From the NCBI GenBank assembly GCA_025455065.1, contig JALONG010000032.1, positions 1 through 50,968 on the forward strand: 50,968 nt of DNA, given 5' to 3'. The notes under the pieces are model-generated. The model searched no databases. It saw nothing but the letters and a program-made list of their open reading frames with translations, and was not told the origin of the DNA. This DNA is from Candidatus Kapaibacterium sp. Lineage in GTDB: Bacteria; Bacteroidota; Ignavibacteria; Kapaibacteriales; UBA4661. A program made the position numbers and the translations under genes. Numbering within the stretch: the stretch's first letter is position 1; every line of letters starts with the position of its first letter. This document shows positions 1-50,968 of the stretch, in pieces.

Positions 1-4
1 AGTG

Positions 5-26
5 GCACAGACATTCTTGTCTGTGC
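5..26. repeat. perfect inverted repeat at window edge
   Basis: GCACAGACA (5-13) and TGTCTGTGC (18-26) form a perfect 9-bp stem around the loop TTCT. A related sequence, ACAGAACATTCTTGTC, occurs near 11024-11040, so this may be a dispersed palindromic repeat or a terminator of the gene to the left. The window edge prevents seeing how far it extends. Confidence 0.45.
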
Positions 27-103
27 GAGTATTTATGCTGCTTACAGAGAAAAGCATTGAAAAAATAATGCACAATCCTCAGCGTAAATTGGTATTACAA
101 TCT

Positions 104-475
104 ATGCGACAGTTTATCTTCATATTCGTCATACTTGCTTGCGTTGAAGTGGATCGTGGATTTGCACAACAGCAAGACACCGCCTGTACACGCACCACCA
201 ACGCCCTCAACCAAGCAACAACACTGCTTTCAAGGCTTACGTCTTCGCAAAAACGTGATTCGCTCACAATAGACTCACTCGTGCAAATCACCCGCAAAGC
301 GCATGATGAAGCGCTTTCCTGCCAATCCCACCTTACCGCAATGATGCTTCTCGCCACAAGCGAATCCGCCCGAAAACTCCCGAAAGCTGATAATATCTTG
401 ATGTTCCGCATGGCTGTCCGCGACACACGGCTTTTTCTTGACGAAGCAAAGCGGTACTGGATGGAACGTCGCTAA
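104..475 (+). CDS. small secreted protein of unknown function
   Basis: This 123-residue protein is not recognised. The ATG at 104 is chosen because it opens a clean signal peptide: MRQF, a hydrophobic stretch IFIFVILAC, and a likely cleavage site near FAQ-QQ. In-frame starts at 2 (GTG) and 68 (ATG) would place charged residues ahead of the signal. The mature part is Thr/Ser/Leu-rich and probably mostly helical, with two cysteines (in DTACTRT and ALSCQSH) that could pair after export. It ends 160 bp before a sensor kinase gene on the same strand. An envelope location is inferred from the signal peptide only. Confidence 0.6.
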   Translation: MRQFIFIFVILACVEVDRGFAQQQDTACTRTTNALNQATTLLSRLTSSQKRDSLTIDSLVQITRKAHDEALSCQSHLTAMMLLATSESARKLPKADNILMFRMAVRDTRLFLDEAKRYWMERR

Positions 476-534
476 AGTGCATTATTTTACGCTCTTATCA
501 TCTCGTTAAAAAATGTTAAACACCCGCATCATTG

Positions 535-565
535 CTTGAAGTGTGCTAACTTCGTTGTAGATTTG
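535..565 (+). promoter_or_regulatory. putative Bacteroidota-type promoter for the kinase-regulator pair
   Basis: TAGATTTG at 558-565 fits the Bacteroidota -7 element TAnnTTTG. CTTG at 535-538 lies 19 bp upstream and resembles the -33 TTTG element. Transcription would begin near 572, about 65 bp before the kinase ATG at 638. This is a motif match only, and it depends on the host using a Bacteroidota-type primary sigma factor. Confidence 0.35.
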
Positions 566-637
566 TACGTGTCAAAAGAGGAACACCTCTGCATTTTCCA
601 TTGATGACTGTATTTGCCAATTTTTCTTTCAACTGTT

Positions 638-3298
638 ATGAATAAGCGCACAATTTGGACTATAATCGCCCTCATGCTCATCGGTCTTTTGGGCATTGTT
701 GCAGTGCAGGTGTATTGGCTGGCGAAGGCTTCAGTACTGGAGCAGAGCCTTTTTAAGCAGCGTGTTCACCGTGCGCTCAATAACGTGGCGCGGCAACTTG
801 AAATTGCCGAAACCAAAGTGCTTATCATGCAGAGTCTTCAGGATGTTCGTAAAACGGCGGAAGCTGCAAAACAGCGTCGCAGCAACGTTTTGGCGGAATC
901 TCGCCTTGCGTCGGCAAAAACGGGCGGTGCATCCTCGACACAACCAACACCAAAAACGCAAAACATTGCGAAAATCTCATCGGCAAGTGCTGATTCTTCC
1001 TCCGTTACGTCCCATTTGCAAACAACGCCATCGCCCAAATCCACACAAGGAGCAACAACCGAAAAGAACACAGCCAACAACACAGTTTTCAGTATGAATG
1101 GTACAGGAAACAGTTTTGAAATGCGTGTTGGCGATGCAAATTTTTCGTTTCATTCAGCAAAAGAGCAACAGCGAAACACCAACCACGCAGCAAAACTCGC
1201 TTACCAAGAACGTCTGCGACAAGAGCGCTTGCAAAAGGAACGTCGGCAACAAGAACGTGCGGAAAACCGTGGGGAAAACCGTGCGGAGAACCGCCCCGAA
1301 AACCGTCATGAAAACCATACGGAAAGTCACTCAGAAACCCGTTCCGAATCATTCGCCGTAGAGCCTGTGCCACAGCCGCAAACGCTCGTTATTACTGTGC
1401 CGGGACCTTACGGGCAACCCCTTCGTTTCGCTATTCCCAACAATAAAGCATATTCTGTGAAACGGGATTCCGTTGTGCAGCGCTTTCGTCGTTCATTTGC
1501 GCCGGGTGCGGGTGTTGCTGGTTCAGGCAGCGGCACAAAGACGCTGGAAGAAAAAATGTCTGCCACCGAACAGCGCCGCCGTGAACGTGCTATGGAGAAC
1601 GCTACGGTAAGTGGTGCTTCCGATGCAGATGTCGTTATCCAACTTGGCGGCGATGCGCAAAAAGACGGTCAGCGCATTGTGCGTGTGCCGCGTGAGTTTT
1701 GGACGGGGCAAATGCAACGTGAATTTGCAAAATCTCAGCAGATGCTTGAGCGTTTACGCCGCTTGCAGGGCGATTCGCGTGATGTGGATTCACTAATGAA
1801 TCTTGCTTTCAAGCAATTCCAATCCATGGGCAATTTTGGGTTTGAAATGAGCATCACTCCGCCTCCGCTTGGCACTCTAGCTCCTCCAATGCCTCCTCAG
1901 CCCATGCAAGACGCAACGGCGAACAATCGTGCAACAAGTCAGGATGCGCCCTTGACAGCGAAAGCACGAAACAAACAGGCAAATAACAATCGTACATCAG
2001 AGCAAACGCCGAAAAAAAACACGACAACAGACATCGCTGCTAAGCCGCATACAACCTTGCGTTCTCAGTCGCCCGACACGATTAACACCATTTTGGACAA
2101 AGTAGATTTGATTGAAAATATTTTGGAAAATATGGTTACGAAAAAGCGTGGCACATTAGACCGTGTGCCGCTTACGGACTTGGACAAGATGTTGGCGGCG
2201 GAGTTGCGAGAAAACGGTATTACTTCGCGTTATGAGTATGGCATTCTTCAAGCAAACAAGCACCTTGTCGGCAACCTTGTCGGCAATACTGAAACCGATA
2301 AACAATCCGATTTGATATTGTTTGTCGGCACATCGAAAGAGCGTTTGACAAAGCCGCAGACCTACCAAGCCTCCGAGAAATTGAAAATATCAGAATTTCA
2401 AGTACAACTGTTCCCGAATGATATTTTGGGCAGCGACGATAAAGAATACCTCGCCGTGCGCTTTCCCGAATATGCGCCCGGTCTCACATTAGCGGGAATA
2501 GCACCGGTACTGGGTTCGTCGGTACTTTTTCTACTGTTGATTATGGGATGCTTTGGTTTTACCTTTGTTGCACTTATGCGTCAGAAAAAATTGTCCGATA
2601 TGAAGACTGATTTTATCAACAACATGACGCACGAACTCAAAACGCCGATTGCGACAATATCCATTGCCAGCGAAGCGCTCAAAGACAACCACGTCCGCAG
2701 CGAAGGCACACGAGTTGAGCGTTTTGTGAACATCATCCACGACGAAAACAAACGCCTTGCCGGACACGTCGAAAAAGTTCTCCAAGCTGCACAAATGGAC
2801 AGGGGCGAACTGAATCTGAAACTTGTTTCGGTCAATACGCACGACCTTCTGACTGCTGTTGCGGATTCTTTGGCATTACAAGTCGAACAAAAACAAGGAC
2901 AAATTGAACTGCGTCTGGAAGCGCATACGCCCTTGCTTCAGGCGGATGAGGCACACTTCCGCAATGTGATGATGAACCTGCTTGACAATGCGAACAAATA
3001 CACCCCCGAAATGCCGCATATCGTCATTGCAACCCGCAACACCGCACAGGGACTTGCCATTACGATACAAGACAATGGAATCGGTATGTCGCGTGATGCG
3101 CAAAAGCAAATTTTTGAGAAGTTTTATCGCGTTCCAACAGGCAACAGGCACGATGTGAAAGGCTTCGGGCTTGGTTTGAATTACGTCAAAACGATTATCG
3201 AAGCGCACGGTGGGAAAATTTCCGTGAAAAGTGAACCGGGAAAAGGCAGTACATTTGAAGTGGTGATGCCGCTTCAGCAGCATGGTTTTTTGGCGTGA
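638..3298 (+). CDS. membrane sensor histidine kinase with large low-complexity sensor region
   Basis: An 886-residue two-component kinase. The ATG at 638 is preferred over an in-frame TTG at 614 because it starts directly before TM1 (about residues 8-28, MNKRTIWTIIALMLIG). A second membrane segment lies at about 622-647. The roughly 590 residues between them are Gln/Arg/Asn/Glu-rich and include iterated NRxEN units (DNA about 1255-1350). The cytoplasmic part has a HisKA domain with phospho-acceptor His665 in THELKTP, then HATPase boxes: N box MMNLLDNANKY, G1 DNGIGM, G2 GFGLGLNY. It autophosphorylates and passes phosphate to the regulator encoded 106 bp downstream. The sensor region is not a recognised PAS or Cache fold, so the signal is unknown. 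Confidence 0.9.
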   Translation: MNKRTIWTIIALMLIGLLGIVAVQVYWLAKASVLEQSLFKQRVHRALNNVARQLEIAETKVLIMQSLQDVRKTAEAAKQRRSNVLAESRLASAKTGGASSTQPTPKTQNIAKISSASADSSSVTSHLQTTPSPKSTQGATTEKNTANNTVFSMNGTGNSFEMRVGDANFSFHSAKEQQRNTNHAAKLAYQERLRQERLQKERRQQERAENRGENRAENRPENRHENHTESHSETRSESFAVEPVPQPQTLVITVPGPYGQPLRFAIPNNKAYSVKRDSVVQRFRRSFAPGAGVAGSGSGTKTLEEKMSATEQRRRERAMENATVSGASDADVVIQLGGDAQKDGQRIVRVPREFWTGQMQREFAKSQQMLERLRRLQGDSRDVDSLMNLAFKQFQSMGNFGFEMSITPPPLGTLAPPMPPQPMQDATANNRATSQDAPLTAKARNKQANNNRTSEQTPKKNTTTDIAAKPHTTLRSQSPDTINTILDKVDLIENILENMVTKKRGTLDRVPLTDLDKMLAAELRENGITSRYEYGILQANKHLVGNLVGNTETDKQSDLILFVGTSKERLTKPQTYQASEKLKISEFQVQLFPNDILGSDDKEYLAVRFPEYAPGLTLAGIAPVLGSSVLFLLLIMGCFGFTFVALMRQKKLSDMKTDFINNMTHELKTPIATISIASEALKDNHVRSEGTRVERFVNIIHDENKRLAGHVEKVLQAAQMDRGELNLKLVSVNTHDLLTAVADSLALQVEQKQGQIELRLEAHTPLLQADEAHFRNVMMNLLDNANKYTPEMPHIVIATRNTAQGLAITIQDNGIGMSRDAQKQIFEKFYRVPTGNRHDVKGFGLGLNYVKTIIEAHGGKISVKSEPGKGSTFEVVMPLQQHGFLA

Positions 3299-3404
3299 AA
3301 TTCTCTGCAACCAAATACTGCATTTTTCGTAATGCCAAAAGGTGAGCAAAACAGCAACGCTCATTTTCCCCCAAACGGTAGATTTTATCAAGACTTGAAG
3401 CATC

Positions 3405-4103
3405 ATGGAACAACACTCAATTTTACTTGTCGAAGACGACACGAACCTCGGCGGCGTATTGCAGGAGTATTTGTCTATCAAAGGCTATGCAGTGGAACTT
3501 TGCCGCGACGGTGAGGCGGGGTGGACGGCATTCCAAAAAGGCAAATTTGATTTGTGCATTGTGGATGTGATGATGCCGAAGCAAGACGGATTCTCGCTTG
3601 CGCGTTCTATCCGTGCCAACGACGAACACGTACCGATTGTGTTTGTCACGGCGAAATCTATGCAGTCCGACAAAATTGAAGGCTTCCAAATTGGGGCGGA
3701 TGATTACATTACCAAACCTTTCAGCATCGAAGAACTCCTGCTCCGTGTGCAAGCAATCATGCGACGTTCAAAGCAACCCGCCGAAACAGCGCAGCAAGAA
3801 CTCCCCGATAATTTCCCCATCGGCACATACACCTTCAGCTATCAAAACCAGATTTTACGCCATTCCGAAGCCACAACCCAACTCACAGGCAAAGAAGCTG
3901 ATTTATTGCGTTTGCTCTGCCTTCACGCAAACCATGTTATGAAGCGCGAAACAGCGCTCAAAGCTATTTGGGGCGATGATTCCTATTTCAACGGGCGCAG
4001 TATGGACGTATTTATTACGAAACTCCGCAAATATCTCAAACTTGACCCGACAGTTGAGATTATGAATGTGCATGGACTGGGATACAAGCTCATTGTGCGG
4101 TAA
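3405..4103 (+). CDS. OmpR/PhoB-family response regulator
   Basis: A 232-residue DNA-binding regulator, the probable partner of the kinase just upstream on the same strand. The receiver domain (residues 5-118) has the acidic pair E10-D11-D12, phospho-acceptor Asp54 in VDVMMP, a conserved Thr in FVTAKS and Lys in ITKPFS. The C-terminal winged helix (about 140-230) shows the usual pattern TGKEADLLRLL, then WGDDSYFNGRSMDVFITKLRK and GLGYKL. It should bind DNA as a phosphorylated dimer. The targets cannot be read from the window. It ends 31 bp from the converging purQ gene with no obvious terminator between them. Confidence 0.93.
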   Translation: MEQHSILLVEDDTNLGGVLQEYLSIKGYAVELCRDGEAGWTAFQKGKFDLCIVDVMMPKQDGFSLARSIRANDEHVPIVFVTAKSMQSDKIEGFQIGADDYITKPFSIEELLLRVQAIMRRSKQPAETAQQELPDNFPIGTYTFSYQNQILRHSEATTQLTGKEADLLRLLCLHANHVMKRETALKAIWGDDSYFNGRSMDVFITKLRKYLKLDPTVEIMNVHGLGYKLIVR

Positions 4104-4134
4104 ACTCATTATGCAGTAAAATTTTCTCCTCAAT

Positions 4135-4836
4135 CTACCCAAAAACCTTTTCTGTTGCCCTGACGAGCGAGGCAAAGACTCCCAAGCCGTCCGTATTCCC
4201 CAAGACCGCATCGGAAGCGCGTTCCGGGTGTGGCATCATTCCAAAGACATTGCCACCTTTGTTCATAATTCCGGCGATATTGTTGATAGAGCCGTTGGGA
4301 TTGGCTTCTTGCGTGATATTTCCCTCAGCGTTGGCATAACGAAGCACAATCCTTCCTTCGTCTTCCAGCGCTTTAATCGTGTCGCTGTCCGCAAAATAAT
4401 TCCCCTCACCATGCGCAATCGGCACGCGCAGGACGCTTTTGGTGATGCTGTTCGTGAAGGCAGTATCGGTGCGCTCTACACGTACATACACGTCGCGGCA
4501 GATAAACGAAAGGTTCGTGTTTCGGAGCAGCGCACCTTCCACCAACCCCGCTTCGGCAAGGATTTGAAAGCCGTTACAAATTCCCACGACAAAACCGCCG
4601 CGCCCTGCAAAGCGCACCACTTCTTGCATGACGGGCGAAAACCGTGCAATCGCACCACACCGCAAATAATCCCCATATGAAAAACCGCCCGGAAGGATGA
4701 TACAATCAAGGTCAGCGGGGATAGAAGTGTCTTTGTGCCAAAGCGGTACGGAACTCGTACCCTCAAGCAATGATGCGGCATAAAGAGCATCGCGGTCGCA
4801 ATTTGAGCCGGGGAAAATAACAACGCCTGTTTTCAT
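4135..4836 (-). CDS. purQ: phosphoribosylformylglycinamidine synthase, glutaminase subunit PurQ
   Basis: A 233-residue class I glutamine amidotransferase, the normal length for PurQ. It hydrolyses glutamine and passes ammonia to PurL, which converts FGAR to FGAM in purine synthesis. The triad is visible: nucleophile Cys87 in VGICNGFQ, His203 and Glu205 in [10 protein letters not shown]. The PurQ hallmark near the N-terminus, FPGSNCDRD, and the oxyanion-region [15 protein letters not shown] are present. purL and purS are not in the window, so the gene stands alone here between a response regulator and a sensor kinase. Confidence 0.95.
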
Positions 4837-4974
4837 CGAAGAACATGAAAAGTAATTGAGAAGAGTAATAATCGAAGTTTCAAGCGCAATATAGCACGGG
4901 CGCAGATTTTAGCAGAGGAGAATTTTGGTATTTCGCAGAATCATCAGGCGTGGGAGCGTCGTTTGGAAGTGCTA

Positions 4975-7803
4975 TTACGTTGCGTTTTGCGCAAAGAGTG
5001 TTTCATCATCGGCAAGCGTGGTAACAATAGGCAAAACAACGATAAAGGTAGCACCGACACTGCCTGTTTCAGGTGAACTTTCGCAGCGCACTGTTCCGCC
5101 TAATGCTTCGGCGAAACGCTTCACAATAGACAGCCCCAACCCTGTGGAATGTTCTCCGGCAGTGGGTTTTGCGGAAAGTCGGGAAAATTTTTTGAATAAA
5201 TGCGCTTGGTCGCTTGCCGTTAAGCCCGGACCTTCGTCGCGGACGCTGATTTTTGCATAACGCGTATCATGCTGCATTATTTCCTCAACCCTAAACCAGA
5301 CCGATTTGTTCTGCGGCGAGTATTTGACAGCATTGGAAACGATATTATCCAAAATTTGCCGTAGCAATCGCCCGTCGGTCAAGGTATTGAGCGGCTCAGA
5401 TGGAAGGTCCAAATGCAGGGTGATTGCTTTATCTTCGGCACGCTTGAGATAATCGTCATGGACAAGTTTTGCCAGCATTTTGAGGTCAATATCGGTCTGT
5501 GCAACACGCATATTACCGGTTTCAAGGGCGTTCAAATCAAGTAATTCGCTGATGATAGTGTTCATGCGGTCTGCGGTCTCTTCAATGCGCCCCATATACC
5601 GACCGAGTTCCGACGGAGGGCATTCTCCCGTGCGTTCAATGCTGCGACGGATGATAGATGCTGCAAGCATAATAGATGCAAGCGGGTTGCGCAAATCGTG
5701 GGCAACAATTCCGAGCATCTCATTCTTTTCCGCATCAACCTTGCCCAATTCGACGTTCTTTTCCTGCAACTGTGTGTTTGCCTCTTCGATTGTCCGTGCT
5801 TGCTCTTGCAGCAAATCGTTCTGACGACGAATTTCTCCGTAGGTTTTTGCCAATTCGTTATTCACATCCTGCAAGCGTGTATTCTGGTCGTTCATCAAAT
5901 GCGACATCGCAGCCGCATGGCGGGCTTGCTGCTCCAAAAGTTCGTTCTGACGCTTGATTTCGGTGTATGCTTCCTGAAGTTCGGCGTGTGTTTGTTGTAA
6001 AGCGGAATTTTGGTCGGTCAGGCTGGAAATCTGGGCAGATTTTTCTATTGTCAAACGCTCTACGCGCTCACTTTGACGCTGGATATGCTTGTAGGCATCA
6101 GCCAGAACACTGTTTGCATCTGCCAACATCGCATTTTTTTCCTGTAATTCTCCGTTGATATTCGCCAGTTCCGCAGTTTTTCCTTCAAGCAGAGTGTTTT
6201 GCTCGTTGATAAAATGTATCGCTTCTAAGGAGATTTCTTGCGCCCTTTGGAGCGCTACGTTTTTCTCCTGCATTTCCGTATTGACCAACAGCAATTCGCG
6301 GTTCAAATCTGCCAACAGCACACGCTGACGGCTCTTTTCGGAGGATTCTAATGCTACAATAACAAACGTCCCCAGTGTTCGCAAAAACACCTGCTCTTCC
6401 AGCGTCCACATTCGTTGCGACCCCGTATGCTCTGCACAAATAACGCCCACCAACGTCGTTCCCATGCGAAGCGGAATATCCAGCATAGCACTGATGCCGT
6501 TTGGACGCAGATAATTCTCAATAAAATCCCGTGTGTAGGTGTTCTCTGCCGCATCTTCGGCAGCGATGACATCCATTGTCTGCAAACCGTGAAAATACGT
6601 GGGATAATCCTCCATCACAAGCCGCCCGTCGGTTGTGTGGATATTGGTAAACGAATCGTATAAATCATGCAGTTCCAGCGCAATAGAATCACGTTCCCCA
6701 AGAAAACCCCGTTTGCGCAAAAGCCAAATGCTGACGCGCCGCACATCAAGTTGCAAAGCGCCACACTGTGTAATTGCCGCGAATGCTGAAGCAATATCGC
6801 CATTGTGGAGTTCGTCGCGTTTGGAAAGTTCGACAAGCACGTCTTTATGCCGCGTCAGTTCTTCAATCCGCAAAAACTCGCGCTGCATAAATTCGCGTAA
6901 ATCAACATTGTTTTGGCGTAATGATGAATTTGCCCGCTCCAGATATTGTGCCTGAACACCCATAATACGCTGCTGGCGCTCTATCTCGTCTTTTTGCTGA
7001 GAAATGCGCTCTTGGGAGGAAGCAATGTCAGCAAGCATGGCATTGTATGACTGTGCAAGCGAACCGATTTCGTCTTGGCGCGTGTATTCAACCGTTGCCT
7101 GAAAATCACCTTTGGCAGCACGATTCATCGCTGTACGCACCGCTTGAAGCGGTTGCAAAATAGTCATCCGCATTAAGACAACAATACTCAGTAGTGCAGC
7201 AAGGGTAATCAGCACTGCTCCGCCCAAAATGACCGTTACCGTGCGAATATGTTGAATGTTGCTTTGTTGCTGTTGCTGTGCGCTTTGGATACTGAGTTCA
7301 AGAAGTTGTCTAAGAATGCTACGGCTGGAATCATAGTATTGTCGGCTTGTCACCTTGATAGTTTGAAAGGCTTCGGTGTTCTTATTAGCACGAGAAAGTG
7401 CCATAATCTCTTCATGCGCTTGCAAATACTGTTCTTCTTGGTGTTTGAATTGGTCATATAAACGTTTTTCTTCCGTCGAAATAGGCAAGATTTTATACGT
7501 CTCTTCATAACGAATAAATTGCGCTCGTGCTGACGCTAAACGTGCCTCAATAGCACTTATTTCCTCAAGTTTAGTGCTGAGAATATGCTTGTATTCTTCA
7601 AGACGAAAATCTGCCAAGGATGAGCGCATACCGTTCAGGCACTCTGTATCGGGCAGATGGTCTGTTTGCATTGCTTCGGCAGAGGAGAGGACACTTTGCA
7701 GTTGCATACCTGCCACAAACATTCCAACGGCAAGTACCACAGCAGAAATGCCGAGAAGCAACGCAACTCTCACTGCTATGGAAAGATTATGAAAAAAGCG
7801 CAT
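4975..7803 (-). CDS. large membrane sensor histidine kinase (four-helix sensor, HAMP, GAF, coiled coil)
   Basis: 942 residues. Domains in order: TM1 about 12-33; an extracytoplasmic helical bundle about 35-185 resembling the 4HB_MCP sensor; TM2 about 188-212; HAMP about 213-265; a GAF-like domain about 320-480; a long Gln/Asn-rich coiled coil about 490-690 with recurring QN-containing units such as INEQN, LTDQN, MNDQN; HisKA with His702 in VAHDLRNP; and HATPase with N box NIVSNAVKYS, G1 DEGPGL and G2 GLGLSIVKRF. The coiled coil probably transmits signals from membrane and GAF modules to the kinase. No response regulator gene is adjacent, so it is an orphan kinase in this window. Confidence 0.9.
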   Translation of the reverse strand: MRFFHNLSIAVRVALLLGISAVVLAVGMFVAGMQLQSVLSSAEAMQTDHLPDTECLNGMRSSLADFRLEEYKHILSTKLEEISAIEARLASARAQFIRYEETYKILPISTEEKRLYDQFKHQEEQYLQAHEEIMALSRANKNTEAFQTIKVTSRQYYDSSRSILRQLLELSIQSAQQQQQSNIQHIRTVTVILGGAVLITLAALLSIVVLMRMTILQPLQAVRTAMNRAAKGDFQATVEYTRQDEIGSLAQSYNAMLADIASSQERISQQKDEIERQQRIMGVQAQYLERANSSLRQNNVDLREFMQREFLRIEELTRHKDVLVELSKRDELHNGDIASAFAAITQCGALQLDVRRVSIWLLRKRGFLGERDSIALELHDLYDSFTNIHTTDGRLVMEDYPTYFHGLQTMDVIAAEDAAENTYTRDFIENYLRPNGISAMLDIPLRMGTTLVGVICAEHTGSQRMWTLEEQVFLRTLGTFVIVALESSEKSRQRVLLADLNRELLLVNTEMQEKNVALQRAQEISLEAIHFINEQNTLLEGKTAELANINGELQEKNAMLADANSVLADAYKHIQRQSERVERLTIEKSAQISSLTDQNSALQQTHAELQEAYTEIKRQNELLEQQARHAAAMSHLMNDQNTRLQDVNNELAKTYGEIRRQNDLLQEQARTIEEANTQLQEKNVELGKVDAEKNEMLGIVAHDLRNPLASIMLAASIIRRSIERTGECPPSELGRYMGRIEETADRMNTIISELLDLNALETGNMRVAQTDIDLKMLAKLVHDDYLKRAEDKAITLHLDLPSEPLNTLTDGRLLRQILDNIVSNAVKYSPQNKSVWFRVEEIMQHDTRYAKISVRDEGPGLTASDQAHLFKKFSRLSAKPTAGEHSTGLGLSIVKRFAEALGGTVRCESSPETGSVGATFIVVLPIVTTLADDETLFAQNAT

Positions 7804-8050
7804 AGATGCTCGGTTCGTTATGCAAAATGTGCATAGAAAAAAAGCGAATTTACATCTCTGAAGTTTCGCAGGGAAAATGCAGAATATTTGCTAATAATGC
7901 TACAAAAAAATGTACGAATAGTGGAGTTCATTCGTGCATTCATGTATTATCGTTTTCGTTATTTTCCCGTTGGCTGCCGCCAAGTTTTGCCGTATTTTCG
8001 GATGCAATTCTCTCATGCACATTATTATTTTTACAGCTTTGCCTCAATCC

Positions 8051-8596
8051 ATGAAAATCCGTCGTGATAACGCTCTTGCTGTTGTTGTGGATGCCCAAGA
8101 GCGGCTTTTTCCGCATATCCACGAACACACAGAACTCGCTGGCAATATCGAAAAATTTATTATCGGAATGCAAATTCTCAATTTGCCCATTATCGTTACC
8201 GAACAGTACGTCAAAGGGCTTGGACAAACGCTTCCTGTACTGCAAAAAGCGCTTTCCGATTATTACTCCCCAATGGAGAAAATGACCTTTAGTTGCTGCG
8301 GCGAACAAGAGTTTATTGATTCATTGGAAAATTTAGGGCGGCGACAAATCCTGCTTGTGGGCATTGAGGCACACATTTGCGTCTTGCAGACCGCATTAGA
8401 CCTACGCGAGAAGAACTATCGTCCAATCATCATCGAAGATTGCGTCTCTTCGCGCAAGCCCAATGATAAGCGCTTGGCGATTGAGCGGATGCGGCGTTCA
8501 GGCTGCATTATTACCACGCTCGAATCCGTTCTTTTTGAACTGTGTGGAACCGCCGCCACACCAGCATTTAAGCCTATTTCTCAGCTTATTAAATAA
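8051..8596 (+). CDS. isochorismatase-like cysteine hydrolase
   Basis: 181 residues, the length of small cysteine hydrolases of the isochorismatase/nicotinamidase superfamily (YcaC-like). The expected triad is present: Asp14 in VVVDAQERL, Lys77 in MEKMTFSC and Cys110 in EAHICVLQTALDL. The ATG at 8051 is chosen because it lies directly before the first beta strand; further upstream in-frame codons would add a non-homologous hydrophobic extension. The substrate cannot be told from sequence. It is followed 33 bp later by an APH-fold kinase gene on the same strand. Confidence 0.87.
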   Translation: MKIRRDNALAVVVDAQERLFPHIHEHTELAGNIEKFIIGMQILNLPIIVTEQYVKGLGQTLPVLQKALSDYYSPMEKMTFSCCGEQEFIDSLENLGRRQILLVGIEAHICVLQTALDLREKNYRPIIIEDCVSSRKPNDKRLAIERMRRSGCIITTLESVLFELCGTAATPAFKPISQLIK

Positions 8597-8629
8597 CGCC
8601 GCGCTTCAGAGCATCACAAAAGTACAACC

Positions 8630-9736
8630 ATGAGCAACGCCCCACAAAACCACGTCATTGACGCACCAACGGCAACGCGCAAAGGCGAAGAACTCAACGC
8701 ATCACGCCTGAACGAGTATTTACGCGACAGCATTGCCGGAATGAGTGGAGAACTCGACGTACAGCAGTTCCCAAGCGGATTCTCGAATTTGACGTATATG
8801 CTGGGCGCGACAGTAAACGGTATGCGCAAAGAGTATGTGCTGCGCCGTCCGCCCTTTGGTGCAAACATCAAATCTGCGCACGACATGGAGCGCGAATACA
8901 AGGTTTTACACGCTTTGCGGAAGCCCTACCCGAAAGTACCGGAGCCGATTGTCTATTGTGATGACGCTGATGTGCTGGGAGCGCCATTTTACGTCATGGA
9001 GCGTGTGCAAGGCGTGATTTTGCGCAGTAAAAAGCCCGAAGGATTAGACCTTTCTGCACCAGTGATGAAGCGCCTTTCAACGATGTTGGCGGATAATTTG
9101 GCAGAACTGCACAGCGTGGACATTTCGCTGCCGGAAATCCAAGCACTCGGAAAGCCCGACGGATACGTGCGCCGTCAGGTGGAAGGTTGGATAAAGCGCT
9201 ACGAAAACGCCAAAACCGACGATATTCCGGGAATGGACAGCGCCGCAGCGTGGCTTTTGGCGAACATCCCCGATGAAACCGCTCCCCAAAACGCACCAAC
9301 GCTCATTCACAACGATTACAAGTATGATAACGTCGTCTTTGCTCCTGATTTAAGCGCTATCAATGCTGTGCTGGATTGGGAAATGGCGACTATTGGCGAC
9401 CCGCTTATGGATTTGGGAACAACGCTCGGATATTGGGCGGAAGACGCAGACCCGATACCGCTCAAGATGTTCGGCTTAACGCCGCTTGAAGGCAATTTGA
9501 ACCGTGAAGAATTGGTTGCACGGTACGCAGAAATAACAGGGCGCGATGTGTCGAACATCGTGTTTTACTACGTCTTTGGCTTGGTAAAAATTGTTGGTAT
9601 TGCACAACAAATTTACGCCCGTTTCAAAAAAGGCTTCACCCAAGACCAGCGTTTCGGCGGGTTAATTTTTGTGATTCAAGCAGGTGCAGAGATGGCACAC
9701 AAAGCGCTACAAAGCGGCAAACTCCGAAATTTTTGA
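8630..9736 (+). CDS. APH-family phosphotransferase, ACAD10/11-like
   Basis: A 368-residue small-molecule kinase with the aminoglycoside/choline phosphotransferase fold. The catalytic loop is LIHNDYKYDN (Asp229, Asn234), followed by the metal-binding region VLDWEMATIGDPLMDL. The N-lobe includes an FPSGFSNLTY nucleotide-loop region and YVLRRPP. The match to sequences related to ACAD10/ACAD11 kinase domains suggests a hydroxyacyl-CoA or similar metabolite substrate, not an antibiotic. That substrate call is inference from family resemblance. No acyl-CoA dehydrogenase gene is nearby. Confidence 0.87.
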   Translation: MSNAPQNHVIDAPTATRKGEELNASRLNEYLRDSIAGMSGELDVQQFPSGFSNLTYMLGATVNGMRKEYVLRRPPFGANIKSAHDMEREYKVLHALRKPYPKVPEPIVYCDDADVLGAPFYVMERVQGVILRSKKPEGLDLSAPVMKRLSTMLADNLAELHSVDISLPEIQALGKPDGYVRRQVEGWIKRYENAKTDDIPGMDSAAAWLLANIPDETAPQNAPTLIHNDYKYDNVVFAPDLSAINAVLDWEMATIGDPLMDLGTTLGYWAEDADPIPLKMFGLTPLEGNLNREELVARYAEITGRDVSNIVFYYVFGLVKIVGIAQQIYARFKKGFTQDQRFGGLIFVIQAGAEMAHKALQSGKLRNF

Positions 9737-9776
9737 CACTTTATTTTTTTACTTTTCCCGAAAGGACTACATTATT

Positions 9777-10931
9777 ATGAAAATCGAACAAATGGTCTGG
9801 ACACAGGAGCAGGGCTGGCAAATGCGCACAGGCTCTGATGCTGTGTTTCACCCGCAATTAGTCTTGTTTTTTTGTGCTTCACGCTTAGAACGCCTAGATA
9901 TGCGGTATGCAGAACTTCGTTCCCGCTACACGGGAGCGGATATTATCGGCTGCACCACAGCAGGCGAGATTGCAGGCGAAGAGGTTTTGGATAATTCTGT
10001 GGTCGCAACGGCAATAGAATTTGAAGAAACCAACATCCACGTTGAATATACCGACGTACAATCAATGAAAGACTCGTATAATGCCGGAGAGCGCTTGGGT
10101 AATTCTCTGGAGAAAAAAGGCTTGCGTTTGGCGATGGTTATTTCCGATGGACATACAATTAATGGTACGGAACTGGTACAAGGTATTACGGCAGTACTTG
10201 GGTCAGGAATCCCCGTAACAGGGGGTTTAGCGGGTGATGCTGCGCATTTTGAGAGAACAGCCGTTAGCGTCAATGCTGCGCCGATTGCTGGTAGAGTAGC
10301 GGTTATCGGTTTTTACGGCGAGCATTTGAAAATTGGTCATGGTTCGGTCGGCGGGTGGAATTCGTTTGGTCAAGACCGCCGTATCACAAAATCGGAAGCA
10401 AATGTTTTATATGAAATTGACGGAATTCCGGCATTGCAATTATACAAAGCCTTGCTGGGTGAAAAAGCCAAAGATTTACCCGGCTCATCCTTGCTGTTCC
10501 CACTCAGTATTCGCCCCGAAGACAGTTCCCGCGAAGCAATTACGCGCACTGTGCTTTCGATTAACGAAGACGATAACAGCATGGTTTTTGCGGGAAATAT
10601 GCCAACAGGCTATATCTGCAAACTCATGGTCGCAAATTTTGACCACCTTGTGGATGGCGCTTCCAAAGCTGCTAACGAGGCATTGCAAATTTCTGAATTG
10701 CAGACGCAAAGCAAACGTTCATTAGGTGTGCTGGTAAGCTGCGTAGGGCGAAAACTCGTTTTGGGGCGACGCACAGCAGACGAAGTTCAAGCTGTACGTA
10801 ATATTCTCGGCATAAACACTGCGCTGACAGGCTTTTACTCTTACGGTGAAATCTGTCCACACGGTCAGTTGCTCAACTGCGAATTACACAACCAAACCAT
10901 GACCGTTACGACGATTACGGAGGAAGATTAA
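9777..10931 (+). CDS. FIST domain sensory protein
   Basis: 384 residues with FIST_N (about 20-215) followed by FIST_C (about 220-365), a module proposed to bind small ligands such as amino acids. Supporting segments are DIIGCTTAGEIAG, VTGGLAGDAAHF, and C-terminal YSYGEICP. The ATG at 9777 is preceded by AAAGGA at 9761-9766. There is no kinase, cyclase or methyl-accepting domain fused to it, so it probably works through a partner. It lies 40 bp after the APH-fold kinase and may be co-transcribed with it. Confidence 0.85.
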   Translation: MKIEQMVWTQEQGWQMRTGSDAVFHPQLVLFFCASRLERLDMRYAELRSRYTGADIIGCTTAGEIAGEEVLDNSVVATAIEFEETNIHVEYTDVQSMKDSYNAGERLGNSLEKKGLRLAMVISDGHTINGTELVQGITAVLGSGIPVTGGLAGDAAHFERTAVSVNAAPIAGRVAVIGFYGEHLKIGHGSVGGWNSFGQDRRITKSEANVLYEIDGIPALQLYKALLGEKAKDLPGSSLLFPLSIRPEDSSREAITRTVLSINEDDNSMVFAGNMPTGYICKLMVANFDHLVDGASKAANEALQISELQTQSKRSLGVLVSCVGRKLVLGRRTADEVQAVRNILGINTALTGFYSYGEICPHGQLLNCELHNQTMTVTTITEED

Positions 10932-10946
10932 GCAACGATATTCTCA

Positions 10947-10996
10947 CCTGTTCTGCCGTCTGCTTGAGGGAATAGATAGCGAGGCGGCAGAACAGG
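10947..10996 (+). terminator. hairpin downstream of FIST gene
   Basis: CCTGTTCTGCCG (10947-10958) pairs perfectly with CGGCAGAACAGG (10985-10996), a 12-bp stem with a 26-nt loop, starting 15 bp after the FIST stop codon. The T-tract that follows is weak, so it may be a transcript-stabilising hairpin and not a classical intrinsic terminator. Confidence 0.45.
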
Positions 10997-11121
10997 GAAA
11001 TTTGTGTTGGCGCTCTCCAAATGAACAGAACATTCTTGTCATATCAGGCAGGGTAGGTTTTTCGAGGACATGACCGAAGGTTAGTTGTTGTGGAATTTTG
11101 AGTAGCCTTGCTTCCAAGCAG

Positions 11122-11232
11122 TTATCGCCCCGCCGCCTTCCACCAATTTATCAGCCCATTCGTCGAAGCATCGTGCAACGAAATCGCGCTTGCGGTCTGA
11201 AGTTTAGATAGAATGCGGTTTGTACGTTGTTT
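11122..11232 (-). pseudogene. duplicated 3' end of pgi (remnant)
   Basis: This 111-bp segment aligns without gaps to the 3' end of the intact pgi gene at 11820-11930, 698 bp away in the same orientation. I count 13 mismatches (about 88% identity), with 51 consecutive identical bases (11126-11176 against 11824-11874). It still encodes the pgi C-terminus with its own stop: residues such as INWWKAAGR are kept, while upstream codons carry several amino-acid changes. Homology ends sharply on both sides. The two copies bracket the hicBA pair. Confidence 0.85.
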
Positions 11233-11318
11233 CCTCAATCTCTTTTAGCATTTTTGCGTATATTGTACGCACTTCAGATTCAGCATTTTTTGTTCCCATT
11301 TTCATCAATCATTGCTCT

Positions 11319-11585
11319 ATGCTCACTTTATATCTCAACGCCGCTCTCAAAAAAGCACACTACGAACTTCTGCCTGAGGACAAGCGATTTTATGCCGAAA
11401 TTGAAGGCTTTCAAGGCGTGTATGCAACTGGAGCAACGCTGGAAGATTGCCGTGAAGAACTGCTGGAAGTGCTGGAAGAATGGGTGTTATTGAGCATTGC
11501 GAGGAATTTGCCATTGCCGGCAGTAGATGGAATTGAACTCAATATTAGTGCTGTGCATGAATCCGAAGAATTTGAGAGCGCTTGA
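11319..11585 (+). CDS. hicB: HicB-type antitoxin
   Basis: An 88-residue HicB-like protein, the antitoxin that neutralises HicA and usually represses its own promoter. The partial RNase H-like fold is visible in FYAEIEGFQGVYATGATLEDCREELLEVLEEWVL, described here by its first part (about residues 20-55). A possible upstream in-frame start would add a non-homologous hydrophobic extension, so the ATG at 11319 is used. It lacks an obvious C-terminal HTH or RHH domain. The stop TGA (11583-11585) overlaps the ATG of the toxin gene, the usual coupling for this pair, though with antitoxin first. Confidence 0.87.
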   Translation: MLTLYLNAALKKAHYELLPEDKRFYAEIEGFQGVYATGATLEDCREELLEVLEEWVLLSIARNLPLPAVDGIELNISAVHESEEFESA

Positions 11586-11803
11586 TGCCGACTTTTGGAC
11601 CAATTAAACGAATCGAATTCATTAAAGCCTTGCGTAAAGCGGGTTTTGAAGGTCCATATTCAGGAGGAAAACACCAATTTATGCAACGGGGAACAGTACG
11701 ACTGCGCGTTCCAAACCCGCACGAAAGTGACATTAGTCGTGACCTACTTGCACGGTTGTTGAAACAAGCAGATATTTCGCGTGAAGAATGGCAAGCACTA
11801 TAA
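11585..11803 (+). CDS. hicA: HicA-type mRNA interferase toxin
   Basis: A 72-residue HicA/YcfA-like toxin with a dsRNA-binding-like fold that degrades mRNA when free. The catalytic-His motif is seen as GGKHQFM, followed by the basic strand RGTVRLRVPNPH and the C-terminal helix DLLARLLKQADIS. Its start ATG (11585-11587) overlaps the hicB stop. It converges on pgi, whose stop lies only 16 bp downstream. All expected parts of a functional toxin appear intact. Confidence 0.87.
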   Translation: MPTFGPIKRIEFIKALRKAGFEGPYSGGKHQFMQRGTVRLRVPNPHESDISRDLLARLLKQADISREEWQAL

Positions 11804-11819
11804 AGCAATCCTCCCCGAA

Positions 11820-13484
11820 TCACCGCCCCGCCGCCTTCCACCAATTTATCAGCCCATTCGTCGAAGCATCGTGCGACGTAATCGCTTCTGCGGTCTGAAG
11901 TTCAGGCAGAATGCGGTTTGCAAGCTGTTTGCCGAGTTCTACGCCCCATTGGTCGAAGGCGTTCAGATTCCAAACAGCACCTTTCACAAAAATTTTGTGT
12001 TCATAAAGCGCAATGAGGCTTCCCAACGTGTGCGGGGTGATTTGCTTGCACAGAATGGAAGTCGTGGGCTTGTTTCCGGCAAAGACTTTATGCGGTGTCA
12101 GCGCGGCAATTTGTTCGGGGGATTTTCCTTCTTTTTCAAGCTCGGCGCGGGCTTCGTCAGCAGTTTTGCCCATCATGAGCGCTTCGGTTTGGGCAAAAAA
12201 GTTGGAAAGAAGTTTGCGGTGGTGGTCTCCCGAAGGCGTACCGACGGGGTTGTGCGAAACGGCAGGCGCAATAAAATCACACGGAATGAGTTTTGTGCCT
12301 TGGTGAATGAGCTGATAAAATGCGTGCTGTCCGTTTGTTCCCGCCTCGCCCCAGAGAATCTCGTTTGTTTGATAATTCACTGCCTCGCCTGTGATTTGGA
12401 CGCTTTTGCCGTTGCTCTCCATTTCGCCTTGTTGCAAATATGCCGGAAGATAGCGTAAATACTCGTCGTAGGGCAGTACGGCGTGAGATTCCGCGCCGAA
12501 AAAGTTCGTGTACCAAACATCCAGCAACCCCATAAGCATCGGCAAATTGCGCTCCACAGGTGCGGTGCGGAAATGCTCGTCCATTTCGTACGCACCTTGC
12601 AAGAGCGCATCGAAGTTATCTGCACCAATCGCTAAACAAATCGGCATTCCGATTGCACTCCAGAGTGAAAAACGCCCGCCTACCCAATCCCAAAAACCGA
12701 ACATATTGGCGGTATCAATCCCGAAGGCGCTTACAGCTTTGCTGTTGGTGGAAACAGCAACAAAATGTTTCGCAATGTCGTGTTCGGTGCGCCCTTCTTT
12801 CAAAAACCACTCCCGCGCCGTTTGAGCATTGGTCATGGTTTCTTGCGTAGTGAAAGTCTTGGAAGCAATGATAAACAGCGTCGTTTCGGGGTTTACCAAG
12901 CGAAGCGTTTCGGCAATATGCGTTCCATCAACATTCGAGACAAAATGGACTTTCAGCCCACGATTACCAAAGGGCGAGCGTCCGTAGGATTTAAGCGCCT
13001 CCACGACCATTTTCGGACCCAAATCCGAACCGCCGATACCGATATTGACCACATCCGAAAACGGCAGCCCCGTGTAGCCTTTGCGCTTTCCGCTCCGAAT
13101 ATCCTCCGCAAATGATTTCATCCGCTCCAGCACTTCCAGCACATCCGGCATAATGTCCTTGCCACCAGTCACGACGGGCTTCCCGGAACGATTCCGCAAG
13201 GCGGTATGAAGCACGGCGCGATCTTCGGTAGAGTTAATCGGCTCCCCCGCAAACATCGCATCACGCTTGGCTTCGACCTTCGTTGCCTTAGCGAGATTTG
13301 CCAAAAGGCTCACGGTCTCCGTTGTGATGCGGTTCTTGGAGAAATCCACGAGTATATCATTGAAGGAAAGCGAGAGTTCATCAAAGCGGCGTGGGTTTTC
13401 GGCAAAAAGTTCGCGCAGATGTTTGTGCTGAATCGTTGCAAAATGGCGCTGAAGAGCGCTCCATTCGGGGAGTTGGGTGAGCAT
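11820..13484 (-). CDS. pgi: glucose-6-phosphate isomerase
   Basis: A 554-residue enzyme that interconverts glucose-6-phosphate and fructose-6-phosphate in glycolysis and gluconeogenesis. Both family signatures are present: [14 protein letters not shown] in the middle and [15 protein letters not shown] near the C-terminus. The phosphate-binding SKTFTTQET and the catalytic-region SNVDGTHI are also seen. Length is normal. Its final 37 codons are duplicated at 11122-11232 beyond the hicBA pair, so the present 3' end could be either original or restored by an insertion event. Confidence 0.96.
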
Positions 13485-13514
13485 GGTTGTTGAGTGAAAA
13501 TGTGAAAGAGGTGT

Positions 13515-14519
13515 TTATTGCTGAGATTGCGCCTCACAGCGTCGCTTAATCACCGTCAAAATATTCGACTGAATATCCTGCATTATCGCTCCTGTCCACA
13601 AACCCGCATAGATATTGAAGTTTGTGGAAAGGCGCTGTTCGCTGGAAAGGTGCAAGATTACATCACCATTCGGCGCTTCTTCGATGCGGTAGGTGCCTTG
13701 CAAAATGTCGAAATACTCGCCGCCGATGGTAACGTGTTCATCAAACGTCGTGGGCGGAATGTCTTCAGTATTGGCTTTGATGCTGAAACTGATGAGTTCG
13801 CCGTCGCGCCAATCGGTAATGGTCTCCGTGAAAACCACGCCGCGCTCAAAACTCGCATGGCGCACCCCGCCTATGCCCTCGTGGGAAAGCGTTGCCTCAA
13901 GCGGCTTCGGAAAGCCGATGCGATGAAAGAAACTCGTTGTCTGCTCTTCGGGTTGAATCGTGGGAACGCGGATGATATTGCGCCAGACAACAGCTTTGGG
14001 CGCATGAATACGAATCACGGAATTGACTGTTTTGATAAGACGGTTTTCGCTTGAAAGCGAGTTTTCAAGCGGCATAGAGACGAAAGGGATTATCAAAAAC
14101 GACGCAAGAATAAGCGATTGCTGAGACACAGAGGCTTGTTTTTTTGCGACAATCGTAGCAATAATCTTCGCACAAAACCCGCCAACACTGCTCAAAACAA
14201 ACACCACCGGCAGCATAAACACCACGCAAATCAAGCCCTCAAATGCAACCGCCATTGCTCCCAACACAAAGCATAATCCCGCTAACCAAGGCAAAAACAG
14301 CGCAAACCAAACCTTCACGCGCAGATGCTCCGGCGAAAACCACACCGACACAAAGCCGATAACAAGCGGCACGAGGAAAATAAAACTCACCGTCATCACA
14401 TCCGTTGCCATTTCCCAGCGAGCAAGTAAGCCGTAGGCAGCGCCCAGCAGAACGGCAATCAGCGCCCTCATTCGATTGTGTTTGAGGAATTGTATAAAAG
14501 GATGGTCGGCGGTGTTCAT
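13515..14519 (-). CDS. membrane protein with C-terminal SRPBCC-like domain
   Basis: 334 residues. The N-terminal half (about 15-150) has four to five hydrophobic helices, including LIAVLLGAAYGLLARW, VSFIFLVPLVIGFVSVW and ALFLPWLAGLCFVLGAMAV. The C-terminal part (about 165-325) resembles a polyketide-cyclase/START-like (SRPBCC) fold, with IHAPKAVVWRNI opening the domain and TFDEHVTIGGEYFDILQGTYRIEE forming strands (about residues 255-280). Such domains bind hydrophobic ligands; none can be named. It lies 30 bp upstream of pgi on the same strand and could be co-transcribed with it. Confidence 0.7.
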   Translation of the reverse strand: MNTADHPFIQFLKHNRMRALIAVLLGAAYGLLARWEMATDVMTVSFIFLVPLVIGFVSVWFSPEHLRVKVWFALFLPWLAGLCFVLGAMAVAFEGLICVVFMLPVVFVLSSVGGFCAKIIATIVAKKQASVSQQSLILASFLIIPFVSMPLENSLSSENRLIKTVNSVIRIHAPKAVVWRNIIRVPTIQPEEQTTSFFHRIGFPKPLEATLSHEGIGGVRHASFERGVVFTETITDWRDGELISFSIKANTEDIPPTTFDEHVTIGGEYFDILQGTYRIEEAPNGDVILHLSSEQRLSTNFNIYAGLWTGAIMQDIQSNILTVIKRRCEAQSQQ

Positions 14520-14557
14520 AAATGTGGCTCGGAATCTGGGTTGTAGAAAAAAATGGC

Positions 14558-15856
14558 TTAATCGTACAGCAGATATTTCTTCCGCATTTCCGTAAATTCT
14601 TTCACACCTTTTTGCGCCAATCGCCGTAATTCCTCGTCGGGAACTTTCTTCAGAAAAAATGCCTCGAAGAGTTTGTCTGTGCCGCTTACTTTGATAAACA
14701 TCCCTTTTTGCGCTTCGGTGATGGTTTTTATGTTAAAGTATTCCGGATGAATTGCCTTGAGCGCAATGAGAATATCCATACTTGCCGCAAAGGGCTTAAA
14801 ACGGATTGCGTCGGGCGCAAAAGCAAAAAGAATCCCGTTGCAATCGGTGTTGGCATATTTCCCGTAAAAGGGGCGGTAGCGCGTCGGAATCATTGTCAGG
14901 CTTGATAAATTCTGCTTTTTGACGGCTTCCATAAAAAGCGGGACGTTGAAGGTCGGCGCTCCAAGCATTTGAAACGGCAGAACATAACCCACGCCAACAT
15001 TCATCAGGCTTATCTCGCCGTAAATCCCCGTCAGAGCCATGCCGCGAATAGACTCAACGGTCGGGATGTGCGGCGAAGTCGGAATCCACGTAAAATCGGT
15101 ATCTTCCCAGGTCATCCAACGTTGCCAACCTTCAGCACGAATCACCGTAAGCGGGCATTTACGCGGTTTTGCGGACGCATCGCGCTGGAGCCAGCCTTCG
15201 CCGTTTATCATCATTGCCGTTTCGCCGAGTGTGCAACCGTGAATATACGGCACGGGAACAATGCCTACAAACGAGGTAAATGCTGTGTCCAAGACCGCTC
15301 CGTCAATAATTTTCCCGCCAAGCGGATTCGGGCGGTCAAGGATGTACAAGGGTTTGCCGTATTCCGCACACGCATCCATCACCCAATACAAGGTCGAAAG
15401 ATAGGTGTAGCCTCGTATGCCGATGTCCTGAATGTCAAACACGACGGCATCAAAACCATCCAACATGGCTTTGGAAGGGCGGCGGCGCTCTTTACCAAAA
15501 AGCGACACAGCTTTGATATTGCGAATCGTTTCAATCGAATCTTTCACAATTTCTCCCGCCCGCGCAAGCCCGTAGTAGCCGTGTTCCGGCGTGAGAATAG
15601 AGCCAACGGTACAGTTTTTCGCCTGCAAAAAGGCATCAACCGTAGATTGCAGGTTGCGTGTGCGTCCGCTTTGGTTTGTTACCAAGACGAGTTTTTTTCC
15701 TTCAAAGAGCGCAAAATTTTGTGCAACCAGCACATCTACGCCGTTTTTCACGTCATAGCGAAAATTACCTTGTTGTGCAAAAGCACGGGGTAAACAAGCC
15801 GCAAGACCGCTTAGAATCAGCAACCAACCAAATACCTGTCGAAAAAAATGCTTCAT
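14558..15856 (-). CDS. namZ: exo-beta-N-acetylmuramidase, NamZ/DUF1343 family
   Basis: A 432-residue exported protein with signal peptide (MKHFFRQVFGWLLILSGLAA, cleavage near AFAQ). The mature part matches the DUF1343 family, whose characterised member NamZ removes terminal N-acetylmuramic acid from peptidoglycan fragments. Family landmarks: LVTNQSGR, TPEHGYYG, VFDIQDIGIRGYTY, ILDRPNPLGG, YIHGCTLGE and the late YRPFYGKYANTDCNG. A role in cell-wall recycling is inferred from the family. The name is assigned by homology and the activity is unproven. Confidence 0.85.
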   Translation of the reverse strand: MKHFFRQVFGWLLILSGLAACLPRAFAQQGNFRYDVKNGVDVLVAQNFALFEGKKLVLVTNQSGRTRNLQSTVDAFLQAKNCTVGSILTPEHGYYGLARAGEIVKDSIETIRNIKAVSLFGKERRRPSKAMLDGFDAVVFDIQDIGIRGYTYLSTLYWVMDACAEYGKPLYILDRPNPLGGKIIDGAVLDTAFTSFVGIVPVPYIHGCTLGETAMMINGEGWLQRDASAKPRKCPLTVIRAEGWQRWMTWEDTDFTWIPTSPHIPTVESIRGMALTGIYGEISLMNVGVGYVLPFQMLGAPTFNVPLFMEAVKKQNLSSLTMIPTRYRPFYGKYANTDCNGILFAFAPDAIRFKPFAASMDILIALKAIHPEYFNIKTITEAQKGMFIKVSGTDKLFEAFFLKKVPDEELRRLAQKGVKEFTEMRKKYLLYD

Positions 15857-16057
15857 AGTGTGCTTCGTAGTAACGAAAATTATCCTCCGCGTGGCGCACT
15901 TTGAAGAGTGGTCGCTTGGGACGTGAGTATGCGCAAAAAATTGAGTATGCGCAAAGAGTGAGTGTGCGCAAAGATAGCAAAAATCCTGTTCCTACGGGAG
16001 AAACAGGATGAATTTTGCAAATCATTCTCTATGAGGTACACCGATAGAAGTGCACTG

Positions 16058-19000
16058 CTACAAAGATTTTTTCACTTTTTCCGTGCTGGTATGAATAAAA
16101 AGCAAGTGCGGGTCAAGCTCAATTTCCATTGGCTTACGAGGCACTCGCAAACGTCCTTTTCTCAAAGAATCCACCCAAATAGTATGATACGACATTGTTC
16201 CTTGTTCGTGCGTAATTCCTATTCCAATACTATCTCGAAAACGTGTATTGGTGAGCTTTCCCACACCATCTTCCACAAATTTTTCTGCGGAAATTTCGTA
16301 TTGTATTTCATACTCTTTAGCGATTGTTCGTACAGAAGCCTCACGAATACTGAAGTTATGAGTGATAATTCGCTTGAAGGCATCATCAATCGCGGAGTGC
16401 ATTTCCGGCGGGCTTACGGCATACAATTCCGCAAGCAACTCCGTAGAAATTGGTGCTGCTGTCGTGTGTTTTGATGCGGTAGCGTTAGCAGCATAGCGGT
16501 ACTTTTGCAAAAAATTTCGCAATGCACGATTGATACGCTCTTCCCCCAAACGTTTGTACAGGTGATACATGACCACCAAGCCTTTGGAATAGTGCTGGTG
16601 CGTGTTTTCGGACTGAGTGCGCCAGAGTGCTTGTTCAGGAGCGAAACCTCTGTCGCTGAGGTAGATTTGGTGGTGCATCCGTACGTGTTTGAGTGCGCGT
16701 TCTTCGCCGTACATGGATTTCAGCAGCATAAGTTCTGTGTACATGGCAAGCGTTTCCGTGAGAATTGCTGCGCCTTCGCGGTCATCGGGCGCAATGAGTG
16801 CATTTCCCCACCACTCGTGCGCAAGTTCGTGTCCGGCGAGTTCATTGATAACGTCTTGCTGCGCGTCACCTTTCAAGTTCGCATGAAAAGCGACGTTTTC
16901 GGTCATAAAAATTGTTGCGGGATATGCCGTTGCCATGAAACCTCGCGTAAATGCTGACACTTCAGCAAACCGCACCTGTGAAAAAGGGTATGCGCCAAAG
17001 TTTTTTTCGCAGTATTCCAGCGTCCTTTTGGCGTTCAAAAGAAGATGCTGCACGTTTTCGTGATGCTGAGGATGATAGAGAATTTCGATGTCGGTCGCAC
17101 CATGCCGCGCCGCAGCAACAGCATACCGCGCTGATGAAACACCAAAGCGGAAGGGAATGGGCGCAGAGGCGGGAGTTTGGTAAAGGACAAAATTTCTTTG
17201 CTGACCGTTTGTGTCCACACCTCGCCATTCCTTGATTTTGTCGCCTACGCCAACAGCAATTTGGTCAGGCGCAGTAGAAATAGTCATCGTTAAATTGATA
17301 AATGTATTGCTTGAACGTTTGTCTTCCAAGGTCAGTATTGACGAGGCTTTGGCAAGATTTCGTTTGTTGCGTTCCTGCTCGTCCGCAATTTCATTATCTG
17401 CTTGATACCCGAAACGCGGGAAATACCTGCTTATCCGCATAAATGCGCCGTTTTGGACGATAGCATTAAAAGATTGATGCCGTTTGAAGCCATTCCATTT
17501 GTACGAAAAACGAAAGGTAAACGTCGCTGAATCCAAGTATTGAAGCTGCTTTTGAAGAGTAAAGATTGTGTCGGTTGATGTTGTAGAATATCGTTTGCCA
17601 TCAATAAACAACTCTCCACCAAAGGTCGCTGCATCGTCGAAAAATCCAATCAATACCTCAGAGATAGCTTCATTACTTGTGTTTCGGAGAGTATAAGTTC
17701 CCGAAACGTTGTACTCACCGCGCTCAGGATACAGCGCAATCTCCGCCCGAACATCGGTAATAGCAGGCTGTGGCATTGCTGCAAAGCGGCGATATTGCTG
17801 CTCGTATAAGGCTTGGCGGTCAAGTTCTGCGTGGTCGTCGGGGAAAATGAGGCTATTGTGCAGGAATGTTCCCGTTGTAATCGTTAATATGAGAAATATC
17901 CCCACAAGCAAGATATAACGAGGCTTTGGGCGATGTTTGTACAATGACATCACAAACACCAAAAGCGTGAGTGCCGCTCCAAATAACACTTTCAGGCTAA
18001 ATACTCGAAAGTAATCATCCCAACTATTCATTTCGCTCAATGTGCCAGCAAAAGCAGCATTGAAGCGGATAAGCGAATTTTTTATGCCAAATAATCGCAC
18101 AAGATTCGTTGCGCTCACACACACCGCCAGAACAGAGAGAATCAGTGCTGCGTACCTGTTTGGAACACGATGCTGCACCGCAATAGCAAGCCCGGCACTC
18201 AGCACAAGTGGCGCACACGCTCCCCAGAAGAGGCTCAAGTACGCACTCCAGTCAATATGCAGGTAGCCATATCCAAGTTGAAAGGCAATGCCAACGCATA
18301 TCATCCACAGCGTGAGAACACCAGCAATGACAGTGAGTACAAGCCATTTTGCCAAAAGTTGTATGGCGGGAAGCACAGGACTTGTATTCTCAATAGCATC
18401 CATGCGGGCTGCACGGCTTCGCCACAGAAGTTCGTTGCTGTAAAAAAGAATGACGGGTAAGCAGAGCAAAGGGAAATTTGAGAGAATCTCATTCACCATC
18501 AGCCCAGTTGTAGCAAAGCGTTCAGGTATTCGTATTCCTTTTTCAATCGCTCCGTATATTTCCATACCGACATAAAACCCTAAGCCTATCATTATCAAAA
18601 AGAAAGGAATGCTTTTGAAAACAAATTGGATGTCTAAGCGAACACTGCTCCAAAACGAGGTAATATGGTACAATGCCGAATGTGTTGCAGTCTGTAATGG
18701 CTGATATAATCGTGCTTGTGGGGCTTTGTTGTTGTCAGAAAGGCGTTGTTGCTTTCGCGCACCTTGAGACTCCTCTACGGAAAAACGAAACCAGACAAAC
18801 ATTGCAGCAAGCGCACCAATACTTATTCCCACATACAAAAGCCGATTCATGAACAGCGTACCCGTAAAATGCAAAAGTTCGGTATTGCGCTCGACAATAG
18901 ACCACGTGCGGGTTTGGTGAAATATCGCCGACAAACCAAATGGGTCTAAAACCGCCGAAAGGCGCATCGTTTCAAGAGATTGCCGCATACCACCGGCAAG

Positions 19001-19570
19001 AAGCGGTGAGCCGGAAAAAAGCATCGTAACCATATAGCCAATATACAAGAATAGCCCTGCGACGTAGATATTAAGCCGCTTTTGCGTTAGCCATGCTACC
19101 GCGCACAGCACAGCAGTACAGAAAAGCGTATTCGGTACAATGAACAACAACAATGGCTGTACAACACTCCAAAAGCCCATCAATGCTTGTGCGTCAGGAT
19201 GCGTTACGCGCCCTGCAACAAACCCCGCAGCAAATACCATCATGCAGAGTAAACTTATCGCAAAGACTGTGAGGAAGCGGCTTGCAAGGTACTGTGTCGT
19301 GGTTATTGGTGTTGAATACAGTATCATCGAAAACCGTGCTTCATGCTCGCGGAGCAGCGTTTGTGCAGATGTCAGCGTGGTGAAGAGAATAGTAAAAAGG
19401 CTCATAAAGCCCAACATGATTGCCGTAGCAAATGTGCCGTATTTACTCACACCGAGGGCGGCGGACATGATGGAAAGTGAAGATACCACAAGCCCGAAAG
19501 CAAATACTGCCGCCAATACCGCATAAAACCACCAATGTTTGGTGTAACGGGAGAGTTCAAAGGTTATCAT
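16058..19570 (-). CDS. ABC transporter permease fused to M1-family aminopeptidase domain
   Basis: 1170 residues. The N-terminal half has two blocks of about six membrane helices (about 15-265 and 320-560), typical of an ABC-2 type permease. The C-terminal half (about 600-1160) is an M1 metallopeptidase: zinc-binding HELAH (His914-His918), then Glu939 in LTETLAMYTE, giving a spacing of 20 residues, two longer than the common HExxH-X18-E. Such fusions are known in Bacteroidota. The companion ATPase is encoded 101 bp upstream. It probably moves or trims a peptide at the membrane; the substrate is unknown. The stop lies about 200 bp before the namZ start, with nothing recognisable between. Confidence 0.9.
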   Translation of the reverse strand: MITFELSRYTKHWWFYAVLAAVFAFGLVVSSLSIMSAALGVSKYGTFATAIMLGFMSLFTILFTTLTSAQTLLREHEARFSMILYSTPITTTQYLASRFLTVFAISLLCMMVFAAGFVAGRVTHPDAQALMGFWSVVQPLLLFIVPNTLFCTAVLCAVAWLTQKRLNIYVAGLFLYIGYMVTMLFSGSPLLAGGMRQSLETMRLSAVLDPFGLSAIFHQTRTWSIVERNTELLHFTGTLFMNRLLYVGISIGALAAMFVWFRFSVEESQGARKQQRLSDNNKAPQARLYQPLQTATHSALYHITSFWSSVRLDIQFVFKSIPFFLIMIGLGFYVGMEIYGAIEKGIRIPERFATTGLMVNEILSNFPLLCLPVILFYSNELLWRSRAARMDAIENTSPVLPAIQLLAKWLVLTVIAGVLTLWMICVGIAFQLGYGYLHIDWSAYLSLFWGACAPLVLSAGLAIAVQHRVPNRYAALILSVLAVCVSATNLVRLFGIKNSLIRFNAAFAGTLSEMNSWDDYFRVFSLKVLFGAALTLLVFVMSLYKHRPKPRYILLVGIFLILTITTGTFLHNSLIFPDDHAELDRQALYEQQYRRFAAMPQPAITDVRAEIALYPERGEYNVSGTYTLRNTSNEAISEVLIGFFDDAATFGGELFIDGKRYSTTSTDTIFTLQKQLQYLDSATFTFRFSYKWNGFKRHQSFNAIVQNGAFMRISRYFPRFGYQADNEIADEQERNKRNLAKASSILTLEDKRSSNTFINLTMTISTAPDQIAVGVGDKIKEWRGVDTNGQQRNFVLYQTPASAPIPFRFGVSSARYAVAAARHGATDIEILYHPQHHENVQHLLLNAKRTLEYCEKNFGAYPFSQVRFAEVSAFTRGFMATAYPATIFMTENVAFHANLKGDAQQDVINELAGHELAHEWWGNALIAPDDREGAAILTETLAMYTELMLLKSMYGEERALKHVRMHHQIYLSDRGFAPEQALWRTQSENTHQHYSKGLVVMYHLYKRLGEERINRALRNFLQKYRYAANATASKHTTAAPISTELLAELYAVSPPEMHSAIDDAFKRIITHNFSIREASVRTIAKEYEIQYEISAEKFVEDGVGKLTNTRFRDSIGIGITHEQGTMSYHTIWVDSLRKGRLRVPRKPMEIELDPHLLFIHTSTEKVKKSL

Positions 19571-19577
19571 TGTTTCT

Positions 19578-19634
19578 GGTTTTTAGTTTTTGGTTTTTAG
19601 TTTTTGGTTTTTGGTTTTTGGTTTTTGGTTTTTT
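19578..19634. repeat. heptamer simple-sequence repeat (GGTTTTT)
   Basis: Eight consecutive 7-bp units, GGTTTTT alternating at first with AGTTTTT, lie immediately upstream of the permease-peptidase start. On the coding strand this is an A-rich leader (AAAAACC units) ending about 8 bp before the ATG. Slippage here would change the spacing between the ATPase and permease genes without altering either protein. Confidence 0.85.
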
Positions 19635-19643
19635 GTAATCACA

Positions 19644-19670
19644 TCATCCAAGCAATCAAGTGACCAAGCG
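19644..19670. repeat. octamer repeat (nnnCAAGn), period 8
   Basis: The sequence CCAAGCAATCAAGTGACCAAGCGA has CAAG recurring every 8 bp. The same octamer family (ACCAAGCA) forms a tandem array inside era at 41890-41929. It lies directly downstream of the ABC ATPase stop codon. Confidence 0.6.
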
Positions 19671-19671
19671 A

Positions 19672-20538
19672 CTACATAAGTTGTGAAAAATAGACATCTT
19701 CAAGCATCGGTGGAATTGGCTCAAAACCATGACCGGGAGGGCGTTCCGAAAGAATGTGGATGATAAGATTACCACTTTGCAAATGCGATGAAATGACCTT
19801 GTATTCAGCTTCATAGCGTACTTTTTCGGCTTTTGGAATAGCTTTTCTCCATAACGAACCTGCCAGCGAAGCTAGAAAATCTGCGGGTTTGCCGTGCGCG
19901 AGGACGCGCCCTTTGTTGATAATTGCCATATTTGTACAAAGATTGTTCACATCTTCCACCAAATGCGTGGAGAGAATAACGATAATATCTTCGCTGATTT
20001 CCGACAAGACGTTATTAAAGCGGTTACGCTCCTCGGGGTCAAGTCCCGCCGTCGGTTCGTCCACAATGACAATCTTGGGGCTGCCCAAAAGTGCCTGTGC
20101 AATGCCGAATCGCTGCCGCATACCGCCCGAAAACGTGTGTACATCACGTTTGCGATGCTCAAGAAGGTTTGTTTTTTCGAGCAGTGCGTGAATATGCTCC
20201 GTCCGCTCTCGACTTGGTTGCAAGCCCTTGAGCGTGGCAATATGTGTGAGCAAATCCAATGCGGAAATTTTTGGATACACACCAAAATCTTGTGGCAAAA
20301 AACCAAGTTGATGCTTGATATAGCGAGGTTCTTGGACTATATCTGTGCCGTTGAATGAGATTGTACCTGCATCCGGCGACTGCAAACCAACGATAGTTTT
20401 CATCAAGGTAGATTTTCCTGCTCCATTCGGACCTAAAAGCCCAAACATTCCGTTGGTGAGCGTAAGCGAGATGTTATCCAAAGCCTTTACGCCATTCATG
20501 TAGGTCTTGCAAAGGCTTGTCATTACTAGTGTGTTCAT
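19672..20538 (-). CDS. ABC transporter ATP-binding protein
   Basis: 288 residues. All ABC motifs are clear: Walker A LLGPNGAGKSTLMK, signature FSGGMRQRFGIA, Walker B IVIVDEPTAGLDP and the switch His in ILSTHLVED. The ATG at 20538 gives MNTLVMTSLCKTY directly before the ABC fold; an in-frame start at 20589 would add an unrelated extension. It powers the permease-peptidase encoded just downstream on the same strand; the order ATPase then permease is typical for ABC-2 exporters. Confidence 0.93.
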   Translation of the reverse strand: MNTLVMTSLCKTYMNGVKALDNISLTLTNGMFGLLGPNGAGKSTLMKTIVGLQSPDAGTISFNGTDIVQEPRYIKHQLGFLPQDFGVYPKISALDLLTHIATLKGLQPSRERTEHIHALLEKTNLLEHRKRDVHTFSGGMRQRFGIAQALLGSPKIVIVDEPTAGLDPEERNRFNNVLSEISEDIIVILSTHLVEDVNNLCTNMAIINKGRVLAHGKPADFLASLAGSLWRKAIPKAEKVRYEAEYKVISSHLQSGNLIIHILSERPPGHGFEPIPPMLEDVYFSQLM

Positions 20539-20663
20539 TGGTTGCTCGTATTTGAAGATGGAAAAAGTGGTTTTGTTCAGTTTGGGCAAAGAAGTGTCCT
20601 TCCCTTCGGAACAAGTGAGTGTCGAAGGGCTAAAAATGAGGTTTTACGCGGTTTGGGGAGGTG

Positions 20664-20876
20664 TTAGTCTGTTTCGGGGATGTATTCCAAAATATCTCCC
20701 GGTTGGCACTCAAGCGCCTTACAGATAGCCTCAAGCGTATCGAAGCGGATTCCTTTTGCTTTGCCCGTTTTCAGAATAGACAAATTTGCTTGCGTGATAC
20801 CAAGCCTTTCTGCTAATTCTTTGCTCTGCATTTTGCGCCTAGCCAGCATCACATCTACGTTTACAATGATTGGCAT
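20664..20876 (-). CDS. small Cro/CI-type HTH regulator (YozG-like)
   Basis: 70 residues forming a single Xre-family helix-turn-helix: SKELAERLGITQANLSILKT as helices 2-3, then FDTLEAICKALECQPGDILEY. This single-domain form is commonly encoded beside DUF2975 membrane proteins, and the gene 27 bp upstream (20904-21419) is one. The pair may act as regulator and membrane sensor. That link is inferred from repeated co-occurrence, not shown here. Confidence 0.85.
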   Translation of the reverse strand: MPIIVNVDVMLARRKMQSKELAERLGITQANLSILKTGKAKGIRFDTLEAICKALECQPGDILEYIPETD

Positions 20877-20903
20877 AATGGTTTCTCAGCTTGGGTTTCG
20901 GCG

Positions 20904-21419
20904 TTAAATGATTAAGTCTTGTTCGTTTTGCAAGTGAAGTCCCTGCTCAAAAATTGCCGCAATAAACAATGCGAATACTCCCAACAGTGCGTGGAGCGCG
21001 ACCAGTATCTCTGCGGGGGATTCGACTTCCCAGAAGATACGATGTGTAGCATAGACGATTGCGGGAATAGTCAAATTGGCGTATGTGAAATAGCGAAGCC
21101 GCATCATTCCTTGTTTTGTAAACCATTTCTGCTCTCGAAAAATAGCAACTACGGTGCTGACCATATAGAAAAACAAACCGTACAAGCCTATCAATGAAAC
21201 CATCGAAACCATTTGTGCGCCGATATTCTCACCGAGAAGAAAATTTTTCGTGCTGAATGGGTAGAGAATTGCATACCGCCTGCCTTCATTCAAAAGCTGA
21301 AACTGCGGCGTTTTCAGCATGAGAACAATCATTGCGTACAGTGCCGTTGCGCAATAACCTACGGCGAGAAATAAACTACAAGCATGAAGGACATTCGATA
21401 TGATACGAACAGTTTTCAT
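20904..21419 (-). CDS. DUF2975 family membrane protein
   Basis: 171 residues with four predicted membrane helices: about 10-35 (SLFLAVGYCATALYAMIVLM), 72-97 (MVSLIGLYGLFFYMVSTVVA), 110-130 (FTYANLTIPAIVYATH) and 138-160 (ILVALHALLGVFALFIAAIF). This layout, with EQKWFTKQGMMRLR in the central loop, is that of DUF2975. The ATG at 21419 opens the first helix cleanly. Its partner is the HTH gene downstream. Function unknown. Confidence 0.75.
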   Translation of the reverse strand: MKTVRIISNVLHACSLFLAVGYCATALYAMIVLMLKTPQFQLLNEGRRYAILYPFSTKNFLLGENIGAQMVSMVSLIGLYGLFFYMVSTVVAIFREQKWFTKQGMMRLRYFTYANLTIPAIVYATHRIFWEVESPAEILVALHALLGVFALFIAAIFEQGLHLQNEQDLII

Positions 21420-21622
21420 AAATGTTGAATACGGTGGAACAAGACGTTTGTTACTGTAAAAATACAAATAATTACTGCAAAACAATAATTTTTTCTTGTT
21501 AGGCATAAACAATCAAAAAAAAGGAACAGTAGTGTAATAATCTTGTCAACCATTTTCCATGAAGTGCCGGTCTTATCTTTCAAATCACGCAAAACTTTTT
21601 TCTTCACTTTTTGGAAACGACA

Positions 21623-23752
21623 ATGAAAACAATTAAAAGAACCCGCTTTACCTACCTTGTGGGAGCGGCTCTATTCCTTGCGGGAGTAATATCCTTGGGC
21701 GCAATCGCTTTTGCATCAAACTTTTCGCTGAACACTCTCTACGGCAGCGTCGGCACAATTCAAGGCGTGGTGCTGAACACAGCCGATTCCAAGCCGCTTG
21801 CAGGAGCGAAGGTGCGCCTTGGAAAAACGCTTGTTGCCACAACCGACGCGAAAGGCACATATACGCTTCATCCTGTGCCTGCCGGCATCCATTCGCTGAC
21901 AATTTCTGCTACTGACTTCAAACGGGTACTCATTACTGATATTACGGTGAAAAAAGATTCCGTAACCCTCATCAATGCTTGGCTCTCACCCGGAATTGAT
22001 GATAGTAATGACGACCTTGCAGCCCGCGACGAAGCAAAACAACCACCCGTGCAAACATCGCCCACGCAGCCTTGGAATTCTCAACGAGAAGCAGACACGC
22101 GCCCTCCGGGAACAATGGAGGAACTTGACGGTGGAAGGGCTTCAAGTATGAACGGTGCAGCACCGCCGAAAAGCATTGGGTTTGGGCATGATGTTCTGCT
22201 CTCCCGCAAGCCCTCTTCTGAAATGCTCCGCAGTATGAAAATGTCCACCGTAGCACAGCAAACATCATTGCCTGTGGATGTGGAACACAATACCGAAGAA
22301 TACGCCCACCAGAACGACAATGAATATCTTCTTGCCACGCAAAACCCGCTTTCTACCTTCTCCATAGACGTTGATAACGCCGCATACAGCAATATGCGCC
22401 GCTATTTGACGCAGCGCCAAATGCCGCCTAAAGACGCAATTCGCAGCGAGGAACTGGTGAATTATTTTCGGTACGATTACCCCCAACCGCGAGGCACAGA
22501 GCCGTTTTCCGTGAATACCGAATACGGTGCTTGCCCTTGGAACACACAGCACAAACTCGTTCACATAGGGCTGCAAGGCAAGCAAATACCGCTTTCGCAG
22601 CTTCCCGCATCGAATTTGGTGTTTTTGATTGACGTGTCAGGTTCGATGGATTCTCCCGAAAAATTACCGCTTTTGAAAGACGCATTTACGATGCTCACCA
22701 AGCAATTACGCCCGCAAGACCGCGTTGCTATTGTGGTCTATGCCGGAGCAGCAGGTGTGGTGCTATCTCCGACGGATGGCAGTGACAAAAACCGTATTTT
22801 TGCGGCACTGAACAATCTCAGCGCAGGCGGCTCTACGGCTGGTGGCGAAGGGATTAAACTCGCATATCATCTGGCGCGTCAGTATTTCATCAAAGGCGGC
22901 AATAATCGCGTTATTTTGGCGACGGACGGTGATTTTAACGTTGGCACATCCAGCGAAGGAGATTTGGTGCGTTTGATTGAAAAAGAGCGCGAATCAGGCG
23001 TATTTCTGACCGTTCTGGGCTTTGGTATGGGCAATTACAAAGACAGCAAAATGGAAAAACTTGCTGATAAAGGAAACGGCAACTATGCGTATATTGACAA
23101 TGCCCGCGAAGCAGAGCGTGTGCTTGTCGGGCAGATGCAAGGTACGCTCTACACGATTGCGAAAGACGTGAAAATCCAAGTCGAGTTCAACCCCTCACAG
23201 GTACAGGCGTACAGGCTCATCGGGTATGAAAATCGCCTTTTGGCAAAGGAAGATTTCAACAACGACACAAAAGATGCGGGCGAAATCGGTGCAGGACACA
23301 CCGTGACGGCGCTCTACGAGATTGTTCCTGTCGGCGTTGCATTTCAAAATCCCTCGGGAAATGGTTCGGTGGATGCGTTGAAATATCAAACGACACAACA
23401 GCAAAAACCGCTTGAAATCAAGATTGTACCGAATATTTCGACTGAACTGATGACCGTAAAAATTCGCTACAAAGAATCGGACGGCACGGTATCAAAACTA
23501 CTTGAGCGCCCCGTACCAAATATTGATGCGCCGTTGCAAGCTGCTTCTCAGAATTTCAAGTTTTCGGCTGCCGTTGCGGAATTTGCGATGATTCTCCGTG
23601 AGTCGCCCTTCAAAGCACAAGCCTCATACAATCAGGTGTTGAGCCTTGCCAGTGAATCGCTCGGCAAAGACACGGACGGCTACCGCGCAGAATTTATCCG
23701 CCTTGTGGAAACCGCACAAATGCTGACAAGTGGCGTTGTTCGTAACCGCTAA
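21623..23752 (+). CDS. YfbK-type VWA domain protein with N-terminal carboxypeptidase-regulatory-like domain
   Basis: 709 residues. An N-terminal membrane/signal segment (about 8-32, TYLVGAALFLAGVISLGAI) is followed by a beta-sandwich carboxypeptidase-regulatory-like domain (about 48-115, GVVLNTADSKPLAGAKV). A YfbK-type N-terminal region (NPLSTFSIDVDNAAYSNMRR) leads to a VWA domain with MIDAS motif DVSGSMDS (Asp337), then a DUF3520-like C-terminus. It sits upstream of an ECF sigma factor and an anti-sigma-like gene, suggesting a surface-sensing or adhesion unit. The ATG at 21623 is preferred to an in-frame TTG at 21611. Confidence 0.88.
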   Translation: MKTIKRTRFTYLVGAALFLAGVISLGAIAFASNFSLNTLYGSVGTIQGVVLNTADSKPLAGAKVRLGKTLVATTDAKGTYTLHPVPAGIHSLTISATDFKRVLITDITVKKDSVTLINAWLSPGIDDSNDDLAARDEAKQPPVQTSPTQPWNSQREADTRPPGTMEELDGGRASSMNGAAPPKSIGFGHDVLLSRKPSSEMLRSMKMSTVAQQTSLPVDVEHNTEEYAHQNDNEYLLATQNPLSTFSIDVDNAAYSNMRRYLTQRQMPPKDAIRSEELVNYFRYDYPQPRGTEPFSVNTEYGACPWNTQHKLVHIGLQGKQIPLSQLPASNLVFLIDVSGSMDSPEKLPLLKDAFTMLTKQLRPQDRVAIVVYAGAAGVVLSPTDGSDKNRIFAALNNLSAGGSTAGGEGIKLAYHLARQYFIKGGNNRVILATDGDFNVGTSSEGDLVRLIEKERESGVFLTVLGFGMGNYKDSKMEKLADKGNGNYAYIDNAREAERVLVGQMQGTLYTIAKDVKIQVEFNPSQVQAYRLIGYENRLLAKEDFNNDTKDAGEIGAGHTVTALYEIVPVGVAFQNPSGNGSVDALKYQTTQQQKPLEIKIVPNISTELMTVKIRYKESDGTVSKLLERPVPNIDAPLQAASQNFKFSAAVAEFAMILRESPFKAQASYNQVLSLASESLGKDTDGYRAEFIRLVETAQMLTSGVVRNR

Positions 23753-23774
23753 AAACGTGTATAGTTCGTGGAAA

Positions 23775-23861
23775 GCCGTTCTACCGTTTGTAACGGTAGG
23801 ACGGCACACGATAAAAACAGTACATTCTACGCCGTCCTACGCTTGCAAAGCGTAGAACGGC
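23775..23861. repeat. pair of nested palindromic hairpins (REP/MITE-like)
   Basis: Hairpin 1: GCCGTTCTACCGTT (23775-23788) pairs with AACGGTAGGACGGC (23792-23805), 14 bp with one G-T pair and a 3-nt loop. Hairpin 2: GCCGTCCTACGCTT (23831-23844) pairs with AAGCGTAGAACGGC (23848-23861), 14 bp with one A-C mismatch and a 3-nt loop. The outer arm of hairpin 1 also complements the outer arm of hairpin 2, as do the two inner arms, so the whole 87 bp is a nested inverted repeat. It lies between the VWA gene and the ECF sigma gene. Confidence 0.8.
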
Positions 23862-23882
23862 TTACCACAACACATTTCCCTC

Positions 23883-24578
23883 GTGAACACCCAAGAAATC
23901 ACACTCCGCGCCACATTGGAACGCTATTGCCGCGAACAAAGCGAAGAAGCGTTCCGTGCAGTGTACGATGCCTGTAAGCAGCATATTTACAGGTTGTCCG
24001 TGCATTTATGCGGACGTAGGGATAGTGCAAAAGATTTATCGCAGGAAATTTGGATTAAGCTATGGAAGCATTTATGCGGCTTTCGGGGGGAATCGAAACT
24101 TTTTTCGTGGTTGTATCGGGTGGGGATGAACGTGTTTTTGGATAAAAAGAACTCATTTGTGGGCGCGGCGCTTGTAAGCGGCTCTGAATCTCGCCGCAAG
24201 GCTATTTACAAAGAAATCTCGGCAAGCGAATTTCTGGCAGAAATGAGCAATGAAGCGGCTTCCACGCAAACAAACCTCGCTCCGCCGAATGGTCACAATC
24301 CCGCGATAGTGGTGGAGAACGTTTCCGCTCAAGAACTCGTGGAGCAAGCACTCATGCGCCTTTCCAATGGCGAACGCACAGTATTTGTCGCAAAACATTA
24401 CCACGATTTGACGTTCAAAGAAATTGCCGAAGAACTCGGTACACACGAAGGAACGGCGAAAACGCTGCATTTCCGCGCACTCAAAAAAATGCAAACGCTC
24501 CTTGCCGCTCATTACGCAGAACTCAGTGATAATGCTCTTTCTCACACTGCTTCAAAATCAATTTCCACAAACGCATGA
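23883..24578 (+). CDS. ECF-family RNA polymerase sigma factor
   Basis: 231 residues. Region 2 is seen in IYRLSVHLCGRRDSAKDLSQEIWIKLWKHL (residues about 36-65) with the -10 binding segment after it, and region 4 in LSNGERTVFVAKHYHDLTFKEIAEELGTHEGTAKTLHFRALKKM (about 165-210), which holds the -35 helix-turn-helix. The start is GTG at 23883. The linker between regions 2 and 4 is unusually long (about 65 residues). The stop TGA overlaps the next ATG (ATGA, 24575-24578), so it is coupled to the anti-sigma-like gene. Confidence 0.9.
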   Translation: MNTQEITLRATLERYCREQSEEAFRAVYDACKQHIYRLSVHLCGRRDSAKDLSQEIWIKLWKHLCGFRGESKLFSWLYRVGMNVFLDKKNSFVGAALVSGSESRRKAIYKEISASEFLAEMSNEAASTQTNLAPPNGHNPAIVVENVSAQELVEQALMRLSNGERTVFVAKHYHDLTFKEIAEELGTHEGTAKTLHFRALKKMQTLLAAHYAELSDNALSHTASKSISTNA

Positions 24579-25582
24579 ACTTCCCCGACCACATACAAAC
24601 GCTGATGCTCTCTGCGCTTTACGGCGAAATGACAGCAAAAGAGCAGCAAGAATGGGAACAAATTCTTGCGGGAAATGACGCTGCAAAACAAGAATTTGAG
24701 CGCCTACAAAGGACGATTGGGATTCTCAACGAAGCAGAAAAAGAAGAAAAATCCACGAAAAATGCAGAAGAAGACACCTTCTACGAAGAGCAATGGAGCG
24801 CTCTCCAGCGTTTGCGGCAAGAGGAAAAGAAACCCGTTATTCTCACCCTTCCCGAAGTAAAACCACGCGCACAATTCTTCCAAATGCCGCGCCGTTACTT
24901 GGCTGCGGCGACCGTTTTGATATTGCTCGGCTTTGGTGTAAGTGTGTACCGTTGGCAGTTGAAAGAAGAACACGCCCTAACGCAAGCTGTAAAGCCACCT
25001 TCAGAGAAAAGCGCTGAAAGCCCAAATAATACGGCATTTTCTGACAACGCCCCAGCTTCAAGTAATGAAACGGTTTTGGGGGATGCTACTCCCAATAGCT
25101 CACCAAATCGTGCTTTCGGAATAGCAACACAAAAACAGGCAACACCAACATCCATACAAGGGAATGACGCTCCCGCACAACGAGCCGATGATATTCTTTT
25201 GCCCAAAGACCGCGATAATACTCCATCAGGCGCAGCTATGCCCAAAGAGCAGGAGCAAAAACCGACGCAGCAAAGCAAGGAAGTATTGGAAGAAAAACAG
25301 GATGCAGCAAAAAGAGAAATACCCACACAAAGCGCACCAATACAAGCAGAAACGGAAACCAACCGTGCTGCTTCGGAGGAGCAACACCCAACAATAATGG
25401 AACAAAAAAGTTCCGCGAAGCCTGATGTCATGCGCCTGTACAGCGCTCCGGCATCTACAACGCCGCCGGGAGGAAAATTCTTACCACAAAACAACGCCGT
25501 GCGAAAAAGCATTTCTTCAACAGGAGCGACAATGCGGCTGGACAGCGCACAAAAGCGGGATTCTCTTCGGAACAATCGGTAA
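24575..25582 (+). CDS. probable membrane anti-sigma factor
   Basis: 335 residues with one membrane helix at about 108-125 (YLAAATVLILLGFGVSVY). The cytoplasmic N-terminal part (1-105) is helical and acidic and would bind the sigma factor; it lacks the His-x3-Cys-x2-Cys zinc motif of ZAS-type anti-sigmas. The roughly 210-residue outer part is Pro/Gln/Ser/Lys-rich low complexity with no recognised fold. The call rests on topology and on the 4-bp overlap with the ECF sigma gene upstream. It converges with the T9SS cargo gene 15 bp further on. Confidence 0.7.
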   Translation: MNFPDHIQTLMLSALYGEMTAKEQQEWEQILAGNDAAKQEFERLQRTIGILNEAEKEEKSTKNAEEDTFYEEQWSALQRLRQEEKKPVILTLPEVKPRAQFFQMPRRYLAAATVLILLGFGVSVYRWQLKEEHALTQAVKPPSEKSAESPNNTAFSDNAPASSNETVLGDATPNSSPNRAFGIATQKQATPTSIQGNDAPAQRADDILLPKDRDNTPSGAAMPKEQEQKPTQQSKEVLEEKQDAAKREIPTQSAPIQAETETNRAASEEQHPTIMEQKSSAKPDVMRLYSAPASTTPPGGKFLPQNNAVRKSISSTGATMRLDSAQKRDSLRNNR

Positions 25583-25597
25583 ACTTTTCACCAAGCT

Positions 25598-27247
25598 TTA
25601 TCGAATAACGTGGAATGGTACTCTCACCGTTTCGTGTGGCGTTACAACAATGCAGGTGTATGTTCCTTGGGCAAATTGACTTAAAGGCTGCGTAAATCTG
25701 AACACGCCCGACTGATACTGACCATTGCAAATATCCGCCTGTTTGCGCCCCAGCATATCCACGATACTACACTCAATCGGCATTGTTTGAGACAAGGCAA
25801 TATTTACGGTGAGTTCATTGGAAGCAGGATTCGGATAAACCTTGGTTTCAACGCGATTACTTGTTATTTGCGTATCTTCAATACGCACCGAAACAGGAAC
25901 ACTACGAGCCTGCCGTGAGCAATTCACATCGTCCGTATCAAGGTCTAGCAAATACTCTATCGTGTACGTTCCTGTGCCTCTAAACCAAGCACTACCTTTG
26001 GGTGTAATTTCAAAAAACTCCGTTGCCTCAAGAAAGCCGTTCCTTACTGGGTATTCGCCGCTAATGTAGCGCCACCCGTGAGGCGAAAATGTCAAAACGG
26101 GTACACCGTTGATATAGGCATTAGCACGAGGATTAATGCCGTTTGAGCGAAATTTTTCTGCATTGATACGAAAAGAACCTGTGTAACGGATAGGCGTATT
26201 CGCAGTTATGGTAGAGGGTGATTGGAGTGTTGTTGCGATAGTGGTCAAGACCGTGCAATTATTTGTGGTCGCGCTAGGCATCGTTGCAGTAGCGTTTGTA
26301 GCAATCGTAATTGTGACTGGATTGCTCCGAAAAACTTTGCGACATTCACTCACGTCGTTGTCAGTAACAACACTATACTCAAAAGTGTACGTTCCTGCTC
26401 CTCGAAACCAAGCGCTATTTGCTGCAATGACCTGCATATTCTCCGTTGCTTCAAGAAAACCATTATTCATCGGGTATGTACCGCCCAGATATGCTAGACG
26501 ATTGGCACTATAAGCAGCACTACCACGCAGACCATTCCCACCGTTAATATGTATATATGATTGTGGATTTGTGCCACCACTACTAAACTGCGATGCCAGC
26601 ATACGAAAAAAGCCATCAAATCTAATTGGTGTGTTGAGATTTGTAATTACGGAAGGACCTGCTAATCGAGTTTCTACGGTGGCAATCGTTGTACACATAA
26701 CAAGCGTTGTTGCTGTCGTGGCAATCGAAAGCACTAATGGTGCGCTCCGAACAATTCTTCGGCAATTCAGTATATCATTATCCACCGCCAATACCCATTC
26801 GACGTAATACACACCTGCACCCTTGTACCATGCGCTGTTTTGTGGTGTTAATTCCCAATATTCCGTTCCTTCGATAAAACCTTCCAATTCGGGATAAATA
26901 CCTCCAATGCGCCGCAAACCGTTATTTTGCGCACCAATGAGCAATGAACCGTTGATATAGAAAGAGGCAGAAGGATTTTCAGCATTACCGCGAAAACGGT
27001 TTGCATTGATACGAAACGTTGTTTGCAAGCGCACAGGCGTTTGTGGGCTTGCCAGTGCAGTGGTTGTTTGAGTAAATACCCTCACGTTTGTTACTTGCGA
27101 ACACTGCTGTTGAGCATGGCACTCTTCTCCAAACCGGACTACAGCAAGGAGAACAGTTATTATCAGGGGTTTGATACACGATTGCATACTGAAACGGATA
27201 AATAGGAAAACACTACTTGGAGAAAATAAGGATAATTTGCTCATCAT
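25598..27247 (-). CDS. secreted three-repeat protein with T9SS C-terminal sorting domain
   Basis: About 549 residues. The secretion signal is the hydrophobic stretch PLIITVLLAVV before HAQQQ. Three homologous units of about 140 residues follow, each with NP..YING, a YP...GF.E.TE segment, a SAW[FY][RK]G[AT]G.Y..E core, a DND/DTDD..C pair and an R-S-x-P ending. The last 80 residues form a type A Por sorting domain: VYPNPASNELTVNI, DMLGRK, FAQGTY and a terminal basic strand. It is probably exported by T9SS and anchored or released. The start is uncertain: AGGAGT at 27251-27256 supports 27247 or 27244, while 27187 would give a shorter classical signal peptide. Confidence 0.87.
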   Translation of the reverse strand: MMSKLSLFSPSSVFLFIRFSMQSCIKPLIITVLLAVVRFGEECHAQQQCSQVTNVRVFTQTTTALASPQTPVRLQTTFRINANRFRGNAENPSASFYINGSLLIGAQNNGLRRIGGIYPELEGFIEGTEYWELTPQNSAWYKGAGVYYVEWVLAVDNDILNCRRIVRSAPLVLSIATTATTLVMCTTIATVETRLAGPSVITNLNTPIRFDGFFRMLASQFSSGGTNPQSYIHINGGNGLRGSAAYSANRLAYLGGTYPMNNGFLEATENMQVIAANSAWFRGAGTYTFEYSVVTDNDVSECRKVFRSNPVTITIATNATATMPSATTNNCTVLTTIATTLQSPSTITANTPIRYTGSFRINAEKFRSNGINPRANAYINGVPVLTFSPHGWRYISGEYPVRNGFLEATEFFEITPKGSAWFRGTGTYTIEYLLDLDTDDVNCSRQARSVPVSVRIEDTQITSNRVETKVYPNPASNELTVNIALSQTMPIECSIVDMLGRKQADICNGQYQSGVFRFTQPLSQFAQGTYTCIVVTPHETVRVPFHVIR

Positions 27248-27264
27248 CAAACTCCTGCTTTACA

Positions 27265-28806
27265 TTATTCTCCCTGAACAACAGCGTTGATAACACCACG
27301 TTCAATCAAATCCCGCACCGCTTCTACGTCGTCATAGACAACGCGATCAATCTCCATAAACGGCACTTTGGCGCGAATCGCCCCACGAACCGCTTCCAGA
27401 GCCACACTGGAGCGGAGCGGCTTCAGAAAATCCACACCCTGCGCGGCGCATAAAAGCTCAATCGCCAGCACACGCTCCAGATTTTGCACCACACGCCAGC
27501 CTTTTTGCGCAGCGATGCTGCCCATAGAATTATGGTCTTCCTGATTCGCACTCGTGGGAATGGAATCCACACTCGCCGGATGGCATAAAACCTTGTTTTC
27601 GGAGACAATCGAAGCGGCGGTGTACTGCGCAATCATCAACCCCGAATTTAAGCCGCCTTTGGGGGCGAGAAAGCGCGGAAGTCCTGATAACGCGCCGTTC
27701 ACAAGACGCTCAGTCCGACGCTCCGAGATATTGGCAAGTTCCGCGCAGGCAATCGCCAGAAAATCGAGTGCTAACGCGAGCGGCTGCCCGTGAAAATTTC
27801 CACCTTCCAAATGGACACCGTCCGCAGGATTATCGCCTTCAGGAAAAATAAGCGGATTGTCCGTCGCAGCATTGATTTCACGCTCAATCACCGACCGCAC
27901 ATAGCCGATAGCATCCCGCGAAGCCCCGTGAACTTGCGGCATACAGCGCAGCGAATACGCATCTTGCACACGATTGTCCACCGCCGCGTCGCGGTGCGAT
28001 TCTCTAATTTCGCTGCCTTGCATGAGATTCCGCAAGTTCTGTGCGGATTGTAGCTGCCCCGAAAAACCGCGTACTTTGTGCAAACGCTCGTCAAACGCCC
28101 TGTCCGTGCCGCGTAGAGCCTCTGCCGACAGCGCACCGGCGATGTCTGCGGTCTCGGAAAGTTGCAATGCTTTATGCACCGACAATGCCCCAAAAGCACA
28201 CATCATCTGCGTTCCGTTAATCATCGCCAAGCCCTCTTTAGCTTGCAAACGAATGGGTTTGATGCCGTGTTCAGCAAGCACATCGAATGAAGGCTTGATT
28301 GTACCTTCCTTTGTGAGGATACGCCCTTTGCCGATTGCAGCCAGCGCAATATGCGACAACTGCACCAAATCCCCGCTACTGCCCACAGAACCTTGCTCCG
28401 GCACGGCAGGAACGATGTCCGCATTGAGCATTTGCACTAATGTTTCGAGCGTTTCCACACGAATCCCCGAATAGCCCTTCGCAAGAGCATTGATGCGGAG
28501 CACCAGCATTGCCCGCACGAAATGGCGGGGTATCCACGCGCCAGCACCAACGCTGTGTGAAATAATCAAATTTTCCTGAAGCTGCTCCAAATCTTCCCGC
28601 GAAATCCGCACATTGGCAAACTCGCCAAAGCCTGTGGTGATGCCATAGACAGCCTCGTTGGATTCTACGTGATGCTCCACCACAGCGCGAGAGCGTTTTA
28701 CTGCCTGTTTTGCTTCGGAGCCAAGTTCTACGCGATGTTCAGGCGACGTAGCAATGCGGGCTACATCGTCCAGCGTGAGGGAATTTCCGTCGAGAAAGGT
28801 GGTCAT
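27265..28806 (-). CDS. hutH: histidine ammonia-lyase
   Basis: 513 residues, full length. It removes ammonia from histidine to give urocanate, the first step of histidine use. Landmarks are YGITTGFGEF (Tyr54), the MIO segment GSVGSSGDL (Ser143-Ser144-Gly145), NPL(I)FPEGD and the C-terminal SIPTSANQEDHNSMG. The first residue of the cofactor tripeptide is Ser, while classical enzymes have Ala-Ser-Gly; the central Ser and Gly are kept. The start ATG overlaps the stop of the methyltransferase gene upstream (ATGA). It is the last gene of the hut operon. Confidence 0.95.
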   Translation of the reverse strand: MTTFLDGNSLTLDDVARIATSPEHRVELGSEAKQAVKRSRAVVEHHVESNEAVYGITTGFGEFANVRISREDLEQLQENLIISHSVGAGAWIPRHFVRAMLVLRINALAKGYSGIRVETLETLVQMLNADIVPAVPEQGSVGSSGDLVQLSHIALAAIGKGRILTKEGTIKPSFDVLAEHGIKPIRLQAKEGLAMINGTQMMCAFGALSVHKALQLSETADIAGALSAEALRGTDRAFDERLHKVRGFSGQLQSAQNLRNLMQGSEIRESHRDAAVDNRVQDAYSLRCMPQVHGASRDAIGYVRSVIEREINAATDNPLIFPEGDNPADGVHLEGGNFHGQPLALALDFLAIACAELANISERRTERLVNGALSGLPRFLAPKGGLNSGLMIAQYTAASIVSENKVLCHPASVDSIPTSANQEDHNSMGSIAAQKGWRVVQNLERVLAIELLCAAQGVDFLKPLRSSVALEAVRGAIRAKVPFMEIDRVVYDDVEAVRDLIERGVINAVVQGE

Positions 28807-29747
28807 AATGCGTATTGTTTATTTTCCTGATTCCAGTTAATGGTAAATTGCTCTGTATCTCGCTTCTTTTCTTGCTTTTCGTGGTGCTGCGAAACGTGAT
28901 TTGCATCAAAATTACAAACCAATGCTTCGACCACTGAGCGCCTATTGTCAAGGTTTGGACCATTATGATAAAAATGGTCTTTGGTAACAATGTTAAACGT
29001 ATTCCAAAATTTTTGTATCATTTCATTCTCGCGCCACTCGTTGTGATGCCATGTTGAGAGGATAAATCGTGCTTTTGTTGCGCTCAAAAATTGGAATAAT
29101 GTTTCTTCATCGCGTTCCGTCCAACCGTTGTAGTAATCCACGTGCCGCCCGAAATATGGCGGGTCACAGTAGATAATGTCATCCTCATTGGCCAGAGCAA
29201 TGGTTTCTTCAAACGATTGGGTATGAAATTTCCAAGCGGGTTCGGGCTGTATAATGTGAGCAACACTGGCAACTTGGTTGGTGATTTTGGTAATGTAGGC
29301 TTGCGCAAAACGGTCAGGTTTTTTGCAAAAGGGAATATTCCAATTTCCTTTGCTTCCAAAGCGCATCATTCCGTTAAATCCGGCGCGGGAAAGGAAAATA
29401 AAATCAAACGGCGAAAATTCACCGCTATTAAAACGCGCCCGAACTTTCAAATAATGCTCGTAACCATTATTTTCTGCTGTGCGGAGCAGTTCTCCTTCTT
29501 GCTCAAGATACGTTCTCATTCGTGCAGCCGTTATTTCTTTTTGCTGCACTGCGCGATAAAAGCCGATGATATGCGGGTTCGTATCGCCAAGAATAGCACG
29601 TTTATAGCCTGCATTAAAGGCAACAACGCCTGTCCCCAAAAAAGGCTCAATCCATCTGCCTTTGACCTTTGGTGCAAGTTCCATAATCCAGGGAACAAGT
29701 TTCGTCTTGATGCCCTGACTTTTGATTGGAGGCACTACAACCCTCAT
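28803..29747 (-). CDS. Dam-family DNA adenine N6-methyltransferase, EcoRV-type
   Basis: A 314-residue alpha-class adenine methyltransferase. Motif X/I is in the N-terminus (PPIKSQGIKTKLVPWI, then FLGTG at 36-40 for AdoMet binding) and the catalytic motif IV DPPY is at 195-198. It should protect the site cut by the enzyme encoded directly upstream, predicted GATATC. The ATG at 29747 is used because it overlaps the endonuclease stop (ATGA) and begins the conserved domain. Its own stop TGA overlaps the hutH ATG, so it is fused translationally into the hut operon. No control (C) protein gene is present. Confidence 0.9.
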   Translation of the reverse strand: MRVVVPPIKSQGIKTKLVPWIMELAPKVKGRWIEPFLGTGVVAFNAGYKRAILGDTNPHIIGFYRAVQQKEITAARMRTYLEQEGELLRTAENNGYEHYLKVRARFNSGEFSPFDFIFLSRAGFNGMMRFGSKGNWNIPFCKKPDRFAQAYITKITNQVASVAHIIQPEPAWKFHTQSFEETIALANEDDIIYCDPPYFGRHVDYYNGWTERDEETLFQFLSATKARFILSTWHHNEWRENEMIQKFWNTFNIVTKDHFYHNGPNLDNRRSVVEALVCNFDANHVSQHHEKQEKKRDTEQFTINWNQENKQYAL

Positions 29748-30598
29748 AACTGCTCCTTTCTCGCACTTTTCGGCACAATCATTTCCCACAAATCGGTTCG
29801 CCCTTTGAACTCTAAAAAATCCTTCAGCGACGTGATTTTTACTGTCCTTCCGTCTTTTATCATCGTTGCAGAACCAAAGTTTATCCAATACTCATCAAAC
29901 CATTCCTCACCAAGTTGGCTAAACATACCGTTCTCAGCGCGTAAATCTTCGATACTCAGCATTGTACCGATGTTAGCGGTATTGCCTGAACCTTGCTTAT
30001 CACCTGCTATTTTCCACTTCTCCGCAGCAAAAAAATCAAAATTCCCAATGACCGAACTTATTGACTGCAAATCTTGAATGCGATAAACACGTGTTTCTGC
30101 TTGAACATCAGATGCAGCAATGATTCTGGAGTAGACAATACCCAAACAAAAATGACCGAGATAGTGATTGTACGGAAAGAGAATATTTTTGCTTTTGTCG
30201 CGCTCTTTGAAGTATGCACCATGACTGCCCAGTGTGAAAGCACACAAGCCATTTTCCTTGCGGTACGTGGTTTTTATATCAACAGCAAATTTTACTTCAT
30301 CATGTTTTTTGTGAACAAAGGTTATGTCGGGATAATAGTTTTGATGCGGTGCGAGGAGGATTTTGTAGCCAATTTCTTCTGCAAAACGTAGTAGGTGAGG
30401 GAAAATGTGTATCTCTAAAATTTTTGAGATGATTTTTGTATCGGATGAAATCGTGTAAACATTCTTGTAAATATCAATAAAACCTTTCACTGACCACTCG
30501 CCATTACCCGTAGAAATGACTTTCTCAAGTTCGCTTGAAAACGCCGTCAATCCTTGTTTGAAGGCTTGTTTGTGATGTGCTTTTTCGTTGGTATTCAT
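29744..30598 (-). CDS. type II restriction endonuclease, EcoRV family
   Basis: 284 residues (EcoRV has about 245). Comparing with EcoRV from memory: SDTK...E62, QNYYPD91 and VDIK (Asp107, Lys109) match its Glu45, Asp74, Asp90 and Lys92, with identical spacings of 29 and 16 residues. The recognition loop GSGNTANIG (203-211) matches GSGNTTNIG of EcoRV, and KW.IAGD before it is also kept. This supports cleavage of GATATC, with blunt ends as in EcoRV. The DNA is more A+T-rich than the hut genes on both sides. The gene starts 57 bp after hutG and overlaps the methyltransferase start by 4 bp. Confidence 0.92.
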   Translation of the reverse strand: MNTNEKAHHKQAFKQGLTAFSSELEKVISTGNGEWSVKGFIDIYKNVYTISSDTKIISKILEIHIFPHLLRFAEEIGYKILLAPHQNYYPDITFVHKKHDEVKFAVDIKTTYRKENGLCAFTLGSHGAYFKERDKSKNILFPYNHYLGHFCLGIVYSRIIAASDVQAETRVYRIQDLQSISSVIGNFDFFAAEKWKIAGDKQGSGNTANIGTMLSIEDLRAENGMFSQLGEEWFDEYWINFGSATMIKDGRTVKITSLKDFLEFKGRTDLWEMIVPKSARKEQL

Positions 30599-30655
30599 GT
30601 TTCAAAAAATTCGTAAAGTGTGCAAAAACTCTCCGCCAATCTACGAAAAAAATCT

Positions 30656-31678
30656 TTACGACATACGCCGACAAAAACCGCTCAAAAAGTGCATCACCAC
30701 AAGCGCAGCGAGTTTTGCCGTGCGGTTGTCCACATCAAAATTCGGGTTCACTTCCGCAATATCAATCATTCCAACATGAGTATTCATGCCACATTCAAAG
30801 GCTGCCTGCAAGATTTCCTCCGCAAAGAAGCCAGTCGGCGAAGGCGCACTCACGCCGGGCGCATCACTACTGCGCACAGCATCCATATCAAAACTGACCA
30901 TTGTGCGCTCCGTACCGTCCGCAGCAATCCGCAAAGCGCCTGCAAATGCAGGTGCAAAGCCATTTTTGCGGATTTCATCCAACATCATAATTCGTGTGCC
31001 CCGCTCCAGCATTGCCCTGTAATGCGCCTCCACATTGGCAAAGGGCTGTATGCCGAACTCAACTATGTTTTGCGGAGCAAGTACCGAAGCTGGTTCGTCT
31101 AGCATCAGGCGGAATGATGTGCCGCTATGCCGCATGGGAACAGCCAGACGATAATCCAAATGCGTGTCAATGTTCACCACGCCGACGCGCTTTGCGGTGC
31201 GGGAAAATCCGCGAAAATTTGGGTAAGAAATATCATGTCCACCGCCCAGAACGATAGGAATAATGCGGTGATCCATGAGTGTGGCAACAACAGTTTCCAA
31301 GCGGTCGTGTGTTTCTTCAAGTGTTTCGCCAAGCAGCACATCGCCCAGGTCGAAAATACGAAGACCGGAAAGCCGCTTATTTCCTGCTGCTGCGCTCATT
31401 TCATCCGGCACAAACGGCGTAAGTTTGTAGAGTGCGCGGCGAATTTCCGTTGGGGCTTTTTGTGCGCCTTCACGTCCTTTGTTCCGCTTCACGCCTTCGT
31501 CTTGTGGTACGCCGACAATCGCAACATCTATTGGGCTTTCTCGTGCTTTTTCCCAATCTTCACTCCTTCGCAAAACAATATCGCCCATGCGAATATCTTC
31601 CGCGTCATTGCGCGTAAAAAAGAGTTCCGGTGCGGGTTCGGTGAGAATAGTGCGTAATTGTGTGAGGGAAGTATTCAT
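30656..31678 (-). CDS. hutG: formimidoylglutamase, arginase/ureohydrolase fold
   Basis: 340 residues. It cleaves N-formimidoyl-L-glutamate to glutamate and formamide, the last hut step. Ureohydrolase metal-binding motifs are seen as GGGHDISYP, NIDTHLDYR and SFDMDAVRSSDAPG. The ATG at 31678 overlaps the hutI stop (TGATG); a TTG just upstream was not chosen. Assignment to formimidoylglutamase and not arginase or agmatinase rests on its place in the hut operon. Confidence 0.92.
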   Translation of the reverse strand: MNTSLTQLRTILTEPAPELFFTRNDAEDIRMGDIVLRRSEDWEKARESPIDVAIVGVPQDEGVKRNKGREGAQKAPTEIRRALYKLTPFVPDEMSAAAGNKRLSGLRIFDLGDVLLGETLEETHDRLETVVATLMDHRIIPIVLGGGHDISYPNFRGFSRTAKRVGVVNIDTHLDYRLAVPMRHSGTSFRLMLDEPASVLAPQNIVEFGIQPFANVEAHYRAMLERGTRIMMLDEIRKNGFAPAFAGALRIAADGTERTMVSFDMDAVRSSDAPGVSAPSPTGFFAEEILQAAFECGMNTHVGMIDIAEVNPNFDVDNRTAKLAALVVMHFLSGFCRRMS

Positions 31679-32940
31679 CAAACAATCACCTTTCCGTTGG
31701 TAATAATCTTCCCGTCTTTGATAACGTGCCGAATATGATTCATGCCAAAGTGATACGAGAGTTCGTAAAAATGCTCCACATCGGCAAGCAAAATATCCGC
31801 TTTTTTGCCGACTTCAAGGCTGCCGCGCTCGTGGGAAAGCATAAGTGCTGCTGCGCCATTCAGCGTTGCGGCGGTGAGTGCTTCTTCGGGAGTCATGCTC
31901 ATTTGCGTCGCAGCGAGCGTCATCATCATCGGCATAGAAAATGTCATGGATGAACCCGGGTTAAAATCCGTTGCCAGCGCAACCGCCCCGCCTGCATCAA
32001 TCAGGGCTCGCATGGGTGGATAGGGATGATTGAGGAACAACGACGCTCCGGGCAGTGCCGTTGCAATTGTCTCAGAAGCCCCAATAATACTTGCTCCTTC
32101 CAATGTCGTACATTCCAAGTGATCCACCGACACAGCACCCAAGCGTACTCCAAGCTGAGACGCGCCACTTGCCGAAAGCTGGTCAGCGTGAAGTTTTATC
32201 GGGAAGCCTAGATTCTGTGCGGCTTGCAAGATACGTTCCGCATCCTGAAGTGAGAAGTAATTCTGCTCACAAAAAATATCACAAAACACTGCCAAGCCGC
32301 GTTCTTTCACCGCCGGAAGCATTTCCTCGCAGACAATATCCACGTATTTCGCACGGTTTTCCCTATACTCCGGCGGAAAGGCGTGTGCGCCTAGAAACGT
32401 CGGTACAATCGTCATTGGGTGCGTTTTTTGCAATTCCCGAATCACTTCCAGTATCTTCAGTTCTGATGCGGCATCCAGACCATAGCCACTTTTGATTTCG
32501 GCGGTTGTTGTGCCGTGCAGAAGCATCGTGTCTAGGCGTTTTTTCGCAATGACGTAGAGTTCCTCGTGCGAGGCGTTGCGCGTGGCGGTCATCGTAGAAA
32601 TGATGCCACCTCCGGCTGCTGCAATTTCTTGATACGTTTTTCCGGCAGAGCGCATCGCAAATTCATTCGCCCGGTTGCCACCAAACACGGTATGCGTGTG
32701 CGAATCCACGAAGCCCGGAACTGCCGTCATTCCTTGCGCGTCGAGGGTTTGTGTACTTGGAGGCACATTGGCAAAAAAGTCTGTACTCTCACTAATGCGC
32801 GTAATGATGCCGTTTTCGACCACTATCGCCGCATTGGAGAGAGTTCGGATATTGCTCATTGCATTGCCTGAAAGCCGCTTTCTGTCTTGTGTTTCAGGTG
32901 TAGCGAGTGAGCCGATATTGTGAATGAGAAGTGAAGGCAT
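31678..32940 (-). CDS. hutI: imidazolonepropionase
   Basis: A 420-residue amidohydrolase-superfamily enzyme that opens imidazolone-5-propionate to N-formimidoylglutamate. Metal-site motif DSHTHTVFGG, then STMTATRNAS, KSGYGLD, FLGAHAFP, KLHADQLS, and DFNPGSSMT are characteristic of HutI. Length is normal. It is 16 bp downstream of the hydrolase gene and overlaps hutG by one base, consistent with one transcript. Confidence 0.95.
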   Translation of the reverse strand: MPSLLIHNIGSLATPETQDRKRLSGNAMSNIRTLSNAAIVVENGIITRISESTDFFANVPPSTQTLDAQGMTAVPGFVDSHTHTVFGGNRANEFAMRSAGKTYQEIAAAGGGIISTMTATRNASHEELYVIAKKRLDTMLLHGTTTAEIKSGYGLDAASELKILEVIRELQKTHPMTIVPTFLGAHAFPPEYRENRAKYVDIVCEEMLPAVKERGLAVFCDIFCEQNYFSLQDAERILQAAQNLGFPIKLHADQLSASGASQLGVRLGAVSVDHLECTTLEGASIIGASETIATALPGASLFLNHPYPPMRALIDAGGAVALATDFNPGSSMTFSMPMMMTLAATQMSMTPEEALTAATLNGAAALMLSHERGSLEVGKKADILLADVEHFYELSYHFGMNHIRHVIKDGKIITNGKVIV

Positions 32941-32956
32941 TGCGAGAAAATAGATA

Positions 32957-33769
32957 TTAACGAAGATTCAAAAACCGCATAACTTCTTGCACGGCAGCTT
33001 TTTTCACCGCTTCATTGCCGGAATCCGTGAAATCACCGTGTTTTGCATTGGGCAAGGTCGTAATAACGATGCCGTAGCGTTTCTGCTCGTCTGCGCTTGG
33101 TAATACGCCATTGTCGGCGGGAAAATCTGTACCGCGAAGCGAGAGAATACGCGGTTTCCGAACACGCAGAACAGGCATACGGCGGTGGTCGAAACTTATC
33201 ATTTCCGACACCATTTCAGGATGCGTTTTTGCGCAGAGCATCGAAATATCGCCGCCCATCGAATGACCAATCAGGACAAGCCGCTTCCAGTCATGCTTCA
33301 GAAATTGCTTGGGGAATTGCTTTTTTAGCCGCGCTTCCATAGTCTGGCGCACAAAGAGCAGGTTCTCTACACCCCGCTTCCATGCTGGCATTCGGAGTTC
33401 ATAGATATTTCCTTCTGTCGCAATCGGTTCATCATTCGGAAGTTCATGCTGCACCGAAAGTACGATGAAACCTCGCTCTGCAAGGCTATTGGCAATGAAC
33501 GAATAGCCACGGTGGCTCGTAGTATCTCGCTCACTATACCCCGCACTCAGCATCACAACACGGTTTGCAGGGCGTTGAACTTTTTTCGCAGCAGTGTACA
33601 TCTGCACTCCGATACGCCGACTTCGTGCGCTGTCATACACGGAAAGGCTTTCCGAAATAACCGAAGGCTGCGCTGATTGAGCAAATATGAGGCTTGTGGC
33701 GATAGTCCCCAGAACTGTTACCAAGAAAGTAAGCATTGAAGCGTGTTTCACAGAATTGTGCGATAACAT
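32957..33769 (-). CDS. exported alpha/beta hydrolase inside the hut operon
   Basis: 270 residues with an N-terminal signal or anchor segment (SMLTFLVTVLGTIATSLIF, then AQSAQ). The nucleophile elbow is GHSMGGD and the fold also shows VVMLSAGYSERDT as the oxyanion strand. A late Asp and His (NAKHGDF) could complete the triad. The nearest general resemblance is to lipase/PAF-acetylhydrolase-like esterases. No role in histidine breakdown is known for such a protein, and its place between hutU (12 bp) and hutI (16 bp) suggests co-expression only. Confidence 0.75.
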   Translation of the reverse strand: MLSHNSVKHASMLTFLVTVLGTIATSLIFAQSAQPSVISESLSVYDSARSRRIGVQMYTAAKKVQRPANRVVMLSAGYSERDTTSHRGYSFIANSLAERGFIVLSVQHELPNDEPIATEGNIYELRMPAWKRGVENLLFVRQTMEARLKKQFPKQFLKHDWKRLVLIGHSMGGDISMLCAKTHPEMVSEMISFDHRRMPVLRVRKPRILSLRGTDFPADNGVLPSADEQKRYGIVITTLPNAKHGDFTDSGNEAVKKAAVQEVMRFLNLR

Positions 33770-33781
33770 TTTGACAAAAAT

Positions 33782-35443
33782 TTAGAGCATCGGAATACGA
33801 ATACCACTCGTGCGAGCGTTATTCTGCGCTCTTTCGTAGCCTGCGTCGGCATGGCGCAAAATGCCCATCGTCGGGTCGTAGGTGAGAACACGCTCCAAAC
33901 GCCGCTCTGCTTCAGGGGTTCCGTCGGCAACAATCACCATGCCTGCATGGAGCGAATATCCCATGCCCACACCGCCGCCGTGATGCAGTGACACCCACGT
34001 CGCGCCGCCGACGGCATTGAGCGCAAAATTCAGATACACCCAATCCGCAATCGCATCCGAGCCGTCTTTCATTGCCTCTGTTTCGCGGTTCGGCGAAGCA
34101 ACTGAGCCACAATCCAAGTGGTCGCGCCCGATGACGAGCGGCGCAGAGACTTTGCCACTTGCTACGAGGTCGTTGAAAAGTTTTCCGGCTTTGGCGCGTT
34201 CACCGTATTTCAGCCAGCAAATACGCGCCGGAAGCCCTTGATACCGAAGGCTGTTCGATGCTTTGTCAATCCAACGATGCAGCGATTCGTTCTCCGGAAA
34301 CAATTCGCAAATAGCGCGATCTGTAATGGCGATGTCGTCAGGATTTCCCGACAATGCAACCCAGCGAAACGGACCGCTTCCGTCGCAAAAAAGCGGACGA
34401 ATAAACGCCGGGACAAAGCCCGGATAATCAAACGCATTCGCTACACCGTGTTCTTTTGCCACGCCGCGAAGGTTATTGCCGTAATCGAAGACCACTGCGC
34501 CTTTGCGCTGAAATTCAATCATTGCTTCGACGTGAGTGCAGATGGATTTATGGGCTTGGCGCAAGTATTCATCGGGGTTTGCGACGCGGAGCGCATCAGC
34601 ACTTGCCTTCGACGTTCCGGCAGGATAATAGCCGTTAAGCGGGTCGTGGGCGGAGGTTTGGTCGGTGATGACATCAGGCGTGATGCCACGCCGAAGCAGT
34701 TCCGGCAGAATTTCCGCAGCGTTGCCCAGAAGCCCCACGGATATTGGCGTTTTGTCTGCAACGTGCTTCCGAATGAGTTCCAGTGCCTCATCCAGACTTG
34801 TTGCTTTCGCGTCGCAATAGCGGTCGTGAATACGTTTATCTATGCGGGTTTCGTCAATTTCGATACAGAGCGTCGCTGCGCCGTTGAAGGTGGCAGCAAG
34901 CGGCTGTGCGCCTCCCATGCCGCCTAAGCCCGCCGTCAGTACGAACTTCCCTGCGAGTGTGCCGCCAAAGTGCTGCCGTGCGCACTCGGCAAAGGTTTCG
35001 TAGGTGCCTTGCAAAATGCCTTGTGTGCCAATGTAAATCCAGCTTCCGGCGGTCATCTGCCCGTACATCATCAATCCCAAAGCGTCCAAACGCCGGAATT
35101 CGTCCCATGTTGCCCACTTCGGCACAAGATTGGAATTTGCCAATATCACGCGGGGCGCGTCGGTGTGGGTTTTGACAATGCCAACAGGTTTGCCGGATTG
35201 CACAAGCAAGGTATCATCGGGGTTCATGGACTTGAGCGCATCCAAAATCGCATCAAAACTTGCCCAATTCCGCGCCGCCTTTCCCAAGCCACCGTAAACG
35301 ATAAGCTGTTCGGGATGCTCGGCGACCTCGGGGTCGAGATTGTTTTGAATCATGCGGTATGCAGCTTCGAGTTGCCAATTTTTGCAGGTAAGTTCGCTTC
35401 CACGCGGAGCGCGGACGGTACGGGAGGAAACAGGGAGAGACAT
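33782..35443 (-). CDS. hutU: urocanate hydratase
   Basis: 553 residues, the normal length. It hydrates urocanate to imidazolonepropionate using tightly bound NAD as an electrophile. Landmarks are [11 protein letters not shown], the dinucleotide-region [32 protein letters not shown] and [14 protein letters not shown]. It is the first gene of the operon hutU-hydrolase-hutI-hutG-R-M-hutH. AGGG about 7 bp upstream of the ATG may serve as ribosome-binding site. Confidence 0.96.
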
Positions 35444-35454
35444 GATTGCCCTAG

Positions 35455-35513
35455 AAATGAGGTTCAGAGAAATGAGGTTCAGAGAAATGAGGTTCAGAGA
35501 AAATGAGGTTCAC
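35455..35513. repeat. 15-bp tandem repeat in hut leader
   Basis: Three exact units of AAATGAGGTTCAGAG (35455-35469, 35470-35484, 35485-35499), one extra A, then a partial fourth unit AAATGAGGTTCAC (35501-35513). On the hut strand it lies 12-70 bp upstream of the hutU ATG, between the putative promoter and the start codon, so it should be transcribed into the leader. Confidence 0.85.
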
Positions 35514-35526
35514 GAACATTCTCACA

Positions 35527-35558
35527 CAAACATTGTTTACCTTTTGTCAGGCTGCAAA
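35527..35558 (-). promoter_or_regulatory. putative hut operon promoter
   Basis: On the minus strand TTTG (35558-35555) is followed after 20 bp by AATGTTTG (35534-35527), one mismatch from the Bacteroidota -7 element TAnnTTTG. Transcription would start near 35520, placing the 15-bp tandem repeats at the beginning of the transcript. Motif evidence only. Confidence 0.3.
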
Positions 35559-35701
35559 TTTGCGAAGAATTTTGGGATAATTTGACAGGGATTCTTTGTG
35601 TTTCTGTGAAATTTTTGTACTTGCTCGAACAATGCAGATACTGATAACGCCAAGAAGTTACCATACCACGTGTGTTGATGTGTACGATACAGTATGGATT
35701 T

Positions 35702-36796
35702 TCACTCTCGTCCCAAACTTACAATAACCTTCTTCACAGCAGAAAAAAGTATATGCTGAAAAGGCTCATCAACACTGCTCGAACCAGCAAAGGGTTGTAT
35801 TGTTGTTAATAATGATGGCTCTCGCCGCGAAAGCCCTTTTGCATAACTGGAATCGTAGTACCGCAGCGTGATTGCAGCACATTCCGCATAATTCCCCGCT
35901 TCCAATGCCGCCAGCGCTTCTTTCGTTGCTGCACCGCCCAAGCGCTTTTCAATGTGCAACACCGCATCGCATAATTCCTCACGCGAATAGCCTCCATACT
36001 GTGCCGTCAAAAGCCGCAAACGCTCTTCCAAAGGTATCTCTAACACAAGTGTTGGCGCTGTACGCATCTGCTCCCATAAAGGCGCAGGAATACTACGCTT
36101 TCCGACCATACGGCTTTCGTCCTCGATCCACACGCGCTGTTCTGCGTTCATGCCCCACAACGCAGCACCAATGCAGTTTTCAAAGTCTTCTTGCGACGGC
36201 TGTGATGCTTCGCCGAGCGCACCAAAAGCAGAGCCTTTGTGATTGGCAAGACTCTCCAAATCAAGCACTTGTTCACCTTGTGCAGCAAGTTCTTGCAAGA
36301 GCAGCGTTTTCCCGGAGCCGGTTTTTCCGCCCAAAATCACGATTTTACGAGGTTTGGCGATTGTTTCCAGCATGAATTTTCTGTATGCTTTGTAACCGCC
36401 TCGCAGCGAGTAAACCTTAAAGCCCATCAAATCCAGTAACCACCCGACGCTCCCGCTTCGCATACCACCGCGCCAGCAATACACAAAGAGCGTTTTATTC
36501 CCAATGCCCACCAAGCCTGAACTGATGCGCTCTGCATTAATTTTTTCTGCTTCTTCCACAAGCGAACGCATTTTCACGCCAACTATCTCCAAACCCAGCT
36601 TTATTGCGGTTTCTCGCCCTTGTTGTTTGTATGCCGTTCCAACGACGATGCGCTCTTCATTGCTGAAAAGTGGGAGGTTTTCTGCTTCGGGCAGATGCGC
36701 GTGGGCATACTCCGCCGGAGTGCGTACATCCAGCACGGGTGCTTGTGTTTCGCGGGCGAGTGCGTGGAAGCGTTCTATGGAGAGGAATTCGACCAT
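35702..36796 (-). CDS. mnmH: tRNA 2-selenouridine synthase
   Basis: 364 residues (also called SelU/YbbB). It replaces sulfur by selenium at the wobble 2-thiouridine of some tRNAs via a geranylated intermediate, using selenophosphate. The N-terminal rhodanese domain carries the active Cys107 in VYCWRGGMRS; a P-loop GGKTGSGKT (about 155-163) begins the second domain; WIEDESR and IPAPLW fit the family. Presence implies selenophosphate synthase elsewhere in the genome. The gene is divergent from the comM-like gene across 122 bp. Confidence 0.92.
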   Translation of the reverse strand: MVEFLSIERFHALARETQAPVLDVRTPAEYAHAHLPEAENLPLFSNEERIVVGTAYKQQGRETAIKLGLEIVGVKMRSLVEEAEKINAERISSGLVGIGNKTLFVYCWRGGMRSGSVGWLLDLMGFKVYSLRGGYKAYRKFMLETIAKPRKIVILGGKTGSGKTLLLQELAAQGEQVLDLESLANHKGSAFGALGEASQPSQEDFENCIGAALWGMNAEQRVWIEDESRMVGKRSIPAPLWEQMRTAPTLVLEIPLEERLRLLTAQYGGYSREELCDAVLHIEKRLGGAATKEALAALEAGNYAECAAITLRYYDSSYAKGLSRREPSLLTTIQPFAGSSSVDEPFQHILFSAVKKVIVSLGRE

Positions 36797-36918
36797 AACA
36801 AAAATGACCTCAAGTGTTTTTGCACAAAAGTTTACGGGAAAATGCGTAGATTTGCCACTGCAAATTTTCTACAAATTCTCTACAAATGTAGCATTTCTCA
36901 CCCTTTCAACCTATTATC

Positions 36919-38463
36919 ATGTTTTCACGGCTTCGTACCGCTTCCACGCTTGGTGTTGGGGCGTTTTTAGTCGAAATCGAAACACACTTGGAAAATGCGC
37001 TGCCTGCTTTTGTCGTCGTGGGATTGCCGGATTCAGCCGTGAAGGAGTCGCGGGAGCGCGTGTCTGCTGCCATTAAAAATTCGCACTTTGTTTTTCCCGG
37101 AAAAAAAATCACCGTCAATCTCGCCCCCGCCGACATTCGCAAAGAAGGAAGCGCCTTCGATTTGCCTATTGCTATCGGGATTTTGAAAGCTATCGGCATT
37201 GTCAGCACGACGCTGAACCTTGATAAAACCTTGATTTTGGGTGAACTCGCGCTGGACGGCACACTGCGCCCCATTCACGGCGCACTGCCGATAGCTGTTA
37301 CCGCAAAAAATGAGCAATATGAGCGCGTGATTCTGCCGGAACAAAATGCCGACGAAGCAGCAGTGGTGAGCGGTGTAGAGATTATTCCCGTGAAATCTCT
37401 GCGCGAAACGGTTGAATATCTCAACGCTGACAACAGCATCAAACCTCGCTTCATTGACCCTGCAACGCTTTTTACCCGCAAAGAAACACACGTTGTGGAT
37501 TGGAGCGATGTGAAAGGGCAGGAAAACGCCAAACGCGCTTTGGAAGTGGCTGCGGCTGGTGGACATAATGCCATTATGGTCGGTGCGCCCGGAAGTGGCA
37601 AAACGATGATTGCTAAACGCCTTTCGACTATTTTACCACCGCTTACGCTCGACGAAGCGCTTGAAACCACGAAGATTCATTCGGTTGTGGGACTGTTGCC
37701 TGAGAAAGAAGCACTGATAACCGTGCGCCCTTTTCGTGCGCCGCACCACACCATTTCCGATGCAGCGCTGGTTGGCGGCGGCGTAGGCGTGGCGCGTCCG
37801 GGCGAGATTTCGCTCGCGCATCACGGCGTACTGTTCATGGACGAACTACCGGAATTTGCGCGGAATGTGTTGGAGGTTCTCCGGCAACCGCTTGAAGACC
37901 GCAGAATTACTATCTCGCGCACGAAACAAACGATTGAATACCCCGCAAATTTTATGCTCGTTTGTTCGATGAATCCTTGCCCTTGCGGGAATTTCGGCAA
38001 CCCGAACCACGAGTGTTCATGCACTCCGCAGCAGATTCAGAAGTACATGGCAAAAATTTCGGGACCGCTTTTAGACCGCATTGATATTCACGTGGACGTT
38101 ACGCCCGTCAAATACGACGAACTCTCCTCCGCGAAGCAAGGTGAGACTTCGGAACAAGTACGGGAGCGGGTTGTGCGGGCGAGAGACATTCAAAAACGGC
38201 GTTTCGCTCGGCGCAAGGGCATTCACAAAAATGCCGATATGACCTCGCAAGACCTGCGTAAATACTGCACGTTGGATACAGACGGGGAAAAACTGATGAA
38301 ACAGGCAATGACCGTCATGGGCTTTTCGGCTCGTGCATTTGACCGCATTTTGAAGGTAGCCCGCACGATTGCTGACCTCGCCGACCGCGATACTATCTTA
38401 CCGCAGCATATCAGCGAAGCGATTCAATATAGGAGTTTAGACCGGCAGTATTGGAATGCGTAA
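36919..38463 (+). CDS. ComM/YifB-type magnesium-chelatase-like AAA+ ATPase
   Basis: 514 residues. The N-terminal Lon-protease-like domain (about 1-170: GLPDSAVKESRERV, INLAPADIRKEG-like VNLAPADIRKEG) precedes the AAA+ module with Walker A GAPGSGKT and Walker B GVLFMDELPEF; the C-terminal Mg-chelatase domain ends with FSARAFDRILKVARTIADL. Characterised ComM is a branch-migration helicase helping integrate DNA during natural transformation. That role here is by family. It is relevant to the inserted modules in this window but does not prove competence. Confidence 0.93.
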   Translation: MFSRLRTASTLGVGAFLVEIETHLENALPAFVVVGLPDSAVKESRERVSAAIKNSHFVFPGKKITVNLAPADIRKEGSAFDLPIAIGILKAIGIVSTTLNLDKTLILGELALDGTLRPIHGALPIAVTAKNEQYERVILPEQNADEAAVVSGVEIIPVKSLRETVEYLNADNSIKPRFIDPATLFTRKETHVVDWSDVKGQENAKRALEVAAAGGHNAIMVGAPGSGKTMIAKRLSTILPPLTLDEALETTKIHSVVGLLPEKEALITVRPFRAPHHTISDAALVGGGVGVARPGEISLAHHGVLFMDELPEFARNVLEVLRQPLEDRRITISRTKQTIEYPANFMLVCSMNPCPCGNFGNPNHECSCTPQQIQKYMAKISGPLLDRIDIHVDVTPVKYDELSSAKQGETSEQVRERVVRARDIQKRRFARRKGIHKNADMTSQDLRKYCTLDTDGEKLMKQAMTVMGFSARAFDRILKVARTIADLADRDTILPQHISEAIQYRSLDRQYWNA

Positions 38464-38476
38464 CAAAGGAGACATC

Positions 38477-39469
38477 ATGCACGAAGAACACCAAATAGAA
38501 CAATTTCCTGCCAACGCTAATCCGCCCGAAAATGCGGATAACGCTGAAGCAGAGCCACTTTCGCCGTTTCATAATTATCTGGCGACGATAATTATCATCT
38601 GCGTCCAAGTACTCGGATTGCCTCTGGGATATTTATTGACATGGCTTGCTAATACAATAATGCCGTCAGGTTATTCAGGTTCTGTATTGCGCATTGGTTT
38701 AGGGACAGCAGCAACCACGATAGGTATTCTTTTTATGATGAGGCGCAAAGCTATCAATTTGCGCTATCTTTTTGGAACATGGATTGATTTTACTACGCAT
38801 TGGAAACATCTTTTGATGATTATTCCGCTCTGGATAATTGCCATTGGATACACAGGACTGACATTTGGCATTCTTGCACAATTTGCTCCTCAATTTGTGC
38901 AAGATATTATGCGAAATTTTTCTGTAACCGACCACCCCTACGGTTGGGTTGGCGATGTATATATCACGATGGCAATCTGTCTTATAGCGCCCGTTGGAGA
39001 GGAGATTATGTTTCGCGGAACAATTCTTTACCGTTTTGCTTCCTACAAGCATCCATATCAAGCCGTAGTCTCTCTGTCAATCCTCTTTGCTTGCTTTCAT
39101 CCGCAGAATTTTTTTGGTTCGCTCGCCTTTGCCTACGTTGCAGCAACTTCCTACATTTATTCTCGGTCTCTTTGGATTCCCATTTGCATTCATGCAATGA
39201 ACAACTCTCTTGCCTCTCTCGGAACATTAGCAGAGCGATTGAATCCATTTCAAAGCCCAATGTTCACAAATGAAAAACCCACAGTAGAAGAAATACAATC
39301 TATAACTTTGCAAGATATTGGCATTTTGCTGGTACTCTTGATAGCCGGTGGGCTTGTTGTCTGGCGCTACATCAAAGCACATCCCATAACCGCCGATACC
39401 AAACTGCCGTATTTTGCGGCATTGGAAAAAGCGCAATCCCCGTCGCAATCATCAATCGCAACCGCATAA
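38477..39469 (+). CDS. CPBP-family intramembrane metalloprotease
   Basis: 330 residues with about eight membrane helices. The CPBP (Abi) motifs are clear: EEIMFRG (Glu-Glu-x3-Arg), FACFHPQN and IHAMNN. The first 40 residues are an acidic cytoplasmic tail. AAAGGAG at 38465-38471 is a good ribosome-binding site for the ATG at 38477. Substrate unknown; such proteins process membrane proteins or prenylated peptides. Its stop is 6 bp before the duplicated 5' end of era, so era was probably once the next gene. Confidence 0.88.
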   Translation: MHEEHQIEQFPANANPPENADNAEAEPLSPFHNYLATIIIICVQVLGLPLGYLLTWLANTIMPSGYSGSVLRIGLGTAATTIGILFMMRRKAINLRYLFGTWIDFTTHWKHLLMIIPLWIIAIGYTGLTFGILAQFAPQFVQDIMRNFSVTDHPYGWVGDVYITMAICLIAPVGEEIMFRGTILYRFASYKHPYQAVVSLSILFACFHPQNFFGSLAFAYVAATSYIYSRSLWIPICIHAMNNSLASLGTLAERLNPFQSPMFTNEKPTVEEIQSITLQDIGILLVLLIAGGLVVWRYIKAHPITADTKLPYFAALEKAQSPSQSSIATA

Positions 39470-39475
39470 CTTTTT

Positions 39476-39544
39476 ATGACCACACCCCCAAAATCCGGCT
39501 TCGTTGCTTGGTTCTATGTAAAAATGTATTCTTACAAACTTTGA
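39476..39544 (+). pseudogene. duplicated 5' end of era (22-codon remnant)
   Basis: Bases 39476-39508 match the first 33 bases of era (41540-41572) with one mismatch, including the start codon and encoding MTTPPKSGFVA. Beyond that the frame runs through unrelated sequence to a stop at 39542-39544. It ends 10 bp before the next gene, so it could now act as a translated leader. The intact era copy lies exactly 2064 bp downstream. Confidence 0.85.
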
Positions 39545-39554
39545 CGATAAAATC

Positions 39555-41543
39555 GTGATGAAAACCGCACAAGAACTTCTCGAAGAACTCAATCTCTTGG
39601 ACGAGACCGAGCATATTGAAGCCAAAGAGGCTTCAGGCGGGCTTGGTAAGTCGTTTTGGGAGACAGTTTGCGCGTTTGCCAATGAGCCTGGGCTTGGCGG
39701 TGGGTATATTGTGCTTGGTGTGCGAGCAAACGACGAAGGGACGCTCTTTTCGCGGATGTATGAGGCTGTCGGTGTGCAGCAATCCGACACTATGCTACGA
39801 GACATCGCAACACAAGCGGCAACTGTTTTTAATATCCCCATTCGCCCGCAAACTAGCGTTGAAGTTGTCGGCGACAAAAAGATTATCGTTGCATTCATAC
39901 CGGAAGCACAGCCAACAGAAAAACCTGTTTTTATTGCAAATCGTGGTTTGCCGCAAGGCGCTTTCCGCCGTATTGGTTCCACCGACCAACGCTGCCAAGA
40001 TGATGATTTGCTCATCTTTTATCAATCTCGCAGCAATGCATCTTTCGACCAAACGGTGTTGGACGACTCTTCGATGGCAGATATTGATGTGGGTGCGGTG
40101 CAGGAATATCGCCGTATTCGCGCAGAAGTCAATCCCGGTGCGGCAGAATTAGAGCTTTCCGATGAAGATTTGCTGAAGGCGTTACGCTGCATAGAACCTG
40201 ATGCCATCGGCACACTCCGCCCGACAGTAGCGGGGATTGTTCTTTTTGGGTCGGCAATGGCGCAACGGCGCTTACTTCCCACTATTCGCGTTGATTATAT
40301 GCGGATGCCCGGCAAAGAATGGATTTCCGACCCTGTGTATCGCTTTCAGAGCATGGAAGCACGTGGCGCATTGCTATCGGTTCTACGCCGCATAGAAACA
40401 GCGATTTGGGAGGATTTGGGCAAAGCATTTTATCTGCCGGAAGAAAGTCTTATCAGTATTGAAACGCCGATTATTTCTCGTCGAATCATCCGCGAAGCGC
40501 TTACTAATGCGCTTATGCACCGTAGCTATCACGCACAAAGTTCGGTGCAGATTATTCGCTATGCGAATCGTTTAGAAGTTCGGAATCCGGGATTTTCGCT
40601 GGTTTCGCCTGATAAACTCGGCGAACCCGGCTCTGTACGACGCAACCCCTTTATTGCAGAGGTGTTGCACGATTTAAATATCGCCGAAACAAAGGGAACA
40701 GGCATCGGTACTATGCGGAAACTCATGCGCGAGGCAAATTTATCGCTGCCGTTTTTTGATTCAAAGCGTGATACCAATCAGTTTGTGGCAACGTTTTTTC
40801 TGCATCATTTCCTAACAGAGCAGGATTGGCAATGGTTGGGGCTGTTTCACTCGGGCAATATATCTTCCGAAGAAGCATTGGCATTAGTGTATCTGCGAGA
40901 AGTGGGCGAGATAGATAATTCCTCGTACCGTGCGCTTAACAACGTGGACACTTTGGACGCAAGCAAGCATTTACGTCGTTTGCGCGATATTGGCATTCTT
41001 CGTCAGAATGAAAAAGGGCGTTCTACCTACTACACAGGCGGTGAGCGCTTTGCTGAGGCTCTGGCGCAGTGGAAATCTACTAACCCGGACGAACAAACCT
41101 CTGACCCTGACGAGAAATCCACTAACCTCGACGAGAAATCCACTAACCTCGACGAGAAATCCACTAACCCCGACGAGAAATCCACTAACCCCGACGAGAA
41201 ATCCACTAACCCCGACGAGAAATCCACTAACCCCGAAAGCAAATCCACTGACCTTGAAGATAAATATTCAGAATTACCGATTGCATTGAGAGAAAAATTG
41301 CGCGGTCTTTCAAAACGCCCAAACAAAGAGTATTTCAAGCAAATTATTCTCGATCTATGTGCGTGGAAGCCGCTTTCAACAAGGTTTCTGGCACAATACA
41401 CCGACCGCACTGACCATCATATTTTGCACAATTATCTTCAACCCATGATTCAAGAAGGCTTGCTCAAATACACCATTCCTGATAAGCCGAATCATGCGGA
41501 ACAAGCATATCGGACAGTTCAACCAATTTCTTTAACCGAATGA
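39555..41543 (+). CDS. AlbA/Schlafen-type ATP-binding protein (COG2865-like)
   Basis: 662 residues from GTG (39555) or 661 from the adjacent ATG. Domain order: AlbA_2/Schlafen-like domain about 12-150 (ETEHIEAKEASGGLGKSFWE, GGGYIVLGV), a central helical region, then an HATPase_c_4 domain about 315-420 (RIIREALTNALMHRSY, GTGIGTMRKLM). A winged-helix region (about 430-500) is followed by nine heptad repeats of KSTNPDE type and a final winged-helix-like tail. This family is annotated as transcriptional regulators or ATP-dependent helicase-like and is often found near defence genes. Its stop TGA overlaps the era ATG (ATGA). Confidence 0.88.
   Translation: MMKTAQELLEELNLLDETEHIEAKEASGGLGKSFWETVCAFANEPGLGGGYIVLGVRANDEGTLFSRMYEAVGVQQSDTMLRDIATQAATVFNIPIRPQTSVEVVGDKKIIVAFIPEAQPTEKPVFIANRGLPQGAFRRIGSTDQRCQDDDLLIFYQSRSNASFDQTVLDDSSMADIDVGAVQEYRRIRAEVNPGAAELELSDEDLLKALRCIEPDAIGTLRPTVAGIVLFGSAMAQRRLLPTIRVDYMRMPGKEWISDPVYRFQSMEARGALLSVLRRIETAIWEDLGKAFYLPEESLISIETPIISRRIIREALTNALMHRSYHAQSSVQIIRYANRLEVRNPGFSLVSPDKLGEPGSVRRNPFIAEVLHDLNIAETKGTGIGTMRKLMREANLSLPFFDSKRDTNQFVATFFLHHFLTEQDWQWLGLFHSGNISSEEALALVYLREVGEIDNSSYRALNNVDTLDASKHLRRLRDIGILRQNEKGRSTYYTGGERFAEALAQWKSTNPDEQTSDPDEKSTNLDEKSTNLDEKSTNPDEKSTNPDEKSTNPDEKSTNPESKSTDLEDKYSELPIALREKLRGLSKRPNKEYFKQIILDLCAWKPLSTRFLAQYTDRTDHHILHNYLQPMIQEGLLKYTIPDKPNHAEQAYRTVQPISLTE
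41073..41261. repeat. 21-bp coding minisatellite (KSTNPDE heptads)
   Basis: Nine consecutive 21-bp units encode heptads of the form KSTN[PL]DE, from residue 507 to about 569 of the AlbA/HATPase protein. Middle units are nearly identical at DNA level; the first two and last two are diverged. Because 21 is a multiple of three, changes in copy number keep the frame. Confidence 0.92.
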
Positions 41544-42553
41544 CCACACCCCCCAAATCCGGCTTCGTTGCTATCATCGGCGAACCAAACGTCGGTAAAT
41601 CTACGCTCATGAACGCCATGCTCGGCACGAAACTGTCTATCGTCTCGCCCAAGCCCCAAACCACGCGCCGCAGCGTTCTCGGCATTTTCACCGAAGGCAC
41701 GGAAGAAAGCGGGACGCAGATAGTGTTTTTCGATACACCGGGCGTACTTTCTAAGCCAAGTTACGAACTGCACCGCTCCATGCTGGATTTTGTGAAAAGT
41801 TCCGTAGAAGGCGCAGATGCTATTCTCATCGTCGTGGATGTACAGAAACTTGTCGAAAAGCCACGCACGAAAAAGCCTTCCACGAACAGACCAAGCAACC
41901 AAGCAACTAAGCAACCAAGCAACCAAACCGAAGAACGCGGCGCAAAAGCTCTCCAAACCTTGATGATGCGGCTGCAAATGCGCCTTGAAACCGTAGAAAA
42001 ACCCGTCATTGTGGCGCTGAACAAAATGGACGCACTGCACGACAAAAAACTGGCGCTGCCTGTCATGGATGCCTTAATGAAACTGCCATTTGTGAGCCAC
42101 GTAGCGCCGATTTCCGCGCTGGAAAACAAGTTCGTGGATGAACTTTTGGCAAAACTGAAAGACTATATGCCGCAGCATGAGTTTTACTACGATGCCGAAA
42201 TGCTCTCCACGCAGCCACAGCGCTTCTTTGTGAGCGAACTTATCCGTGAGGTCATTTTTACGCGCTACCGCGAGGAAATTCCCTATTCGACCGAAGTGAG
42301 CATTGTGGAGTTCAAAGAACGGGAGCGCGGAAAATGGTATATTTCGGCGGATATTGTGGTGGAGCGCGACACGCAAAAGCAAATTCTCATCGGCAAAGGC
42401 GGCTCGTCGCTGAAAGAAACCGGAAGCCTTGCACGGAAAGCGATTGAGCAGTATCTTGAATGTTCGGTTTTTCTGGAACTGTTCGTGAAAGTCCGTGAGG
42501 ATTGGCGTAACAGTACGGCACATCTCCGCTCGTTTGGGTATGGGCAATCGTAA
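41540..42553 (+). CDS. era: ribosome-assembly GTPase Era, with internal low-complexity insert
   Basis: 337 residues, against about 300 for typical Era. G1 GEPNVGKST (14-22), G3 DTPG (65-68), G4 NKMD (161-164) and the C-terminal KH domain with GKGGSSLKETG are intact. Era binds 16S rRNA and helps 30S maturation. Between G3 and G4, residues about 106-135 form a Lys/Pro/Ser/Asn/Gln-rich insert with no match to usual Era, encoded largely by an 8-bp tandem repeat (41890-41929). The ATG overlaps the stop of the upstream gene; a second copy of the first 33 bases lies at 39476. Confidence 0.95.
   Translation: MTTPPKSGFVAIIGEPNVGKSTLMNAMLGTKLSIVSPKPQTTRRSVLGIFTEGTEESGTQIVFFDTPGVLSKPSYELHRSMLDFVKSSVEGADAILIVVDVQKLVEKPRTKKPSTNRPSNQATKQPSNQTEERGAKALQTLMMRLQMRLETVEKPVIVALNKMDALHDKKLALPVMDALMKLPFVSHVAPISALENKFVDELLAKLKDYMPQHEFYYDAEMLSTQPQRFFVSELIREVIFTRYREEIPYSTEVSIVEFKERERGKWYISADIVVERDTQKQILIGKGGSSLKETGSLARKAIEQYLECSVFLELFVKVREDWRNSTAHLRSFGYGQS
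41890..41929. repeat. 8-bp tandem repeat inside era
   Basis: Five octamers: ACCAAGCA, ACCAAGCA, ACTAAGCA, ACCAAGCA, ACCAAACC. They encode the PSNQATKQPSNQ insert. Since 8 is not a multiple of three, loss or gain of a single unit would shift the frame of an essential gene. The same octamer family occurs between genes at 19644-19670. Confidence 0.9.
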
Positions 42554-42581
42554 CAATTTTCTGCAATTTTTGTTTGTTTTC

Positions 42582-43253
42582 ATGCCACAACCACCATTTA
42601 TCACCTATCTCGAAAAACGCCTTGCAAACCCCGACACAGCACCGCTTCCGGGCTATGAGGGTCAAAAGCGCATGGCTCCTTTTGTGAAGGAAATTTACGA
42701 GCAGCCGAAGGATATTGACACCTACAAACAAAGCGCTGTTCTAGCGTTGCTGTTCAATAACCGCGACCATGCGCATAGCGCGGAGCATCTGGAAGTCTTA
42801 TTCACCGTGCGCAGCAGCGACCTCAAAAATCATAGCGGGCAGATTAGCTTTCCGGGCGGACGCAGCGATGCAGGTGAGACGATTGTGCAAACGGCACTCC
42901 GCGAAACCTGCGAAGAAGTTGGCTTGAAGCGAGAAAACATCACTGTTTTGGGTGAACTTTCGTCGCTGTATGTCCCTGTTTCGCGGAGCATGATTTACGT
43001 CGTGGCAGGTTTCCACGAAGGCGTTCCCGAAACACGTCCCAACGAGAGCGAGGTGGAAGAAATTTTTTCCGTACCGCTTTCGGTTTTGCTGAACCCCGCA
43101 AATATTGACCGCAAGCCTTGGGTGGTTCTTGGGCGCGAGGTAGAAGTTCCCTTTTGGAATCTCGGCAAAAACGTCCCGCTTTGGGGCGCAACCGCCATGA
43201 TGACCGCAGAAATACTAACGTTGTACGAAGAGTTTGCATCCGTCACCTCTTGA
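42582..43253 (+). CDS. NUDIX hydrolase, CoA-pyrophosphatase type
   Basis: 223 residues. The NUDIX box GGRSDAGETIVQTALRETCEEVGL is described by its invariant residues G, E, RE, EE, G; it starts near residue 89. Just before it, FTVRSSDLKNHSGQISFPG matches the extra motif of CoA pyrophosphatases (NudL/PCD1-like), which split CoA and its derivatives to phosphopantetheine and 3',5'-ADP. The ATG at 42582 lies 28 bp after era and opens the fold; an upstream in-frame start would overlap era. Function by motif, substrate unproven. Confidence 0.9.
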   Translation: MPQPPFITYLEKRLANPDTAPLPGYEGQKRMAPFVKEIYEQPKDIDTYKQSAVLALLFNNRDHAHSAEHLEVLFTVRSSDLKNHSGQISFPGGRSDAGETIVQTALRETCEEVGLKRENITVLGELSSLYVPVSRSMIYVVAGFHEGVPETRPNESEVEEIFSVPLSVLLNPANIDRKPWVVLGREVEVPFWNLGKNVPLWGATAMMTAEILTLYEEFASVTS

Positions 43254-43315
43254 ACCTTGACCGACCGAATGTTGGAAGGCAGAATTCAACACTCAACACT
43301 TAAAACTTTCCCCCC

Positions 43316-44311
43316 ATGAATCCGTTCCCTTTCACTTTCAAAAACCCTGAATTTTTCTGGCTTCTTTTGCTCTTGCCCTTGCTCGTCTATCGGTATTGGC
43401 GCGTTGGGGCGGTGCAAGGCGAAATTCGTGTTTCGACGCTTCAGGGTTTTGCCGGCATCAAGCCTTCATTGCGACAGCGTTTGCGGCATTTGCCCTTTGT
43501 TCTGCGGCTTTTGGCAATCGCTTGTTTGATTACCGCCATTGCTCGCCCGCAATCCAGCGCTCGTGGGCAGAATGTGGAGACCGAAGGGATAGACATTGTT
43601 TTGGCAATGGATATTTCGGGTTCGATGCTGGCGGAAGATTTTAAGCCAAACCGCATCGAAGCAGCAAAAAAGCTGGCTCTGGAGTTCATTGATTCGCGCC
43701 CGAATGACCGCATCGGACTTGTGGTCTTTAGCGGTGAAAGTTTTACGCAATGCCCTCTGACAACTGACCACGACGTGCTGAAAAATCTCTTTACCGCCAT
43801 CAAAAGCGGTATGGTGTTGGACGGCACGGCTATTGGTCTGGGGCTGAGTACGGCGGTAAGCCGCCTCAAAGACAGTCAGGCAAAAAGCAAAGTCGTAATT
43901 TTACTCACCGACGGCATTAACAATGCGGGTTCGGTGGCTCCGCTCACGGCGGCAGAGATTGCCCGAACATTTGGTATTCGCGTTTATACGATAGGCGTTG
44001 GGACGTATGGTTATGCGCCTTATCCCGTGCAAACGCCGTTTGGCATTCAATATCAAAATTTGGAAGTGCAGATTGACGAAGAAGTAATGAAGCAAATTGC
44101 CGACATGACCAGCGCACGGTATTTTCGCGCGACAAGCAATTCCAAACTTCAGGAAGTTTATACCGAAATTGACAAACTCGAAAAAACGAAAATCTTTGTC
44201 ACCGAGTTCCGGCGCTATTCGGAAGAGTTTTTCCCGTTTGCCATAGCAGCAGGAATCTTGCTGTTTGTTGAAATTGCCTTGCGCAAAACAGCGCTACGCA
44301 GTATTCCGTAA
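43316..44311 (+). CDS. batA: BatA-type VWA membrane protein
   Basis: 331 residues. An N-terminal membrane hairpin (about 10-25 and 55-75) is followed by a VWA domain (about 85-280) with MIDAS motif DISGSM, a conserved Thr in CPLTTDHD and Asp in LLTDGINN, and a C-terminal helix (about 305-325, FFPFAIAAGILLFVEIAL). This is the aerotolerance-operon BatA layout of Bacteroidota. No moxR or batB-E genes follow, so it may be a detached member. Confidence 0.85.
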   Translation: MNPFPFTFKNPEFFWLLLLLPLLVYRYWRVGAVQGEIRVSTLQGFAGIKPSLRQRLRHLPFVLRLLAIACLITAIARPQSSARGQNVETEGIDIVLAMDISGSMLAEDFKPNRIEAAKKLALEFIDSRPNDRIGLVVFSGESFTQCPLTTDHDVLKNLFTAIKSGMVLDGTAIGLGLSTAVSRLKDSQAKSKVVILLTDGINNAGSVAPLTAAEIARTFGIRVYTIGVGTYGYAPYPVQTPFGIQYQNLEVQIDEEVMKQIADMTSARYFRATSNSKLQEVYTEIDKLEKTKIFVTEFRRYSEEFFPFAIAAGILLFVEIALRKTALRSIP

Positions 44312-44367
44312 CATTCCCTCAAGCAGATAGATTTCTTTGATTGAATCCATTTTCGGCAGCGCTCGTA

Positions 44368-44393
44368 TAAGGGAGTTTTGAAAAACTTCCTTA
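44368..44393. terminator. hairpin between batA and hisH
   Basis: TAAGGGAGTTT (44368-44378) pairs with AAACTTCCTTA (44383-44393), including one G-T pair, around a short A-rich loop, followed by TTGTT. It is a plausible intrinsic terminator for batA. The T-tract is short. Confidence 0.4.
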
Positions 44394-44430
44394 TTGTTCG
44401 CTCTCACCAAGCCTCATTTTTCCTTGTGTT

Positions 44431-45054
44431 ATGACAACCGTTCATCTTGTGGATACCGGCGTAAACAACCTTCTTTCGATTTGCAACGCACTTGAAATGG
44501 CGGGTGCGAATCTGGAAATTTGCCGCTCGCCGGAAGAACTCTCGGATGCAGAACGCATTGTACTTCCGGGTGTTGGTGCATACAGAGATTGTATCGGCGG
44601 TTTGGTCAATGGTGGTTTTGTGCCGACGCTGAATGAACTCGTTTTTCAAAAAAAACTGCCGATTTTAGGTATCTGCGTCGGTATGCAGATGATGGCTAGG
44701 CGGAGCTACGAAGGTGGTGAATACGAAGGTTTGGGCTGGTTTGAGGCAGATGTGGTGAAAATTCAACCCGACGATGCAAAACTGCGTGTTCCGCAAATTG
44801 GTTGGAACAGCACCACCTTTCGCGCCGGAGAACCGCTTGCTGTGGGGCTTCCGCAGAATCCCGATTTGTACTATGTTCACTCGTACTATTTGAAATGTGA
44901 CAATCCTGAAGATATTGCCGCAACGTGTGAATATGGCTTGGCGGTTACATCGTCCGTGAGAAAAAACAACATCGTCGCAACACAATTTCACCCCGAAAAA
45001 AGCCAAGATTTCGGCTTGCGGGTTTTAGAGAATTTTTTGCAGTGGAGACCGTGA
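44431..45054 (+). CDS. hisH: HisH-type glutamine amidotransferase
   Basis: A 207-residue class I glutaminase of the HisH family. The triad is Cys82 in LGICVGMQM, His187 and Glu189 in FHPEKSQD; the oxyanion segment PGVGAYRDC is present. In histidine synthesis it feeds ammonia to HisF. Here the HisF homologue encoded 2 kb downstream lacks the synthase catalytic Asp, so this may be a HisH2-type glutaminase for another amidation. The stop TGA overlaps the ATG of the antitoxin-like gene (TGATG). Confidence 0.9.
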   Translation: MTTVHLVDTGVNNLLSICNALEMAGANLEICRSPEELSDAERIVLPGVGAYRDCIGGLVNGGFVPTLNELVFQKKLPILGICVGMQMMARRSYEGGEYEGLGWFEADVVKIQPDDAKLRVPQIGWNSTTFRAGEPLAVGLPQNPDLYYVHSYYLKCDNPEDIAATCEYGLAVTSSVRKNNIVATQFHPEKSQDFGLRVLENFLQWRP

Positions 45055-45314
45055 TGGACACTATCATTTCACAACCTCAACTCAATGTTGCCGAGAACGC
45101 AACAACGATATTTATTACCCTTGACAAAGCCGCAAACGCTGAACTTGCTGCTAATGCTCTTCGTGTCCTACGCTCACTGTATCAAGAACATTCTCGCCGA
45201 TATATTGAGTTTGTCAGCGAAGAAGAGCAGCGCGAACTTGACGCAATACTCGCTGCCAGAAGCGACGAGGACAAGGAAATTGCTTTTGTCGAGTATGATA
45301 CGGTTGAATTATGA
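45054..45314 (+). CDS. antitoxin-like protein paired with RelE-type toxin
   Basis: 86 residues from the ATG at 45054, which overlaps the hisH stop by one base; a GTG at 45042 lies within hisH. It is acidic (SEEEQRELDAILAARSDEDKE) and helical, the usual style of a toxin-neutralising tail, with an N-terminal strand-like segment TIFITLDKAANAEL. No known antitoxin family is recognised. The call rests on size, charge and a 4-bp ATGA overlap with the RelE-type gene. It appears intact while the toxin is frameshifted. Confidence 0.65.
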   Translation: MDTIISQPQLNVAENATTIFITLDKAANAELAANALRVLRSLYQEHSRRYIEFVSEEEQRELDAILAARSDEDKEIAFVEYDTVEL

Positions 45315-45603
45315 ATAAGCCGCTTGAGTTCCGCTTTGTTAAATCGGCAGAAAAGTTTTTGGCAAAAAACTCTGCTCGTTTGACCAAGGATGAAGTCAAA
45401 AAACTGGTTAAAAAAGCTGTGCGTTTTCTCTACGGAAATCAAGAAAATGTTGATATGAAAAGGCTTCAAGGCTATTCAAATGAAATGTATCGTATTCTCG
45501 CCAAGGTGATATACGGATTATTTTCTCTCTCGTTGAAGGAGAAATTATCATAACAGCGATTGTTGAAGAAATAGAACGACGCGGTAACATCTCTTACGCA
45601 TAA
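45311..45603 (+). pseudogene. RelE/ParE-superfamily toxin, frameshifted
   Basis: As it stands the frame ends at 45553 after KVIYGLFSLSLKEKLS. Adding one G in the AAGG run at about 45503-45506 restores AKGDIRIIFSLVEGE and then IIITAIVEEIERRGNISYA, ending with TAA at 45601-45603. That restored tail is typical of RelE/YoeB-like toxins, including the final strand and the Glu/Arg region needed for mRNA cleavage. So the toxin has lost its C-terminal strand pair by a 1-base deletion, unless the base is a sequencing error. Confidence 0.82.
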
Positions 45604-45614
45604 TCAAAACTCCA

Positions 45615-45983
45615 ATGACAAACGTACTCCAACACCCCGCAAAGCGCTTCTTTACTGCACTCATAAGCGTTCCCGCATGGTTCTTCGCAATAGCACTGCC
45701 ATTATCGTTAGCATGGTGCTTGGTTTTAGGCATTATTGACAATGAAGCAGACCAAAGCAAGCCGTTTTTCGAGCGGTATGCAAACCCGCTAATGTGGCTG
45801 TGGTACGGCTTACCGACCTTTGTTTCCATGCTGTGGCTTATGAGCGTAGCAATGAAGCAGAAGCACAGCGTTATGCTGGGCGCATTGTGGTCAATTCCTC
45901 TCGGTTGCTTGCTTGGAACGGTCATTGCGCTTCCTGCTTTTGCTGTGGTATTTGGTTTTATGCGCCTCACAGGGCTTGCGTGA
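45615..45983 (+). CDS. small integral membrane protein, unknown
   Basis: 122 residues, not recognised. Three membrane helices: about 14-38 (ALISVPAWFFAIALPLSLAWCLVLG), 58-80 (PLMWLWYGLPTFVSMLWLMSV), 88-115 (MLGALWSIPLGCLLGTVIALPAFAVVFG), given here by their main parts. There are no motif residues beyond these. It follows the broken toxin gene by 11 bp and precedes two 2TM-domain genes, so it is probably part of the same transcription unit. Confidence 0.65.
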   Translation: MTNVLQHPAKRFFTALISVPAWFFAIALPLSLAWCLVLGIIDNEADQSKPFFERYANPLMWLWYGLPTFVSMLWLMSVAMKQKHSVMLGALWSIPLGCLLGTVIALPAFAVVFGFMRLTGLA

Positions 45984-46014
45984 ATTTTGTGTATCAACTT
46001 TTTTTCATTGACCA

Positions 46015-46467
46015 ATGAATCTTCCCGAAAAATACACCCAAGAAGAAATGGAGCGCATTTTGCAACGCGCTCTGAGCAAACATTCATCATCTGGCAATAT
46101 CTCGCGTGAGCAGCTTGTCGAAGTCGGACGGGAGTTGGGATTGTCGGAGCAAGATTTGATGCAGGCTGCAAGCGACGAACTTCGCTATGGAGCGATAGAC
46201 GATGCCCGTGACGAAATCATTGAGAAGCGCAAAAAAGGCTGGCGTGAACATTTTTTATGGTATATCGGCGTAAATTCCCTTACGATGGGGCTGAATTTCA
46301 TGCAGGAAGACGGGCGCTTTACGTGGGCGCTGTTTATGCTTCTTGGGTGGGGAATTGGTATGGCTTCGCACACCGTCGCCACATTTTTTCCTGACAAGAA
46401 AAAACTCGACAAAGCCGCACACAAACTGCTGCGCAAACAAGAACGAAAGAAAGAACTTTCTGCATAA
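46015..46467 (+). CDS. 2TM-domain protein, copy 1
   Basis: 150 residues. The N-terminal 55 residues are helical and soluble (YTQEEMERILQRALSKH, LVEVGRELGLSEQDLMQA); the C-terminal half is a 2TM domain (pfam13239-like) with helices around 85-102 and 106-125 (TWALFMLLGWGIGMASH) and a basic tail. In other proteins 2TM domains are found alone or fused to LytS-like kinases; the function is unknown. It is a close paralogue of the next gene. Confidence 0.8.
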   Translation: MNLPEKYTQEEMERILQRALSKHSSSGNISREQLVEVGRELGLSEQDLMQAASDELRYGAIDDARDEIIEKRKKGWREHFLWYIGVNSLTMGLNFMQEDGRFTWALFMLLGWGIGMASHTVATFFPDKKKLDKAAHKLLRKQERKKELSA

Positions 46468-46532
46468 TGCACATATTCAAGCATCTGCTGAAGGTATTGA
46501 CACAGTACATTACTGCTTAACGAGGAGAAATA

Positions 46533-46985
46533 ATGAGCCTACCGAAAAAATATACCCAAGAAGAAATGGAGCGCATTTTGCAACGCGCTCTGAGCCAACG
46601 TGCGCAATCCGGCAACGTTTCCCACGACCAACTTGTCGAAGTCGGGAGAGAATTAGGACTGTCGGAGCAAGATTTGATGCGGGCTATTGACGAAGAAGAC
46701 CGCGTTGGTGCGTTTGAGGATGCAAAGCAGGAAGTCATTCGCAAAATGCGCAGTGAGTGGCGTAACCACTTTGGTTCATACCTTGGCGTGAATGCGGTTC
46801 TGCTGACGGTGAATGCAATTCAAATGCACGGTCGGCTTACGTGGGCGCTTGCTACCACGTTAGGTTGGGGAATTGGTATGACAATTCACACCATTTCCAC
46901 CTTCTTCCCCAAAGAAAAAGACATTAACAAAGCCGCAAAAAAACTCCTTCGCAAACGTGACAAATACAAAGAACTTGGAGAATAA
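46533..46985 (+). CDS. 2TM-domain protein, copy 2
   Basis: 150 residues, identical in length and layout to its neighbour at 46015-46467. A 42-base stretch near the 5' end of both genes (from ACCCAAGAAGAAATGG) appears identical, and the core helix reads TWALATTLGWGIGMTIH. GAGGAG about 9 bp before the ATG is a good ribosome-binding site. The pair is a tandem duplication with recent homogenisation at the 5' end. It ends 24 bp before the hisF homologue. Confidence 0.8.
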   Translation: MSLPKKYTQEEMERILQRALSQRAQSGNVSHDQLVEVGRELGLSEQDLMRAIDEEDRVGAFEDAKQEVIRKMRSEWRNHFGSYLGVNAVLLTVNAIQMHGRLTWALATTLGWGIGMTIHTISTFFPKEKDINKAAKKLLRKRDKYKELGE

Positions 46986-47009
46986 TCATTTCGTCATTTA
47001 TTTATCATC

Positions 47010-47795
47010 ATGCTCAAACGCCGCTTAATACCAAAACTCCAAATGAAGCAAAGCCGCTTCAGTCCTCAGCAAATGGTACTTGTTACGACGGTACAATTTG
47101 ACAAGGTTGTAGAAGTCGGCGACCCTGTGTCGCAAGCGAAAATTTATCAAGCGCAAGCCGCAGACGAGCTTGTGTTTCTCGACCTTGACGCAACGCCCAA
47201 TTCCCGCAAACCGATGGCAAGCATCATTCGCAAAGCGGCGGAAGAAATTTTTATGCCGATGACCATTGGAGGCGGCGTGAAATCTATTGAGGATTTCCGT
47301 TTGATGCTGGAAAACGGCGCTGACAAAGTTGCTATCAATACTGCTGCCGTTGAAACACCAACGCTTATCACCGAAGCATCGGAGCGCTTTGGAGCGCAAT
47401 GTGTGGTAGTCAGCATTGATTTCAAACAAGACGAACACGGCAAATACAGCGTTTGGACACGCTGCGGCAAAGCACAAACCCCGCTCGACCCTGTAGAATG
47501 GGCGCAAAAGGCGGAAGAATTAGGAGCCGGAGAACTGATGCTTACCTCCATTGACCGCGACGGCACGCGCAAAGGGCTGGATGTCGAGCTAACAGCACGT
47601 ATCGCCGAAAGCGTTTCCATTCCTGTCATTGCGGCAGGTGGATGCGGCGTAGCGATGGACTTTGTGGATGGTTTTTTGAAAGGCAAGGCAGATGCGGTTT
47701 CGGCGGGAACATTCTTCTGTTTTCAAGACCAAAACCCGATGCAAACTCGCGCTCACATTGCCAATGCGGGTATTCCCATTCGCCTGCATACTTGA
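47010..47795 (+). CDS. hisF: HisF-family (beta/alpha)8 protein lacking the catalytic Asp11
   Basis: 261 residues with the HisF barrel: DELVFLDLDAT, MTIGGGVKS, INTAAVETP, VVVSIDFK, LTSIDRDGT and AAGGCG. Compared with Thermotoga HisF from memory, Asp11 in CLDVKDGRVVKG is Gln11 here (KLQMKQSRFSPQ) and Lys19 is Pro, while the second Asp (SIDFK) remains. This fits HisF2-like paralogues (as with Pseudomonas HisH2/HisF2) that pass ammonia to a sugar amidotransferase. Such an amidotransferase is not in the window. True histidine-pathway activity is unlikely. Confidence 0.85.
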   Translation: MLKRRLIPKLQMKQSRFSPQQMVLVTTVQFDKVVEVGDPVSQAKIYQAQAADELVFLDLDATPNSRKPMASIIRKAAEEIFMPMTIGGGVKSIEDFRLMLENGADKVAINTAAVETPTLITEASERFGAQCVVVSIDFKQDEHGKYSVWTRCGKAQTPLDPVEWAQKAEELGAGELMLTSIDRDGTRKGLDVELTARIAESVSIPVIAAGGCGVAMDFVDGFLKGKADAVSAGTFFCFQDQNPMQTRAHIANAGIPIRLHT

Positions 47796-47825
47796 ACTTT
47801 ATACTTGAACAGCGGATACTTGAAC
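47788..47825. repeat. ATACTTGAAC short tandem repeat at hisF stop
   Basis: ATACTTGAAC occurs at 47788-47797, 47801-47810 and 47816-47825, with the first copy containing the hisF stop codon TGA. The spacing is 13 and then 15 bp. It fills most of the 36 bp between hisF and the converging NtrC-type gene. Confidence 0.6.
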
Positions 47826-47831
47826 GGTTAC

Positions 47832-49385
47832 TTATGTTGTGCTTCCTTCTGCATTCTCGCCATTCATTGCTTTCAGCATTTTGAGCAAGCCCGGATAGGA
47901 AATACCAAGATGCTGTGCGGCTTTTGTTTTGTTGCCATGATATTTTTTCAGCACTTCCCGAATCAAGCGCTCTTTGATGTCGTTTAATTCTTCAAATGTT
48001 CCTTTGGTAAATACACCATGCAGAAACGCATCAGAGGCTAGTAATGGATCACTCGCACTGTCAGGTAGGTTTTTTACACCTTCCGCTAAGGATGCTTGCG
48101 ACAACCACAATGCAACGTCATTTTCATCGGAGTGTTCGCCAAATAAGCACCAGCGTTTAATGATATTGGAAAGTTGGCGGATATTTCCTTCCCAACGTTG
48201 CTTTTTCAAGAAGGTCATAATTGGAGACGGAATAGCAACAGCCCGCAATCCGAGTTGGTGTTCGTAAAGTGCGATAAAATGTGCTGCTAACGCCTCAAAA
48301 TCTTCAATACGCTCTCGAAGTGGCGGTAAGACTATTTCTACCGATGCCAAACGATGATACAAATCCAAACGCAAAAATCCGCCTTCGATAGCCTCAGCAA
48401 TATTGCGATTTGTCGAACAAAGAATCTGCACGTCTATCGGTCGAGCCTCTGCACCGCCCACTCGCCTGACAACCTGAGATTCCACCACACGAAGCAATTT
48501 CGCCTGCAATGCAAGCGGGATTTCGGTCAATTCATCCAAAAACATAATACCGCCGTTTGCCGCTTCAAACAAGCCTGCCCGCGCCTCTGTTGCTCCGGTA
48601 AATGCTCCTTTTTCATAACCGAAAAGTTCGGATTCAAACAGCGAAGGCGAAAGTGCCGCACAATTAACGGCAACAAAAGGTTTTGTACTGCGTGCGCCGT
48701 TTTGACGAATATACTGTGCCATGACTTCTTTTCCCGTTCCGCTTTCTCCTCGAATGAGTGCATTGATACTGTGTTTGCCGACTTTATCGGCTGTGGCAAG
48801 GCATTTTTTAAGCGGCTGCGATATACCGACAAGCCCCGAAGTTTCAATGGCTATGCGCTTATCAAGTTCGCGGTGCAAAATGGTGTTTTCCGCTTGCAGA
48901 CGCTCTTTATACCGACGGTTTTCTTCTTCCAGTCTGTGCATTTTGACCGCTTTCCCAACCGCGTGCAGAAGCTCGCCTTCGCGGTACGGTTTTTTCAAAA
49001 AGTCGTCCACACCTAAGCGCAATGCTCGTATAACCGAGGATTCATCAGCATATCCGGTGACGATGATATACTTGCTGCGTAATTCTCGCTTTTGACATTC
49101 GCCGATAAATTCCAGACCATCCATAACAGGGAGTTTCACATCACTGATAATAACCTGAAATTGCCTTGTTTCCAGCACCTTCAATGCCTTGGGAGCGGTT
49201 GTAAAGCCCTCAACAGTATATCCTTTGCGCTTGAGTGTTGTCAAAATATTTTGCAGAGCAAAGGTGTCATCCTCCACAACCAGCACAGAAACTGATGTTT
49301 CTTGCACTGAATCGGTGTCCTGATGCGAGACATTCTTCGTCGGCTTTTCTTCGCGCCCTGCCGGTGCGTGTTGTTCGAGTGTCAT
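47832..49385 (-). CDS. NtrC-family sigma-54-dependent response regulator
   Basis: 517 residues from the ATG at 49385. A receiver domain (about 33-150) has Asp82 in ISDVKLP; the AAA+ domain (about 185-420) has Walker A GESGTGKE, the sigma-54 contact loop GAFTGA and Walker B MFLDELTE; a Fis-type HTH ends the protein ([21 protein letters not shown]). Phosphorylation should trigger oligomerisation and open-complex formation at sigma-54 promoters. Presence implies an rpoN gene in the genome. It is 13 bp downstream of its probable kinase. Confidence 0.94.
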
Positions 49386-49398
49386 AAAATTGTCATTC

Positions 49399-50592
49399 CT
49401 AAAGAATTGGTGAAGAAATCGCGTCCGCAAACGGGATAATCATAACGGCTTCCGCGCCGCCGTCGTAGTTTCTGAGAACAATTCCGCCGCCTGCTTTTTG
49501 CAACAAGGAGCGCGAAACCCACAAGCCCAAACCCGTCCCTTTGCCTTGTTCCTTAGAGGTCGCAAAGGCATTAAACAACTGCTCTTCCATCTGAGGCGCA
49601 ATGCCGGGTCCCGTATCGCGCACCGTGATAATGCAATGATTTTGGTCGGCTTCTGTGTGCAGCGAGATTTGACGCGGTTTGTCGTCCGTGCTTTCGATAA
49701 GCGCATCGCGGGCATTCATTAAAACATTGGTCAGCACTTGCGATAACGCAGGATAACTAAGTGCAAGACGGCGCGGCTCATCGGCAGAAAAATCATATTC
49801 GATACCGTACAGTTCTAATTGCTTTCGGTATAATCTCAACCAGCCCTGCACAACTTCCGGCAATGTGCAGGTCTCATTTTCTGAGGGCGCACGTGCAGAA
49901 CTGAGTAAATCCGCCACGACTGACCGACAATGCAGTGCCGCACTTATCAGTAATTCCAAGTCTTCTTTCATCTCCTCAAAACCCACCTTACCTGCAAATG
50001 CAGACAAGAAGCCATGTTCGAGAGGGTTGTCCAACGTTGATTGTATGCGCTCGGAAGCATTCAAAATAGCACCGAGCGGGCTGTTGAGTTCGTGCGCAAC
50101 GCTGCCGGCGATTGCACCCAAAGTCGCTAATTTCTCCGTCTGAATAAGAGCGGCATTGGTTTCGACAAGTTGTTTTTGTTGATGTTTTAAGCGTTGCTCC
50201 AAAAGTAAAATGCGCTCTCCCGCCCTGATACACACGCGAAGTTCATTATGGTCAAAAGGTTTCCCCAAAAAATCATCGGCTCCGGCTTCCATTCCGGCGA
50301 TCATGTCGGTTTTTTCGGTATTTGCCGTCAGCAAAATAAAATAGATATAGCGGTCAAAAGATGCAGCGCGAATGCGGTTACACAAATCAATACCATTCAG
50401 CACAGGCATAGACCAATCGCTGATAACAAAGCTAATATCCGATGTTTGAAGAATCTCCCATGCTTCTTCACCGTTGCTTGCCTGCACAACAGTATAACGC
50501 CATGAACGCAAGAATGCCGACAGGCTGATACGAATGTCTTCCTGATCATCCACAATCAAAATCTGCAAACCGCCGCCCGAATCACGATACAT
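49399..50592 (-). CDS. soluble receiver-histidine kinase
   Basis: 397 residues, no membrane segments. An N-terminal receiver domain (about 8-125) has Asp59 in VISDWSMP and Lys111 in GKPF; a short coiled coil follows; HisKA carries His167 in VAHELNSPLGA; HATPase shows N box NVLMNARDAL, G1 DTGPGI and G2 GTGLGLWVS. AGGAG 6 bp before the ATG is a strong ribosome-binding site. It probably receives phosphate at Asp59 from another kinase and passes its own signal to the NtrC-type regulator encoded next. Confidence 0.92.
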   Translation of the reverse strand: MYRDSGGGLQILIVDDQEDIRISLSAFLRSWRYTVVQASNGEEAWEILQTSDISFVISDWSMPVLNGIDLCNRIRAASFDRYIYFILLTANTEKTDMIAGMEAGADDFLGKPFDHNELRVCIRAGERILLLEQRLKHQQKQLVETNAALIQTEKLATLGAIAGSVAHELNSPLGAILNASERIQSTLDNPLEHGFLSAFAGKVGFEEMKEDLELLISAALHCRSVVADLLSSARAPSENETCTLPEVVQGWLRLYRKQLELYGIEYDFSADEPRRLALSYPALSQVLTNVLMNARDALIESTDDKPRQISLHTEADQNHCIITVRDTGPGIAPQMEEQLFNAFATSKEQGKGTGLGLWVSRSLLQKAGGGIVLRNYDGGAEAVMIIPFADAISSPIL

Positions 50593-50881
50593 AGTACGCT
50601 CCTATGGTTGGCTTCTAAACGTTACAATAATCAAAGTAACGATACAAAGTATGAATATTTGATATTCTGTTTATGATTTTTTTGCCGATTACGGCGAAGG
50701 GGATTTTGAGGCATTTCTCGCTTAGTTCTTCATAATGTTAAACTTAGAAATACCTTTTGTGCCTCGCTCATTCTTTGGCACAGAAATACTTCTCTTCTCC
50801 ATCATACAAGTTGAATATAGTAATTCATTCTCAACTTTTCTCACTTCATTTTTTTCACATTTTATTTTTTAGGTGTTTATC
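50593..50881. other. divergent intergenic region
   Basis: This AT-rich 289 bp lies between the divergent kinase and secreted-protein genes and must hold both promoters. AAGTTGA (50808-50814) and TCAACTT (50831-50837) form a 7-bp inverted repeat that could be an operator. No promoter is clear enough to call. Confidence 0.3.
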
Positions 50882-50968
50882 ATGAAACGCATTCTTTTTG
50901 CACTCGCATTGGTTTTTGCTGCTGTACCATTTTTTGCTTTCGCACAAAACAGCGCATCGGAAAACGCA
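50882..50968 (+). CDS. secreted protein, 5' end only
   Basis: The first 29 codons of a gene cut by the window end. They form a classical signal peptide: MKR, hydrophobic ILFALALVFAAVPFFAFA, and a likely cleavage site at AFA-QNSAS. Nothing of the mature protein beyond seven or so residues is visible, so no function can be given. Confidence 0.7.
   Translation, partial: MKRILFALALVFAAVPFFAFAQNSASENA

What the first reader, a model, noticed from the sequence alone, without database searches (positions are those of the whole stretch)
28803..30598. EcoRV-family restriction-modification system embedded in the histidine-utilisation operon
The endonuclease matches EcoRV at all catalytic residues with identical spacings (Glu62-29-Asp91-16-Asp107-x-Lys109) and in the base-reading loop GSGNTANIG. 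The genes run R then M, are coupled by ATGA, and the methyltransferase is coupled to hutH by a second ATGA. R-M expression would then follow histidine use, and any loss of the methyltransferase end would damage hutH. No controller gene is present, so the operon may provide the control.
Basis: partly seen in the sequence, partly recalled or inferred. Interest (0 to 1): 0.8.

Follow-up and report, generated by a model that had tools for sequence, protein, structure and literature searches.

The report
EcoRV-type restriction-modification pair inside hut operon
A two-gene DNA-cutting and DNA-protecting system of the well-known EcoRV kind has inserted between two histidine-degradation genes of this bacterium; the genes are intact and probably working, but the position looks like a chance landing rather than a new way of controlling them.

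Summary
R is EcoRV family (PF09233 347 bits; EcoRV E 8e-39; fold) with catalytic and most base-reading residues invariant in 39 aligned sequences. M's best match among 72,556 plasmids is the methyltransferase beside EcoRV, 56% identical. Congeners G001, G007 and G003 have hutG followed by hutH without R-M: a lineage-specific insertion. Both genes group with mainly Bacteroidota pairs, not with the EcoRV systems of congeners. R-then-M tight coupling is the family norm, and 7 of 34 scorable relatives also sit in same-strand gene runs, one between pyrB and pyrC. Histidine control is unsupported: no HutP, and no HutC above cut-off. By-product: the genome avoids palindromes extremely (median observed/expected 0.26, GATATC 0.07), but congeners without an EcoRV gene avoid GATATC too, so this does not prove activity.

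The parts
29744..30598 (-). R: EcoRV-family type II restriction endonuclease, 284 aa; E62, D91, D107, K109 catalytic; R-loop 203-211
   Evidence: PF09233 347 bits; phmmer to EcoRV chains E 8e-39; model pLDDT 85.7, Foldseek to EcoRV E 7.9e-19; invariant residues
28803..29747 (-). M: Dam-family (D12) adenine-N6 methyltransferase, 314 aa, DPPY at 195, M.EcoRV type
   Evidence: PF02086 149 bits; TIGR00571 179 bits over cut-off 114.85; PADLOC MTase_II 394 bits; 56% identical to the methyltransferase beside EcoRV on E. coli plasmids; motif position
29744..29747 (-). ATGA overlap of R stop and M start
   Evidence: sequence
28803..28806 (-). ATGA overlap of M stop and hutH start
   Evidence: sequence
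30599..30655 (-). 57-nt gap between hutG stop and R start, GC 0.33; no promoter- or terminator-like site of this strand listed inside it
27265..28806 (-). hutH, histidine ammonia-lyase, intact, 513 aa
   Evidence: TIGR01225 678.6 bits
30656..31681 (-). hutG-like formimidoylglutamase (arginase family)
   Evidence: TIGR01227 211.3 bits, under cut-off 229.15; PF00491 over cut-off
31678..32940 (-). hutI, imidazolonepropionase
   Evidence: TIGR01224 456.8 bits
32957..33769 (-). esterase-like alpha/beta hydrolase, a second extra gene in the run; no match at E 1e-8 in the hut regions of G001 and G007
33782..35443 (-). hutU, urocanate hydratase
   Evidence: TIGR01228 929.7 bits

Best explanation
This is a horizontally acquired, compact type II restriction-modification cassette of the EcoRV kind. 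R cuts unmethylated DNA, most likely at GATATC, and M methylates an adenine of the same site to protect the cell's own DNA. The cassette, R then M with no controller gene, landed between hutG and hutH in this lineage, in the direction of the operon. With no recognisable promoter or terminator in the gap, it is most likely transcribed at least partly by read-through from hut, M being made by coupling to R, and hutH now read after M. The place is best seen as a tolerated landing site, not an evolved histidine switch. Shown: gene identities, overlaps, absence of the insert in three congeners, foreign affinity of both genes. Inferred: activity, the site GATATC, co-transcription, translational coupling.
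For: EcoRV family by Pfam, sequence and fold; catalytic and most recognition residues invariant in 39 sequences. M is 56% identical over 93% to the methyltransferase beside EcoRV. Empty sites: hutG-hutH spacers of 127, 53 and 7 nt in G001, G007 and G003. The nearest 41 loci (L002-L042) have R at 60-67% and M at 70-79% (L017, a 22-residue piece of M, aside), against 53-57% and 49-54% for the EcoRV pairs of G001, G004, G006 and G009; both trees agree. GC is 0.40 in R and 0.43 in M against 0.51-0.55 in hutH, hutG, hutI and hutU. M lies just 3' of R on the same strand in 79 of 80 relatives. 7 of 34 scorable relatives lie in same-strand runs within 100 nt on both sides, one between pyrB and pyrC. 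GATATC: 8 found, 108.6 expected in 344,776 sampled bases, while CATATG, AATATT and TATATA run at 0.45-0.55; 143 sites in the whole genome.
Against: No methylation, transcript or enzyme data. GATATC is also avoided in congeners where no EcoRV gene was found (G005 0.14, G007 0.27), so the avoidance probably predates this insertion and does not prove this copy active. Sixteen of 51 testable palindromes are below 0.1 here, and the tool's own control word CTATAG is rarer still (77 against 143), so GATATC is not singular. R lacks, between residues 178 and 179, 22 residues that L002 has and 27 that L005 has; relatives without them exist (L051, L055, L080). Model confidence is low at the R-loop (residues 201-210, pLDDT 56), at 161-170 (61) and at 81-90 (69). 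Tree supports around the window are uneven: R 0.80, 0.55, 0.89; M 0.85, 1.0, 0.14, 0.98, and the wider clade holds MAGs labelled Chlorobiota and Desulfobulbaceae too. A weak terminator-like hairpin lies in the end of hutG.
Confidence: 0.82

Rival explanations
1. The operon is the control: R-M is made only when histidine is used, replacing a controller protein, and the M-hutH coupling was selected because it makes loss of M costly.
For: Tight gene order hutG-57 nt-R-ATGA-M-ATGA-hutH; no controller gene; no promoter-like site of this strand in the gap.
Against: No HutP match and no HutC match above cut-off in the genome; insert absent in 3 of 3 congeners with a readable junction; the R-then-M pair with nothing between is the family norm wherever it sits; relatives sit among unrelated genes.
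Confidence: 0.1
2. The pair works but reads a different site from GATATC, or R is inactive and M acts alone.
For: One change in the R-loop (T187 to A208) against EcoRV; a 22-27 residue gap against near relatives.
Against: A208 is invariant in the 39 aligned sequences and the other reading residues are kept; both frames are intact; M is closest on plasmids to the EcoRV methyltransferase.
Confidence: 0.13
3. R-M has its own promoter near the 57-nt gap and hutH is read from a promoter inside M; the operon position has no regulatory effect.
For: Two sigma-70-like minus-strand sites lie inside M (28990-28962, 29182-29153) and one inside hutG (31287-31260); a weak terminator-like hairpin lies in the end of hutG (30711-30694).
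Against: Promoter-like sites are about as frequent as in shuffles (11 against 9.1, sd 3.0), and so are terminator-like ones (14 against 10.4, sd 3.6); no Bacteroidota-type TTTG/TAnnTTTG site (motif recalled) in the region. The promoter type of this organism is unknown to me, so this is weak.
Confidence: 0.3
4. Assembly error joining an R-M fragment into the hut region.
For: The genome is a 131-contig draft; reads are not available.
Against: The insert lies inside a 51-kb contig; hutG and hutH are intact on either side and match the congeners' order.
Confidence: 0.02

Closest known systems
EcoRV R-M system of E. coli plasmids (pEC159, NC_019982)
   Same: R homologous (31.9% over 94%), M 56% identical over 93%; same catalytic residues and nearly the same reading loop
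   Different: There M is divergent from a helix-turn-helix gene that overlaps R; here R and M are in tandem, R first, with no such gene, and the pair lies inside hut
EcoRV-family pair of Rhodothermus marinus plasmid pRMAR01 (NC_013502)
   Same: R then M on one strand with a 4-nt overlap, no gene between; R 52.5%, M 53.8% identical
   Different: Plasmid-borne, upstream of annotated helicase and restriction subunit S genes, not in a metabolic operon
R-M pairs of Bacteroidota such as Spirosoma lacussanchae, Runella and Bacteroidota SSA2 (L004, L005, L002)
   Same: Among the closest by identity; L002 and L005 group with the window in both trees (L004 not in the trees); R then M, gap 3 nt
   Different: Other neighbours; L002 and L005 have 22 and 27 extra residues in R
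Puniceicoccaceae LCM1.Bin39 pair (L078)
   Same: EcoRV-type R-M inside a metabolic gene run, pyrB-R-M-pyrC, gaps 28 and 21 nt (names)
   Different: Different operon and lineage; no overlap with the downstream gene

Membership tests
EcoRV-family type II restriction endonuclease (PF09233) | Profile match over the curated cut-off | tested here: met
   347 bits against 25, positions 2-244 of 244
EcoRV-family type II restriction endonuclease (PF09233) | Catalytic E45, D74, D90, K92 (EcoRV numbering, roles recalled) | tested here: met
   E62, D91, D107, K109 align and are invariant in 39 sequences
EcoRV-family type II restriction endonuclease (PF09233) | EcoRV fold | tested here: met
   Model pLDDT 85.7; the 39 PDB matches with E<=0.001 are all EcoRV entries, TM on target 0.74-0.86
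EcoRV-family type II restriction endonuclease (PF09233) | Cleavage at GATATC | not testable with these tools
   Needs enzyme assay; recognition loop kept except T187 to A
M.EcoRV-type adenine methyltransferase | D12/Dam family with DPPY, closest to the methyltransferase beside EcoRV | tested here: met
   PF02086, TIGR00571 over cut-off; DPPY at 195; top plasmid match 56%. Closeness was judged against plasmid records; chromosomal Bacteroidota homologs are closer
M.EcoRV-type adenine methyltransferase | N6-methyladenine in GATATC in the cell | not testable with these tools
   No read-level data
Controller-regulated EcoRV system | Helix-turn-helix controller gene overlapping R | tested here: not met
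   No gene between hutG and R or R and M; present in pEC159
Histidine-regulated operon member | Known hut regulator (HutC or HutP) in the genome | tested here: not met
   HutC model best 36.5 bits under cut-off 220; HutP no match; other regulators not searched
Histidine-regulated operon member | Co-transcription with hut and response to histidine | not testable with these tools
   Needs transcripts

The most novel reading that the evidence does not exclude
In this genus the genome has become so poor in palindromes (143 GATATC sites, about 1,770 expected) that a restriction pair with R first and no controller can settle almost anywhere, including inside a working catabolic operon; the host operon then supplies its expression, and the shared M-hutH codon makes clean loss of the protective gene costly. 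Earlier rounds of restriction would thus have prepared the genome for later ones.
Probability: 0.12. Interest if true: 0.6.

Novelty: new member of a known kind. Interest (0 to 1): 0.35.

Why it matters
It is a clean case of a restriction-modification pair inside a metabolic operon with empty sites in congeners, so the effect of the landing on both systems can be tested. The wider result, that the carrier genome is depleted of most palindromic six-base words while a congener without matches to three methyltransferase families is not, offers a natural contrast for how restriction shapes genomes, though one genome of the order (G018) with many methyltransferases shows little avoidance in a small sample.

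Tried and rejected
A target duplication or inverted repeats at the ends of the insert: the repeats found in 27000-32500 are short and I saw none that frames the insert, so no mobility signature is claimed. Bacteroidota-type promoters: two in the whole window, none near, no more than in shuffles. A second hut-linked case: L029 holds a urocanase-like gene 3.6 kb from R, but its neighbours are prolyl-tRNA synthetase and a TPR protein, so this is not a hut operon. An altered HutH active site: the GSVGSSGDL motif is the same in the 30 loci examined, the window's own included. Dating the insertion by palindrome content: R-M has 11 palindromes against 30 expected (0.37), about like the rest of the window (0.32), but R-M genes of 17 relatives are low too (0.35-0.78), so nothing follows. 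The M tail (last 6-7 residues) may read into the former hutH leader; the likeness to the G001 spacer is too short to claim. GATATC avoidance as proof of activity: dropped, because G005 and G007, with no EcoRV-family match, avoid the site too. A paper holding R-M and hutH together (PMC4447125, passages) describes them as separate modules, not an embedded pair.

Counting notes: I retyped 66 of the 80 rows; 13 lacked a neighbour or M, and L043, whose R frame is broken, I left out by hand, so an R-M gap within 20 nt is 65 of 67 (exceptions L043 and L081). One upstream length (L075) was miskeyed there without effect on any count. My gene caller is crude (longest frames), so 7 of 34 is approximate; one of the seven (L056) rests on a 47-nt overlap. 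The spacer lengths in my notebook (128/57/17) were first estimates; one search gives 127, 53 and 7 nt. The protein alignment used 38 chosen relatives and the trees 31 sequences, out of 80 loci and the hits; G006 is in neither, because my caller found no R frame there.
Full report
Observation. All coordinates hold. On the minus strand the order is hutU (33782-35443), an esterase-like gene (32957-33769), hutI (31678-32940), hutG (30656-31681), R (29744-30598), M (28803-29747), hutH (27265-28806). R and M share ATGA at 29744-29747; M and hutH share ATGA at 28803-28806. The window is one whole contig of a 5.61-Mb, 131-contig genome, 99.5% complete.

What R and M are. R matches PF09233 at 347 bits and EcoRV chains of the PDB at E 8e-39. 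The modelled structure (pLDDT 85.7, pTM 0.85) has 39 PDB matches at E<=0.001, all EcoRV entries; the R-loop itself is modelled with low confidence (pLDDT 56). E62, D91, D107 and K109 stand where EcoRV has E45, D74, D90 and K92, and GSGNTANIG where EcoRV has GSGNTTNIG. These catalytic residues, and all of the loop except G205 (nearly invariant), are invariant in the window and 38 chosen relatives. M is a Dam-family D12 methyltransferase. Of 72,556 plasmid records its best match is the methyltransferase beside EcoRV on E. coli plasmids, 56.0% over 93%, whereas R is 31.9% identical to EcoRV.

Arrangement in the family. The genome scan for R confirmed 181 stretches and kept the best 80. M lies just downstream on the same strand in 79 of 80; on the remaining contig (L048) no M was found, R lying about 100 nt from the contig end. 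The R-M gap is within 20 nt in 65 of the 67 loci with both neighbours called (see counting notes). So R first with nothing between is the norm. On the E. coli plasmid, by contrast, M is divergent from a helix-turn-helix gene that overlaps R. I did not test the 80 loci for a controller gene elsewhere.

Insertion. Seven congeners were in the set (G001-G007). G001 and G007 have hutU-hutI-hutG-hutH, and G003 has hutG-hutH at a contig start, with no R-M between; spacers are 127, 53 and 7 nt. hutH identities are 87%, 87% and 77%. In G004 hutH follows a transporter-like gene, not hutG (named by eye); in G002 it lies on a 3.1-kb contig without a hutG match; G005 and G006 gave only weak hutH matches. 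Thus 3 of 3 congeners with a readable hutG-hutH junction are empty. GC is 0.40 in R and 0.43 in M against 0.51-0.55 in hutH, hutG, hutI and hutU. G001, G004, G006 and the same-family G009 carry EcoRV-type pairs elsewhere, 53-57% (R) and 49-54% (M) identical to the window's, whereas the nearest 41 loci, mainly Bacteroidota, have 60-67% and 70-79%. Both trees put the window pair with these and away from G001, G004 and G009. Supports on the path from the window are 0.80, 0.55 and 0.89 for R and 0.85, 1.0, 0.14 and 0.98 for M; the wider clade also holds MAGs labelled Chlorobiota and Desulfobulbaceae. The organism is probably a relative of Candidatus Kapaibacterium: the G009 contig agrees with record JANYIG010000070 in length and gene coordinates.

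Is the operon position special? Of 34 relatives with both neighbours of at least 120 aa, 7 lie in same-strand runs with gaps of at most 100 nt on both sides. In a Puniceicoccaceae genome the pair lies between pyrB and pyrC. In Moraxella oblonga (L051) and an Anaerolineaceae genome (L067) the downstream gene, as my caller draws it, also overlaps M by 4 nt. A published introduction lists operons among the places where R-M genes occur (PMC3031569, passages). A search for R-M with hut terms gave one paper, whose passages describe separate modules (PMC4447125); one for R-M embedded among metabolic genes gave one paper, seen as a listing only; broader searches were seen mostly as listings. Subscription papers are not covered, and a 2010 study that I recalled was not held. 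So I do not claim that no R-M in hut has been described.

Regulation. The genome gave no HutP match and no HutC match above cut-off (best 36.5 of 220 bits). No promoter- or terminator-like site of the minus strand is listed in 30599-30655, but a weak terminator-like hairpin lies in the end of hutG (30711-30694), and such sites are about as frequent as in shuffles over the scanned region. Read-through from hut is therefore likely but unproven, and histidine dependence is a guess.

Palindromes. In 344,776 sampled bases GATATC occurs 8 times against 108.6 expected from its five- and four-base parts; CATATG, AATATT and TATATA stand at 0.45-0.55. The whole genome has 143 sites, about 1,768 expected by extrapolation. 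But the median of palindromic six-mers is itself 0.26 against 1.0 for non-palindromes, 16 of 51 testable ones are below 0.1, and the control word CTATAG occurs only 77 times. G005 (no EcoRV-family match) has GATATC at 0.14, G007 (none) 0.27, G006 (carrier) 0.15, G003 (none) 0.88. G003 has no match to three methyltransferase families, where G000 has 3, 6 and 10 matches (some genes give two). Against a simple relation, G018 has 3, 2 and 10 matches but palindromes at 0.73 of the composition expectation in 12.8 kb, while G004 has 1, 1 and 4 matches and 0.38 in 32 kb. Site avoidance grows with residence time and is found also without the system (PMC4687349, passages including part of the abstract). 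Since this insertion is absent in the readable congeners while the avoidance is shared, the avoidance mostly predates it.

Verdict. An intact, probably functional EcoRV-type pair, horizontally acquired and inserted in hut. It is a new member of a known kind; the regulatory reading is not supported.

Noticed in passing
whole genome G000 (sampled 344,776 bases: L139-L158 and window): Extreme avoidance of palindromic six-base words: median observed/expected 0.26, 16 of 51 below 0.1; also GGCC 0.03 and GATC 0.09 among four-base palindromes. Medians are 0.26 in G005 and 0.30 in G006, 0.19-0.36 in small samples of G001, G004 and G009, 0.47 in G007 and 0.86 in G003, which has no match to three methyltransferase families. 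G018, with many matches, shows little avoidance in 12.8 kb.
   Followed up: partly
window 32957-33769: An esterase-like gene between hutU and hutI with no match at E 1e-8 in the hut regions of G001 and G007: a second extra gene in the same operon.
   Followed up: no
L078:483-4700: EcoRV-type R-M between pyrB and pyrC in a Puniceicoccaceae genome.
   Followed up: partly
L126:2365-5283: In congener G004 hutH stands behind a transporter-like gene instead of hutG.
   Followed up: no
L042, L051, L071, L034: Loci of other genomes with EcoRV-type pairs that are also poor in palindromes, 0.46-0.50 of the composition expectation, among 56 loci of at least 9 kb that span 0.39-1.05.
   Followed up: no
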